DNA from: Pyrus communis
Taxonomy: Eukaryota > Streptophyta > Magnoliopsida > Rosales > Rosaceae
Length of the DNA: 64,000 nt
Assembly: GCF_963583255.1 (NCBI RefSeq)
Contig: NC_084807.1
Span: 26,108,381 to 26,172,380, forward strand
Reading direction: 5' to 3'
Shown here: positions 1-64,000 of the stretch, piece after piece
How the letters are laid out: every line of letters starts with the position of its first letter
How positions within the stretch are numbered: position 1 is the first letter of the stretch
Notes under the pieces: generated by a model
Told to the model about the DNA's origin: nothing
Seen by the model: the letters and a program-made list of their open reading frames with translations, nothing else
The model's database searches: none
Program-made: the position numbers and the translations under genes

Positions 1-531
1 AGGGCTACTTTATAATTGTAGGAAATTGGCGGGTATAGAAATCATTGTATCTACGTATACATGATTATTAGGGATTTTGCACTATAGTCCAAAATATTAG
101 GTTTTTTGCGGAAACAGCTGATGTGCCGCTTTGGGCTCCTACAATTTATGTGATTGAGAATTAGGAGGGAAAATGATTTAAAACTAATTGAAATTAAGAA
201 GCAATTAACCCCAATCTTGTCATTGTGGTAAGATTAAGGAAAGGAAACAAGAGACTTTCCCGGGTAAGGGCTGGCTAGTGCCTAGTTGAGTTGGCAACTT
301 GGAACTTTGGAAGTGAGTCCAAAAGGATAAGCTCTCTCAACATAGAGTTTGTTTGGATGTGAGCGTTTTTGGTGAAAATATTGGACATAACAAGAACAGT
401 GGAAACTAAGCTAAGCATCAAATGATCAAGTAACATTGCTTTGCTACAGCAGAACATTGACCTTAACAAGTTTGAACGTACAAGTACAAAGTTTGTTCTT
501 GTCGAATGTTTCCTCATCTTCCCTCCTCGCC
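1..531. other. Intergenic, 3' flank of the NLR pseudogene
   Basis: No gene is recognised. The stretch around 535-600 resembles the 3' flank of the intact NLR gene near 2295-2350 (shared 'gtggaacacgtgatccaa'-like text), so it is probably the old 3' untranslated region of the minus-strand NLR pseudogene. Short ORFs here carry no recognisable domain. Confidence 0.5.
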
Positions 532-1662
532 TTAACACGCGAGCGGAACACATGATCCAAACTGTTTCAGCACAAACGGGTGCAGAACACATTCAGAATT
601 TGATTGAAGCTGGTGAAGAATGAAAACGTTAGAAACTACAGTACTGAATAGTCCATGGCAGAAAGATGAAGATGAACCTGGTGCCGGCAGATTGCAGGAC
701 GATCGCGACTTTATGATAGAGGGAACATGATGGATTTTGTGATGGTATTGTCCTCGCGGATGATCTACGAATCTTCCTGACATCCCTTTGAGCTCCAACA
801 CTTGGAGACCAGTTACATACTTCATACCTTTAGGGAGCTTCCGTAACCACTTATGGTTGGTGATTTGCAAACTTTTAAACTTTGGCATTGCAGTTTCTTC
901 AACTTCTAACTCTTCCAAATTTTCCAATAATTCCAGCTCCAAAAGCTCGACTTGGAGCAAACCGTTGGCAGAGAATTTCAGTTTCTTTCCATAGGATTGT
1001 TGTTAAGACAAGAATGATACAAGATCGACTGATTGAGATTTGGTGGGAATTCTTGTGGTAACGGTTGGTTTCGTATCTCGTCTCTCAGTTGATGTCATGA
1101 ATCAAAATTCAAAACAAAGAGTTCTCTCTTCTTACTCTTAGTCTGGGCATTCCGAGAATTCAACAGACATTTGCCTTTGTTCCGGGTATTCATAGACTAA
1201 ACAGAGCTTGGTAGTTTGTGTTTCTTAATTTCCATCTTCTTTCTTCGAGTTCCTGCTGCATCAATTTGATCCCTCTCCAATGGTTTTAATGCCATATGCT
1301 TCGCGGCTGATGGAAATACCAGAGATTCTTGTGCGGATAGCTGCAAGACCTTTCCCAATCTTGGAGCGCACCTTGAGAGTGAACACGTATCTCTTAACAA
1401 ATTCCCATCTCTTATAGGCCTCGATCTTGAGAATGTATGTGTCGATGAGGTCTTCAGCGTCATAAGCAGCGTTTCTGATATCAGAAACCCAATTGTGCAC
1501 CTGCAGATCATCTTCATGCTTTGCATCGGCATCTTTTAAGAAGCACTGCATCAGCTTGAGCTTGTATCTCAACACCTGCATTTGGAGGCGAACATCCTTG
1601 GGAAGTTCGATTTAGCAAAGCTACCCTTTCTAAAACAAAACCAACAGCAGTTTCTGCTGTGT
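532..1662 (-). pseudogene. CC-NBS-LRR (NLR) pseudogene with the NB-ARC core missing
   Basis: This is a broken sister of the NLR at 2445-5090. Its N-terminal coiled-coil (Rx_N-like) part is readable at about 1261-1614, including DAEDLIDTYIL and the CFLKDADAK helix. The sequence then jumps to the last LRRs at about 703-990 (LEELEVEETAMPK, HHVPSIIKS). Everything between is gone: P-loop, kinase-2, GLPL, MHD and most LRRs. The start codon is lost (ACA at 1660-1662 where the intact gene has ATG). The normal stop after IIKS has mutated, so the frame reads on to 532. The coiled-coil frame ends early, soon after GEGSN. The remains have no nucleotide-binding domain and cannot work as a normal NLR. A transcript encoding only the coiled coil is conceivable but the lost start argues against it. 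Confidence 0.85.
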
Positions 1663-2444
1663 TAGGTTCAACAGAAAAATGATAACAAAGCTAAAACAAA
1701 ACCGACAACTAATTATTCGGATGATTTTGCTTCAACCCAGTTCCCACTAAGTCTTGGCATTTCCAGGAAACTTAGAGGAAGCTTGGTGTAGTCTATCACT
1801 GTCAACTTGCATTCTTCTTTGTCGACATCGAAATATGAACTAATGAAAGAGCAACGAAAGGACACGGAAAGCCCACAAAAATAGTTTCACACGGCATTAA
1901 GATACAGTGAACTTTTCTAGAAAACTGTCACTATCTTTTGTTACAGTTCCAACATCTTTCTAAGAAAAAGAGCCTACTTTGATAAGCATATAAAATTATT
2001 GGAAAATTCATTGGCATCTAATTTCGTGACAAACACTATGATATATTGATATGTGAATTATACAAGGCATATATGGATATTCAAATTGAATAAAAATCAG
2101 AAAATGAAATTAAGAATGGCTAGAATTACAATCAATCTTGAATGTTTCTTGAGCTTAAAGCAAGCTATACGCGACCATCGTTCGACTCCTGCAGCTTCTT
2201 GTTGGAGACAGACGCAGTCTGCACTAGTTTATCTTCTGTTGTACACTCACAGTCGCCGCGTCACCCCTCCCCCACCCTGCCCCTAATCATAGAACGAGTG
2301 GAACACGTGATCCAAGCTCTTCTGGGAGAAAGCTATGCAGAAAAAATAAAGGTCAGAAAATTTGTTCACTGGTCATAAGTTATTAGTCTTCTGCAAAAAG
2401 ATAAAAGATGAAGAAGATGAACCTGGTGTCGACAAATTGCACGA
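1663..2444. other. NLR intergenic spacer
   Basis: About 780 bp between the two NLR units. Bases 1665-1830 are a diverged copy of the 5' flank of the intact NLR ('gcttcaaccc', 'ggaagcttggtg', 'cactgtcaac' in order). Bases 2290-2440 are the 3' flank of the intact gene. No other gene is seen. Confidence 0.6.
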
Positions 2445-5090
2445 TTATGACTTTATGATAGAGGGAACATGCTGGACTTTGTGATGGTCTTCTCCTTGCA
2501 GCCTATCGATGAATCTTCTTGGCATCCCTTCGAACACCAACTCTTGGAGAGTAGTTATGCACTTAATTTCTTCAGGGAGCATCCGTAACTGTTGGCAGTC
2601 AGTGATCTGTAAACTCCTAAGCTTCGGCATTGCACTTTCTTCAACTTCCAACTCTTCCAAAGAATCCAAGAATTCAAGCTCTAGATACTCGAGTTGTGGA
2701 AAGCCGTTGGCAGAAAATTTCAGTTTTTTTCCATGGTAAGAAGAATGTTTTAGTCTAAGAACAAATAGATAAGGCAGCTTCTCAAGTATCTCCAAAGGAT
2801 TGTTTTCAAGACGGGATTGATGCAAGATCAACTGGTTGAGATTTGGAGGGAATTCATGTGGGTTAGGTAGCTTACTTATCCCTCCGCTCAGATGCAACTT
2901 AATGACATGGCGAAGAGAAGAAAGCGCAGAGAGGGATGGAAACAGATAATCCATAGACTTTAAGGACAAGGAGTGGAGGTTCAGAAGATTGACTAAAGAA
3001 TCAAAAATTTCTGCACGGTTTGTGGCGAAGCTTCCAGTCAATCTCAACTTCCGAAGACTGATTAAATTGGCGGAGTTTATTCCTCTCAAGCTATCAACGT
3101 TTATGCCCACCAAAGTCTGGAGGTGTTGGAGAGTATCAATTCGCCACTTGCCAACTAATGGATGAACGTACATGTAAAGATGGCGTAAGCTTTTCATCTT
3201 CCATAACACATCAGGAAACCTCAAAATATTGGCATTTTCAAGAATATCAAGAGTCTGCAAGTTGGACAACCATCCTATTTCTTCTGGCACCGACCCTATA
3301 GAGCAATGCCTTAACCCCAAGTACTTCAAATGGATCATTTCTCCGATTGCGCTTGGAATTGTCCTCAACTTCATATCTTCTAATTCCAGGACTCTAAGGA
3401 GTTTAAAACGTCTGCAGACATCAGAAAGAGAAATTCCACTTTCAATTTGTCGAACCTTAAAGAAGAGGAGCGATCGGAGGCTTGGAGTTGACTCATCCGG
3501 GGATGAAGAAAAGCCGGAGTAGATAGCATGATGACGGGCTCGAGAGTGAGAACATGGAAATGGGCTGAAGATACTGTACTTCAGATTCGAATGAATATAA
3601 AGAAATTCCACTGACTTAGCCTTTGAGATACAGAGGTCTCGCATTAAGTCGTGCAATCGGCAGTGTTTCACCCTATCATTTGCACTCAACCTTGCTGCTT
3701 GAACCATGTTTCTATCAATCAGCTCATTCAGATATTCCTCTGCAAGGTCCTCCATCCTTCCATCGTAATATGGGATCAAGCCTTCTGCAATCCATAGCCG
3801 AAAAAGTTTACGTGCAGAGAATAAATAGTCCTCAGGAAATAACCCCAAGTAGAGAAAACAAAATTTAAGGTAATAAGGCAAGTCATAATAGCTTAAAGCT
3901 AGTATTGCCGACACAGCATTCGGACCACGGGCTAACAGTGCGCGGATGGAGTTCAGAACCCTTTGCCATTCACTCAGCCTTCTTTTCCTTGAAAGCATGC
4001 CCCCCAACACAACGATGGCTAGCGGTAGACCAGCACATTTCGCCACAATTTCCTTTCCGATTTCCTCCAATTGTGGAGGACACATTCTCTCAATACTTTC
4101 AGTGAATGCTTTCCGGCATAACAACTTCCAACTGTCCTCTTTGCTACGAAATCGCAGTTCATGGGGAAGGCTCTGGGCATCGGCATGCAAAGCGACATTG
4201 TTGTTGCGAGTTGTAAGAAATAATTTACTTCCACTGTGATTGTTTGGGAAGGCCTTTGCAAGACTGTCAAAAGCGCCGGTGCTCCATATATCATCTAAAA
4301 CAATCAGATAGCGTCTCCCTTCCAAAAGTTTATAGAGCACTTCCTCCAACTCGTCTTCTCCCAACTTCGCCGTGTCTTTTGTTCTTGTTGAAACTTGTTT
4401 TATAATGCTCACAAGTATGTCTCTTGTTCTGAACTGTTGGGATACATAGACCCAAGCACGGCGATCGAAACAAGTTTGAATGTCCGCATGATTATAGACT
4501 TCCTTAGCACAAGTGGTCTTACCAATACCACCCATGCCTACTATTGAAATTGCACGCCATTGATCCTCCGAGACAAGTCGTGCCACCAGAGTTGCTATAT
4601 CTTCCTCCAGACCAACAATATCCTTATCCTGGCCACGAGGAGTTGATCGCCGCAGCTTCAGTAGTCCTTCATTGGCATGACTCGTTCCTTCACCAGTACT
4701 TCTTATGCCGTATGCTTCGTGGCTGATGGAAACGTCAGAGATTCTTGTGCGGAGAAATACAAGGTCTTTCCCAATCTTGTAACGGGCCTTGAGAGTGGAA
4801 GCATATCTCTTAACAAAGTTCCATTTCTTGTACTTGTAGGACTCAACTTTGAGGATGTATGTGTCAATGAGGTCTTCAGCATCATAAGCAAGATTTCTGA
4901 CATCAGAAACCCAATTCCGCACCTGCAAATCGTCTTCTTGCTTTGCATCTGCATCTTTTAAAAAGCACTGCATCCGCTTCAGCTCATCTCTCAGCCGCAG
5001 GATTTCCGGGCGAACATCCTTGGGAAGTTGGATTTCACCAAGTACATCAGCAACCCTTTCCAGAACGAAAATAACAACAGCTTCTGCCAT
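2445..5090 (-). CDS. CC-NBS-LRR disease resistance protein (RPP13-like NLR)
   Basis: A single-exon ORF of 881 residues, a usual length for a non-TIR NLR, which acts as an intracellular immune receptor sensing pathogen effectors or modified host proteins. The coiled-coil domain (residues 1-130) holds an EDVID-type motif, AEDLIDTY (71-78). The NB-ARC contains the P-loop GMGGIGKTT (185-193), kinase-2 LIVLDDIW (262-269), RNBS-B KLFLTTRN (289-296), CAGLPLAI (352-359), RNBS-D CFLYLGLFPEDY (411-422) and an LHD version of the MHD triad (479-481). From about 540 to 880 irregular leucine-rich repeats follow, ending HVPSIIKS. All nucleotide-binding motifs look intact. ATG at 5090 gives the canonical MAEAVV start. 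A gutted paralogue lies just downstream, so this is a small NLR cluster. The ligand cannot be inferred. Confidence 0.93.
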   Translation of the reverse strand: MAEAVVIFVLERVADVLGEIQLPKDVRPEILRLRDELKRMQCFLKDADAKQEDDLQVRNWVSDVRNLAYDAEDLIDTYILKVESYKYKKWNFVKRYASTLKARYKIGKDLVFLRTRISDVSISHEAYGIRSTGEGTSHANEGLLKLRRSTPRGQDKDIVGLEEDIATLVARLVSEDQWRAISIVGMGGIGKTTCAKEVYNHADIQTCFDRRAWVYVSQQFRTRDILVSIIKQVSTRTKDTAKLGEDELEEVLYKLLEGRRYLIVLDDIWSTGAFDSLAKAFPNNHSGSKLFLTTRNNNVALHADAQSLPHELRFRSKEDSWKLLCRKAFTESIERMCPPQLEEIGKEIVAKCAGLPLAIVVLGGMLSRKRRLSEWQRVLNSIRALLARGPNAVSAILALSYYDLPYYLKFCFLYLGLFPEDYLFSARKLFRLWIAEGLIPYYDGRMEDLAEEYLNELIDRNMVQAARLSANDRVKHCRLHDLMRDLCISKAKSVEFLYIHSNLKYSIFSPFPCSHSRARHHAIYSGFSSSPDESTPSLRSLLFFKVRQIESGISLSDVCRRFKLLRVLELEDMKLRTIPSAIGEMIHLKYLGLRHCSIGSVPEEIGWLSNLQTLDILENANILRFPDVLWKMKSLRHLYMYVHPLVGKWRIDTLQHLQTLVGINVDSLRGINSANLISLRKLRLTGSFATNRAEIFDSLVNLLNLHSLSLKSMDYLFPSLSALSSLRHVIKLHLSGGISKLPNPHEFPPNLNQLILHQSRLENNPLEILEKLPYLFVLRLKHSSYHGKKLKFSANGFPQLEYLELEFLDSLEELEVEESAMPKLRSLQITDCQQLRMLPEEIKCITTLQELVFEGMPRRFIDRLQGEDHHKVQHVPSIIKS

Positions 5091-5450
5091 GTTACTTTCG
5101 ACAGAAAATCAGAGAAGCTAATTAGAATTGCAGCTTCTTGGGATGGTTTGGCTTCAACCCCTTTTTTTTTTAAGCTCTTAACATTCTTGGTTGCAAGGCA
5201 GGACAGTGTTTAGTATTTTCTACGAAGCTTAGGAGAAGCTTGGTGCGGTTTCTGTCACTGCCAACAAGCCAAACTATTTCGCAACGCGGAGATGGACCTA
5301 AATGATGCCCCCAAGTCTTCTTCTACCTTTGTCAACGTCATAACCTAAACTGAATCATGCCCCACACGGAACCAGTTACCACACAGGAAAGGCCAAGGAA
5401 ACCAGCAAGCACAAACCGACAATTTGACTTGCCGGCCAAGCTAATAAACG
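5091..5450. repeat. Direct repeat copy 1: NLR 5' flank
   Basis: The 5' flank of the NLR is repeated at 5818-6230. Both copies carry, in order, 'agaagctaattagaattgca', 'gatggtttggcttcaaccc', 'cattcttggttgcaaggcag' and 'ttgacttgccggccaagcta'. Copy 1 abuts the NLR start codon, so it probably holds promoter and 5'UTR sequence. A third, older copy lies at 1665-1830. Confidence 0.85.
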
Positions 5451-5817
5451 GAAAGAAATTTGGTAGAAATGCTTCCGTAAAAACTGAGAAAGATTCACAA
5501 CGTCGATTTTGTTCATTAAATATTCCAAATTCTTTCATTTGTATTTGTATAGGTCATTTTCGTTTACTTCATAAATCAAGGATAACCTTAGGCTTATTTT
5601 TAGCTATGCTCTTTAAAACTCGATTTTATCTTTACTATCAGAAGTCGTCACTTTACACAGAAACTCAAAATTCGCTCCACTTGAACTCGATTTTGATCCT
5701 ATTTTGCCCGCTGAAGCTCAAAATTTGTCATTTTACTCTATAAAACTCATAATTCGCTTCATATTTGCCCTAATTTTGTTAATTCTGTTATGTGAAGTTG
5801 ATTTTTGTGGCTCAAGC
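5451..5817. other. Spacer between the repeated NLR flanks
   Basis: AT-rich spacer. A 128-codon ORF on the plus strand has biased, non-conserved-looking sequence and no recognisable domain, so it is not called. Confidence 0.4.
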
Positions 5818-6230
5818 ATAACAACAGCTTCTGCAAAATCATAGAAGCTAATTAGAATTGCAGCTTACTGAGATGGTTTGGCTTCAACCCATTTTCCTTT
5901 AAGCTCTTAACATTCTTGGTTGCAAGGCAGGACAATGTTTAGTATTTTCTACGAAGCTGAGGGGAAGCTCGGTGTGGTGTCTGTCACTGTCAACAAACCA
6001 AACTATTTGCGACGCGGAGATGAAGACCTAAATGGCGCCCAGCCCACAAGTCTTCTTCTACCTTTTGTCAACATCATAACACAAACTCAATCATGCACCA
6101 CTGAACCAGTTACCACACAAGGAAGGCCAAGGAAATTAAGTTAAATGGGGTCTTCGTCTTCAAATAACTAGATGGGGAAACCAGCAAGCATAAACCGACC
6201 ATTTGACTTGCCGGCCAAGCTAATAAATTA
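5818..6230. repeat. Direct repeat copy 2: NLR 5' flank
   Basis: Second copy of the NLR 5' flank (partner 5091-5450). It begins inside the coding start region ('aacaacagcttctgc', matching the first codons of the NLR in antisense), so it is the stub of another NLR copy whose body has been deleted. It contains a short insertion ('ttaaatggggtcttcgtc', about 6139) absent from copy 1. Confidence 0.8.
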
Positions 6231-6974
6231 TTATAATAGTTTCGAATCCTTCCATGATATACCATCTTCAAAATGTTAGGCATGCAGTGCTAGACAAACG
6301 CAATAGGCATATAGTGTGTAGGCCGAGACCACCAGAATGGTGCTAGGCCAGACCACTAGAAGAGTGCTCTAGTTAAACCACCAGGTTAATAGACCAAAAA
6401 AGCATAAAGAAAGGGATCCTTCCCATATCCTTTCGTCCTAATCCATTAAGTTCAAAAATTCGAATTATTGAAATTTGATCAAACGGTTAAAGTTATTATA
6501 ACTTTTAAAGTAAAATTCTGTTTGTAGTCATTGAATCAAATTCTAATAATTCAGATTTTAAATTTGATGGATCAGAAGGAAGAGATTTGTAACGAGCTCC
6601 TTTCCAAAAAAAAGTCATGACTTGTTTTTGTGTGTCAGAACACCATCAATAAAGGAAAAGGAAAAGAAAAATAAGGTAGTTCTCTCCTTTTTGACTTTTG
6701 AAGGAGCCAAAAGACTAAAAAAAAGGGAAAAAGAAAGGAAACAAAAAGGAAAAGATGCCCTTTGGCCAGGCTGCGGCAAATAAAGAAAATATAAACAAAA
6801 ATACTACAGGTACCTTTTGTTTGTACCAATTTGATGCTCTTGTAGACCCTCACATGCAAAAGAAAGTGAAAGAAGGGTTACTGTTTCTGGCTGCTCGGTG
6901 GAAGAGAGAGAGTAAAAGAGCCCTCATTTCTTCTCTGCTCGACCGCGCACCAGCAGAAACAAGGAAACCACATA
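6231..6974. other. Intergenic
   Basis: AT-rich with A-rich runs (about 6605-6760). No gene, RNA or clear transposon boundary was recognised. Confidence 0.4.
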
Positions 6975-7430
6975 AGAAAATAAACACGTTGAATACTTTG
7001 TTATTTTATTTATTTTTTAGGGTTTACAATATATAGGTGCATACGTCTTATTCTACAAAGAATATAATTACAAAGATCACAATTAATTATAAATCGTAAT
7101 CCTACCTAAAATAGGACTCTTAGAATATTTAGAAATTGAGGCTCAAATCAACACCCCTCAAATTAGTGCATAGATATCATACATGCCCAACTTGATAATT
7201 GATTCTTTAAAAACTTTACTAGATACTCCATGAGAAAGAATATCAGCTAGATGCCCCTATGAATTAACAAACGGTATATACGCAACCTTCATGTCAAGAT
7301 TTTTCTTAACAAAATATCGATCAACTTTCATGGTTTGTTCGATTATGTTTACTAGGTTATCTGCTATCTTCCTTGTAAATTTATTGTCACAATGTAACTT
7401 CATAGCCTTTTTTGACAAATAACCATTTTT
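6975..7430 (-). mobile_element. Ty1/Copia retrotransposon remnant (RNase H 3' end plus partial LTR)
   Basis: Read on the minus strand, 7425 to 7165 encodes the C-terminal end of a Copia polyprotein. CDNK, IADN and VDRYFVKKNLD are followed, after a frameshift near 7260, by HLADILSHGVSSKVFKES and KLGMYDIYALI and a stop. This is the family's RNase H tail. A purine run and TGTTGA at 7153 mark the likely start of the 3' LTR, which runs down towards 6975; its far end was not fixed. The rest of the element is absent and the reading frame is broken. Confidence 0.8.
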
Positions 7431-7999
7431 AAATTGCGACGAATTCTTTAGTATGGTTCCTCTAAATTATGGTGTTCAACATGTGTGTTCGCCCACGCAT
7501 ACTAACAAAAGTAAGACACTAACTATATTTTTGCATCACTTAAGTCCATCCATGGTCTCACCCGTGTAGAAGAATTTCTCTTGCTTGCCTAATGCGTTAC
7601 TGCAACATTTTCGATCCTATTTATCAAGCAATATCGAAAGCGAGGAACTTGAACAAAGGATATCAAGTTTAGAAGCAAAGACGTTAATTACTTGAGTTAG
7701 AAGTCCTTTGTTTGTCAACTTCGTTTTGTACATGAAAATTATAAAATTATTTAGTTATTTTATAAGTTTGATTTTAAACTTATAATTGGATAGGCGTGTG
7801 TATATAAAGTTGGGCTGGGCCTAGGTCGTTAGTTTTGCCACCATTTGCTATGGGCCCATCCTACTGTAAATATTCGGAGATTCGTCGTCCCGCTTTCTTT
7901 TTACCAAACAAAAAATTTTCGTCTTCGGGAGCAAACACACATCTCTCTCTGGACTCCCTCTGGCACTCGAACCTTCTCCAATCTCAAATCCTCAAATCC
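7431..7999. promoter_or_regulatory. Upstream region and 5'UTR of the SF1 gene
   Basis: No separate gene. The last part, from about 7800, is probably promoter and 5'UTR of the SF1 gene: it contains 'tgggctgggcctagg' and 'atgggcccatcc' (site II-like GGGCC elements common near plant housekeeping promoters) and a C/T-rich stretch just before the ATG at 8000. The frame is open upstream to 7835 without a stop. Confidence 0.45.
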
Positions 8000-10345
8000 A
8001 TGGAGGCTGCTCTTCCATCAAACCCTAACCTTCCTCCTCCAATCGAATCCCTAGATCCTCATCCCCCTCCTACTGCCGAAACCCTAGCCTCAGATTCGAA
8101 TGGCCCGCCTCAACCGCCGCCCACTGAAACCCTAGCTTCCGATGCTCAAAACCCCTTCCCAAATCCCCAGGCCGCTACTGAGAACGGTATTTCGACTGAC
8201 GCCTGCAAGAAGCTTGCTATTACGAAGCCGCTGTTGTCGGAAAACGGATTGACCAACACCAATAGCGGCAACGAAAGGGATGGCTCGGGCGGGGAGGAGG
8301 AGACGACCAGCAGGCGCCGCCGCCGCAGCCGGTGGGATCCTCAGCCCGAGTCGGAGAATCAGAGTGGTGGTGGGGAGACGGGCAGTGGGACGAGGAAGAG
8401 GAAGTCGCGGTGGGCGGATGAGGAGCCGAAGGCGATTCAGCTGCCGGATTTCATGGGAGGTATTGAGTTTGATCCAGAAATTCAAGCTTTGAATAGTAGG
8501 TTGCTTGAGATTAGTCGAATGCTGTCTTCGGGTTTGCCCTTAGATGATCGTCCCGAAGGGGCTAGGTCTCCTTCGCCGGAACCTATATATGATAACATGG
8601 GAATTAGGATTAATACTAGAGAGTTCCGTGCCCGTGAAAGGTTGAACAAAGAGAGGCAGGAAATTATTGCTCAGATTATTAAGAGGAACCCGGCATTTAA
8701 GCCCCCGGCTGATTACAGGCCACCCAAGCTTCATAAGAAGCTTTACATACCGATGAAGGAATATCCCGGATACAATTTTATCGGACTTATCATTGGGCCA
8801 AGAGGTAATACGCAGAAGAGGATGGAGAAAGAAACTGGTGCAAAAATTGTCATTAGGGGTAAAGGTTCGGTGAAAGAAGGCAGGTCGCAACAGAAGAGGG
8901 ATTTGAAACCTGACCCTTCCGAGAACGAGGACTTGCATGTTTTGGTTGAGGCAGATACACAAGACGCTCTTGATGCTGCGGCTGGGATGGTGGAGAAACT
9001 CTTGCAGCCTGTTGATGAGGTGTTGAATGAGCATAAGAGGCAACAACTTAGGGAACTTGCGGCATTGAATGGGACAATAAGGGATGAGGAGTATTGTAGG
9101 TTGTGTGGTGAGCCGGGGCACCGTCAGTATGCTTGTCCATCACGTACTTCGACCTTCAAGAGCGATGTTCTTTGTAAGATATGTGGTGATGGTGGGCATC
9201 CAACCATTGATTGCCCAGTGAAGGGTACAACTGGGAAGAAAATGGATGATGAGTATCAGAACTTCTTGGCTGAGTTGGGGGGGACAGTTCCTGAATCCAC
9301 AACTAAGCAGACCGCTACGTTGGCACTTGGCCCAGGCAATAGTACATCAAGCAATCCTCCTTGGGCTAACAGTACTAGCAGCACTAGCAGTGCATCATCA
9401 CATCCAGGCTTGGGATCAACTGGAGTCAAGCCGGTCAAGGACTATGACGAGACAAACTTGTACATTGGATACTTGCCGCCTACCCTTGATGACGATGGTT
9501 TAATCCGATTGTTTTCAGCGTTTGGTGATATTGTGATGGCCAAAGTTATCAGGGACCGGGTTACTGGAGCGAGTAAGGGTTATGGTTTTGTGAAGTATGG
9601 AGATGTTCAAATGGCTAATAATGCAATTGCAAGCATGAATGGTTATCGCCTAGAGCAGCGAACCATTGCTGTCAGAGTTGCCGGCAAGCCTCCGCAGCCT
9701 GCTGGACCTCCAGCATCGGCAATGCCCACATACCCCGTTCCCCAGCCTGTTGCTTCCTTTCCATCCCAGCAGTTTACCCCCGGTGGTCCTCTTGGGAATG
9801 CACCACCTACTAGCTATGCGGGTACTCCTGTTCCATGGGGACCCCCTGTTCCTCCTCCTTATGCTCCTTATGCTCCGCCGCCTCCGCCTCCCCCGGGTTC
9901 AACCATGTATCCTCCTCCCATGCCGGGTCAACATATGTCTCCTTATGGTGCACGATACCCTCCTCCCCCTGGTGCACCACCTCAACCGATGACTTCAAGT
10001 GAAGCACAACACAGTTATCCCCCTCCAGGAGTTCAATCTGAACACAATGTCTCTACCCAATCTCTACAAACTAATCTGTATGGTGGCTCCTCAGCACCAA
10101 TGCCACCAAACGGCCAACACACTTATCCTGCTGCTTCATATGGTTACTCATCTTACTACAATGCAGTTCCACCACCTCCACCTCCCCCCGGCCCTGTACC
10201 TGGATCAACTGCAGACCAATCTCAGAACATTGGTAACGTTCCATGGGCCACGAGTGCTCCGGTTCACCCTCCTGCTTCTTCTGCGGAAAAGACAACTTAT
10301 GGTGCAGATGCAGAGTATGAGAAGTTCATGGCAGAAATGAAATGA
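8000..10345 (+). CDS. SF1: Splicing factor 1 / branch-point-binding protein (plant SF1)
   Basis: An uninterrupted 781-codon frame from ATG 8000. SF1 binds the intron branch point and contacts U2AF65 in early spliceosome assembly in the nucleus. Two U2AF-ligand-type motifs lie near residues 106-140 (RRRRSRWD and [11 protein letters not shown]). An SPSPEP segment follows at about 190, then a KH-QUA2 RNA-binding region (about 246-333, with the [11 protein letters not shown] loop). Two CCHC zinc knuckles come next ([14 protein letters not shown] at about 365 and [14 protein letters not shown] at about 393). The plant-type RRM is at about 484-563 (NLYIGYLPP and KGYGFVKY), followed by a long proline-rich tail. 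Plant SF1 differs from animal SF1 by having the RRM, and this one has it. The open frame extends 55 codons upstream to 7835, but that part reads like 5'UTR; MEAALPS is the better start. Confidence 0.95.
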
Positions 10346-13300
10346 AAATCCAAGCTGATAGGTATGCATTGCACATTTTTGCTTTAGTCCTGGTTATACA
10401 AATTATGTTTTGGTATTTTTGGATGCTTAGTTGTTGTGTTGCTTTGATTTTTTATCCATTTGAACTGGCCGGGGTTTTTCATATCTACAAAAATACTAAC
10501 CTGTGTCAAAATATAGAAATAAATATCCAGCACTTCAACTATAGAGTCCATTACTTACAAGAATTTTAACTCAATTAGTCTCTCTTGCTCCCTCCTGGTT
10601 ATGTGAGTGAGCTTTGGGTTTCTCACTTTTTATTGGGGTGGGTGAATGATGGGTACTGTTTATTAATTTACTTTATAAATTTCCACTTTTTATTTTACGC
10701 TGGGACTTCACTTGGTCTTTTGTATTTATGAAGGTTGATTACAGCAACAGATGATCATACCATTGTTGTAAGTATATGATTCCCCAGGAAAGTTCTGGAT
10801 ATCTATCCTGGCTCTTGTACAATTTTTCCTATGGTTCTCTTTTTCTGGAATTATGGCACTGGTTTGTACTATAAGGCGTGATGGACACTAACACAAGCCC
10901 TCGCTTCCATCCCCTCTGGATGGAAATGAAGCAGATTGTGCATTTCTGTGTTTAATTGAATCACCCAAAAAGCTTGTTGTGCAGGGATGGTCTTCAAAGT
11001 CACATGGCTAGGATTACATTTATAGTTTCCATTCTTATGCTTGAGGGACACTCATATCTGATTTTTCTATATATTGTGCTGCATAAGTCATTTATATCTG
11101 GTTTTTGCAGTACTTGACCCTTCTTCATTGCCATTATGTAAAATTTTGACAGGACTGATGTTTCTTGGAGCTCTTGTGAACTGATTTCTTACCTCTTGCC
11201 ATGACTTTGTTGAAGTTTGGGACTCACATCTTTAACCTTGCTGTAATGTTATGACCTTTGCAGAGACGTGGGCTGGAACTTCCGTTGATCGTTTCATGTT
11301 GGAGAAGTCATCTTAAACAGTATTATTCATATTATTTTGGGTGCTTATGTTGGACTTAATTTTTTTATTTTTCTTGTTACTTATCTCTCCTACAAATTCT
11401 AGTTACTAATTTCTCCTTGTTCAAATTTCTTCTGAACGTACACTATTTGGTACTAATGTTTTGTGATGTTATATTGGGTTGCATAACTAGTTTTGTTGAT
11501 TGGCCTAACTGTTTTGCCTTTCTAGTTTTTATTGTAAACAAGTTTTAACCTTAAGGACCCTAAGCTTTTCCGCCTGCCATGGTTCTGACGCTGCTTCAGT
11601 GATGCGTTATCGTTCCATTTTAAAAAGGTAATCATGCCTTGCAACTCGAGGCATTCTTGGTAGGTGGAAGATAATGTTGTTATGTTTTTGCTTATCTGTG
11701 TTTCTGTATAATACAATGGGATATTGATGTCCTTTTCTAGTTTTCCTTTGGCAGGTAAAAGAAATCATTCATGTATTGGTTATCTCTTTTTTTTTTTTTT
11801 GAATATCCAGAGTTTTGGTGGTGTATTTGACCACTTCCATAAATTTTACACTTGTATTGGCATCTTAGTAAAACTAACCCCTGGTCATAACCTAAATTAT
11901 GAAGTCTTGAGTGTTGCAATGATTTGTTGAGGTAGAAAGTGGACCATTTGGGCGAGTACGAATATGGTACAAATTGTTGCAAGTAGAAGAGAGTTTCAGG
12001 AAAAAATGAAATTGTTTTGGTTTTGGGATGAATGTTGGCGGATAGAATAGTTGATGGTAGCAGCTGTTTGTAAAAACAATCTTATTGAACTATCTCGATG
12101 AGGATTTGGGCGTAAGTTGGATTGTATATTTTGTATTAAGTTTGAATACAAGGGTGCACTTGGGCTGGAGAGAGTTGTTGAACATTGCCTAACGTTATAA
12201 CCCGTGAACATGATTGGCTATTTGCAGGCGTTGGATGAGAAAATAACTCTATTTCTATAGTGGGTTAGATTCTTAATTATTTCTTTTACTCAGCAGTTTT
12301 AAGGCATGAGATGTTCCCTTAATTTTTGTGTTTTTGGATTGCTAGGTATTTTTTTTATTGCTTTCGAGTTTTTCTCTATACAAGGCTTGCCCTCCTAATT
12401 TAAATGAAGAGAGTAGTTGCATCTCCATTTTTCTCCCTCTTTTCTTCTTTCTTTGTTTCTTTATATTTTCTATCTGACAAACTATATTTTTGCCCCAAAG
12501 TCCTGGTTTTTTCAATAGCTTTTGGAACTCTGAGATGAAGTTTCTGTGAGTAATCGTTCCTTTTACTACTTATCCGTAACTATACCTGCCTTCTCGTCTA
12601 CATGTGTAATTTTTGTCTCGAGTGACAGCAATTACACATTTGTATGTATATGTGCCAGAATGCGTGTGTTGGTCTTTAAATGGGTTTTTGGTACATTTCA
12701 ACTAACTAGCAGCATGCAGAAATTTTGGTCCCCCACATTTGCCTGGATTCCTAGTTTGTTGGTTAGAGGGAGTGGGAAGAAGGTTTTATTCTTTCATTGT
12801 TTGGAGAGTTGTTTTGTTGGTAATTTGGTATGAGATACTGCTAATCCATTTTATTGTAGCGACCACATCTCCCGTCAGCGGCAATTCACTAACCCTGTCT
12901 GCAGATGAGCTCGGACTTGGTTGTTTTTCAGGCTAATTTATGCATTGAAGTTCAGTTGTGTTCAATGTGAACACAGTAGTAGCAACCTTTCCTTTCACTA
13001 TGTAGTATGTACTCGCGGCAAAGTACTGAGGATCGTGTAGGTCCTTGGTCTCTATGCAAACGCAACTGTGTATATACTAGGTAGTGAGCATTTTCTTTTT
13101 GCGACTTACAGAGGTATTTCGTTATCTAATTTCTTCAAAGTGGTTGGTGTTACTAGGTTTGACGGATCCTCATGGATGAAGCCACTAGATTTCGAGTTCA
13201 AATCGTTCTTCCTAGGTTTGAGCTTTGATTTGGGAAAGAGGAGAAGAACCTGTGTTCTCTCTTGTTGCTGGTTTAGGGCTGTCACTGAATAGTCCAATTG

Positions 13301-14150
13301 TGATTGTGTATGCAGATATTTTACAATTGCAGCAATTTTAACCAGTTTCTAACAGTTTGTGGCTTTTACTTGTTCATTCGGACCTCGTTTCGTTATTTCA
13401 TTGCGTGCTCTGTTGAATTGGCCCTCCCATTTTTGACTGATACTATGTTTAGGCCTTCCTATTGGTAATGTAGATAGGTCTTGCAGGAAACGGTATGTGA
13501 ATGAAGTGCCGGTTAGTCGGAAGCGGTATACGCTCTGTTGAGGTCGGGGTTCGGTTCTTCCTTTGTTTCGTGTTGAGTGTAGGATGTCTCTATCTCGAGC
13601 ACAAAAATTGAAATCTAAAAGACCCAAATGATATTGGACGGGCCGTTCAAGAACTAGTTCATTGACATGTGCAAAAACTTGAAAGTTCTTATCCAGATGA
13701 CGATTGAGATTGGACACGATGTGTTAACGATACAACCGTTAAAATTAAATAGCTAGTTGCAATTGGAATTTAATTTTAATCAATGCGATTACCATTGGTA
13801 CGTATGGTTGCATAACATATGAGACGATTTTTGGTACATGTGATATTCTAAAACTATTCCAATTTATGGCGTGGGAGATTTCCGATTAGTATTCGGTGCA
13901 TGGGGAAATTGGGGAATTATGGTATTTGATGCACTCTTTCATTTGGTTGTTAATTGAACTGAAGATTTGATGATCGTGATACGATTATCTATTAAGAAAA
14001 CTAATGAAAATGATTTGAAATTTTTGAGTTTTAATGATAATGGCAAAATAAAGGGTAAAGTGAATAGTACCAAGATTGATTTTTTAATGTAAAAATGTGG
14101 TTTTTCGTTAAAGTGAACAGTACCATGAGTTTTTCGTTAAAACTCCCTTA
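10346..14150. other. SF1 3' region and intergenic
   Basis: About 3.8 kb of T-rich sequence with no recognisable coding gene. The first few hundred bases must include the SF1 3'UTR (an AATAAA lies near 10518). The T-rich, intron-like composition up to about 13.3 kb is compatible with long or spliced 3'UTR isoforms, but this cannot be shown here. The ORFs at 13068-13292 and 13349-13717 have no recognised domain. Confidence 0.4.
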
Positions 14151-14154
14151 TCCA

Positions 14155-14335
14155 TTTGGAAAGTGTGCTATCGAATTTAAGACCATCTAATCGTGATATG
14201 CATATTTATTTGGATTTCTGCTAACTTAAGACCCTCTAATCGTAATACGCATATCTAATTGAATGTTTGTCGGATTTGAAACCATCTAATCGTAATGTGC
14301 TTATCTATTTTGGATTATAACCAAACTGAAGATTT
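14155..14335. repeat. Tandem repeat, about 60-65 bp x 3
   Basis: Three diverged tandem units, each with a core close to 'taagaccatctaatcgtaat' followed by 'gcatatctatt' (core starts near 14179, 14229 and 14281). A related unit recurs near 22511, in the rearranged duplicate of this region. Function unknown. Confidence 0.75.
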
Positions 14336-14480
14336 TTTTTTTTTTTTTTTTTTTTTCAAGGTAAGAATTTTATTAAATTCGAGTAGAGATGTTTACATCA
14401 GAAGCTAATGTATTAAACATTGCAAACCCTGTCACTAGAAGAGACTTGAGTTGTCCAAGCATTGGGAACGTGATATATCT
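14336..14480 (-). repeat. Possible retroposed fragment with poly(A) tail
   Basis: A run of about 22 T at 14336-14356 is followed by 'aattttattaaattcgagta'. Read on the minus strand this looks like the 3' end and poly(A) tail of a retroposed sequence. No coding domain was recognised and the 5' limit is unclear. Confidence 0.3.
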
Positions 14481-14636
14481 CATTATTTTAGGGCTCCTAT
14501 AAACTCTTCCGGATAGCAGCGTTGTAAATTCCATCTGGCCTCCTCCTCGCAAGCGACCTCGGTTCGACACCAACTGTCTGCAATTTTTTTTCCCCAATTT
14601 TCATTTTTTCCGTTCTTCTTCTCCGTCGAGAAAGCC

Positions 14637-17184
14637 ATGGATAACGACGATCCCTCCGCCCGTCGCAGAAAGGTAACATCCAGCTTCTTCTCTCTCATCA
14701 AATTTCTTGTTCAATTTCACCATAACTCTATCCAGATCTGAAATTCTTGCTCTTCTTCTTTCCAGCGTAGGTTCATTCCCAAAGCCCAACCTCGCAAGAA
14801 CCGTGAACCAACTGTTCCCACTCCGTAACTCTCATAATTTCACCATCCAATTCCCTTTTAATTTCGTTTTCCGTCAAAATTCATAAGATTATTAGTTTTC
14901 ATTTGACATTTTTGTGCTGCGAATCGATGCAGAGACGCCGACGCCGACGACGATGACGGTCAAGAAACTCGTCGGGCCCAGACTCTGCTAAGTGAGTACA
15001 AAGTAAATCTCTCTCGTCTTTCAACTTTTTTTTCTCTCTTTATTGCAGTCCCCTTTTTTTTTTTCTTTCATTTTCTTACTTAAACAATTTCTTATTTTTT
15101 GTATGTGAATTATTTATTCATTTGTTATTTCTTTTTAATTATTGGGGTTTTTTTATTAATTAAATAAAAAACAGATTAAGCGGCTTTTGGCTTTTTTGAA
15201 AAGTTAGGTGAAGTCTTAACAATTTGATCATAGGGTGTGTTTGGTATGGTATTAAATTAGACAAATCCATAATGCTGAAACTTCCTCTTTTGGGGTTTGC
15301 GGTTTAGAGTTTAGACTTTCAAAGTTTCATTTTTCATTTGTCGGAAAATGCGACGGATTGCACATGTGGGTTCGGCAAATTAGCGAAAAAAGTGCGCCCG
15401 TCCTCTTTGCATCTTAAGTTCGAATCCTCCTTACTCTCAAGTTTGAGTCACCGTCCCCCGTATATAGAGTAGTTTAGAAACGGAACATAAATCACAATGT
15501 CTGTTTTGCCAATATGTGCACAGCTGAAATGTGGTTCTCAAGTGTATAACCTGGAATTACTCTTTCGTATGGTATCTATTTTCAAAAGGGTTATGGGCTT
15601 AGTGTAAGAACACGCGCAGATGATTGATTTCTATCAGTTTTGTATAAGCATTAGCTGCACAGATGATTGATTTCTGTTGTTGCATTTACAGGAGAGAAGA
15701 CGGGGAGCTAAACTCGAAAAGAAATGTAATTTCTCGTTAACTTTGCTTGCACGTTACTTGTTTTCTTTAGATTATCCTGGGTTTGCTTTCCGTTCATGTT
15801 TGCTGTTCAATCTGCAGCCTCTGTGCAAGTTGCGTTTGGTCCTGGAGCAGCGGATGCATCCTCAACTTCTATCAGAACATTTGGAGCTGCAAAGGATGCC
15901 GATAGTAGCAAAAGCGGCAGCTTAGTTCTCAAAGGCTCTGATGATGAGCAAAGTCTCTTAACTTTTCCTTCAGCCTCTAATGAAGCTGAAACGGATGTAA
16001 CTATGGAAGATGCTATTGATGCAGAACCATTTCAGATTGTCAAGAAAAATGATGGAGAATGTTGGGTAAGAACGTGCGCCATATATCTGTCTCTATGTCA
16101 CTCTATCTCTCTGTATCGCTCTCTCACAAACACGTCGCTGGTGCTTCTACAGGATTATGAGAATACATACTATCCTACTACTCTCCCTCTCAGGCAACCC
16201 AACTCTGGAGACCCAGGTATTCTTTCTGAAAGCTGGAAAACCGAGGGTTTTCCTTACGCAATTGATGGCACTTTTTGTTTATAGTCGTCTTGTAATTCAT
16301 AGACCTTTTGTTTTGCTTTTAGAAATCCTTAATGCGAACGAATTCGGGGAGGATGCTGAAAAAGAGTATGATGAGAGCACGATAAATCCTGCTTCAAAAC
16401 TCGGGCTGCTGGTGCGTATTAGATTAGTAACTTATTTCTGACGCAACAATGTTAAACACTAAACAGAGTGATATATTTGATGGGATGTTGCTAAATTTGC
16501 TTGACAGGACGAAAAAGTGAAAGCGAAGTTGTTATTCGTTCAACTTCCTTCCATTTTGCCATTGACGTCAAAGCCATCAGCTACTGCAAAGGGCAAAGAG
16601 AAAGTTGGAAGCTCAACATCGCTGGAGAGCTCAGGTGCTCCAAAGAAGGAAGGTAGTTTCGAAGAGTTGCCAGCCGGATTTATGGGTAAAATGCTGGTTT
16701 ACAAGAGCGGAACGATCAAGTTGAGGCTAGGAGATACCCTCTATGATGTAAGTCACAGCCATTAACTTTCCTTAAACTGAAAGAAAGCACGATTATAGAA
16801 GCTTCTTATCATTTTTGTTGGTTATATATATGTTAAATCATTTCGTTATCAAGTTCAATGACGTTCGGTTTACTTACCACTTACTCTTACTGTTTCACAA
16901 TCCATAGAATGATGATTTCGTGTCATCTGTCCGGCACAGAGTAGTTTGTCATTAGATTTCACCTCCAACTGAGTCCAAGCTAGATTCAAGTACTATGAGA
17001 ACATAATGTTCATTCATGTGCTTACGATACGCAGGTTTCACCTGGTTCAGACAGCGTGTCTGCTCAAGATGTTGTGGTAGCCAACGCTGCAGAGAAGAAA
17101 TGCATCGTTCTTGGAGAGCTGCGCCAGCGAGCTGTTGTAACTCCTGATGTGGATTCCCTCCTAAATGTGATTAGCATCGATTGA
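14637..17184 (+). CDS. RPC4: DNA-directed RNA polymerase III subunit RPC4
   Basis: Nine exons join into 329 codons: 14637-14672, 14766-14824, 14933-15002, 15692-15725, 15818-16065, 16153-16216, 16323-16411, 16508-16747 and 17035-17184. All introns are GT-AG and every phase fits. The product matches RPC4 (yeast Rpc53), which with RPC5 forms a TFIIF-like Pol III subcomplex acting in termination and reinitiation in the nucleus. The basic N-terminus (ARRRK, FIPKAQPRK) is followed by an acidic stretch and AQTLLSEYK. The C-terminal RPC4 domain includes VQVAFGPG, LPAGFMGKMLVYKSG and IKLRLGDTLYDVSPG, and the protein ends LLNVISID. The small first exons are inferred from splice sites and phase, supported by their conservation in the copy at 23.1 kb. 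It converges with the minus-strand gene at 18084-20054. Confidence 0.9.
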
Positions 17185-17470
17185 ATGCAGGGATGTCACC
17201 AAAATCTTGTGCATATTGAGGTGTAAGTGGGGGAATTATGCACATGAGAAAGCTGAAATGGTAGATATGTAGAGGAAAATCTTGAGAGTAAATATGATGC
17301 TAGAATTACTGAGGTTGTGTAAGCGGTTGTAGGTGAAAACGAGAAAATTCATCTGGCTAAACAATTTTACTGAATCCATGTGGTTAAACTGTTTTATCTT
17401 CGCAATTTTTTTTAGTTAATCCATCTCTTTCAAGGATAACTATTTTTTTTTTTTTACTGAATCCATGTGG
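17185..17470. other. RPC4 3'UTR and spacer
   Basis: 3' flank of RPC4. A near-identical 20-bp text ('tactgaatccatgtggtta') occurs at about 17369 and again at about 17456, next to the retroposon fragment. No gene seen. Confidence 0.5.
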
Positions 17471-17605
17471 TTACAACAACAACAACAAAGTCTTTCAGTA
17501 TCATAGAGATTCGACGTGAAAACGGAGGGCCGCTTATCGACTACCTAACATCCTCTCCTCCTCCTGGCTTGGGACCAGCTGTGTAAAATAAACTCACACA
17601 GTTGT
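17471..17605 (-). mobile_element. SINE/LINE 3' fragment with (TTG)n tail
   Basis: Read on the minus strand it contains 'gctggtcccaagccaggagg', 'gttaggtagtcgataagcgg' and 'tgatactgaaagactttg', and ends in a (TTG)n run (CAA repeats at 17473-17489 on the plus strand). A TTG-repeat tail is typical of Au-type SINEs and their RTE-like LINE partners in plants. Only the 3' portion is clear. It lies in the convergent spacer between RPC4 and the next gene. Confidence 0.5.
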
Positions 17606-17635
17606 TGTTGTGCACTCATCATAAGAGTATATTTT

Positions 17636-17698
17636 TTAATATAGAAAGTTTGGAGTGCATAGTTAAATTTGTGGAGTGCGAATAACAATTCCCAAACG
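17636..17698. mobile_element. Half-copy of the 37.4-kb MITE
   Basis: 'tagaaagtttggagtgcata' through 'aacaattccc' matches the right half of the palindromic MITE at 37411-37532 (there 'tagaaagaaaaatacac', then 'ggagtaccaataacacttcc'). The left arm is missing, so this is a degraded copy. Confidence 0.5.
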
Positions 17699-18083
17699 AT
17701 ATTCTAAAATTTTACCGGATAGGGAATTCGAACTCGGATAAAGAGTGATCAGATGTTCTTGGCCTTTCAAGTGAAAATTGCGTAGTTGGACCTCAACCAT
17801 TCGAGTTGTGTTTTCGGTTGTAATTGTTGCCAAGAGATTGGGGTGGCAATGAAAAAATCAACTGAATCTCTAAAAAAATGGTAAATTTAACAATATTAAA
17901 CAAAAATCATAGGTAATATCCATAAATCCCCATATTACAGGCAACCTGCAAATGTACCAGCACTGGAAGACCATAACAAAGCACAGTTTGAAACATAAAC
18001 TGCCTAACAATGCAGAGGATTGGAAAACTTCAGCAGCAAGTCATCCAATGGGGATGTACAACGTGATGTCGTCGGATTTAGGG

Positions 18084-20054
18084 TTAAGCCTTGTGGGTTC
18101 GAGTAACCACCACAATCAACATGACCACAACGGAGAGCATGAATGATGTTTTCAGCTTGTCCTCAAAGCGATTGCTGGCTTCTGCTTTCGCGTTTTTACT
18201 GCTTGGAGGTTGAAAGAAGCCGCCCATGACCTTTGTAATTTTATCGATTGCTTCCATGACTTTTGCCATAGTATTTTGAAAGATCCACTTCACAATGTTT
18301 GTAGCTTTATCGTTGTTATCATTGGAATTCTCTTGTGAACTCTCGGAGCTATTGTCTTCATCTGCGTATACGATGAAAAATTCATGTCGAAACCAGCATT
18401 AGTCATGACTGCGTTCATCGAACTTGTGAGCATTGACAAGGTATTTCATCTCTCAACTATTACAAGCTATAAATTTCAAGCTTATTGCTCTTAAGCTATA
18501 AACTTCACCTTATTTCATCACTGAAACACGCATGAATATACATTCATAAGAAACAGAGGCAACTAACGCCAGGAAAACAACACGTAAAAGAGGCATCTAC
18601 GATTAACAAATGACGTTTGTGAACACAATCTGGCACTTGTGAAATCCCATTGGAATATTAGAGTGTTATAATTAGAACCTATAAGTCAATCAATGATACT
18701 CCTTATATTCATATCACACCAACCTGCATAGAAGGACTCCCGGAGCTCGCGCACCACCTCATTGTTCATCACAGCATCCCAAACCGCTGTATCAGATGAC
18801 AATGCCATCACCATTCTCTGCACAAGAAAATACCCTTATGACATAATTCTAAAAATTTCATCCTCAGCAAGATAAAATGTGAAAATAATTTATCAAACAG
18901 AATCAACGGTCTTAATTCTTTAAGTTTACATGCACTCTTGAAACCAAAATTCAGAAATGTATGAGAAACAAAAACGAAAGATGTTAAAGAAAGAACCTGC
19001 ACAGAAGACTCAGTCTGCAAGAGATGGAAAGCATCATAAACTCTCTCAACACCGTGAGACTGCAACATTTTTGAATTATTACAAAGATAGGCAGAAGGCT
19101 CCATCCAATCTAATTCTGACCCAGCTGAAGGTGCTGGGTGCACAAACCCAGCAGAAGGACTTGTAATTTGATCATCCACATCTCTGTCTGACTCAGAACC
19201 AAACTTATCCCTGATGAAAGGACTGAGAACCCTAAACCATTTCATCAAACAAGGCATGATTAGTGTAAACTACGACACTAGGCAGCTAATTAATCATTTT
19301 TTTATTTGACAAGTTGATAAACTAATCTAAATTACGGATTTAAATTCGAATGCGATAGGTCATGCACACCTGCCCTCGCCAACAAGCCTGACCCACAGCT
19401 GCCGCCATAAGTTTTTTTATGACGCGATGATAAATTAGACTAATTTACAAGCACGGGCAGGAAAATTTGAATTCGAGTGCCCCAGGCAATAAAGACTTCC
19501 TTAACGAACCTGCCTAACTCGCGTATACTGTATAAAACACATACACAAAGGGTTTTATTTATCAGAGACAAAGAGTATTGAGTTGCTTACTGTTGAAGGG
19601 CAGAGACAGCATTGTGAACTTCATGCTTGGAAGGAACAGGTCCAAGAACAAAATCATCCATAAACCCATGTGAAAGCCTCTCATCATCCTCACTGCTAAC
19701 CCCATTATCCACAGTCACCCAATCAAAATCATCAAAGCGAGGGGAAGAAGGCCAACTGGGTGTCCCAGAATTGGAAGCCAGAGGAATATTGCATGAGGAA
19801 AAGGGAGAAGTGGGTGAGGAGAGAGAGAGGTTGTGGGAAGAACTGGGCTTCTGGTTGTGCCTAGAAGTGGAGGTGGCGGTAGTATTTGTGGTGGTGGTAT
19901 TAGGAGCAGTAGAACTGGAAGAAGAAGATAGGGGTTCTTGAATTGGTGGGCCACCAGCAATAGTTCTGGTGACTGCTGCCCTACTCACAGCCTTAAACAT
20001 GCTTCCTCCTCCACCTCCTCCGCCCATGCTTCTCCCACCAAACATCATTGACAC
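18084..20054 (-). CDS. Uncharacterised plant protein with a C-terminal membrane anchor
   Basis: Four exons on the minus strand: 20054-19591, 19231-18997, 18817-18724 and 18361-18084, giving 356 residues with consistent phases. I do not recognise a named function. The N-terminus is Gly/Ser/Thr-rich low complexity, followed by an acidic aromatic block (RFDDFDWVTVDNG). Exon 2 carries LSPFIRDKFGSE and a helix (MLQSHGVERVYDAFHLLQTE). Exon 3 encodes SSDTAVWDAVMNNEVVRELR. Exon 4 has an amphipathic stretch (WIFQNTMAKVMEAIDKITKV) and ends in a hydrophobic segment (SFMLSVVVMLIVVV) followed by RTHKA. This is the layout of a tail-anchored membrane protein with a cytosolic body; the anchoring is inferred from hydrophobicity. 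Its last two exons have been duplicated, inverted and captured by the chimeric gene at 23118-24480. Confidence 0.85.
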
Positions 20055-20689
20055 ACAACTTTTAGGTTTTTTTTCTTCTCCTTTTTTAGTTCTCAGACTA
20101 TGTATCTGTGTCTTCCTTCTACGTTATGTAAACCTAGGAGGAGCCAGGATTCAGTGGATTCCTTTGCTTGTCTGCCTCTGACTCCTGTTCTGTTGATATT
20201 CTCGAGGCCAGGATGTGGATAGGTATATAAAATGGTCCAGTGTTCCATTGGCGTCACAAACTTCTTGTTAACAAAAGAAGGCTCCACGTTGGTTCCTTGA
20301 GGGAGGTGGCTTCCCCTTATCTTTCTGTTGTTTATTCGTTTGCTTTTATTTTTGGCGAAAGTTTATTCCTTTGCTTGGATGTATATCATTCATTATTTTC
20401 TGTTGTTATGTACTTAACGTTAACCCAAATAAAAATACTTTATTTATAACATGTGTGAACTTGGCCGGTCGATTAGGGTAGTGAACAATGAACTCAAAGT
20501 TCTAATCTTTATTATATCGGAACAAATAGGGTCCCTAGAAATTTTGAACCAAGTGGTAGATTATCTTATCGGTTAAGACATCTTCTTCATTTTACTATAT
20601 CTTGGTTTCAAATTCTTAGAGTAAGATTCTCTCTGAATTTCTTCCATCCAGATTCCTTCCATCATGTACGTTCAACCGAAAATCAAATA
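20055..20689. other. Divergent intergenic region
   Basis: 5' flank of the minus-strand anchor-protein gene. No gene seen. Bases 20560-20640 include 'cggttaagacatcttcttc' and 'ttggtttcaaattct', loosely resembling tRNA-type A and B boxes of a decayed SINE; too weak to call. Confidence 0.35.
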
Positions 20690-21062
20690 GTCATAAATTC
20701 ATTAACTGTCGTCTTCACTGTTCGTCTTCTTTCTCTTCTCACTCTCTCTCCGACTCTATTCTCCATCTCTCTCTCACTCTTCTCTCTCTTTATCTTCTCT
20801 AACCCTAATTTTCTGACTTTTTTTTGGTTGTGAAAACTTTTTGTTCCCAATGGCCCAACCAATTAGAACCCAGAAAATTTTGCACAAGTTCGGCCTAAAA
20901 ATCACCACTAGGGAGGCCCAAGTTGGGAATGCATGTACAGAAAACGGGAGAACCAATGGAAAATATTATAAAACCCTAGCTAGTTCCGAAAACCTAAATA
21001 AACGTCCAAGTTTTAGTAGAAGAAACGGGAGAGGACGGAGGAGATCGGTCTCTCCACCGACA
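20690..21062 (+). promoter_or_regulatory. Ribosomal-protein-type promoter upstream of the RPL15 pseudogene
   Basis: A CT-rich tract (about 20710-20800) is followed by two GGCCCA site II elements (20852-20857 and 20915-20920) and a telo-box AAACCCTAG at 20971-20979. These three features together are characteristic of plant ribosomal protein promoters. They lie about 90-210 bp upstream of the pseudogene ATG at 21063 and look undamaged, so the locus may still be transcribed. Confidence 0.55.
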
Positions 21063-22158
21063 ATGGGTACTGTACTTGATTGATTAATGATGCTACTGGT
21101 TTTTGCTGACGAGAAAAACTTGGCAAAGTTAAGAAAACATATGAATTTTGTGCTTTCCGTTGCATTTCTCCCCAACCCATGAAAGTGAAACCTAAGAAAT
21201 GAAAATGTTATTTTGCTCGTGTTCTATGGAATTATTATTTTTGTTTCGTCATTGCTTTAGTTTTGAATGTGATGTGTTTTAGTGTTTTGAAATATAATAG
21301 GATACTACCAGTCAGCGTTAGGGAGGAGGAAGCCATCCGATGTTATGAATACAACCAAAATGAAGATTCAGTCGACAAAGATGACTAGTGTTTGTTCCTT
21401 CTTTGGCCCTTCCTGAGACAATAAGGGGGAGATGTTATTTTAGCTAGGGGGAGTTTTTATTTGGTTGTATTCATTATGTATGATGGGGGCGGTAGTATCC
21501 TGGAAAGTTCGAGGAGAATCTGATCGATGGCCGCATTAATGTCGTTCCACTTTCACTCAGAGACTGGAAAAATCGAGTAGCCAAGGCGTGGAGACAAAAC
21601 TACCTTCTAGTTATGGATGTATTAAGATGAGTTTTATAAGTTTTTTTTTTTTTTTTTTTTTTTTGCATTCATTCCTCTTAGTGTATCATGGCTTGGTAGC
21701 CTAAGATTTTCTCAGTGGTGAGTTTTGCCTCGTTGAATTTTACATGTATGTCCACTCTCTATGTTTCTACTAAATATTAATGTGTAGGATTTAGTCTACA
21801 TAACTGGTTAATTTAAACTACATTTTGAATTAGACTATAAGCTTGAACGTATTCACCCCTAAGTTAGATTGGTACCATCCAAGAACTTTCATTAGGGCAA
21901 TTGTTTAACCTAGAAAATTTTTTGCATTGAATTTGAGTTTTTGGACATCCACATAGTTTTGAGAATTGAGAAGTATCTCTCATTTATCACCGTTCAAGTG
22001 GTTGATGTTATACGATATCTTTTACTAAAGAATTTTGCGTGTACCTGAAACGCTATCACGTGATGGAACTAATTTATGTATTATTATATAAGTGGGCGAT
22101 ATAGTTGATATGTCACACTTTTTAGATATATTAATCATTTGAGTGAAATAGTAACATC

Positions 22159-22209
<51 letters not shown>

Positions 22210-22292
22210 GGGAATATTACCCCTTTTAACTGTCTTCCTTGCAGGATCAACTGGATCTGCTTGAACTGTGAAGGGTCTGTAAAACCAACCCA
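21063..22292 (+). pseudogene. RPL15: 60S ribosomal protein L15 pseudogene, copy 1
   Basis: ATGG at 21063 is followed by an intron (21067-21300). Exon 2 starts at 21301 and reads YYQSALGRRKPSDVMN, recognisably RPL15 (…SELWRKKQSDVMR…), but homology stops at 21350. After unrelated sequence, RPL15 intron text resumes at about 21885 and ends at an intact acceptor (22243). Only INWIC-like coding text remains after it. The middle and most of the C-terminus are missing, so no L15 can be made. Homology of 21885-22243 with 27822-28139 shows both pseudogenes derive from the same gene. A T-run (about 21640) and an AT microsatellite lie inside. Confidence 0.75.
22160..22206. repeat. (AT)n microsatellite
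   Basis: About 23 uninterrupted AT units, inside the relic RPL15 intron. The homologous site in copy 2 (about 28090) lacks the expansion and reads 'gggatggcacatataaac'. Confidence 0.95.
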
Positions 22293-22454
22293 TAAGAGAG
22301 GCAGCTGTAATGCTTTCCTTAACGAAAGTGACGTTTAGAGCCCGCCATGTCTTCAAGAACACCTTCCTGGATTTCGGGGATGGTTACTAGGAGGAGTCTC
22401 TGGCATGGATTTCTTAGTCGAGTCCGATGGTTTAACCGGGCAAAGGGATCATCA

Positions 22455-22600
22455 TTCATTGGGGTGTTAATCGAACGTAAGACTATCATGATAAGCTCGT
22501 TCATTTGGATGTCTACCGAACTTAAGACCATCTGATATTAATACGCTATATCCATTTAGGATTATAACCAATCCTAAGATTAGTTGATTATTAATAGTGT
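22455..22600. repeat. Diverged copy of the 14.2-kb tandem repeat
   Basis: 'cgaacttaagaccatctgat' and 'aggattataaccaatcctaa' match the repeat units at 14155-14335. This marks the left part of the rearranged duplicate of the RPC4 region. Confidence 0.55.
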
Positions 22601-22604
22601 CACA

Positions 22605-22770
22605 AAGCCGTCACTTAGTACTATGATCTAGTAGTATTACTTTCACTTGTAAGTGAAAGGTCTTATTTATTTGCTTCGATTCTTGTCAAAAACAAATTGA
22701 ACTCACTTTATTGTTAGTCTATTATGAGACTAAATCCACCATCCCCTAGTGTAGATAATATCGTTTGTTC
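22605..22770 (+). mobile_element. SINE-like repeat
   Basis: Contains 'agtagtattactttcacttg', then 'taagtgaaaggtctta' and 'gcttcgattcttgtc', resembling tRNA-type A and B box spacing. Related sequences occur at 35200-35400 and, reversed, at 51355-51470 and 57925-58045. Family assignment is inference. Confidence 0.35.
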
Positions 22771-22999
22771 AAAAATAAAAAATAATGTCACAAAGCCTGT
22801 TATTACAAGTATATTGGGCGAAATTTGACGAATTGAGTAGTATACTGATGCATTAAGGACTTTTTATTAGCGTTACAAACATAACGCTACAAAGACACGA
22901 ATAAAACATTTTAAGTCTCTTTATCCAATTTTATTAGTGGATTCCTACCAAATTTAGTTAAGTTATTCAAGCATTAGGAGCAAGTATATATGTAATTAT

Positions 23000-23797
23000 C
23001 TATCTCCAGAAACGTTGCCGGATGGCAGCGTGGTAAATTTCGTCTATCATCTTCGAAAACGACCTCGGTTCGACAACCGCCTTATTTTTTTCGTCCTTCT
23101 TCTCCGTCGAAAAAGCCATGGATAGCGACGATCCTTCCGCCCGTCGCAGAAAGGTAACATCCAGCACTTTCTCTCTCATCAAATTTCTTGTTCAATTCCA
23201 CCATAACTCCATCCAGACCTGAAATTCTTGCTCTTCTTCTTTCCAGCATGGGTTCATTCCCAAAGCCCAACCTCGCAAGAACCACGAACCAACTGCTCCC
23301 ACTCCGTAATTCTCATAATTTCACCCTCCAATTCCCATTTGATTTCATTTTTTGTCAAAGTTGATATCATTATTAGTTTTTCATTTGACATTTTTGAGCT
23401 GCGAATCGGTGCAGCGGCGTCGGCGGCGACGACGATGACGGTCAAGAAACTCGTCGGGCGCAGACTCTGCTGAGTGACTACAATGTAAGCTCTCTCAGCC
23501 TTCAGCTTTCAACTTTGTTTTCTTTCTTTATTGCTGTCCGTAATTTATTTATTTATTTATTTTTGCATTTTCTTGCTTAAACAATTTCTTGTTTTTAGTA
23601 CGTGAGTTATTAATTCATTTGTTATCTTTTTAATTATTGGGTTATTTTTTGTTTAAAATAAAAAATAAAGAGATTACCCGGCTTTTGGCTTTTGGCTTTT
23701 TTGAAAAGTTAAATAACTCTGGTGGCAATTTGGTCATAGGGGTGTGTTTGGTATGGTATTAAATTAGACAATCCATAATATGGAAATTTCCTCTTTT
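23000..23797. repeat. Duplicate of the RPC4 5' part (partner about 14490-15290)
   Basis: Direct-orientation copy covering about 120 bp of RPC4 upstream sequence, exons 1-3 and the first 290 bp of intron 3. Homology runs up to 'ttcctcttt' at about 23797, where it switches abruptly to the inverted copy of the anchor-protein gene. The final three RPC4 quarters (exons 4-9) are absent from the copy. Confidence 0.9.
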
Positions 23798-24480
23798 TAG
23801 AATTATGTCATAAGGGTATTTTGTTGTGCAGAGAATGGTGATCGCATTGTCATCTGATACAGCGGTTTGGGATGCTGTGATGAACAATGAGGTGGTGTGG
23901 GAGCTCCGGGAGTCTTCCTATGCAGGTTGGTGTGATATGAATTTCAGTAACGAGTATCAGTAATTGAATTTAGGGTTGTAATTATAACATTCTAACATTG
24001 CAATAAGATTCCACGAGTCTCATATTGTGTTCACGAGCGTCTTTTGTTATTCGTAGATGCCTCTTTTACGTGTTGTTTTCCTGGTGTTAGTTGCATCTGT
24101 TTCTTATGAATGTATGTTCATACGTGTTTCACAAGTTGGATGAATGTAGTCATGACTAATGCTGGTTTCGACGTGAATTTTTCATCATAGACGCAGATAA
24201 AGACAATAGCTCTGATAGTCCACAAGAGAATTCCGATGATAACAACGATGAAGCAACAAACATTGTGAAGTGGATCTTTCAAAACACTATGGCAAAAATC
24301 ATGGAAGCAATCCAGAAAATTACGAAGGTCATGGGCGATTTATTTCAACCTCCAAGCAGTGGAAATGTGAAAGCAGAAGCCAGCAATCGCTTTGTGGACA
24401 AGCTGAAAACATCGTTCATGCTCTCCGTTGTGGTCCTCTTGATTGTGGTGGTTATTCGAACCCACAAGGCTTCACCCTAA
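23118..24480 (+). CDS. Chimeric gene: RPC4 exons 1-3 fused to the anchor-protein last two exons
   Basis: Five exons, 23118-23153, 23247-23305, 23415-23484, 23832-23925 and 24197-24480, join into an open frame of 180 codons. Exons 1-3 (55 codons) are a copy of RPC4 exons 1-3, exons 4-5 an inverted copy of the last two exons of the gene at 18084-20054. RPC4 exon 3 ends in phase 0 and the captured exon starts in phase 0, so the frame runs through. All donors (GTAAC, GTAAT, GTAAG, GTTGG) and acceptors keep GT-AG. The product would have a basic N-terminus (SARRRK), an acidic stretch, the SSDTAVWDAVMNNEVVWELR block and the C-terminal hydrophobic anchor (SFMLSVVVLLIVVV). A lost stop adds two residues (SP). 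The RPC4 domain itself is missing, so Pol III function is unlikely. Expression is unproven; it could be an unexpressed pseudogene that still happens to be open. Confidence 0.65.
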
Positions 24481-24985
24481 ATCCGACGACATCACGTTGT
24501 ATATCCCCATTGGATGACTTGCTGGTGAAGTTTTCCAATCCTCTGCATTGTTGCATTGTTAGGCATTTTATGTTTCAAACCGTGCTTTGTTATGGTCTTC
24601 CAGTGCTGGTACATTTGCAGGTTGCCTGCAAATGGGGATTTATGGATACGATCTATGTTTTTTGTTTAAAGGGGGAGTCCAAGACAACAAGACCCCCCAC
24701 GTTGCAAGAGTCGGATGAGTAACTACACAACTTTACCCTTACTTTACCTATGATTTTTGGTTAATATTAGTAATTGCTTTTTTTCGAGATCAATTAATTT
24801 TTTTCATTACCACCCGAATCTTTTGGCAACAAGTAGAACCGAAAACACAACTCGAACGGTAATTACCAAATAGTTGAGGTCCAACTATGCAATTTTCACT
24901 TGAAAAGCCACGTACATCTCATCACTCTTTATCCGAGTTCTCCATTAGATTTCAATTGTTTAGAATATCGCTTCAGATTTTTTAG
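23798..24985. repeat. Inverted duplicate of 17.69-18.84 kb
   Basis: The plus strand here matches the minus strand of about 17690-18845: end of an intron, the last two exons and intron of the anchor-protein gene, its 3'UTR ('cttccagtgctggtacattt') and the downstream spacer ('aaaacacaactcgaa', 'tctttatccgagtt'). A small insertion and many substitutions show it is not recent. Confidence 0.88.
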
Positions 24986-25019
24986 GTGTCGTAATAGTTT
25001 TCTATTGATTTGTTAAAAA

Positions 25020-25285
25020 TAAAAGGTTTTTTTTTTTTTTTTTGTCAAAATAGTTCATGAGATTGACATAACTCTTTATTTTGATCTTTAACATTGAAAT
25101 CGGTGGAGGTAATCCCTGAGTTTGTCCACCATTAATCATTTTAGTCATTCTGTGAAAAATCTCCGTTAAATGAAAAAGCAAGTAGAGGGGTTGATTGACA
25201 AAATGACCCTCAATTTAATGGAGATTTTTTACGGAATGACCAAAATAACTGACAATTGACAAACTTGTCGATTTTCAATCTGAAG
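25020..25285. mobile_element. Palindromic MITE-like element
   Basis: Long imperfect inverted repeat: 'tttagtcattctgtgaaaaa' and 'tctccgttaaat' at about 25139-25170 pair with 'tttaatggagattttttacg' and 'gaatgaccaa' at about 25215-25245. A T-run lies at its left edge (25026-25041). It sits exactly where the 5' end of RPL15 copy 2 should be, so it probably displaced it. Superfamily not assigned. Confidence 0.5.
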
Positions 25286-25352
25286 GTTGTATTTGGTTAA
25301 TTAATGATGTTACTGGTTTTGGCTGATGAGAAAAACTAGGCAAAGTTAAGAA

Positions 25353-25512
25353 AATGGGTGCATTTTTGCTCACCACCTTATTTAGTACGTTTGATGAGTT
25401 TAAATTTTGAGATTTGTATCCATCCACAACACAGATCTTAAAATTTAAACTTGTTTAATGGTAATAAATGTGGTGAGCATCAACATCACTTGAGAGTGGC
25501 AAGCAAAAATAT
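25353..25512. mobile_element. MITE inserted in relic RPL15 intron 1
   Basis: Compared with the homologous empty site at about 21130 ('gttaagaaaacatatgaa'), about 160 bp are inserted after 'gttaagaaaa'. The insert has imperfect terminal inverted repeats (start 'tgggtgcatttttgctcacc', end reading inward 'aaatatttttgcttgcc') and an inner palindrome ('gagtttaaattttgagat' with 'atcttaaaatttaaact'). Flanks 'ttaagaaaa' and 'ctaacaaaa' look like a 9-bp target-site duplication with two changes. A relative lies at 30658-30885. Confidence 0.7.
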
Positions 25513-26599
25513 TTCCTAACAAAATATATGAATCTTGTGCTTTCCGTTGCATTTCTCCCCAACCCATGAAAGTGAAAAGTAAGATTTGAAGATGTTATTT
25601 TTGCTCGTTTTGTGTGGAATATTTTATTTTGTTTCCGGTTGCTTTAGTTTCGAATGTTTTAGTGTTTTAGTGTTTTAGTGTTTTGGTCCATGTATGGACT
25701 GATTTTGCTGGATATTGTTGTCGTTAGAAATATTTTATTTTCGTTTTTGGTCGAAGTCGTCGGAAATAATTAGAGTTTTTGCCCTCGATAATGTTACACT
25801 TAAAGACGCTTCAAACCTCATATATGCTTTTGAAAAGCACCATTCCTTTTTTTCAATAGAAGAAGGGTACCAAAACTATTTCACAGTCAATTATCAAACA
25901 AGTGTTTTTTTTTCTCCAATTACTCTTAAGTGTTTTGTTTAATTGAACTTATAAGATTGGTTAAGCGTTCTTGAGTATTTAGAGTATTCTTCTTCTGTAA
26001 TACAGACACAGTTATACGAAAAATCAAGAAATAGGATAGATGGTCCATTTTGTTGCATGTTAATGGTGGAAGATAACGGTATTCTTTATCCCCCAACTGC
26101 TCGGTTGGGAATTATACCCGATGTGCTTCAGACTTTTTGACTAAAGTTTACCTCTTTGCAGGCTATGTTGTTTACCGTGTGCGTGGGGTGGACGTAAGAG
26201 ACCAGTTTTTAAGGGTATTGTGTATAGTAAACCCTCAAACCAGGGCGTCACTCAATTGAAATAACAACGGAGCAAGCGCACGGTTGCAGAGTAGCTGGCT
26301 GGCCAGAAACTAATCGGTCTCAAGGTTCTTACTGGGTTAACGAGGTAATCACAACAAGCTGATTAACTTGATTGCATTCATATATTAATTATATACATGC
26401 TGTATTATCTTCTAATTTTAGGGTTTGTCGACAAAATTATGATGGCTTGTTGTGATATATGTGACGGGGGACATTGATCAGTCCCTAAACTGAACGGAGC
26501 AGGCAACCAATGCTTGTACATTTCAAATGTTAACATCGCATATCGATTAATCTTCACATCCTATCGTCTTCTGGAGCAGCCTTTACAGTTTGGGATAGG

Positions 26600-27720
26600 C
26601 CATGAGACCACATTTTCCATTTTATATATTTGTTTGGGCCCAAAATACTATTGTTGGGCCGAGCAGCAGGATGTGCTCGGCCCAAGGTGATGACAAATAC
26701 TATGGGCCGAATAATAAATCCTGGGCCAGATGGCAGGGTCGGCCAAATCCTATCCTAAGTAGTCCGGATAAACGGAAAAGGTCGAGGAAGTCCTGGTGCG
26801 ACCAGGATTCTCGACCGGCAAGGAATGGAGTCTCGAAAAGAAGGAAAATTCAGAATCCCAGTGGGAGTAGGTTTGTTCGAGTTAGAGTCGAAATGGGACA
26901 AGGACTCCCAATCCAAATCAGAATTGGTTTCAAGGAATGGGGTACTATAAATACAAGAAATCATGCAACGGAAAAGCCCTTCAAAATCAGCATACAAAGC
27001 CCTGCGCAAAACCTCTCAAACACCTTGAGATTTTCCCTTTTCTTTTCCTGCTGACACACATTCAGTTTGGATAAACAGCACTGTGGAAGCACCCGGCGAG
27101 CATCTTCAGTTTGGATAAACAGCACTGCTGCCGCAGAATCAGCCGACCGAGAAGCACCTTCAGTTTGGATAAACAGCACTGCGTCGAGGTCGACCGGTTA
27201 TCTATCTAAGTCTCGGCCGAGAAGGGTTTTCGAACCTTTGTTGGCAGAGGTCACCTTGCTAGCCTTTTCGGCATAGTTAGGTGTTACGAATTGCATTGCT
27301 CGGCGTACTGGACGCCGAGTTATTTTATGATTGGATACTCGCAAGTAAGTTTTAGGGTTCGGCATTCCGACGGCCGAACTACGTTTACCATCAAGACATA
27401 CATCACGTTTGAGTACCTGTGCCCATATAGCTTGGTCTCGATTCGACGTGCTTATACTCTTACGAATATAATCACAGTGACCGAATCGGGTTCCGACGAT
27501 TTGTGAACTCCGCAGAATTAGCAGCCTTGTCTTCAGGCTGTAGAACCCAGAGACCGAGAGTGTTCCTTCCTCGGTCGCAATCGCAAGATAGAGAAGTCCA
27601 CGACGCGCTCAACGCGACAACAAATTTTACTCCTCGGCCAAGCTCGGCCGACGAGTTGGCACGCCCTGCATTCAATCGAAGGACGTAGTTAGCTTGTTAG
27701 TTACTCGGCCTGCGCGCCAC
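26600..27720. mobile_element. LTR-retrotransposon-derived insertion
   Basis: GC-richer than its surroundings, with many 'ctcggcc' and 'gggccga' words, three near-identical 23-bp repeats, and 'gttggcacgccc' at 27655, a text typical of the segment just after the 5' LTR in some plant Gypsy elements. No gag or pol frame was recognised. It interrupts RPL15 copy 2 relative to copy 1, which supports an inserted origin. Exact ends and target-site duplication were not found. Confidence 0.45.
27059..27182. repeat. Three spaced 23-bp direct repeats
   Basis: 'ttcagtttggataaacagca' followed by 'ctg' occurs at about 27060, 27108 and 27160, roughly 48-52 bp apart, within the retrotransposon-derived block. 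Spacers between copies differ. Confidence 0.85.
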
Positions 27721-28400
27721 GTAGTTTTTTTAATTTTTAAAGTCAACAATATTAAATATAGAAAATTAGAAACTTAATGCGAGTGCTTGGTACCCTTGAC
27801 TTCTGAATGACATAAGTTAGGGTAATTGTTTAACCTAGAAAATTGTTTGCATTGAATTTGAGTTTTTGGACATGCACATATATAGTTTTGAGAACTGAGA
27901 AGTCTCTCGTTTATCACCATCAACCATTTGATGTTATATGATATCTTTTACTAAAGAATTTTGTGTATAATTGAAACACTGTCACGTGATGCTACTAATT
28001 CACGTGTTATTATATAAATGACCGACATAGTTGATATGTCACACTTCTAGAATATATTAATAATTTGAGTGAAATAGTAAAACATGGGGATGGCACATAT
28101 AAACAGAAAAATTACCCCTTTTAACTGTCTTCCTTGCAGGATTCAACATACAAATACTATGAGGGGCAATCTTGGTTGAAGCTGCCCACAATGCAATCCA
28201 CAACGACACAAGGACGTACGAACTGGATCTGCAATCGGTTCACAACCACAGGGGGCTTGTCGGACTCACTTCTGCTGGAAAGAAGTGCAGAGGCTTGAAT
28301 ATCAAGGGACACTTGCACCGCAAGGTACGACCGTCGAGGAGGGCAAATTGGAAACATGGTATCTCTTCCACGATTTCGTTGAATGTACTGACTTTGCTAG

Positions 28401-30657
28401 TTTATGTTTGGGTTTAGGCATTGGAAGAGAGAAGCTGTCGAGTTTTTCCATAGGTAAACTAGCTTTGGACTATGTATCATACGAATGCTTAAATAAGTTG
28501 GTTTTTGCCCCTTCTATAAGTTCCTTTTTATATATTTAACCAAAAAAACTGGCAGAAAAAAAAATATTTCGGTAATTGCTTTTGTGATTGATTCAATATT
28601 TAAGACATTTCTAAGCCGTTTGTGTGGAAGGCAAATGGTTTGGGCTCGAATGAATGAATCTGTTCACCAAAAAAAAAGAAAATACATAGAAGTTAAATTC
28701 CTTTTGTTTTTGTTCTTTTTGGTGGGTGGCTTTTGCTTTATTTCTTTTAGAATTATTTAAGAATGCCACGTCGTTATCGGATCAATTATTAAAAACTTGT
28801 TAAGTTAATGAGCTTGACACAGCACGATCTATTAAATAACGGATATGACACGAAAACAACACAAACACATCCATTTACCAAGTCTAGCTGTATCCCCCAT
28901 CCAAAAGGCAATCGTTCCTTCAGCTCCCCCAACATTGCCACACACACACAAAATGTCAAAAACCAAAACTTTTTTGCCGTTGACCAAAATTAACAAGAAA
29001 ATAAAACAAACCCCAAATCATGCAAAAATCTAACTGCAAATCAATCTGTCTATTAACACAACCGATAGAACAAGGTATAATGGAAATAATAGAAGTGAAC
29101 ATTTTAACTTTCAACTCAAATGAGCAGAAAGGTTATCTTACGCGTTTAATCATAATGAAAACTAAACGACTTAAATGCTTTTTTAGGTTAGTGGAATTAG
29201 GGCGGAAAGTGTGATGGGTAGGAGTGCATTGGGTTTAGAGTTCGAGATCCTCTAATAAGCCGAAAAACAAAATTGATCAAATTGCTAGTGTAGTTAGCTA
29301 GGTTGATGAGGTTGGAGCCTTAGCGAGACGAAAGAAGAAACTGTGATGATTCATAGGACTCCCACGGGTATATTGGTTGTCCTCCAATATCTCCACAAAT
29401 GACCAACAATGGTAATTATAAGCTTTGAAATCTTGGGCACAAAAGTGGTACAAAAAGAGAAAGATGAAACTTATGATTAAAATGTAGACTAGGGTTGCAG
29501 ACAAGTATCCAACAAAGACATATGAGTATAATCTTCCAAAAGGAAATGATGGTGGTTTTTGAGTTTTTCCTTGGGAGATTGAATTTCCTCCACAGTTTTC
29601 GTAGCATTTAGGAGAAATGTCAGGTAAACTAAATTTGCAAGCTAAATGATGTGTTATCAATAAGAAATAAATACGTTAATTAGCAACTAATAATAATCAA
29701 ATCATCAACTTTCATGTTTTTTAATTTACAAAATTTTGTTTATAAATTTAGTCTCCCGAACATTACCTTAGCACTTAGTCTTTAATTTTCTTTCAAAAGT
29801 ATGAAACAATGCATTTTAAAGAGAAGTGGGTGGGCCAACGAGGCTTGGTTGGGTTGAGAAAGATCATTCTCTTTACTAGAACAAGACCTAGATTCGAGTC
29901 CTGCTGTCGACAATCTTTCTTGGTGTGCAATGTATAAAAACCAAAAAATAAGTTAAAACTCTTTCTATAAGTCCTCCAATAGGCATTTGGTATTCAGAAT
30001 ACCCGCCCCTCTCCTAAACTTTTGTCAATAAAAAAGAGAAAAGCTGGGGTGGGGTGGGGTGGGGTGGGGGGATAAGAAACACTCTATGATCATTTTGTCC
30101 ATGAATAATATATACAAGACAGAAAATGTTATCGAACTCAACTATTTTTCTAATATTTTTCCTAACTATCTCACACAAGATGGAATATTATGCGCGGGAC
30201 TTTGGTGGAAAATTGAAACACTGTTAGCATTAAGATATATAACAGGTGTAAGAAAACATTAACAATATCTCTTTGACTGTATATTATATGTACTTATTAT
30301 ATCTTTGTGGCTGAATTACGAATGCAATTTTCGTTTGATCAACGAATTAAAAGATAGCTTTGAGATCACATTACAATGTGACTGAACTAGCGAAACATGC
30401 ATGTTCAGGTACATGTTTGATGTATGAAAATGAAGCGGATAGATAACCAGGAAGGCACATACTTCTGGATCAATGAATTTGGATGTGCCTTCATGTAAAG
30501 AAGACATAAAAACTAAAAAATATCAGGGCTTTTATCATCTCCTCTTGACCTAACAATGTAATTTGGGGCAGCTTCCCAATACCGTCCCCAACACTTTTCT
30601 ATCCCCTTGCTTTAGAAGGTCTTGTAAATCATTTCCTCGTCGATCTCATTTTTCTAG
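28401..30657. other. Intergenic
   Basis: AT-rich, no recognised gene. A minus-strand ORF at 29298-29660 (120 codons) has one strongly hydrophobic segment (LVYILIISFIFLFLYHF) but no known domain and no splice partner that I could find. A 'ggggtgggg' simple repeat lies at about 30048-30070. Confidence 0.4.
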
Positions 30658-30885
30658 GTGCATTTTTCTCACGTTTAAAGTGATTGGTAATGCTTATCAT
30701 CCTACTTATTAACATTAAGTGAATTTAAATATTGAGATTTATGTTTATTCATTACACAGATCTCAAAATTTAAACTCATCAAACAGTAATAAATAAAGTG
30801 GTGAGCATCACCGTCACTTGAGGATAGTAAGCATCACCATCACTTACGGATGGGAACAAAAATATCTCCCATTTTTCTACACATA
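30658..30885. mobile_element. MITE, relative of the 25.35-kb copy
   Basis: Shares 'ggtgcatttttctcacg' at the left, the inner palindrome ('cagatctcaaaatttaaact'), 'gtggtgagcatcac' and a right end 'aacaaaaatatctccc' with the element at 25353-25512. It contains an extra internal repeat ('agcatcaccatcactta'). Target-site duplication not clear. Confidence 0.55.
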
Positions 30886-32002
30886 CACTCAAAATAACTG
30901 GTGGTGCTCTCAATTGTCTCAACCTATCTTAATTTTTCAGCATCTTTTTCCTTCTAAACAAAACACCAAATGATAGAGCATGGCATGTAACTGCAATGAT
31001 TTTTTTTTTGTATGTTGTTCAAATTCACTTAGACCACAAGGATTCACCCACATATAAAGGTTTCAAATGGGTGATTATTACAAAAAGCTAATCGATCACA
31101 TGGATCGCTCTTAATTACCTTAACTTTCTAAATTAATCTTCCCAACAAGTTGTTTACAAGCTAAACGACAAAATTTTGCTCCTCTTACAACTAGTTAAAC
31201 CCTTTCCCCCTTTTATTAATGATATAACTTGCATTGGGGATCGAAGTCAATTGACCTTCCTTTGTATATTTTATGAATTCTTATAACAAAATGGTAAACC
31301 GTAGGCAAGTATGTTTATCTATTTTCTTATGACCGGATAACCCCCACACCAAAGGCAAGTATACTGTATTACTACTCCAAATTAGACTAAGAAAATGGTG
31401 ATTTAAATCTCGTAAGCAGTAAATTAAAGAAAAATGCTCTATCTACCAAGTTAATTCATCACTTACACATATAAAAGTTGGTAAGTTTTTTTTGGCTTCA
31501 TATACTATGTTAGTAAATATTACTCTATGTATCAGACCTCTAAATATATAGAGGATGTGGATAAGTTTACAAGATCAGAATTCCATGCATGTGTCTTGCT
31601 ACTTAGCACTAATTAAGGTGATATCCATCACAAGACGTCATTTAATTAGACACCAACGTGGAGAGTAAAATATAATTTTGGATAATGTGTTTGAAGCAGT
31701 TGTTAATTACTCCTATTCTTTTTCCCCCCTAAAAGATGAACCACTTTTGGGATTCATCATATGATTCTGCACAAGCATATTAACGATAAGCATAGGTTTG
31801 GGGCATCTCTATATATCTTGTTTCTAAGAATTTGGGAAAAGGTCAAGAGCTCATATTCAAAACATAAAACAACAACAATGAATATATAATGAAGTTTAAA
31901 CAAAAAACACTAATTAAGACGACGAATTGAGTTATTTTCCTTCAAATCAATAAAGTTGACTTGCCCATGAATCTTTTATGGTAGAACTTAAACTTTTTTT
32001 TT

Positions 32003-32240
32003 ATGGTATTAGAACATGTTAAACTATGTATGAAGCTCAACGGTCATATGTGCTCTACGTTACCCAATCCGTGTTGTCCACATAATTGGGTCGAAAAGTC
32101 GTCACACGTGAATGGGTGTGTGAGGATGTGAAGGTAAAAATGTCTCATATTAGTGAAAGAAAAAAAACTTTATAAAGGCTTGCAAGAGATTAGGCTATTT
32201 CCCCTATTATCAACTGATTCTACGATAGAGGCCCAACCTT
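32003..32240 (+). mobile_element. Possible decayed LTR/TRIM remnant
   Basis: 'tggtattagaaca' at about 32006 resembles the initiator-Met tRNA primer-binding site (TGGTATCAGAGC) of plant retroelements. About 130 bp later 'tgtctcatattagtgaaag' resembles a degraded TGTCCCACATCGG-type LTR start. No intact LTR pair was found. Confidence 0.35.
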
Positions 32241-35199
32241 CTTAAAATTGCATGTCCATGTCTTGATGGAGGGAGGGCAAAATTGTATTTGTATATGACT
32301 GGTAGATGTACGTTGAGATATATTAGCTTTTGGCTCCAAATCTTGACTTAGGTGATCTCACATGCTGATCATATCACTCACCTTCAAACCCTAATAATTC
32401 TGTTCTCCACTAATTAGAAAGTGCATGCTCTTATGTGAAGAAAAACACACACAAAAGAGGATACACCAAAAGGGAAAAATTAATTTCAAGGGGCAAGAAA
32501 ATGACTATATGCCAGAGAAGAGGAGAGGATAGAAATTAGGAGGGGAAAGATTACTCCTTCGGTGACTGACTGAGTGTGAATAGCCGAACAGTAACACTGG
32601 GACCGCAACTCCCACAGTGTTTTATTTTATGCAGAAAGAATGAAGTGGGGTCCTTCTTTTACTCTCACTCAATCTTATTCTCGAGTATGTTCAATTTTTT
32701 AATCATTATGTTATTTGACCCTACCTAGGGTTTCTATTTCTGCTTTTGTTTGGGCCATGCTGGTTTGTATTGTAAACGTCTATTGCGTACAGAGTCTTCG
32801 AGCAGAAATGTTTCATGTGCATTTGGGGCCTTTGACATGTACACAGATGTCAGTGGCTCAGTTTTTCATTGACTTGCAGCTTAGTTGTTTGAATATTCCA
32901 ATTAATCTCGAAACAATGTAAAAGAAGGGAGATTAGAGACATCAAAGTTGTCTGTTTAAGGTTTTATATTGGCGAAGATTCTAGTATGTTGCAATGTATT
33001 TTATATAACGAGACTTTAAACTTATAAATTTTTCTTGACTATGCATCTAACAGCCCAAAGTGTCATTGTATCTTACATACTGGTGCATCCTATACATTGG
33101 CAGACTAAGGGAGATTAGAGACCAATAGTGTTGTACGAAACTTCTAACAAGATGTACACAAGCAACAGCAGTGCTGTATTCATCCATGCCGGTACAAATA
33201 TATGCACAGTAAGATTCAGGACAAGTATTTATAGGGGCTATTCAAAGCTAACCATGTGACGATAGTAACGCTATCGAATGTGTTTGGGTACATGAAAGCA
33301 ACGTGCTTCAAGTAAGAACAAAGTTTTTTACGCGAAATCTCAGTTTTTCATCATTGTTTTTCCCTAGATACTGTGGCATGGAGCGTTTAGTGGATAGATC
33401 GAAGAAGGATTCACCTGTCATGACGGTATATTCCTATGCGAGAGGAGTGAGATAAAGACACATTGGGTACCATGCATATACCTCTGGGACAAGTAGGTTT
33501 TCTGCACCAGTAGGCCTAGAACTAACGGCCAACAGAAACAGACAGATTATTACAATGTTTGGTAGCTTGTTATTTTCGAAACTCGTTGTTAGTATGTACG
33601 AGTACGACTGCAAGGATTCGAGAATCGAGATTAATCGAAAATACAAAATGGAAGAGTCGCGTTGAACATTCAAATATTGACAAATATAGCACCTTCTGAT
33701 CGTAACCGTTTATCAATTTCTCGAATATAACAATTTCCACTCTGGCTTTTTCGTCATACAAATATTATCACCCATCCTAATTCCAAATAAAAAAGAACAA
33801 GAAAACAAAAGAAAGAAATTGGAAAACGGAAAAAGCAGAGGGTGAGAGAAGGAAGGGGAAAAGAGAGAAAGAAGCGTCAGAGAAAAAGAAAGTGGGCGGA
33901 GCAGGAGGAGCAACCGTTATAGAAACTGAGATCAAAATCACGCGTTGGCGTGGGGGGCAAAAGGAGCCTTCTTGCCCATCATGCCTCTTGATGCCTCGTG
34001 TCTCTTGTGCCATGCCATGCCCTATTGTGGTGGTGGTCACCTCCGTCACGCGGCCTCATACCTTCCTCTACCCTAATAACGCATGCACTTTATTCGTTCC
34101 GCTCTCTCATATTTACCCTCTTCTCTTTACTTAATTTGTATTTATAATTTTATTTTTAGGATTACTTGTATTTTGCACCCATGTTTATTATCTAAAAATT
34201 TTCCTACAAACTATCGAGGAAGGGGAATTGGACCTAGGATTTTCAGGTGCAAGAATAATTGTCCTTAAACACTTGAGCTACAAGTTTTTTGTCGAGAAGA
34301 AAAAACCGTTTAAAGTAATTACAAAGTGTTACATCACCAGCCTGTATCAAGTTAACTACTATGTGTTTTTTTTTTTTTTTAATTTCTTATTATTAAGGGA
34401 GGTTGAAGAATTCGAAACTATTACTATAATTTACGGGGACGCATGAGTAAAAACCCAACACCCTGCTCACTTGGATATTGGACCGCATTCAACTACTACG
34501 TATTTTATTTTGCTCTCATTTGGGACGTTTTATGTTTATACGAACATTAAATTGATGTTACGTGAACTATTAACTTGATGTTACATGAGATTATACTGTT
34601 TTTTCTTAATAAAAAGTTCTTATATTTACTGTTTATTTAAAAATGTGAATTCATGTGACACCGATATAATGTTAGTAAAAGTAAAAAATGAACTCCCAAA
34701 TTACAACGCTAAGAATAACAGTTAACTTGATAGTTCAACAGTTAACATTAAGTATATTTTCTCAAAATTTAAGTAATAAAGATCAAAATGTCATTGACCA
34801 CAAACTACATGGTGCAAAGTATGATTTGTTCTATTATATTTACAATAAATTTGTGAACAAGGCGAGGATGTTACAACTTTCCACTAGACAAGACGACAAA
34901 GTGAAGGGTACGAAGGAGACAAAGTGATCCTGAGCCGCACTATAGCATTGTCACACATTCTCTCGTAGTTTGGCCCACCTGGCCACCCCACCGTTCTCAT
35001 GGCCCCATCAACCATGACCTGGCCTTCTCTCAGAGTTCCGGAGACTTTTTCAGTTACCGCATATTTGAGCGGTGCTCTAAATGTCAAAATGTAAGTGAAG
35101 AAAATAATATACAAGTGACCTGTAATTCAGTGTATTTTTCTAACATTTGAGGTTTAGTGTTTAATTTTTTTCTTTTTGTAGTCTAGATGAATTTAGTGT

Positions 35200-35400
35200 A
35201 GTTAAATTAGCATTGGTCTAATCACTCAATACTACGGCTTTGTGATATTCTTCTTTACTTGTAAGTGAGAGGTCTTAGTAAGTGAGAGGTCTTAAATTCG
35301 AATCTCGTGGATAATGAATTCGATACGAAATCAGACCCATTTTGTTGCTTAGCCGAGCTCCTCCCTCTCCTTAGCATAAAATATATCGTTGTACTAAAAA
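35200..35400 (+). mobile_element. SINE-like repeat
   Basis: 'gatattcttctttacttgta', a short internal duplication of 'agtgagaggtctta', then 'aattcgaatctcgt', which resembles a Pol III B box. Related to 22605-22770 and, reversed, to 51355-51470 and 57925-58045. Confidence 0.4.
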
Positions 35401-35770
35401 GAACTAACATTGGTCAAAAAAAAAATAGTGAAAGAAGTTATGCATTTTTCTGTGTCTCTCCATTTATTTCATAACACATTGAGTACCCGCTTGAATACCC
35501 GGCAGTTAAATCTCTCCAAAGATTGAAATTGTGGTAATTTACCTGAATGTGAATGGTTGAATGGTAAATTGGTTCCGATAAGAAATGCATGGAAAGAATA
35601 AGAACATAAGACGTCCCTTTCAAATTCCTCGTCTCTCTCGTGATGGTATGCAGCATCGTCTGAGCACTCATTCAGCACGCGCAGTTGAAAAGCCATGCCT
35701 AAAGCAAGTATTCTTATAATTTGAAATCTCCATTCTACCATCATAGAATGCGACTATATAGAATATGTAA

Positions 35771-36324
35771 GGCCATTTAACCGAAGGAGGGCCAAATTTT
35801 ATATCATCTCCAACCGAGGGGGTCAAAGAGTTATAGACCAAACATAACCTTTTTGACAAAAAATCATCTCCAACCGAGAGAGCCAAAATGTCATAGACCA
35901 AACATAATTTATTATTTTAATTGAATTATTATAGTTAATTAAATTAAATTACCATATTAAAATAAGATTTCGGACATATTGGAAGATTATTGAAAGAGGT
36001 GGCCATTTGAAAATTATTGAAAAAAATTAAAGGAAAGATTATTGGAAGATAATAGAATGTGAAGAATTAAAATAAAATGAGGCAAGATAGTATGAAATGG
36101 TGAAAAGTATGTGAGAAATGGTGTAGGAAAAAAAAATTAGAAAATTTTATTTAAAAAAAAAAATTCGTCCAAAAAAAAAAAAAAATGGGCTAGGTTCATC
36201 GAGCTAGCTAGCTGGCTGGAAATGGGCAACCATTTGGCCTAGCCCTCGATTGAAGACCCTTTTTGTATCATTTCGAGCTATTTTTAGTCCTATGGTCCTT
36301 TGGCCGAGTCGGTTAAAGATGGCC
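35771..36324. mobile_element. PIF/Harbinger-type (Tourist-like) non-autonomous element
   Basis: Terminal inverted repeats GGCCATTTAACCGA at the left and GGCCATCTTTAACCGA (reverse complement of the right end) are flanked by TAA on both sides (35768-35770 and 36325-36327). A TAA/TTA 3-bp duplication is the PIF/Harbinger hallmark. Length 554 bp, no transposase frame. The left part holds two about 50-bp subrepeats ('atcatctccaaccgag', 'catagaccaaacataa'). Confidence 0.75.
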
Positions 36325-38879
36325 TAAGGTTTTCGTCTCCTCCTAAGACTAATAAAATTACCACTTTAGTATTTTTTTTTCTTCTGAAATGGGTGCTAGC
36401 TAGTGCTTCGCTACGGCATTTCACCATTCGGGAGACTAAGAAGACTCACAAAGATATTTAGCCTCTTTCTGACTACCATCATGTGATCCACCAACTTTAG
36501 AAATTGAACACAAAAATGCCGCGTAAACTACCTCTTTAATTTAACTCTGTTGTTTTTTCTTTTACTTTATTTTCTTTTATTTTCTTGTTTTCTTGAATTG
36601 TTTATTTGGTTTCGATTATTTTATGTGACATTCTGTTGGAATTTGGAGAAAAGAGAGATCCAAATTGGCAACGAAAGGAGGACAGCTCACGAAAGCTTAA
36701 CTTGTACTTCTTGAACCATGCAATTGTGCGTATTGGTTCTCACTGCTGCCACCAGTAACTAACTTAAATATACGCTTTTGATTCTAGTTATCCAACTAAT
36801 TGTTTTATTTGGATGCTAATAATTTGTGTGATATTGACATATTGTCAGTTTTTTTTTTTTTTTTTGTTTTTTTAGCTAAAACGGTTTTTGAGATTAAGAT
36901 GGAAACAAATACTCATAATCACTTAATTTACAATGAATGTTTAAATATCGACATAGGTGGAAATGTTGATACGTAAGGTTATGGAAATATTGATGAATAC
37001 AGCGATATCCGTTGCCTTCAACGAAATATCTACTTTAATGTCTTAATCATTTTAGTTACAACAACCTATTTATAACGTGCAATTTTTGGAAATATAAATA
37101 TTAACAAAATAGAACATTAAACTTTAATTCCTAATGACCTTTTTTTTTTTTTTTTTTTTTTTTGTGACAGAAAAGTTTAAGGGGAGGGAAGACTACCACA
37201 TTTCAGGGTTAGGGCATACCAAAAACTTCTTTGAGGACTTATAGAGAAATTTGTGCCCCTTTTTAATTTTTACATGTTGCCCACCAACACAAGACTACTA
37301 ATGGCGAGACTTGAAACTTAGGGGGATGTTATACAAGGTGGGGACCTTGCCAACTTGTGTTGGACTTCCAATGGCCTTATTGTGTACTGGTATCTTATAT
37401 TTTTTTTAATCGGAAATTGTTATTGGCACTCTAAAATTCTCATTCTACACTCTAAACTTTCTATATTTAGAAAGAAAAATACACTTGTGAGGAGTGTAGA
37501 ATGAGATTTTTGGAGTACCAATAACACTTCCCTTTTAATAAACTAAACATATTGATCTAAGTTTTGTTAATACTTTAAGCTACTCTTAAATCTTAAAAGT
37601 TCCAATAATATCATCGACAATCGTGTAAGCCATCACCAAAAAAGTTGTTGGGTGTAAGTACTAGCAAAACCTGGATCCAGATGAATAAGATAACGAGGAG
37701 CGATTTTTTAGTGTTTCAAAAATACAACCTTGTAAATTAAATATAATAATATATAGTTGAAATTTTGAAAAAGAAAATTTAATCAATTGTATTATAATAC
37801 TTAGTGTACCAAATCATGTTCCTGGCACACTAAAAATTTTCATAATGAAGGAAGATGATTGTGTTGGAAGCTTAATACAATACTTTAAACAAAGCTTAAT
37901 TATACAAAATAATTAATGGCCATCATTATTTTTCTAAACATTATCTAAATAAAAACAAAACTAGTATATCCCGTATATAATATTAATCCACAGAGATCTT
38001 CCTAGATGCTCAGTGGGTCGACTTTCTTTTCCCCAAAAATAAATAAATAATAATAATAATAAGTAGGATTTTGGGGAATTCTCTTGAATTTCAAAAATCG
38101 GCGCCAACTTTCACATATTATTTGTATATTTTGTAAAACACAGTCATAGTGACACGCCTCAATTCCTATGTTCGGAGGACACCAAAATAGTGACTTGCTG
38201 ACCGTCATTTGAGGAGTGACGAAACTCATCCTATCATGCTTAAGCTAAGAACATGTAAACATGTATGCAAAATTGCGGCAAATACATAATAATCATAAAT
38301 AAAAAACAAATCCTTAAAGTTTAAAATACGATAATGTATGGATATTTCAAAGCATAAGCAAGATAAAATAGCTTACGACACTCCTCGAGTATCGGCCAAC
38401 ACGTGACCATCTCAATTTTCTCCGAACACTGGAATTAGCAATTAGGGCGTGTCATTACAAGTTTAATTATCTACCAGAAAGTATTTAATTCGAATTTAAA
38501 TCAAATAATTAAGATGAAAATGTTGGGAATAAGGAAGAAGAAAAAGAAGAAAAGAAAAGGGAATGGGAGCAAAATGTTTAAAAAAATGGGAGGAGAATAT
38601 GGTGGGAAATTGGAACGACTTTCTTGGATCCTGTGAGAGGCATTTGTCACTGCTACTGTGCTAGAAAATAACAATATTTGCCAATTTGCTAGACACAAAG
38701 ATAAAGGGTACCCCCAAGGAATGATGAAAAGTAGAACCAAAAGAAAAGGAAAACTTAAATCCCAATAAAACCAAAAGGATTGTATTAGACAAAGGTAGAA
38801 TACCCTAGCAGTAGCACCACTGCAGCTGCAGGAGGTGAGAGGGAGACACAAACAGAAAAAAACTAGAGAGAGAAAACCA
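36325..38879. other. Intergenic, upstream of the receptor kinase
   Basis: AT-rich with long T-runs (36850-36873, 37141-37163) and one clear MITE (37411-37532). The minus-strand ORF at 38501-38884 is hydrophobic low complexity and probably spurious. No other gene. Confidence 0.4.
37411..37532. mobile_element. Short palindromic MITE (122 bp)
   Basis: About 40-bp terminal inverted repeats: the left 'attgttattggcactct' continues to 'ctcattctacactc', and the right end, reversed, reads 'gggaagtgttattggtactc' continuing to the same 'ctcattctacactc'. TTTTAAT directly flanks both ends (37404-37410 and 37533-37539). A half-copy lies at 17636-17698. Superfamily uncertain. Confidence 0.75.
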
Positions 38880-39233
38880 GCCATTGAAATTGAAATTGAA
38901 ATCGAAATCGAAATCGAAATCCGAAGATTATATTAGTAGAGAGAGAGAGAAGAAGGGAGGAGAAGAAGTATGTATTTCTTTGCTTCTTTATTTCTCTCCT
39001 TCTTTCTTTCTCTCTCTAGTTTCTCTCACTAGAATTTGAAGTCCACCAAGAAATCCCACTGGAGCAAAAGACCTAATGATGGTGATCATGAAACACCCTC
39101 TGCACCCAGCACTCCTGAAAAGCACTTCTCTCTTGAACAGAAGCAGCCATCAAAACCTCTCTTCCCTTAAATTTCCTAACACTCTTTCCCTCTCACTCTC
39201 ACCCACCACCTCATTCCCCACACCCCCTAAACC
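38880..39233 (+). promoter_or_regulatory. Proximal promoter/5'UTR of the PXY/TDR-like gene
   Basis: Contains a hexamer array (GAAATT/GAAATC, about 38885-38922), a GA run (38938-38955) and long CT-rich stretches up to the ATG at 39234. CT-rich leaders of this sort are common in plants. No TATA box can be assigned with confidence. Confidence 0.45.
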
Positions 39234-42200
39234 ATGAAAGTTCCTTCCTTTTCCTCCTCCTTCCCTCTCTCTCTCATCCTCTTCTTCTCTCTCCAGACCT
39301 CCATAACTCTCTGCTCTTCTTCCTCTTCTTCTTCTCTCTCTTTCCAGCTGATTGCTCTGCTCTCTCTCAAGTCCTCCCTCAAAGACCCTTTCTCCTCCTT
39401 CCACGACTGGGTTCTCCCCAATTTCCAACAAAACGGCGGCGTCTCCGGTTGGTGTTCGTGGTCCGGCGTTAAATGCCACCCCAACACCTCCCAAGTCGTC
39501 GCCCTCGACCTCTCACGCCGCAACCTCTCCGGCCAAATCCCACCTCAAATCCGCCAACTTTCTTCCCTAATCTACCTCAATTTGAGCGGCAACGCCTTCG
39601 ACGGCCCTCTCCCTCCCGCCATTTTCGAGCTCGGCAACTTAAGGATCCTCGACATCAGCCACAACGACTTTAAGTCGGATTTCCCGCCTGGGGTTTCAAA
39701 GCTCAAGTTTTTAAGAATCTTCACCGCTTACAGCAACAGCTTCACCGGCCCATTGCCTCGGGAATTCATCAGACTCCGGTATCTCGAGCGGCTCAACCTT
39801 GGCGGAAGCTACTTCGACGGCGAAATCCCGGAAGGGTACGGAAGTTTCCCGAGATTGAAATTCCTTTACCTCGCCGGAAATGCACTTAACGGTTCAATTC
39901 CACCGCAATTGGGCTTCTTATCGGAGCTGACCCGGATGGAGATCGGGTACAACGAGTATTCAGGTGGGTTTCCTGCACAACTCGCAATGCTGTCAAATCT
40001 CACGTACTTGGACGTCTCCAACGCCTTTCTCTCCGGCGCTCTCCCGCCGGAGCTCGGCAACTTAACCATGCTCGACACATTGCTGCTCTTCAAGAACCGA
40101 TTTTCGGGATTTATTCCGGCAACTCTAGGCCGCTTACAGGGTCTGAAGACTTTCGATTTGTCGGATAATCAGCTCTCCGGCTCAATCCCACCGGAAATTG
40201 TAACGTTGAAAGGGCTGACCAATATAAGCCTGATGAACAACTTTCTCGTCGGAGAAATCCCGGAAAAAATGGGAGAGCTGCCCAACTTGGAAAACCTCCT
40301 CCTCTGGAACAATTCACTGAAGGGTGTCCTCCCCCAGAGCTTAGGATTCAGTGGGAAGCTCCTGCGAGTCGACGTTTCCTCCAATTCTCTCACCGGACCG
40401 ATCCCGCCAAATCTCTGCAATGGCAACAAGCTCCAAAAGCTCATACTTTTCTCCAACAGGTTCACCGACCCACTTCCCAAAACGTTAGCAAACTGCAATT
40501 CTCTTTTACGACTCCGAATCCAGGATAACCAAATCAATGGGTCGGTTCCGACGGGTTTCGGGTTGTTACCCAATTTGACCTACGTCGATTTGAGTGTCAA
40601 CAATTTCACCGGCGCGATACCTGAAGATCTCGGCAATGCCGAAGAGCTCAGTTACTTGAACATTTCGCTGAACCCACTTCACTCAGTCCTTCCGTCGAAC
40701 ATCTGGCGCGCACCAAATCTCCAGATCTTCTCCGCCAGTTCCGGCCACCTCACCGGTAAAATCCCCGACTTCATCGGCTGCAAAAGCCTGTACAAGATTG
40801 AACTCCAACGTAACGACTTTAACGGCTCGATCCCGTGGGACATCGGGCACTGCGAGAAGCTTCTCAGCTTGAATCTGAGCCGCAATTCTCTCACCGGCAT
40901 TATCCCATGGGAAATCTCCGCTTTGCCCTCCATTACCGACCTCGACCTCTCCCGTAATTTTCTCTCCGGTACGATTCCGTCCAACTTCGAGAACTGTAGC
41001 ACGCTGGAGAGCTTCAACGTTTCGTTTAATTTGTTGACCGGTCCGATCCCGTCCGGTTCGATTTTCCTGAATCTCCATCCGACGTCGTTTTTGGGGAATG
41101 AAGGATTATGTGGCGGCGCTCTGGGGAAGTCCTGTGACACGTTGTCAGCCGGAGCCGTGGACGTTCGCGGCCACGAGGAGCCGAAGAAGACGGCAGGCGC
41201 GATAGTATGGATTATGGCGGCTGCTTTCGGTATCGGGCTTTTTGTTCTCGTCGCTGGGACCCGCTGCTTCCACGCGAATTACAGCCGTCAGATGGACGAG
41301 AGTCAGCAGATCGGACCGTGGAAATTAACCGCTTTCCAGCGGTTAAATTTCACGGCGGATGACGTGTTGGAGTGCCTGGAGATGAGTAATAAGATTATAG
41401 GGATGGGGTCCACGGGGACGGTTTATAGAGCTGAGATGCCAGGTGGCGAGATCATAGCGGTGAAGAAACTGTGGGGGAAACAGAAGGAGAACAGTAGTAT
41501 TGTGATCCGACGGCGAAGAGGAGTTCTGGCTGAAGTGGAGGTGTTGGGGAACGTTAGGCACAGGAACATTGTGAGATTGTTAGGATGCTGCTGCAACAGG
41601 GACATCACCATGCTGCTCTACGAGTACATGCCCAATGGCAATTTAGATGATCTGTTGCATGGCAAAAACAAGGCTCAGAATTTGGGGGCGGATTGGGTCA
41701 CGAGATACAAGATCGCCCTTGGCGTGGCGCAGGGAATTTGCTACCTGCACCACGACTGTGATCCGGTGATTGTGCACCGTGATCTTAAGCCAAGTAATAT
41801 CTTATTGGATAGTGAAATGGAGGCTAGGGTGGCAGATTTCGGGGTGGCCAAGTTGATCCAGAGCGATGAGTCCATGTCTGTCATCGCCGGCTCCTATGGC
41901 TACATTGCACCAGGTGCGTTGATTCATCAATTTCCATTTCTCATATTGTTTTAATTTGTGGAAGATTATCATGAGTAGAACTTAGAGACTGGTTAAAAAA
42001 AAAATAATAATTAATATTTGATTATATCCGTGCATATTATGTGTATTATAAATGTTTGACCTCTGGTATAAGTTAGTTAGGTGATGCTTGTTTTTGTTTG
42101 TTATTTGTGGTTTTGGCTTTGTTGTTAAAAATTCGTTTTGTTGGATGACGAAATCTAAATTATCTAGTGTGTTGGGGTTAATCAACCAAAGGAATGTTTA

Positions 42201-43441
42201 TTCCTAAAAGCAACCGTCACTTACTAAATTCCATTTGTAATATTAGTTACATAATCCAAATGGAAATGTTAAGATGGTTGGTCCATTTGGTCAAAAGGTG
42301 TAACAATTTTGTTTTCTCTTTTGGATCCTTTATCTGCACAACTATGATGAAATTCTTAAGATGGTCGGCTCTCCATGTATAAAAATTACAAATCACTATT
42401 ACTTAGTTCACATTACATAAACCCACAAAGAAAAAGGTAAAAAAAAAAGTTGACATTGATTGAAATGCCACATCAACTTTGGGGCCATGCACCTTATCTT
42501 CATTTAAAATGTGGTTAATTTTATCTTCATTCAAAATGTGGTTAATTAACATAAATAAAAGATTTGATGAAATTGGACGTGTAAAGTTATTAGGGTTTTA
42601 TTCAATTCGATTTGATGGGTTTAGATATTCGATGCGAATAATAGGTTTTGAAGATGAATGAGATTCGACATGACGTGAAACCTTCTTCTCTTCTCTTTCT
42701 TTTTTTTTTTTTTTTTTTTTTTTTGGTTCTTTTGTTTTATTAATTAGTATTTTGTTTTCGTGTAACAAATATTATTTAAGTTGATAGTTTAATCTATCGT
42801 AAGATTAATCTGATAGTTCATATGAAAATGGACTTCACTTGTCCTTGAAATGAGAACATTAAGAGAGTAGCTCTGCTTGGTGGATATGACATTTTTATTC
42901 AACTTACTGCATTTTGGATTCAAATCTTCTCTTTTTCGTTTAGAGTAGCAAAACTTACGTAGCACCATGGTTTGTAATTGAAAAAAATAGTAAGTTAACT
43001 TTGTTCTTGTTTTTCGCAGAATATGCTTATACCCTACAAGTAGATGAAAAGAGTGATATATACAGCTATGGGGTGGTGCTGATGGAGATCTTAAGCGGGA
43101 AAAGATCGGTCGACGCCGAGTTTGGAGACGGGAATAGCATTGTGCATTGGGTTAGGTCGAAGATCAAGATGAAAGACGGGATCAATGACGTTTTGGACAA
43201 GAATGCAGGGGCGGGTTGCGAGCCGGTGAGGGAGGAGATGATGCAGATGCTTAGGATTGCTTTGCTCTGCACGAGCCAGAACCCCGCGGACCGGCCGTCG
43301 ATGAGGGACGTGGTGTTGATGCTGCTCGAGGCCAAACCCAAGAGGAAGTTGCTAGCTAGTGTTGGGCATGGCCACAATGGGAGTGGTTGTGCTGAGTATC
43401 ATGATATTCCTTTGCCACAAAAGCCAGCAGCGGAATGTTAA
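39234..43441 (+). CDS. PXY: LRR receptor-like kinase, PXY/TDR type (TDIF receptor)
   Basis: Two exons, 39234-41913 and 43020-43441, give 1033 residues; the intron splits the glutamate codon after SYGYIAP. The protein has a signal peptide (about 1-28), an N-terminal LRR cap (WCSWSGVKC), some 20 LRRs, a membrane segment (about 653-675, IVWIMAAAFGIGLFVLVAG) and a kinase. The kinase keeps the invariant lysine (AVKK, K744), the HRD aspartate (D850 in VHRDLKPSN) and DFG (D868), so it looks active. LGGSYFDGEIPEGYGS, MEIGYNEYSGGFP, FSASSGHLTGKIP and GPWKLTAFQRLNFTADDV are hallmarks of the PXY/TDR clade, the plasma-membrane receptor for the CLE peptide TDIF that maintains vascular cambium. Arabidopsis PXY is about the same length. 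PXL1/PXL2-like paralogues are the main alternative. Confidence 0.93.
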
Positions 43442-44182
43442 TAGGATTATTTATTACTTTTAAAAGCCTTAGAGGGGTTTTTAATTTTTTTTTTTTTTTT
43501 TGGGTTTTTTTTTTTTTTTTTTGGTTATTTTTCAAATGGTGGGGATTGGTATAGGAGAAGTGATTTCTTATTTTACTTTTATTTTAATGGAAAATTTCTC
43601 AAGTGTTACTATTATGTTCTTATATATGGTTTTGGGTTTGTGCATGTATGTGTATAAATTAATTAAGTGTTATATATTTTTACCAAAAACTTTTTTCAAT
43701 TATTTATAATATACTTTCCAATGAGTCCTAAGTGAGTTCAACTAATATTATCAAGATTTTTGTACACGGTGAGAAACTTGCATGCATCGAAAGCACATGA
43801 GGTGTATTACAAGCTTAATGTCCCACATCCGTCAGAAGGCTTGAGAACAAGCCTTTTAAATAATATTACCCTATTCTAACTAACACTCCTTTAAATAGAA
43901 TTACCCTACTCCAACTAACATCGATGCCTTTTGTATTAAAACCCCACGCCTGACAGATTGAGCAAGTGTCCAAGTGGGGATAGTATAGGTGTTGTTGGAG
44001 TGGGTTCATGACCCGTCTACTTGAAATTTAAGAGGCCCTAAGTTACTTCTTGTGATATACCGAAAAATTGTTTGCTCGGCAGCTGCAAGCCTGCAACCTA
44101 AATATGAATTCACTTAATATGTTTATGATTAGCATATCATTGGACTTTATGCACACTGATTCTTACATATACACATATACGC
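43442..44182. other. 3' flank of the receptor kinase
   Basis: 3'UTR and spacer. Two T-runs at 43480-43522. At 43829 'tgtcccacatccgtcagaag' resembles the start of a plant LTR (TGTCCCACATCGG type) but no partner LTR or target-site duplication was found. Confidence 0.4.
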
Positions 44183-44308
44183 ATGTATTCATGTACGTGT
44201 GTGTATAGATTCTTATGGATACACATGTGCACATGTATTCATGTACGTGTGTGTATAGATTCTTATGGATACACATGTGCACATGTATTCATGTACGTGT
44301 GTGTAGTT
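44183..44308. repeat. 50-bp tandem repeat x 2.5
   Basis: Units start at 44183, 44233 and 44283, each reading 'atgtattcatgtacgtgtgt' then 'gtatagattcttatgg' and 'atacacatgtgcac'. Units 1 and 2 are almost identical, so the array is young. It is rich in alternating purine-pyrimidine steps. Confidence 0.95.
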
Positions 44309-45315
44309 TGCGTATGGTGTATATGGGGAAGTAGGATTAAGTACGTATTTTTCATTTTGGTACTATCAATTTTCACACACACACGTTGCACAATGCAACA
44401 CGAAGTCACACACACACACACACACACATATAATATGTAGTATGTTATATATTTATTAAAAACTAATAGCTTCAATGTTTCACTAGAAGAGAAGCAACGG
44501 TCGGGTAAATACCCAATTTTTCAGCCAACGCGAATATATAAATATATTCTTGAAATATTTAACATCTACATCCCGAGAATTGATTATGGCGGTAAACTTC
44601 AATTTTGTTGAAGGGTTTAACTGCCTTTGGTATTATATTGTTGGGCACCAGAACTTGGATTCTTCTCTGCCTCAGTGACCAACTACTGTTTTCGTTTGAA
44701 GTTACTTTGACTTATTTTGGATCAGAAAATTACTTGCTATTAAGGCTAATTAGATTGTGTAACAAAGGTAAAAACAAGCTCATTTTATCATTGTTTTCAT
44801 AGTTGGAAGAGGCCTTAAGTAAGAGGGTTGAATGGGCTGAATTTTCAAGCCCATTAGACCTACGGGTGCACACATACTCTTTTTCCCGCCAAGCTTAGGC
44901 TATTGAGTAATATACTAATAATTAAGCTTGGCATATATAACCTGATAAAATAAAAATAAAACTCAATCGAAAGGATGAAAGCACCAAATAAGCAATGGCT
45001 TCAACTATGTTCAAGAATCTCATACATGCATGGACCAAGATCACCTTATATGTAGTACGGAAAATGTCGGTATGCACATTGGACAACATATGATGTTTGT
45101 TATAGGAACAAAAGGATATACACATCAGAACAAAACGTGATGTTTGTTATAGGAAAAGTGCGGTATGCACGTTGGAATAACTATTTTTTTTCTCTAGTAT
45201 GTCCTACTATTGAACAAGAATTGATGCCATAAAAGATCACACTGGAGGTAAATGAAGATGAGCACAACAATCGAAGGATCATCTAAGTAGAAGATGACCT
45301 TTTCATTGATCAAAT

Positions 45316-45645
45316 TTATAAGAATTTGTTGGGGGGCAAGAGGTACATTGATTCCAATTGGATGAGATGTGCTCTTACACTTGCCTCCTCCTCCTGTTAA
45401 TAAAAGATAAGATCAATTTACAACCTCCAATTAATTATTTGCCTCTAAAAATATGTTAAATTTGCAAAATTTTATTCACATTAAATTATTAAATTCAGAA
45501 AACTCTGGTGCTTTTTTTGGGGGGTTCTCTATGATCGGAGGTATCCGTGCTTAAGTTTTTCTCCTTCATTAATAATGTAAATTTGAATAATAATCGCTAT
45601 TTGAAAATTCAGTTACTGAAAATGATTTTGCTATGGTATGTTCGC

Positions 45646-45681
<36 letters not shown>

Positions 45682-47763
45682 CTGGCGTATCCGTGCCATT
45701 TTTTTTTTTTTTCCCATAACTTGTGACACATATTTTTGTGAGGTCTACTATGTAATTATTTTAACGTTCCGAACTATCTATCTTTTAGATCATTCATAAA
45801 TTATCTTTGCAAAAATTCGACAAATTTAAGGTGATTAAGACATTCATTTGTAGTGAAGAAAATAAATGAATATTATTCTCTAAAAACAACCTAAACTCTT
45901 AAATCAACGGTCATATGGTCGCAGATTTTGGTGATATTTTGTAGACTTAAATCATGAGGGAAGATCTTAAATATAGAAGAATTGGATCATTGAAAAACAT
46001 TACAAAATGAACCCATAAAAACACGTGTAAAAAATTATGTAAAAAATGTTGTGTCATGGATCCATTCCATATATAACTCAGAAAATTGCGTGAGCTTGAC
46101 AGAAAGATAATACGACTCACCGCAAGTGCAGAAACCAAGGCTAAATTACTATCCAGGTCTCTCTGTTGTTTATGTGCGATTAATAGTTCGGTAACCATGT
46201 AAAGCACCTTTTCCAGCTGAAGAAAATCATCCGAATTAGAACTTAATTATATACAAATAATGATCCAATGGAAGATACCAAACTAAATTAGGCTTTTTTC
46301 TACTTTAATTAACTGTATAAAGAGGAACTAACCTGCGGCAGCAGTTTAGAGACCATTCCTAAATTACCTTCCATCGCGGCCATGGCCGGGGTCATGGCTT
46401 CGTATACATGCCACATCTGCCTGCAATATACGGAAAGAGAGATTCAAACTCAAGTGTAACAAGCAGATAAACTATCCCGACTAAAAGAGAGAGTTGAACT
46501 TATACCTTAGCATCATTGACCAAAGGGATTGTGTTTGAAATTCCTGACAATTTTCTCACCAACCTGCTGATGGATTCTTTATTTTTTTTATCCAATTTTC
46601 CCCATTCATTCAGTAGGAAAATTTGTGGGTTCAAAATCTGGTACACCTTAATCTCATGCTTGAGCTTTTGCACTTGTATTCTTTTGTCTAGGATGAAGTT
46701 TCTCACTTTCAATGTTCTAAGCCACACGCTAAACAATTTATCCTGAAAAATAAAAGACAATTTATTAAGCAAATTTACATAGTGCACCAGTTAACTAGTA
46801 GGCCTCATTTACCATGTTACCCCTCAAAAGTGTGTTCCAATAATACTTAGTGTTGGTGTGGCACAAATAGAGCTCGTTACATTTGACTCTCACTTAAACA
46901 CAAATAAGCACAATATCGGACCCCGTTCATGCCTCGAAAACATGTTGGACGGTATATTTGACGGGAATTTAACGGCGTGAAAAAAGTGGGCAATGACAAC
47001 ATGGTTTAGGGGGTGAACTGGGTCATGGGAACATCATGAGGCAAATTGTAATTTACAACACCGTCAGAGGCAATGTAGTAATTAAGCATTAATGTATAAC
47101 TTGTACCTGTGAAATTTTCTGTGTAGCAAGCTTAGCAGCCTCAGCTCTGGCGTTTGCAAACCTCCACTGCAGCAGCCTATTATGCAAAATCCGAAACCGG
47201 TGGAAGTCCTCCTCTTGTATCGGCGGCACTTTCTTCTACAGCCTAAAATACTTTAAAAGCCCACCAACCCCGCCACCACTAGACTTAACCCTAGCTGCCC
47301 TTGTCGAAGGCGCTGCCGCTGGGGGATCCGGTGTCACCTTGCGCGGCAAAGACCGTCCTGGGGACAAAGCCCATGCAGACGGAGACGGCACGGACACTGA
47401 TATTCTAGGGCGTGGACTTGGACTAGGACTAGTACTCCCTCGCTGCAACTTAGCAAAACTAGTATTTAGACCGAAATTATTAGTACCTTGTTGTCCAATA
47501 ATGATATCTTCTTGGCCACCTTTCTTTTGCTTGAGTGCGTGTACTTTCTCTTCCTCGTGATTCTTATTGGTTCTTGATTTTACGGTGGATTTCGAGCGCC
47601 GGGGGCTGATGAATCTTTGGCTGTTGTTTGGCGTGGTAATGCATGAACGTGAAACGTTTTGCGGTAGGGTTAGGGTCGGGGTCGAAGAAGTTCCACTTCT
47701 GCTTCTGAGAAGTCGAGGGCTGGATTGCTGCTGCTGCCTGCGTGACATGTATGTGTTTTCCAT
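45316..47763 (-). pseudogene. QWRF-motif (DUF566) gene, copy A, disabled
   Basis: Five exons are readable on the minus strand: 47763-47107, 46742-46506, 46420-46333, 46216-46121 and 45393-45316 (stop TAA). An undamaged version would be about 385 residues. Exon 1 starts MENTYMSRRQ, is Ser/Pro/Arg-rich and contains the family signature LLQWRFANARAEA. QWRF proteins, including the augmin-linked AUG8 group, bind microtubules. Two lesions disable this copy: a TAG at 47236-47238 just before the QWRF segment (copy B has CAG), and a 2-bp deletion in exon 3 (88 instead of 90 bases; copy B keeps them). The 175-residue truncated product would keep only the basic N-terminus. Splice sites are otherwise intact. 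A sequencing error at the stop would not rescue the exon 3 frameshift. Confidence 0.8.
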
Positions 47764-48716
47764 CTCAAGAACTAATTTCTGGGACTAATTTAAGTGATGA
47801 CTTTGATTAATATTTAAGAAGAGTGGATGTTGAGGGAAGTTGGTCGCACGTTGGGATTCAGCCTGCAAAATAGAGTTTAATTAATTCATCAGGTCATGTT
47901 GGTCGGTATGTACTCACCAACCTTCAAGAATCATTAAATCTTAATTTTTATATTTTAAACAAAAATTTAAAATTTAAAATACTCGAAATATCGGATAGTA
48001 CTCTGGAATACATAAGAATGTTCCCACCAACCTTATAGGTTACTCTATCTCATTGGTCAACGCTTCAGAAAAAAAATAAATATATATAACAACTATGCAT
48101 GATTCTATTTTTACAATGTGATATCCACACTTATTTTTACCTTTCACACATTGCTTGTTAATTTTCATCCTTTAATTTTTCTTAAATTTATTCGATCATA
48201 TGACCAGAAATTAAGAGGATTGTGTGGAAAGTAAAAAAGTATGTGTGAATAGAACGACCCAAAAATAAAAACTATGCATTATAATGAACTTTGCACAAAA
48301 TTGTAAAACCGACTAAAAACCGTGAGTGTTAACATAATTTTTAGGAAAAACGTAAATTTTTTATTTTCACCAAATATTTTTCGTATAAGTTAAGGAAAAT
48401 TTTATAAGGCACTTGGAATTGGGTTTACCATTTATTGAGCCTCAAATGTATATTTAATAGAATATTTACGACGAAAACTAAACAATAAGTGGAATAAATA
48501 ATAGCGAGGCCCAAAACATTGCCAAAATAAGGTTCACTCATTTTGGAAGGGCAGGGGTGATAAGCACATTCTCGAGACGTTACCAAACACGCAAGACCCT
48601 CACTTCGTCAATGGCGTTAAACATGCTCATGATTGTGGAAAGTTCGCGGCGGTGTGCTGAAGTAGAAGGCAAAGTAAGCACCGAAGCGGATATGTGGTGG
48701 GTAACGTGGGTTCTGT
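47764..48716. other. 5' flank of QWRF copy A
   Basis: Upstream region of the minus-strand QWRF gene and spacer to the Cassandra element. Bases 48270-48540 are a diverged copy of 50489-50745 ('caataagtggaataaataat' in both). No other gene. Confidence 0.5.
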
Positions 48717-49326
48717 TGTCACATCCCAACCCTGGGGGGACCACTTCCCAGGCCCGCTCCACCACCGTAACACAATATTGTCCGCTTTGGGCCCCGACCA
48801 CGCCCTCACGGTTTTGTTTCTAGGAACTCACACAAGAACTTCCCAATGGGTCACCCATCCTGGGAGTGCTCTCGTGCGTTACTCACTTAACTTCGGAGTT
48901 CCCATGGAACCCGAAGCCAGTGAGCTCTCAAAAGGCCTCGTGCTAGGCAGGGATGGGAATATACATAAAAGGATCACTCCCCTGGGCGATATGGGATGTC
49001 ACAATCCACCCCCTTAGGGGCCCGACGTCCTTGTCGACACACCACGACCAAGGTTAGGCTCTGATACCTCCCGGGCCCGCTCCACCACCGTAGCACAATA
49101 TTGTCCGCTTTGGGCCCCGACCACGCCTTCACGGTTTTGTTTCTGGGAACTTACACGAGAACTTCCCAATGGGCCACCCATCATGAGAGTGCCCTCGTGC
49201 GCTACTTGCTTAACTTCGGAGTTTCCATGGAACCCGAAGCCAGCGAGCTCCCAAAAGGCTTCGTGTTAGGTAGGGATGGGAATATACATATAAGGATCAC
49301 TCCCCTGGACGATTTGGGATGTCACA
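48717..49326 (-). mobile_element. Cassandra TRIM retrotransposon (5S-like LTRs), minus orientation
   Basis: Two LTRs, 49069-49326 (5') and 48717-49003 (3'), flank only about 65 bp. Next to the 5' LTR lies a primer-binding site complementary to initiator Met tRNA (GGTATCAGAGCC, 49057-49068). A purine tract (AAGGGGGTGGAT) precedes the 3' LTR. Both LTRs begin TGTGACATCCCA and contain a 5S rRNA-like core (AACTCCGAAGTTAAG, GGGTGACCCA), the defining trait of Cassandra. The whole is flanked by a perfect 5-bp duplication TCTGT (48712-48716 and 49327-49331). The 5' LTR lacks about 30 bp at its inner end. No protein is encoded, as usual for TRIMs. Confidence 0.93.
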
Positions 49327-50427
49327 TCTGTGCACATAAAACAAAGCAAGCTCCGCTCACAAAAAATGAGGTAGGCACCGTTCACAAAAGACAAGGCAGA
49401 AAAAAGTTGTGCACAAACGAGGTGGGCAACATGTGCAAAATGAGGCATGCAAAAAAGAGGCATGCTTGGAGCATTGGTCAACCATGGTTGGCAGGACGAA
49501 GCATTGGTATTCGGGTGAGGCATTTATAAATCACTATCAACCATGATAGAATTCACACTAAAGTCGTCACCTTTAACATTGTAACTTCTTCATTTAAAAA
49601 AAAAAAGTTTATCAGCCGCTCCACGGCAAAGAAATCTTTTTTTTAGTGCGCCAAACACTAAATCGCACCGAACTTAGAATGTTATTTTTATGGTCCACTG
49701 CTATTCACACGCTCCTAAACTCTGAACCATCAATTTTATTTATTTTATGTTTTTTTTAATTTTTGTTAAAATTTTTCTTTTTTTGCTTACCATAATACCA
49801 AACTATCATCTTCATATTTTACAAAATGTACTTTTAGTGAATTTTTTTTAACAATCCATGTGAGAACACTCAAAAACAAGAATATAAATATAAATCTAAA
49901 GGTATTTGATTCTAAATAAAGTAACATAGGAAGAAAAAAAAATTTTGATGGGAAAAGAAAAAAGTACAAAATAAATCAATAAAATATAAAATGATACAAT
50001 CGGTACTTTCCTACCGCTTTTTGATGGATCATATCGGTAGCATAGTAGTGACTATTCTGTACAAGAGTCACTAGCTTCATACCGATCCTCCCCTTTTAAA
50101 ATAATTTTTTTTTTATTAATTTTTTTTTATTGCTTTTACCATTATAACAAACTACCACAATCATGTTCTTCAAAATATACTTTTATCTACAAAATATATT
50201 ATATTCATATTTAAACACTTGAAACCAATGATTTAAAATATAAATTTAAAGATATTTCAATTTAATAGTGGTTACTCAAATAAGTAACGTATGAAGAAAA
50301 AACAAAAAAGCCAAATAAATAGATAAATTGGAATAGGAAAGATCTTTACCACGCTATTAATCCTCACCCAGTCGTCCGGGGCGACATCTGGTGGTGGTGA
50401 GCATCAACTACTGGCTTGTCATTTCCG
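49327..50427. other. Unit A-specific AT-rich spacer
   Basis: No gene. AT-rich with T-runs; not represented in unit B. 'tcctaccgctttttgatgga' and 'atcggtagcatagtagtgac' near 50010-50055 form no obvious repeat. Confidence 0.4.
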
Positions 50428-50890
50428 TCTTACATGAATTCTCAAAATCTCACGGTGCGGTAGAGGTGAAAGCAAATGGATATTATGATGAACTTTGGAC
50501 AAAATTGTAAAACCAACTAAAAACTGTAGAGTTAACACACATGCTTTTTCTGGGAAAAATTAAAATTATTTATTTTCACAAAATATTTTGCTATAGCATT
50601 AAAGGACACTTTATAAGACACTTGGAATTGGTTTTAACGTTTACGGGGTCTCAAATGTATTTTTAATATAATATTTAAGTCGAAAACTAAACAATAAGTG
50701 GAATAAATAATAGCGATGCCCAAAAACGTTGCCAAAATAGTGTTTCAAACTCGAGAATATTAACGAAAAGTCTTACATGAATTCTCATAACCTCGTGGTG
50801 AAGAGGAGATGAAAAGCAAATGGATTTTATAACAAACTTTGTACAAAATTGTAAAACCAACTAAAAATCATGAGTGTACATGAAAATGTT
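50428..50890. repeat. Direct repeat of about 330 bp, partial second unit
   Basis: 'cttacatgaattctcaaaat' (50432) through 'gtaaaaccaactaaaaactg' recurs from about 50774 ('cttacatgaattctcataac' … 'gtaaaaccaactaaaaatca'). A third related stretch is 48270-48540. Unit B resumes collinearity at the second unit ('gtggtgaagaggagatgaaa', 57366), so this repeat probably mediated the deletion in B. Confidence 0.75.
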
Positions 50891-52005
50891 CAATTATAAA
50901 CTTAAATCTGTGATTATGAATTTAACGGTATTTGTTTTGAATTTCATATTTAATGGAAGCAGATCCACATGAATCGTTCAAATATAAGCATATTGAGATG
51001 AAGATCCATTGAATCTACATTTTTTATCAGCGAGATTAAATATGATCACGTATTGTGATATGAGTAAATGTCACACGAAAAGGTAACTTCGCGTACTCCA
51101 ACTGAGGGAAGAAATTCACCAAGAATCTTCAACCTCGTAGTTAAGTTTGCCACTTAATTACAAATTTATAAGCATCCTACGGGTAATTTAACCACTAAGC
51201 TGTCATATGTTTCAGGAATACAAACTTGGCAATTTACGATCGAGTTCCTTTTTGGTTTGGTCAAATTCTACAACGAAGTTCATGACGTTTTGATTCAATG
51301 AATGTACACCAATTTACATTGAAACTCCAACAATTAAATCTCTACTTTAGTATCTACATAAGGGGGTAGAGAAGTGAGCTAAGTGGGCTAGCATGTGGTT
51401 CAAATTCGTCTTTGGAAAGAATCAAACCTAAAACCTCTCACTTACAAGTGAAGAAGAATACCACTAGAAATCCATTTTCTGAAAGAGCCTGGCTTTCGTG
51501 CTTTCGTGGGTCTCCGAGATCCTTTCAATGATCTATGTTGTGTTGAAGGATATCTATATGATCTGATCAATTGCGTAAAGCCTGTAGTAGTAACGGAACA
51601 TAGGTTGTACATAGAAAATACAGTTCTTTTCTATTATATTAGCATTTTCATTAGTATTATATTAGCATCTACTAAAATTTAACCATAGTCAATATTTTAT
51701 TATCACACGAAATCCCTAACAAATAAAGAACAACTTACAAACATCCTCTGGGACAGTAATGTGGTGGCATCACAAGCCAAACAAAATGTCATGTGTTAAC
51801 TAGAGAAACAGATAAAAATGGAGTAGGATTTTCTCTCCTCCAAATTCTCGTTTCCTTATGTTCCCTCTTATTTGAGTAGTCGCGATTAAATCACATCAAC
51901 ATGTTGTGTTGACTTGTTTATAAAGAGAAAACGAAGAAGAAAGTGAGAGAGAAGAGGAGGACAAGGAATGAAATTTGAAGGGAAGAGAATCATAAGATAA
52001 AACTA

Positions 52006-52192
52006 ACATGGAACATCCAAGTGAGCTAAAGCTTCTCTGTCAAGTTTCGACTAACCTCTCCGCAGCAAAACAGGCTTTCTGATTGGGATGCTTGTCAAAT
52101 AACATGGAACATCCAAGTGAGCTAAAGCTTCTCTATCAAGTTTCGACTAACCTCTCCGCAGCAAAACAGAGATTCTGATTGGGATGCTTGTC
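52006..52192. repeat. Tandem duplication of about 98 bp
   Basis: 'catggaacatccaagtgagc' through 'gattgggatgcttgtc' occurs at about 52006-52098 and again at about 52104-52190. The minus strand reads DDKHPNQ and CFAAERLVET, an ORF-like fragment I do not recognise. The unit B counterpart (58583-58740) has its own small internal repeat at the same place. Confidence 0.8.
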
Positions 52193-52210
52193 ATCTTCCA
52201 ACCCACTTTT

Positions 52211-52867
52211 ATCAAGCAAACATGATTTTGTTTCGTCTGGTAATGCTGGTGAAGAAGAAGAAGAATGAAACAAGCATAATGGCGGAGGCGATGGAGTCTT
52301 ACAATGGCGGAGTGTCAACTGTCTATCTACTGTTAGAGTAAATGTTGAAATATAAAGAATAATCTGAATGATGACTTTGAGGTACGACTTGAATCGTTTC
52401 TTTAAAATGTTATTTGCTCCCACTCAAATGAGTTTGCTAAAGGGTTCTTGGCAAATCACTTACAAGATATAACAAAGTATGGAATACTCGATTAGCAAAA
52501 CCGAATTATTCCCTTAGAAATAACTAGAAATAAGTTGTATGAATGTAATGGAGAGAGAAGAGAGTAAGGAATGTAGAAACAAATTTCTGAAAATTGTGTG
52601 TGAAATATTATGCCACAAAAGGTATTTATAGGCATTAAAACATCCGTTCATTGATTCCCTTCATTTTAGTTGAAGATATACAATTACAACCTTTCGTAAT
52701 AGTGTTAACCTAAAAAACATGTTTTCTATATAGAATTTCCAGAAAATAAATATTGAGTAATTACATATTTTTAATTCTACTCAAACAATTGAATAAGCAT
52801 CATGTCTTTTAACCAAAAGTTGCACTTCAACCAAAAGGTACAAGGTTGAATTAAATCCAACCTTTGG
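52211..52867. other. Junction spacer between units A and B
   Basis: Links the two duplication units. A minus-strand ORF (52136-52423) spans its start; Ser-rich, no known domain. No gene called. Confidence 0.4.
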
Positions 52868-52913
52868 GTGCTATCAATTTTCGCGCACAGATGTTGCACA
52901 AGGCAACACGAAG

Positions 52914-52915
<2 letters not shown>

Positions 52916-52944
<29 letters not shown>
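52916..52944. repeat. (CA)n microsatellite
   Basis: About 14 CA units; the unit A counterpart (about 44407-44428) is shorter. Confidence 0.95.
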
Positions 52945-52947
<3 letters not shown>

Positions 52948-54143
52948 AAAAACTAATAGCTGCAATGCTTCACTCGAAGAGAAGCAACAGTTGGGCAAAA
53001 TACCCAATTTTTCAGCCAACGCGAATATATAAATATATTCTTGAAATATTTAACATCTACATCCCGAGAACTGATTATGGCGATAAACTTCCATTTTGTT
53101 GAAGGGTTTAGCTGCCTTTGGTATTATATTGTTGGGCACCAGAACTTGGATTCTTCTCTGCCTCAGTGACCAACTACTGTTTTCGTTTGAAGTTACTTTG
53201 ACTTATTTTGGATCAGAAAATTACTTGCTATTAAGGCTAATTAGATTATGTAACAATGGTAAAAACAAGCTTGTTTTATCGTTCTTTTCAAAGTTGGAAG
53301 AGGTCTTAAGTGAGAGGATTGAATGGGCTGAATTTTCAAGTTAGGCCTACGGGTACACACATGCTCTTTTTCCCGCCAAGCTTAGGCTACTGAATAATAA
53401 TTAAGCATGGCAAAAATAACCTGATAAAATAAAAATAAAACTCAATCCAAAGGATGAAAGTACCAAATTAGCAATGGGTTCAACTATGTTCAAGATTTTG
53501 ATACATGCATGGACCAAGATCACCTTATATGTAGTAGGGAAAATGTCGGTATGCACACTGGACAACATATGATATTTGTTACAAGAACAAAAGGATATAC
53601 ACATCAGAACAAAACGTGATGTTTGTTATAGGAAAAGTGCGGTATGCACGTTGGGATAACTATTTTTTTTCTCTAGTATGTCCTACTATTGAACAAGAAT
53701 TGATGCCATAAAAGATCACACTGAAGGTAAATGAAGATGAGCACAACAATCAAACGATCGTCTAAGTAGAAGATGACCATTTCATTGATCAAATTTATCA
53801 TATTTTTTGGGGGGGCAAGAAGTACATTGATTCCAATTGGATGAGATGTGCTCTTACACTTGCCTCCTCCTCCTGTTAATAAAACATAAGATCAATTTAC
53901 AATTTCCAATTAATTATTTGCCTCTAAAAATATGTTTAATTTGCAAAATTTTATTCACATTAAATTATTAAATTCAGAAAAACTCGTGCTTTTTTGGGGG
54001 GTTCTCTATGATTGGAGGTATCCGTGCTTAAGTTTTTCTCCTTGATTAATAATGTAAATTTGAATAATAATCCCTATTTGGAAATTCAGTTACTGAAAAT
54101 GATTTTGCTACGGTATGTTCATATATATATATATTTATATATA

Positions 54144-55579
54144 CAGTGGCAAAGCTACAGAGGAGCAAGGAGGGGCAAACGCCCCTCCTCTCGTCGGAAA
54201 TGAAGTCCAGGAGTGAGTAGCTGCCCCTCTGGTCCGTTGGAAAATTTGCAGGTGAGGGTTATGTTTTTTGCTGCTGCTGCTGCTGCATGCGGTGGCTCTT
54301 TCTTTTTTCTTTTTCTTTTTTTTCTAAAAAGTTTAGGCCCAAAACAAAAGGAAGGACGACGTCGTTTGATTTAATGAAAAAAACTATAAAATACAATATG
54401 GGGACCACCCACTAACCCCAGCGTGGTTTTTTCAATGAAAAAATATATATAATACAATATGGGAACCACTGGGCCCCATTAATCCTTCATTCTCCCAGTC
54501 CCAAATTGTAACATCTCACATCGCCCAGGGGAGTGATCCTTATATGTATATTCTCATCCCTACCTAGCACGAGGCCTTTTGGGAGCTCACTGGTTTCGGG
54601 TTCCGTAGGAACTCCGAAGTTAAGCGAGAAGGGGGCTAGAGCAATGGGTGACCCACTGGGAAGTTGCTCGTGAGTTCCCAAAAACAAAACCGTGAGGGAA
54701 TGGTACGTCCAAAGCGGACAATATCGTGCTACGGTGGTGGAGCGGGCCCGGGAAGTGATCCATCCCGGGTCAGGATGTGACACAAATTCCCAATGCCCTC
54801 ACCCAAATCAGTTATTCTGCCTAAATTACCCCCTTCCTTTACAGCCTTCAAGTCAAGCCTTAGCAAGCAACTTCCAATTCCAAACCAAGTCAGCATCTTC
54901 TGCTTCAAAGCCGGATTTTAAAGCCAATTTTTAAGTTAAATTTCTAGTTTTTTTTAATTTAAATTCCTAATTGATAATTTAATATGAAGTGTGCTTAATT
55001 GATATGGAATTATAGCTTATGGTATTGATCATTAATTATTGATATGAATTATATGATTATTGGTGAATGAAATGGTTTATTATTGATGAATTGAATTAAT
55101 GATCATTGAATAGCTTATATGATTATAAAATAATTTATGTGATTATTGATATTGATTAATTAAGTTGTTAGTTGAATTAGTTATTAGTCATATAGTAGGT
55201 TGTACCATAAAATTAAGAGTCTACGTTTTTTTAATTTTTTTTCCCATTATAAAGTTACGTAATGGAACAAAACTATAAGAAACAGTGTTATGAATATTTT
55301 AAAACACCGGCGTAGCAAAATGGAAATCCATTGTTAAGTGATAGCTTGGTTTTTCACATTGAAAGAGATGTTTTTGCTTTTATTAATAATGAACCTATTA
55401 TGCCATGCTTTTATGACTTGAAACCTTGTCCACATAATTGTAACTATATTTCTTTGTATTGATACATTATAAATGACATTGATTTTGTCTAACATGTAAA
55501 AGGATTTGGTTGTCTATCTTTTTTTATTAACGCTTTTAAATTTTGCCCCTCCCCTCATTTATACCTGGCGTCGCCACTA
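54144..55579 (+). mobile_element. hAT transposon, deletion derivative
   Basis: Present in unit B and absent from the matching site of unit A (about 45665). Ends are CAGTGGCAAAGC and, reversed, TAGTGGCGACGCCA; 8-bp TATATATA flanks both ends (54136-54143 and 55580-55587), as expected for hAT. At about 55320-55435 the plus strand reads NPLLSDSLVFHIERDVF and NNEPIMPCFYDLKP, the C-terminal end of a TTF/zf-MYM-type hAT transposase. The rest of the transposase is missing, so it is non-autonomous. Its target lay in an AT repeat, which weakens the duplication evidence slightly. A solo Cassandra LTR is nested inside. Confidence 0.85.
54507..54782 (+). mobile_element. Solo LTR of a Cassandra element, nested in the hAT
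   Basis: A 276-bp LTR from TGTAACATCTCACATCG to GGATGTGACA, flanked by a perfect 5-bp duplication CAAAT (54502-54506 and 54783-54787). The 5S-like core is visible (AACTCCGAAGTTAAGCG at about 54610, ATGGGTGACCCACTGGG at about 54644). No internal region or second LTR, so it arose by LTR-LTR recombination after inserting into the hAT. Confidence 0.92.
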
Positions 55580-57365
55580 TATATATACATGTGGCGCATC
55601 CGTGCCATCTTTTTTTTTTTTCACATAACTTTTGACACGTGTTTTTGTCAGACTCACTATGTAATTATTTTAACGTTCTGAACTGTTTATCTTTTAGATC
55701 ATTCATAAATTATCTTTGCAAAAATTCGAAAAATTTAAGACGATTAAGACATTCATTTGTAGTGAAGAAAATAAATGAATATTATTCTCTAAAAACATCC
55801 TAAACTCTTAAATCAACGGTCATATGGTCACAGATTGTGATGATATTTTGTAGACATGAATCATGAGGGAAGATCTTAAAGATAGACGAATCGGATCATT
55901 GAAAAAACATTACAAAATGGACCCATAAAAACATATGTAAAAAATGATGTAAAAAAAGTTGTGTCTATCAATCCATTCCATATATAACTCAGAAAATTGC
56001 GTGAGCTTGACAGAAAGATAAACGACTCACCGCAAGTGCAGAAACCAAGGCTAAATTACTCTCCAAGTCTCTCTGTTGGTTCTGTTCAATTAATAGCTCC
56101 GTAACCATGTAAAGCACCTTTTCCAGCTGAAGAAAATCATTCGAATTACAACTTAATTATATACAAATAATGATCCAATAGAGACCATTCCTAAATTACC
56201 TTCCATCACAGCCATGGCCGCGGTCATGGTTTCGTATACAGATGCTACATCTGCCTGCGATATACAGAAAGAGAGATTCAAAGTTAAGTGTAACAAGCGG
56301 ACGAACTATCCTGACTAAAAGAGAGAGTTGAACTTATACATTAGCATCATTGACCAAAGGGATTGTGTTTGAAATTCCTGACAATTTTTTCACCAACCTG
56401 CTGATGGATTCTTGATTTTTTTTAATCCAATTTTCCCCCTTCATTCAGTAGGAAAATTTGTGGGTTCAAAATCTGGTACACCTTAATCTCATGCTTGAGC
56501 TTTTGCACTTGTATTCTTTTGTCTAGGATGAAGTTTCTCACTTTCAATGTTCTAAGCCACACACTAAACAATTTATCCTGAAAAATAAAAGACAATTTAT
56601 TAAGCAAATTTACATAGTGCACCAGTTAACTAGTAGGCCTCATTTACTATATTACCCCTCAAAAGTGTGTTCGAATAATACTTAAGTGTTGGTGTAGCAC
56701 AAACAGAGCTCGTTACATTTGACTCTCACTTGAACACAAATAAGTACAATAGCGGACTCCATTCATGCCTCGAAAACATGTTGGACGGTATATTTGACGG
56801 GAATTTAACGGCGTGAAAAAAGTGGGCAACGACAACATGGTTTAGGGGGTGAACTGGGTCATGGGAACATCATGAGGCAAATTGTAATTTACAACACCGT
56901 CAGAGGCAATGTAGTAATTAAGCATTAATGTATAACTAGTACCTGTGAAATTTTCTGTGTAGCAAGCTTAGCAGCCTCAGCTCTGGCGTTTGCAAACCTC
57001 CACTGCAGCAGCCTATTATGCAAAATCCGAAACCGTTGGAAGTCCTCCTCTTGTATCGGCGGCACTTTCTTCTGCAGCCTAAAATACTTTAAAACCCCAC
57101 GAACCCCGCCACCACTAGACTTAACCCTAGCTGCCCTTGCCGAAGGCGTTGCTGCTGGGGGATCCGGTGTCACCTTGCGCGGCAAAGACCGTCCCGGGGA
57201 CAAAGCCCATCCAGACGGAGACGGCGGAGGTGGCACTTACACTGATATTCTAGGGCGTGGACTTGGACTAGGACTAGTACTGCCTCGCTGCAACTTAGCA
57301 AAACTCGTATTTAGACCTAAATTATTAGTACCTTGTTGTCCAGTGATATCTTCTTGGCCACCTTT

Positions 57366-58720
57366 GTGGTGAAGAGGAGATGAAAAGCAAATGGATTTTA
57401 TAACTTTGTACAAAATTGTAAAACCATCTAAAAATCATGAGTGTACATGAAAATGTTTAATTATAAACTTAAATTTGTGATTACGAATTTACAAGGGATT
57501 TGTTTTGAATTTCATATTTAATGGAAGCAGATCCACATGAATCGTTCCAATATAAGCATATTGAGATGAAGATCCACGGAATCTACATTTTTTATCAGCG
57601 AGATTGAATCTGATCACATATTGTGATATGAGTAAATGTCACACGAAAAAGTAACGTTGCGTACTCCAACTGAAGGAAGAAATTCACCAAGAATCTTCAA
57701 CCTCGTAGTTAAGTTTGCCACTTAATTACAAATTTACAAGCATCCTATGGGTAATTTAACCACTAAGCTGTCATCTGTTTGAGGAATACAAACTAAGCAA
57801 TTTATGATCGAGTTCCTTTTTTGTTTGGTCAAATTCTACAACGAAGTTCATGACGTTTTGATTCAATGAATGTACACCAATTTACATTGAAACTCCAACA
57901 ATTAATCTCTATTGTAGTATCTGCATTAAGGGGGTAGAGAAGTGAGCTAATTTCACAATGGGCTAGCATGTGATTCAAATTCATCTTTTGCGAAAATCAA
58001 ACCCAAAACCTTTCACTTACAAGTGAAGAATAATACCATTAGGAATCCATTTTTTGAAAGAGCCTGGCTTTCGTGCTTTGGTGGGTCTCCAAGACCCTTT
58101 CAATGACCTATGTTGTGTTGAAGGATATCTATATGATCTGATCGATTGCGTAAAGCCCGCAGTAGCAACGGAATCGGAGAAAGTATACACAAAAGATAGT
58201 TCTTTTCTATTATATTAGCATTTTCATTTGTAGTAGATTAGCATCTACTAAAATTTAACCATAGTCAATATTTTATTATCATACGAAATCCCTAACAAAT
58301 AGAGAACAACTTACATACATCCTCCAGGACGCTAATGTGGTGGCATCACAGACCAAACAAAATGTCATGTGTTAACTAGAGAAACAGATAAAAATGGAGT
58401 AAGATTCTCTCTCCTCCAAATTATCGTTTTCTTTTGTTCCTTCTTATTTAAGTGGTCACAATTAAATCACATCAACATGTTGTGTAGGCTTATTTATAAA
58501 GAGAAAAAGAAGAGGAAAGTAAGAGAAGAGAGGAGAGCAAGATAGGAAATTTAGAGGAGGGAGAATTCTAAGATAAAAATAATGTGGAACATCCAAGTGA
58601 GCAAAAGCTTCTATGTCAAGGTTCAACTAACCTCTCCGCAGCAAAACAGGTTTTCTGATTGGGATGCTTGGCATCTTCCAACCCACTTTTATCAAGCAAA
58701 CATGTGTGATTGGGATGCTT
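57366..58720. other. Unit B right part, no gene
   Basis: Counterpart of 50790-52240 with substitutions and small indels only. Contains a reversed SINE-like repeat (57925-58045, partner 51355-51470). No gene seen. Confidence 0.6.
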
Positions 58721-59714
58721 GTCATCTTCCAACCCACTTTTTTCTGTGACCCCTTGCTTCTTTGAGTAGAATGGTTAATTGACATTTCGCTTCCTTTAAC
58801 TTGTATTTTTGTGAATTAAAAGTTATGATTAATTACTGTATTTGATATGACAGTTTCCATTTTTGGCCAGGACATTCTTGTAAGGATGATAATTAACGGC
58901 CAGGATTTTTCTCTACTTTATCCTATTTTTAATTTGAGAATGACTTATATGTAATAAGTTCACAGTCACAGTAGTATACGTATGTTCTATTAAATCAATA
59001 ACATATGTACATTTTTCAACACATAACATTGTATTATTAAATCTAAACGCCTAACTTGTTTTTATGTAAATTGTTCTCCTCCAATTTGTACATCCGTCTT
59101 TATAATTTTTTTAAATCATAAAAAACACAAAAATGTATATAAAACAACATAAATATATAATAACAATGAGATTTGAGATTCTAAAGATTCAAAACTAGGA
59201 GTGTTTATAAGAGTAAACGAGTTAAGAATGGGAGGAACAACACGGATAATGTTCTAGCACATTAGAGACAACAAGACCTAATTTGACAAAAGTTAAAAAT
59301 AAAAAATGCCATCTCTATTTTAATGTGGCATAAGGTGTTGGGTTAGGCCATGCAGAGAGTGGCACCCTCGAGTTGAGTTGTCGTTGAGTTTAGAATTATG
59401 AATAGGTTGTCAATGCTTAACCAAAGGAAGCTAAAGATCACGTCACGTCATCATGCCCCTTGTACTAACTTAAATTCCGCTAGTAGACACAACATTTATC
59501 AATTGAAGTAGAAGTGACACCATAAGTTAACTCTTGCAACTAATTTTTTATACATATTGATTTAACCGACTTAACTACACTCGAGACCGTATAAACCCCT
59601 TGTATAATTAAATGCAAAATGGCATTATTTGACTGGTTATGTCATCCTTTTCACCTCAGAAAAGCACCACATTACACCAGAAATAAAAGAAGAATCCAGA
59701 AGAAGATAAGAAGG

Positions 59715-59755
<41 letters not shown>

Positions 59756-60624
59756 TCAGCTGCATGAGTGGGCTCTTTCTCTCTCTTGACTTGGTCACCG
59801 ACTGTGCTAACTATGAAGGAGGAGATGACAGGTAGAAGCTTAATCATTTTACATTCAAAAAATAAAGCACAAACTTTTTTTGCGTTTTTGGACTTTAATT
59901 CTCTCTCCAAACTCATATTTTTGTCCACATATTATTCAAAATTTTAATTAATTTGTTTTCCTAAAGAGAAAAATGAGGGAAACAGTTTCGATAAGTCAAA
60001 AACAAGTGGCTGCACAAGCAAAAACAAGGGCAGCTTCATGTAACTTCTTAATTTTGTTGGAATGAGTATCCTTTCTGAATTCTCAAATTGTATCTGTTTA
60101 TCGTATATTGTGTGGTTAATTTTCGTTAAATACCGTTTATGTTTAATTTTAAATAAAAATATTTAAAATGATTTATGATTTCAGGATATACGATTAACAG
60201 ACACGATATGAGAATTCTGATAATCCTCACAAAGAAGATCCGAAAATCGAGTTTAGCGATTTTGAACCCCTCATAATTTAGCTTAAGAGAGCCAAGGTCG
60301 AGTTTAACTTCTAATGACGAGAAGCTATACTGATATTCGTTCCATGCAATACGAAGTGTAAACTATTAAATTTTCAAAATAAAAAAATAAATAAACTCCA
60401 TTAAAATATCCAAAAAAAACCACCGTATAACATCCTCAACAGAGAAATGAGAAATTTCTAGTTCATGTTCATCAGTATATACGCAGAAAGAAAACTATGT
60501 TTGGAAAAAAGAAAAAAAACAACAGGATGAACACTTTTTAACTTTTACCTCTCCAACTTGTCAATGATCAAGGATTTCGATTTTCAAATAAGCACTTGTA
60601 GTTCAAAAGCACTTTTTTACTGCA
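58721..60624. other. Intergenic, downstream of the C2H2 gene
   Basis: AT-rich, no gene recognised. A GA microsatellite (about 59716-59753) lies here. The last few hundred bases are probably 3'UTR of the minus-strand zinc-finger gene. Confidence 0.45.
59716..59753. repeat. (GA)n microsatellite
   Basis: About 18 uninterrupted GA units. Confidence 0.97.
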
Positions 60625-61587
60625 TTAATCGAAAACTGTTGAGAATTCAACCTGGCTAACCTCTTCTTCTTCCTCCTCTGGTGCAGGGAGATTGAGGTCA
60701 ATGACCAAATTGTCCACAAAATTAGTAGAAGACGCTGGCAAATTCATATTCCTAGTAGGGGCATTGATGGTCAAATTGTTGTAGTAGTGTACCTTTTTGT
60801 GCCCACCAAGTGCTTGACCAGAATCAAACTGTTTGAAACAAACAGAGCACTCAAATATCCTGTGATTCTCCACCACCGCCAAATTACCATTCTGCCCATC
60901 ATCTTCCTCAAAATCTTCATCTTCTTCCTCTTCATAGTCATCAAACACTTGGGTTTTAAGGATTTTCTTGTGACTCGCTCTGTGCCCTCCGAGCGCTTGA
61001 TAAGATCGAAACACTTTGTCACAAGTCTCGCACTTGTACTTCCCCCGAGTCCGAACCCGAGTATGTGACCGAAAACCAGAACCGCCGCGGTCGTCCGACT
61101 CATCCTCTTCCTCCTCATCCGCGGACTCATCCACCCCATTTTTTACTTTTACTTTTTCCCATTTATCCCATTTATCCATCGAGAGCATGATAAGGCACCT
61201 AGCCACATCTTCAGTTGAAAAAGCATCGGTAACAGAACTCACCTGCTCTGCCTCGAACGGCAGTGTCAGCGACGATTTCCCAATCACTTTGCGGCGCCGC
61301 TTGGATCTTCTATGAGTTGGGTTTCGCGGGTGGGACTCGCTGTCGCTGTCTCCGCCATCGTGGACCACGGCTGAATCCAGAGAAGAATGCATGCCCCTGT
61401 TCGAAGTCGAAAATGGAGGGGACGACGACTCGGGCAAGTCACTGAGTTGGTGATGCTGCTGCTGCGGCGGCGACTGCGGCTTTGGTGGGAGAGGAAGCTT
61501 GGCGAGGTGGGATCTCATGTGACCCCCCATCGCTTTTCCATTGGAGAACCGCTTGTTGCAGATCTTGCAGATTCTCTGCTTCTCCAT
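60625..61587 (-). CDS. C2H2 zinc-finger transcriptional repressor, ZAT4/ZAT9-like
   Basis: A single-exon ORF of 320 residues, as is usual for C1-2i zinc-finger genes. Three C2H2 fingers are clear: C7/C10/H23/H27 with GKAMGGH, C186/C189/H202/H206 with YQALGGH, and C247/C250/H263/H267 with GQALGGH. The QALGGH core is plant-specific and contacts DNA. A basic stretch RRSKRRRK (93-100) is a likely nuclear signal. An L-box-like leucine-rich segment EDVARCLIMLSMDKW (126-140) and an EAR repression motif DLNLPAP (297-303) complete the ZAT layout. Acidic runs separate the fingers. By family it should act in the nucleus as a repressor in stress or developmental responses. The start MEKQRIC places finger 1 at the extreme N-terminus, as in ZAT4/ZAT9. 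Target genes cannot be inferred. Confidence 0.93.
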   Translation of the reverse strand: MEKQRICKICNKRFSNGKAMGGHMRSHLAKLPLPPKPQSPPQQQHHQLSDLPESSSPPFSTSNRGMHSSLDSAVVHDGGDSDSESHPRNPTHRRSKRRRKVIGKSSLTLPFEAEQVSSVTDAFSTEDVARCLIMLSMDKWDKWEKVKVKNGVDESADEEEEDESDDRGGSGFRSHTRVRTRGKYKCETCDKVFRSYQALGGHRASHKKILKTQVFDDYEEEEDEDFEEDDGQNGNLAVVENHRIFECSVCFKQFDSGQALGGHKKVHYYNNLTINAPTRNMNLPASSTNFVDNLVIDLNLPAPEEEEEEVSQVEFSTVFD

Positions 61588-61740
61588 GGAAGATGAAGAG
61601 CACCAAATCTCTGTTTTCTCTCTCTCTCTCTCTCTCTAAAAACTGTGGGTTTGATGTGAGGAGAGAGAGAGGGGAGAGTGTGAAACTGAATAGGGCACTT
61701 AATATGGTGAGTAGGTGACAAGCATTTCCTTACGCAAAAG
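61588..61740 (-). promoter_or_regulatory. 5'UTR of the C2H2 gene with CT/GA tract
   Basis: On the plus strand a CT run at 61618-61638 and GAGAGA at 61660-61672 lie just upstream of the minus-strand ATG; in the sense direction this is a GA-rich then CT-rich leader. Such tracts are common in plant 5'UTRs and are GAGA-factor-like. Confidence 0.4.
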
Positions 61741-64000
61741 GAACAAAACCGGAAATATATGTCCTTCGGAGGCCGTGGCCACTGGCCATATGGGACATGA
61801 TACTTTGTATTTTTTGGTTAGTGCTCGAGCGCTCCTGTTATATATATTTTCGGTTTTTTTTTTTTGGTATATGGTGCAATTATGATAGTATCTGATGTAA
61901 ATCCCAACTCATTAAGCAGTAAATTCAAATGCATTATCAAAAGAAAAAATAAAAGATCATTTTTTCTGAAGGTGGTTTGTTTTTTTCATATGTTTTTGCT
62001 CCTTTTTGGATGGAATGTGCCTTTATTTTAGTGCTTACTTTCTGGTCAAATAATCTTCCAATGTGGATTACTTGCCTTTTATTCATAAATGATGAAATAT
62101 GAAGTTTTATCTTGATTATAAGTGACCTTTAGGTTTCAAAATTATCCAAATGTGACTTTAGGTGACTGGTCATCAGTTATAAATAAAATCAAATGGCACA
62201 AAACAACTTTCTTAATTTGAAGGATATACTTATAATGATAGCTTTGACAAACGATAGTAGTCGTAGGTTAAATTGTTGGAGAAGAAGATTGGTGGAGATC
62301 AAATCCACACTAAGTGCATATGCATCGTTACTTTCTGACACTACGACAAAGAGACATTTGCTACATATTACTAACTATTATGTGGATGTTTCTAAGCACA
62401 TCCAAGTTTTACACATCAATCACAATATGCCGTGTCAGTTGTAACGTGCCGCGTAGACTGCATAATTATACGTCAATACCTGAATTTAAGTGACACGTAA
62501 ACGACATTTATAAGCACGTCCAAATTTTATACATCAATCACAGTAGGGCGTGTTAGAATATTACCAGTAATTTGTGTAAAATAATTCTATAAATATTGGA
62601 ATCTGAATCTTGGTAATCTGGAATTATGCAAAACAACAGCTGTAAATTGGATTTATTCTCTGATTAATTTGCATGGATTGGAAACAGTCTTCGAGAAAGG
62701 AAGCTAATTTGGATTCCTTAAATTACGAGGTGGAGTTTAAGTTGGACTAAATCACGACAGGAGTTGGGTTGGGCTGTCTTGCTACGATATGGGGCCGTGC
62801 GACTCGAAAAGCGTGTTGTGCTAAGCAAGTTGGACTCTAATTCGGGTCCAGGTGCGATGCAAATAAAGCCTCGTATATGATAACGAGTCATGTTGGGATT
62901 TACATTTACCCATTTGTGTAAATGTCCTGTCTTTGTCAACGCACGACCCAGAGCAATGTGCATAATGATCAAGATTCTAAAAGGCCTTTACATGTAGTTT
63001 TTCTTGAAAAGATACGTACGTCTATTGTTTCTTTAATATGTTACTTTCTTTTTTCTCATATGAGAACCGGAGCTCATCGAGAGTTTCAGTGTATCTGCAA
63101 CAATTTAAAAGGTCGACCTCAAGTCAATAAAGCTCCTCACTTCACGAGGATCGGAGACGAACGTCTATCGTATGCAACCTTACCTTGCTTTACAAAGATG
63201 TTTTCATGACACGAACGTGTGATCTTCTAGTAAAAAATGAACAATCTTTTTGTTGTGCCAAAGTTGACCCTTTCCAATAGTTTTAAGCGGAAAATCAGCA
63301 CACTCTTGTTGATTTTGGCACGATATCAGGTAATGTTTTTACGAAAGATTGTGATTCGATTTTCAAACTTTCTGCAACAATTCCTCGAAAACTAGACGTC
63401 AGATAAACAAAGCAATGCCAAAAGCTGGTAATGCTTGATCATGTGGGGGATTATATAGAATTTTTAGGCTATTGCGAAAATTGTAATGTGCTCCGATATT
63501 TTATACATCATAGCATACTAGAAAGTCCTAAACTCTTCGATTAGTTGTTGGTGGGCACTCCAAGGCTTCGTTTGTTATATTTTCTTAAGAGAAACTGTTT
63601 TAGCTGAGACTATAATCCTATGTTTAATGTTGTCTGAACTAACAAATAAACGAGATCAAATTGTGCACTCTTAAGTACATTTTCGTTCTTGTACTTTTAT
63701 GAAATTTACCCTGCTTTGATTGTATGTTTCGTAGCGTAAAATAATCTGTTTTGCATGATGCTTGTTCAAGTCTCGGGTGCTCTCCTTTGGTCCTTCCTAA
63801 GGAAGGAATACTCCGTCAACGGAATCTTTAACATCACGTACGTACCTCATTTAGCAAAATCTTTGACGTCAAATGCCTCAATGTTATGCAAAACTAAATT
63901 ATGAGTTAAAATTAAAATAGGCCAATGAATTCCTCTAATGCAACCGAAAAATGTCTTCTTCTTATTTTATTTATTTATTTTTAACAAAATATATTATCTA
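61741..64000. other. Intergenic
   Basis: No gene recognised to the window end. ORFs at 62193-62444 and 62922-63209 have no known domain. Two similar texts ('aagcacatccaagttttaca' near 62394 and 'aagcacgtccaaattttata' near 62513) suggest a short diverged repeat. Confidence 0.4.

Follow-up and report, generated by a model that had tools for sequence, protein, structure and literature searches.

Fusion genes of rice have been surveyed in PMC9199173, which lists 310 of them; two of the 35 expressed Type I cases have their parents in the same region. The pear locus described here resembles the Oryza Type I fusion genes in having both parents intact and nearby, in its duplicated copies, and in the retention of introns; local duplication, a criterion for a Type I fusion gene, was found to be its source. 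It differs from the rice cases in that it would have formed by tandem duplication with an inner inversion, giving an exonic join that was later deleted. It is also older than the mostly young rice cases, and it is a predicted gene known from sequence alone. With RPC4, a subunit of RNA polymerase III, the fusion shares exons 1–3 and the 5′ flank, but it lacks the RNA_pol_Rpc4 domain of the parent and therefore cannot stand in for RPC4. With plant tail-anchored proteins labelled PF27707 it shares the last two exons and the membrane segment, but the N-terminal half has been replaced, and the pear copy also lacks a conserved block corresponding to residues 56–89 of the Malus protein P0001. The fusion is a further case of a chimeric duplicate located beside its parents, which is a known kind, and its unusual properties are the inversion step and the second deletion.

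The window, i.e., the whole stretch of 64,000 nucleotides of Pyrus communis DNA that was analyzed, is part of contig C5 of a 487-Mb assembly. Exons of the anchor gene are numbered 1, 3, 4, and 5, the second exon of the model being the one that matches "anchor exon 3". The following features were recognized, with positions given in the window:

14446..22251, plus strand: copy 1 of the tandem duplication, from self-alignment of the window
14637..17184, plus strand: parent 1, the RPC4 gene, 9 exons, 329 aa, with Pfam RNA_pol_Rpc4 at residues 206–319
18084..20048, minus strand: parent 2, the gene of a tail-anchored uncharacterized plant protein, 4 exons modelled, with relatives labelled PF27707
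22958..28147, plus strand: copy 2 of the tandem duplication, consisting of the RPC4 5′ part, the inverted anchor 3′ part, and then direct copies
22958..23117, plus strand: copy of the RPC4 5′ flank, about 160 bp of homology, a possible promoter
23118..23153, plus strand: fusion exon 1, copy of RPC4 exon 1, from splicing and self-alignment
23247..23305, plus strand: fusion exon 2, copy of RPC4 exon 2, from splicing and self-alignment
23415..23484, plus strand: fusion exon 3, copy of RPC4 exon 3, from splicing and self-alignment
23790..23798, plus strand: join of RPC4 intron 3 to the inverted anchor intron, with a common T run (microhomology), from sequence comparison
23832..23925, plus strand: fusion exon 4, inverted copy of anchor-gene exon 4 (parent 18724–18817, minus strand)
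24197..24480, plus strand: fusion exon 5, inverted copy of the last anchor-gene exon (parent 18078–18361, minus strand), with the predicted membrane segment

Both parents are present and distinct from the fusion. The anchor gene is convergent with RPC4, and its protein has a C-terminal hydrophobic segment. The five exons of the fusion (23118–24480), when spliced, gave 543 nt comprising 180 codons and TAA, without an internal stop. All four introns have GT-AG boundaries and can be aligned to the introns of the parents; since introns were kept, the fusion is not a retrogene or a processed pseudogene. Exon 3 ends at codon 55 (165 nt), so that the phase-0 to phase-0 join is correct. The RPC4 homology (22958–23797, corresponding to 14446–15291) included 713 identical bases of 808 aligned (88%), and the inverted anchor-gene homology (23794–24984, corresponding to 18855–17683) included 971 of 1,063 (91%); both are far above chance. 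Splicing and self-alignment bore out the first-pass annotation, which had described RPC4 exons 1–3 joined to the inverted last two anchor exons, with these introns, this phase, and 180 open codons, as well as many substitutions relative to both parents and no disabling change in this copy. The RPC4 upstream homology, put there at 120 bp, is in fact longer and poorly kept: the fusion and the parent differ in the 5′ flank at 26 of 112 three-way aligned columns, and this flank is the least conserved portion of the RPC4 copy. A tRNA-like promoter upstream of RPC4, considered because of a short B box-like motif, was rejected, since ARAGORN detected no tRNA in 14000–29000 and Rfam gave only sub-threshold matches.

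At the other end of the frame, the parental anchor stop was lost in the fusion by a change of TAA to TCA at 24472–24474, making the frame two codons longer. The C-terminal membrane segment is predicted to be retained at residues 155–173 (mean hydropathy of 2.3). A Pfam search assigned no family to the fusion protein or to P0001, and the RNA_pol_Rpc4 domain PF05132 was absent.

A database search was performed with the fusion protein as a query, and among the 25 matches listed, five were of the fusion type (P0001–P0005). The Malus domestica protein P0001 (214 aa, 8 member sequences on 30 contigs) aligned over the entire fusion, and its locus tag, ACFX13_042474, adjoins ACFX13_042473, which is the full-length anchor protein P0026. 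P0002 (P. ussuriensis × P. communis), P0003 (M. baccata), and P0005 (M. baccata var. baccata) combined a partial RPC4 side with the anchor side, while P0004 (P. × bretschneideri, 126 aa) starts at the exon-4 methionine and comprises only the anchor side, with residues in common with the window copy. The PF27707 label is precomputed on P0001–P0005; the Pfam library search gave no family even for the full-length P0026. All five fusion-type proteins have the C-terminus HKASP, and the final SP was present in none of the seven full-length relatives read, which end in HKA, HSA, or QKA. The two extra C-terminal columns were gapped in about 95%–97% of a 111-protein family table. Other residues common to the fusion-type proteins are HG at 13–14 and S, D, G, and I in the anchor part. 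The common stop loss and common residues lead us to favor, from these sequences, a single origin of the fusion before the separation of Malus and Pyrus. The first-pass annotation had taken the gene to be new, but the presence of a longer form of the same fusion in Malus indicates that the event is older than the apple-pear split and is not new to the pear genome. Fusion-type proteins from other genera of the tribe were not found among the matches listed, which may merely reflect the lack of annotation there. Among the papers searched, none mentioned LOC103961937, RPC4 together with Malus, or ACFX13 with Malus domestica.

Judging by the protein strings only, three of the models are odd. The P0003 model begins in another frame, across an apparently unused exon-2 acceptor; the P0005 model skips exons 2 and 3; and in the P0002 model, the junction exon is read in a shifted frame and the start lies elsewhere. 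These features may represent damage in sister lineages, although annotation choices could also account for them. Disabling mutations in sister haplotypes had been named in the first-pass annotation as evidence against its reading; in sister lineages, such changes would be seen in these three models. An extra in-frame splice acceptor, missing from the parent, is located 6 nt upstream of fusion exon 5 (AG at 24189–24190; 24189–24196) and is apparently used in the P0003 and P0004 models (ADAD versus AD).

The Malus form also differs from the pear copy in structure. Residues 56–89 of P0001 (34 residues) are absent from the window copy; residues 56–64 match RPC4 exon 4, and the rest match anchor exon 3. 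When P0001 was searched against the entire assembly, residues 56–89 were matched only at two full-length anchor genes, and no match was found at the fusion. The original join probably lay inside exons, leading from RPC4 exon 4 into anchor exon 3. Since the Malus form keeps this junction exon and the pear copy does not, the intron-to-intron join at the T run would be the product of a secondary deletion. The deleted exon was bounded by phase-0 introns, which is why the pear frame is still open. The missing stretch contains strongly conserved columns of the 111-protein family table, as well as a predicted helix at P0001 residues 63–84, in a model of modest quality (mean pLDDT of 63, with a low pTM of 0.27). 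The RPC4-derived residues are predicted to be disordered (pLDDT of 42–51).

The fusion arose from a tandem duplication spanning about 8 kb, copy 2 of which contains an inversion. Besides the RPC4 part, self-alignment of the window revealed direct copies of 21071–21288 at 25288–25676 and of 21892–22251 at 27817–28147, so that the inverted anchor piece is flanked on both sides by collinear direct copies. Duplication and inversion, as given in the first-pass annotation, were thereby confirmed, but the join described there, which links intron 3 of RPC4 with the anchor intron, is not the original one because the Malus junction exon is missing from it. The extent of the copied block had been understated, since the whole of 14446–22251 was copied into 22958–28147. 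Weaker matches were observed between 13.9–14.3 kb and 22.45–22.6 kb, which may be due to a repeat.

The homoeologous stretch is located on contig C16, of which 55.5 kb were compared. It contains one RPC4 gene and one anchor gene, convergent, in flanks that are otherwise collinear, and neither a second copy nor an inversion was found in the compared region. The dS between the fusion and its parents was 0.13, which is lower than that between C5 and C16 (RPC4, 0.167; anchor gene, 0.162). Therefore, the duplication probably post-dates the shared genome doubling, with a wide error. A distant relative of the anchor protein was observed elsewhere on C5 (G000, 8556683–8557221), with 41% identity to P0001 residues 129–211 and two stops in one of the two matched stretches.

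We consider it probable that tandem duplication and inversion made the chimera before the apple-pear split, that its junction exon was later lost in pear, and that it is under little or no constraint. As shown by self-alignment, the duplicated block took in RPC4, the anchor gene convergent with it, and the flank on the far side of the anchor gene. An inversion in copy 2 would then have set the anchor 3′ half behind the RPC4 5′ half, in frame; one end is placed in RPC4 exon 4 and the other in anchor exon 3 because the Malus protein crosses an exonic join. The reciprocal half of the fusion was sought in 22252–31000, but no copy of RPC4 15292–17683 or of anchor 18856–21070 was found there; it would have been lost, presumably by a deletion that followed the inversion. 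These events would have taken place before the separation of the apple and pear lineages, most likely after their common genome doubling, and the anchor stop codon would then have been lost in the chimeric copy. In the pear lineage, a second deletion involving the T-run microhomology would have removed the junction exon and shortened the frame. Should the RPC4-derived flank drive transcription and the transcript be spliced, the pear copy would yield a protein of 180 aa, disordered at the N-terminus and with a membrane segment at the C-terminus. Such a product would be devoid of the RPC4 polymerase-assembly domain and of one conserved helix of the anchor family. In pear, this chimeric duplicate is most likely drifting or decaying under little or no constraint, and the apple form is less damaged.

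It is unlikely that the fusion is a functional chimeric gene, in which the RPC4 flank and the disordered N-terminus drive a new tail-anchored form selected in both apple and pear. The open frame in the pear copy as well as in the Malus form, the retained membrane segment, and the partial copy of the RPC4 5′ flank are consistent with function, and more than 44% of rice fusion genes are expressed, according to PMC9199173. Against it stand the poor conservation of that flank, the loss of a conserved exon in pear, the odd models P0002, P0003, and P0005, and the pattern of substitutions, which does not support the protein kept by selection that the first-pass annotation had proposed. In a branch test with the C16 gene as an outgroup (179 of 181 codons), omega values of 0.71, 0.80, and 0.61 were obtained for the fusion, parent, and C16 branches, respectively. 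The test had low power, and the fusion-branch value did not differ significantly from 1 (p = 0.47) or from the parent-branch value (p = 0.87). A dN/dS near 1 across the whole frame had been named in the first-pass annotation as a refuting result, and on this point the outcome does not favor the gene.

Parsimony assigned 16 nonsynonymous, 8 synonymous, and 26 noncoding changes to the fusion branch, compared with 12, 6, and 55, respectively, on the parent branch, with 4 coding and 11 noncoding sites being ambiguous. The ratio of nonsynonymous to noncoding changes was higher on the fusion branch (16:26 versus 12:55; Fisher p = 0.025, or 0.049 with flanks). However, this neutral yardstick is uneasy since noncoding sites of the parents had changed about twice as often as those of the fusion (55 versus 26 of 727 sites; 69 versus 37 of 993 with flanks, p = 0.002). 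With C16 as an outgroup, the excess of parental change was observed in introns (14673–18723 versus 23154–24196), for which gene conversion from a C16-like copy or uneven mutation are possible causes.

Conserved columns were not clearly avoided either. For the anchor part, six fusion rows were compared with 109 family rows (the 111 minus two Malus full-length rows), and 27 of 123 columns were conserved at a level of at least 90%. Nineteen columns changed after the split, two of which were conserved columns, where 3.9 were expected (P = 0.21), and both of these matches fall in P0005. None of the ten columns changed on the Pyrus side coincided with the 27 conserved columns (2.0 expected, P = 0.10). 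An apparent avoidance of conserved columns, based on 16 hand-polarized changes with no matches (P = 0.019), had omitted P0005. Inclusion of this protein erased the signal, so that the claim of selection was withdrawn and the odds of a functional gene were lowered. Conserved RPC4 columns changed in both lineages, namely P17S in Malus and residue 33 in the window copy.

The only argument against pure drift, and a weak one, is the intact frame. No indels were found in 543 coding bases versus four on the fusion lineage in 812 noncoding bases. Among simulated neutral copies, 0.6%–1.8% remained open with all splice sites kept, or 3%–7% at half the indel rate, so that the neutral probability is about 1%–7% before ascertainment. 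The argument is weak because the locus was noticed for being open and because the exon deletion was left out of the count.

Slightly less probable than a functional gene is a transcribed non-coding or pseudogene relic, which would produce RNA from the RPC4-derived flank and no protein of consequence. The near-neutral substitution pattern agrees with it, as does the annotation of the P. × bretschneideri protein only from the exon-4 methionine, while the intact frame and splice sites do not. It overlaps with the explanation by drift, the sole difference being the absence of a translated product. An assembly or annotation artefact is very improbable, and nothing was found in its favor. It is already contradicted by the many substitutions relative to both parents and by the fact that several separate records of Malus and Pyrus contain fusion-type proteins sharing derived residues and the tail.

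Retrocopies of a fusion transcript were also considered, since RPC4 exons 2 and 3 are joined without an intron on contigs C6 and C8. This was rejected: the copies run into RPC4 exons 4 and 5, bear the residues of the parent, and sit in terminal-repeat elements, and therefore derive from RPC4 rather than from the fusion. The two elements (C6, L009 208–3052; C8, L010 481–3099) are related and have direct terminal repeats of 234 bp (98%) and 222 bp (100%), respectively. They bear a fragment of spliced RPC4 cDNA from the 5′ flank (14533) into exon 5, and one of them is annotated as the Pyrus communis protein P0008. Both resemble a non-autonomous LTR retroelement carrying a captured host transcript.

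It is unlikely, at the odds given above for a functional gene, that the apple tribe possesses a functional chimera in which the N-terminus of an RNA polymerase III subunit is carried on a tail anchor and which was trimmed in pear by deletion of a whole exon with the frame kept. If true, it would be a two-step natural record of the trimming of a chimeric protein after its birth. The locus is a datable chimeric gene whose parents are adjacent and which occurs in the sister genera in two structural states, one retaining the junction exon and one lacking it. These two states let the steps of birth and of decay or remodelling be ordered, and function can be tested with RNA and population data from apple and pear.
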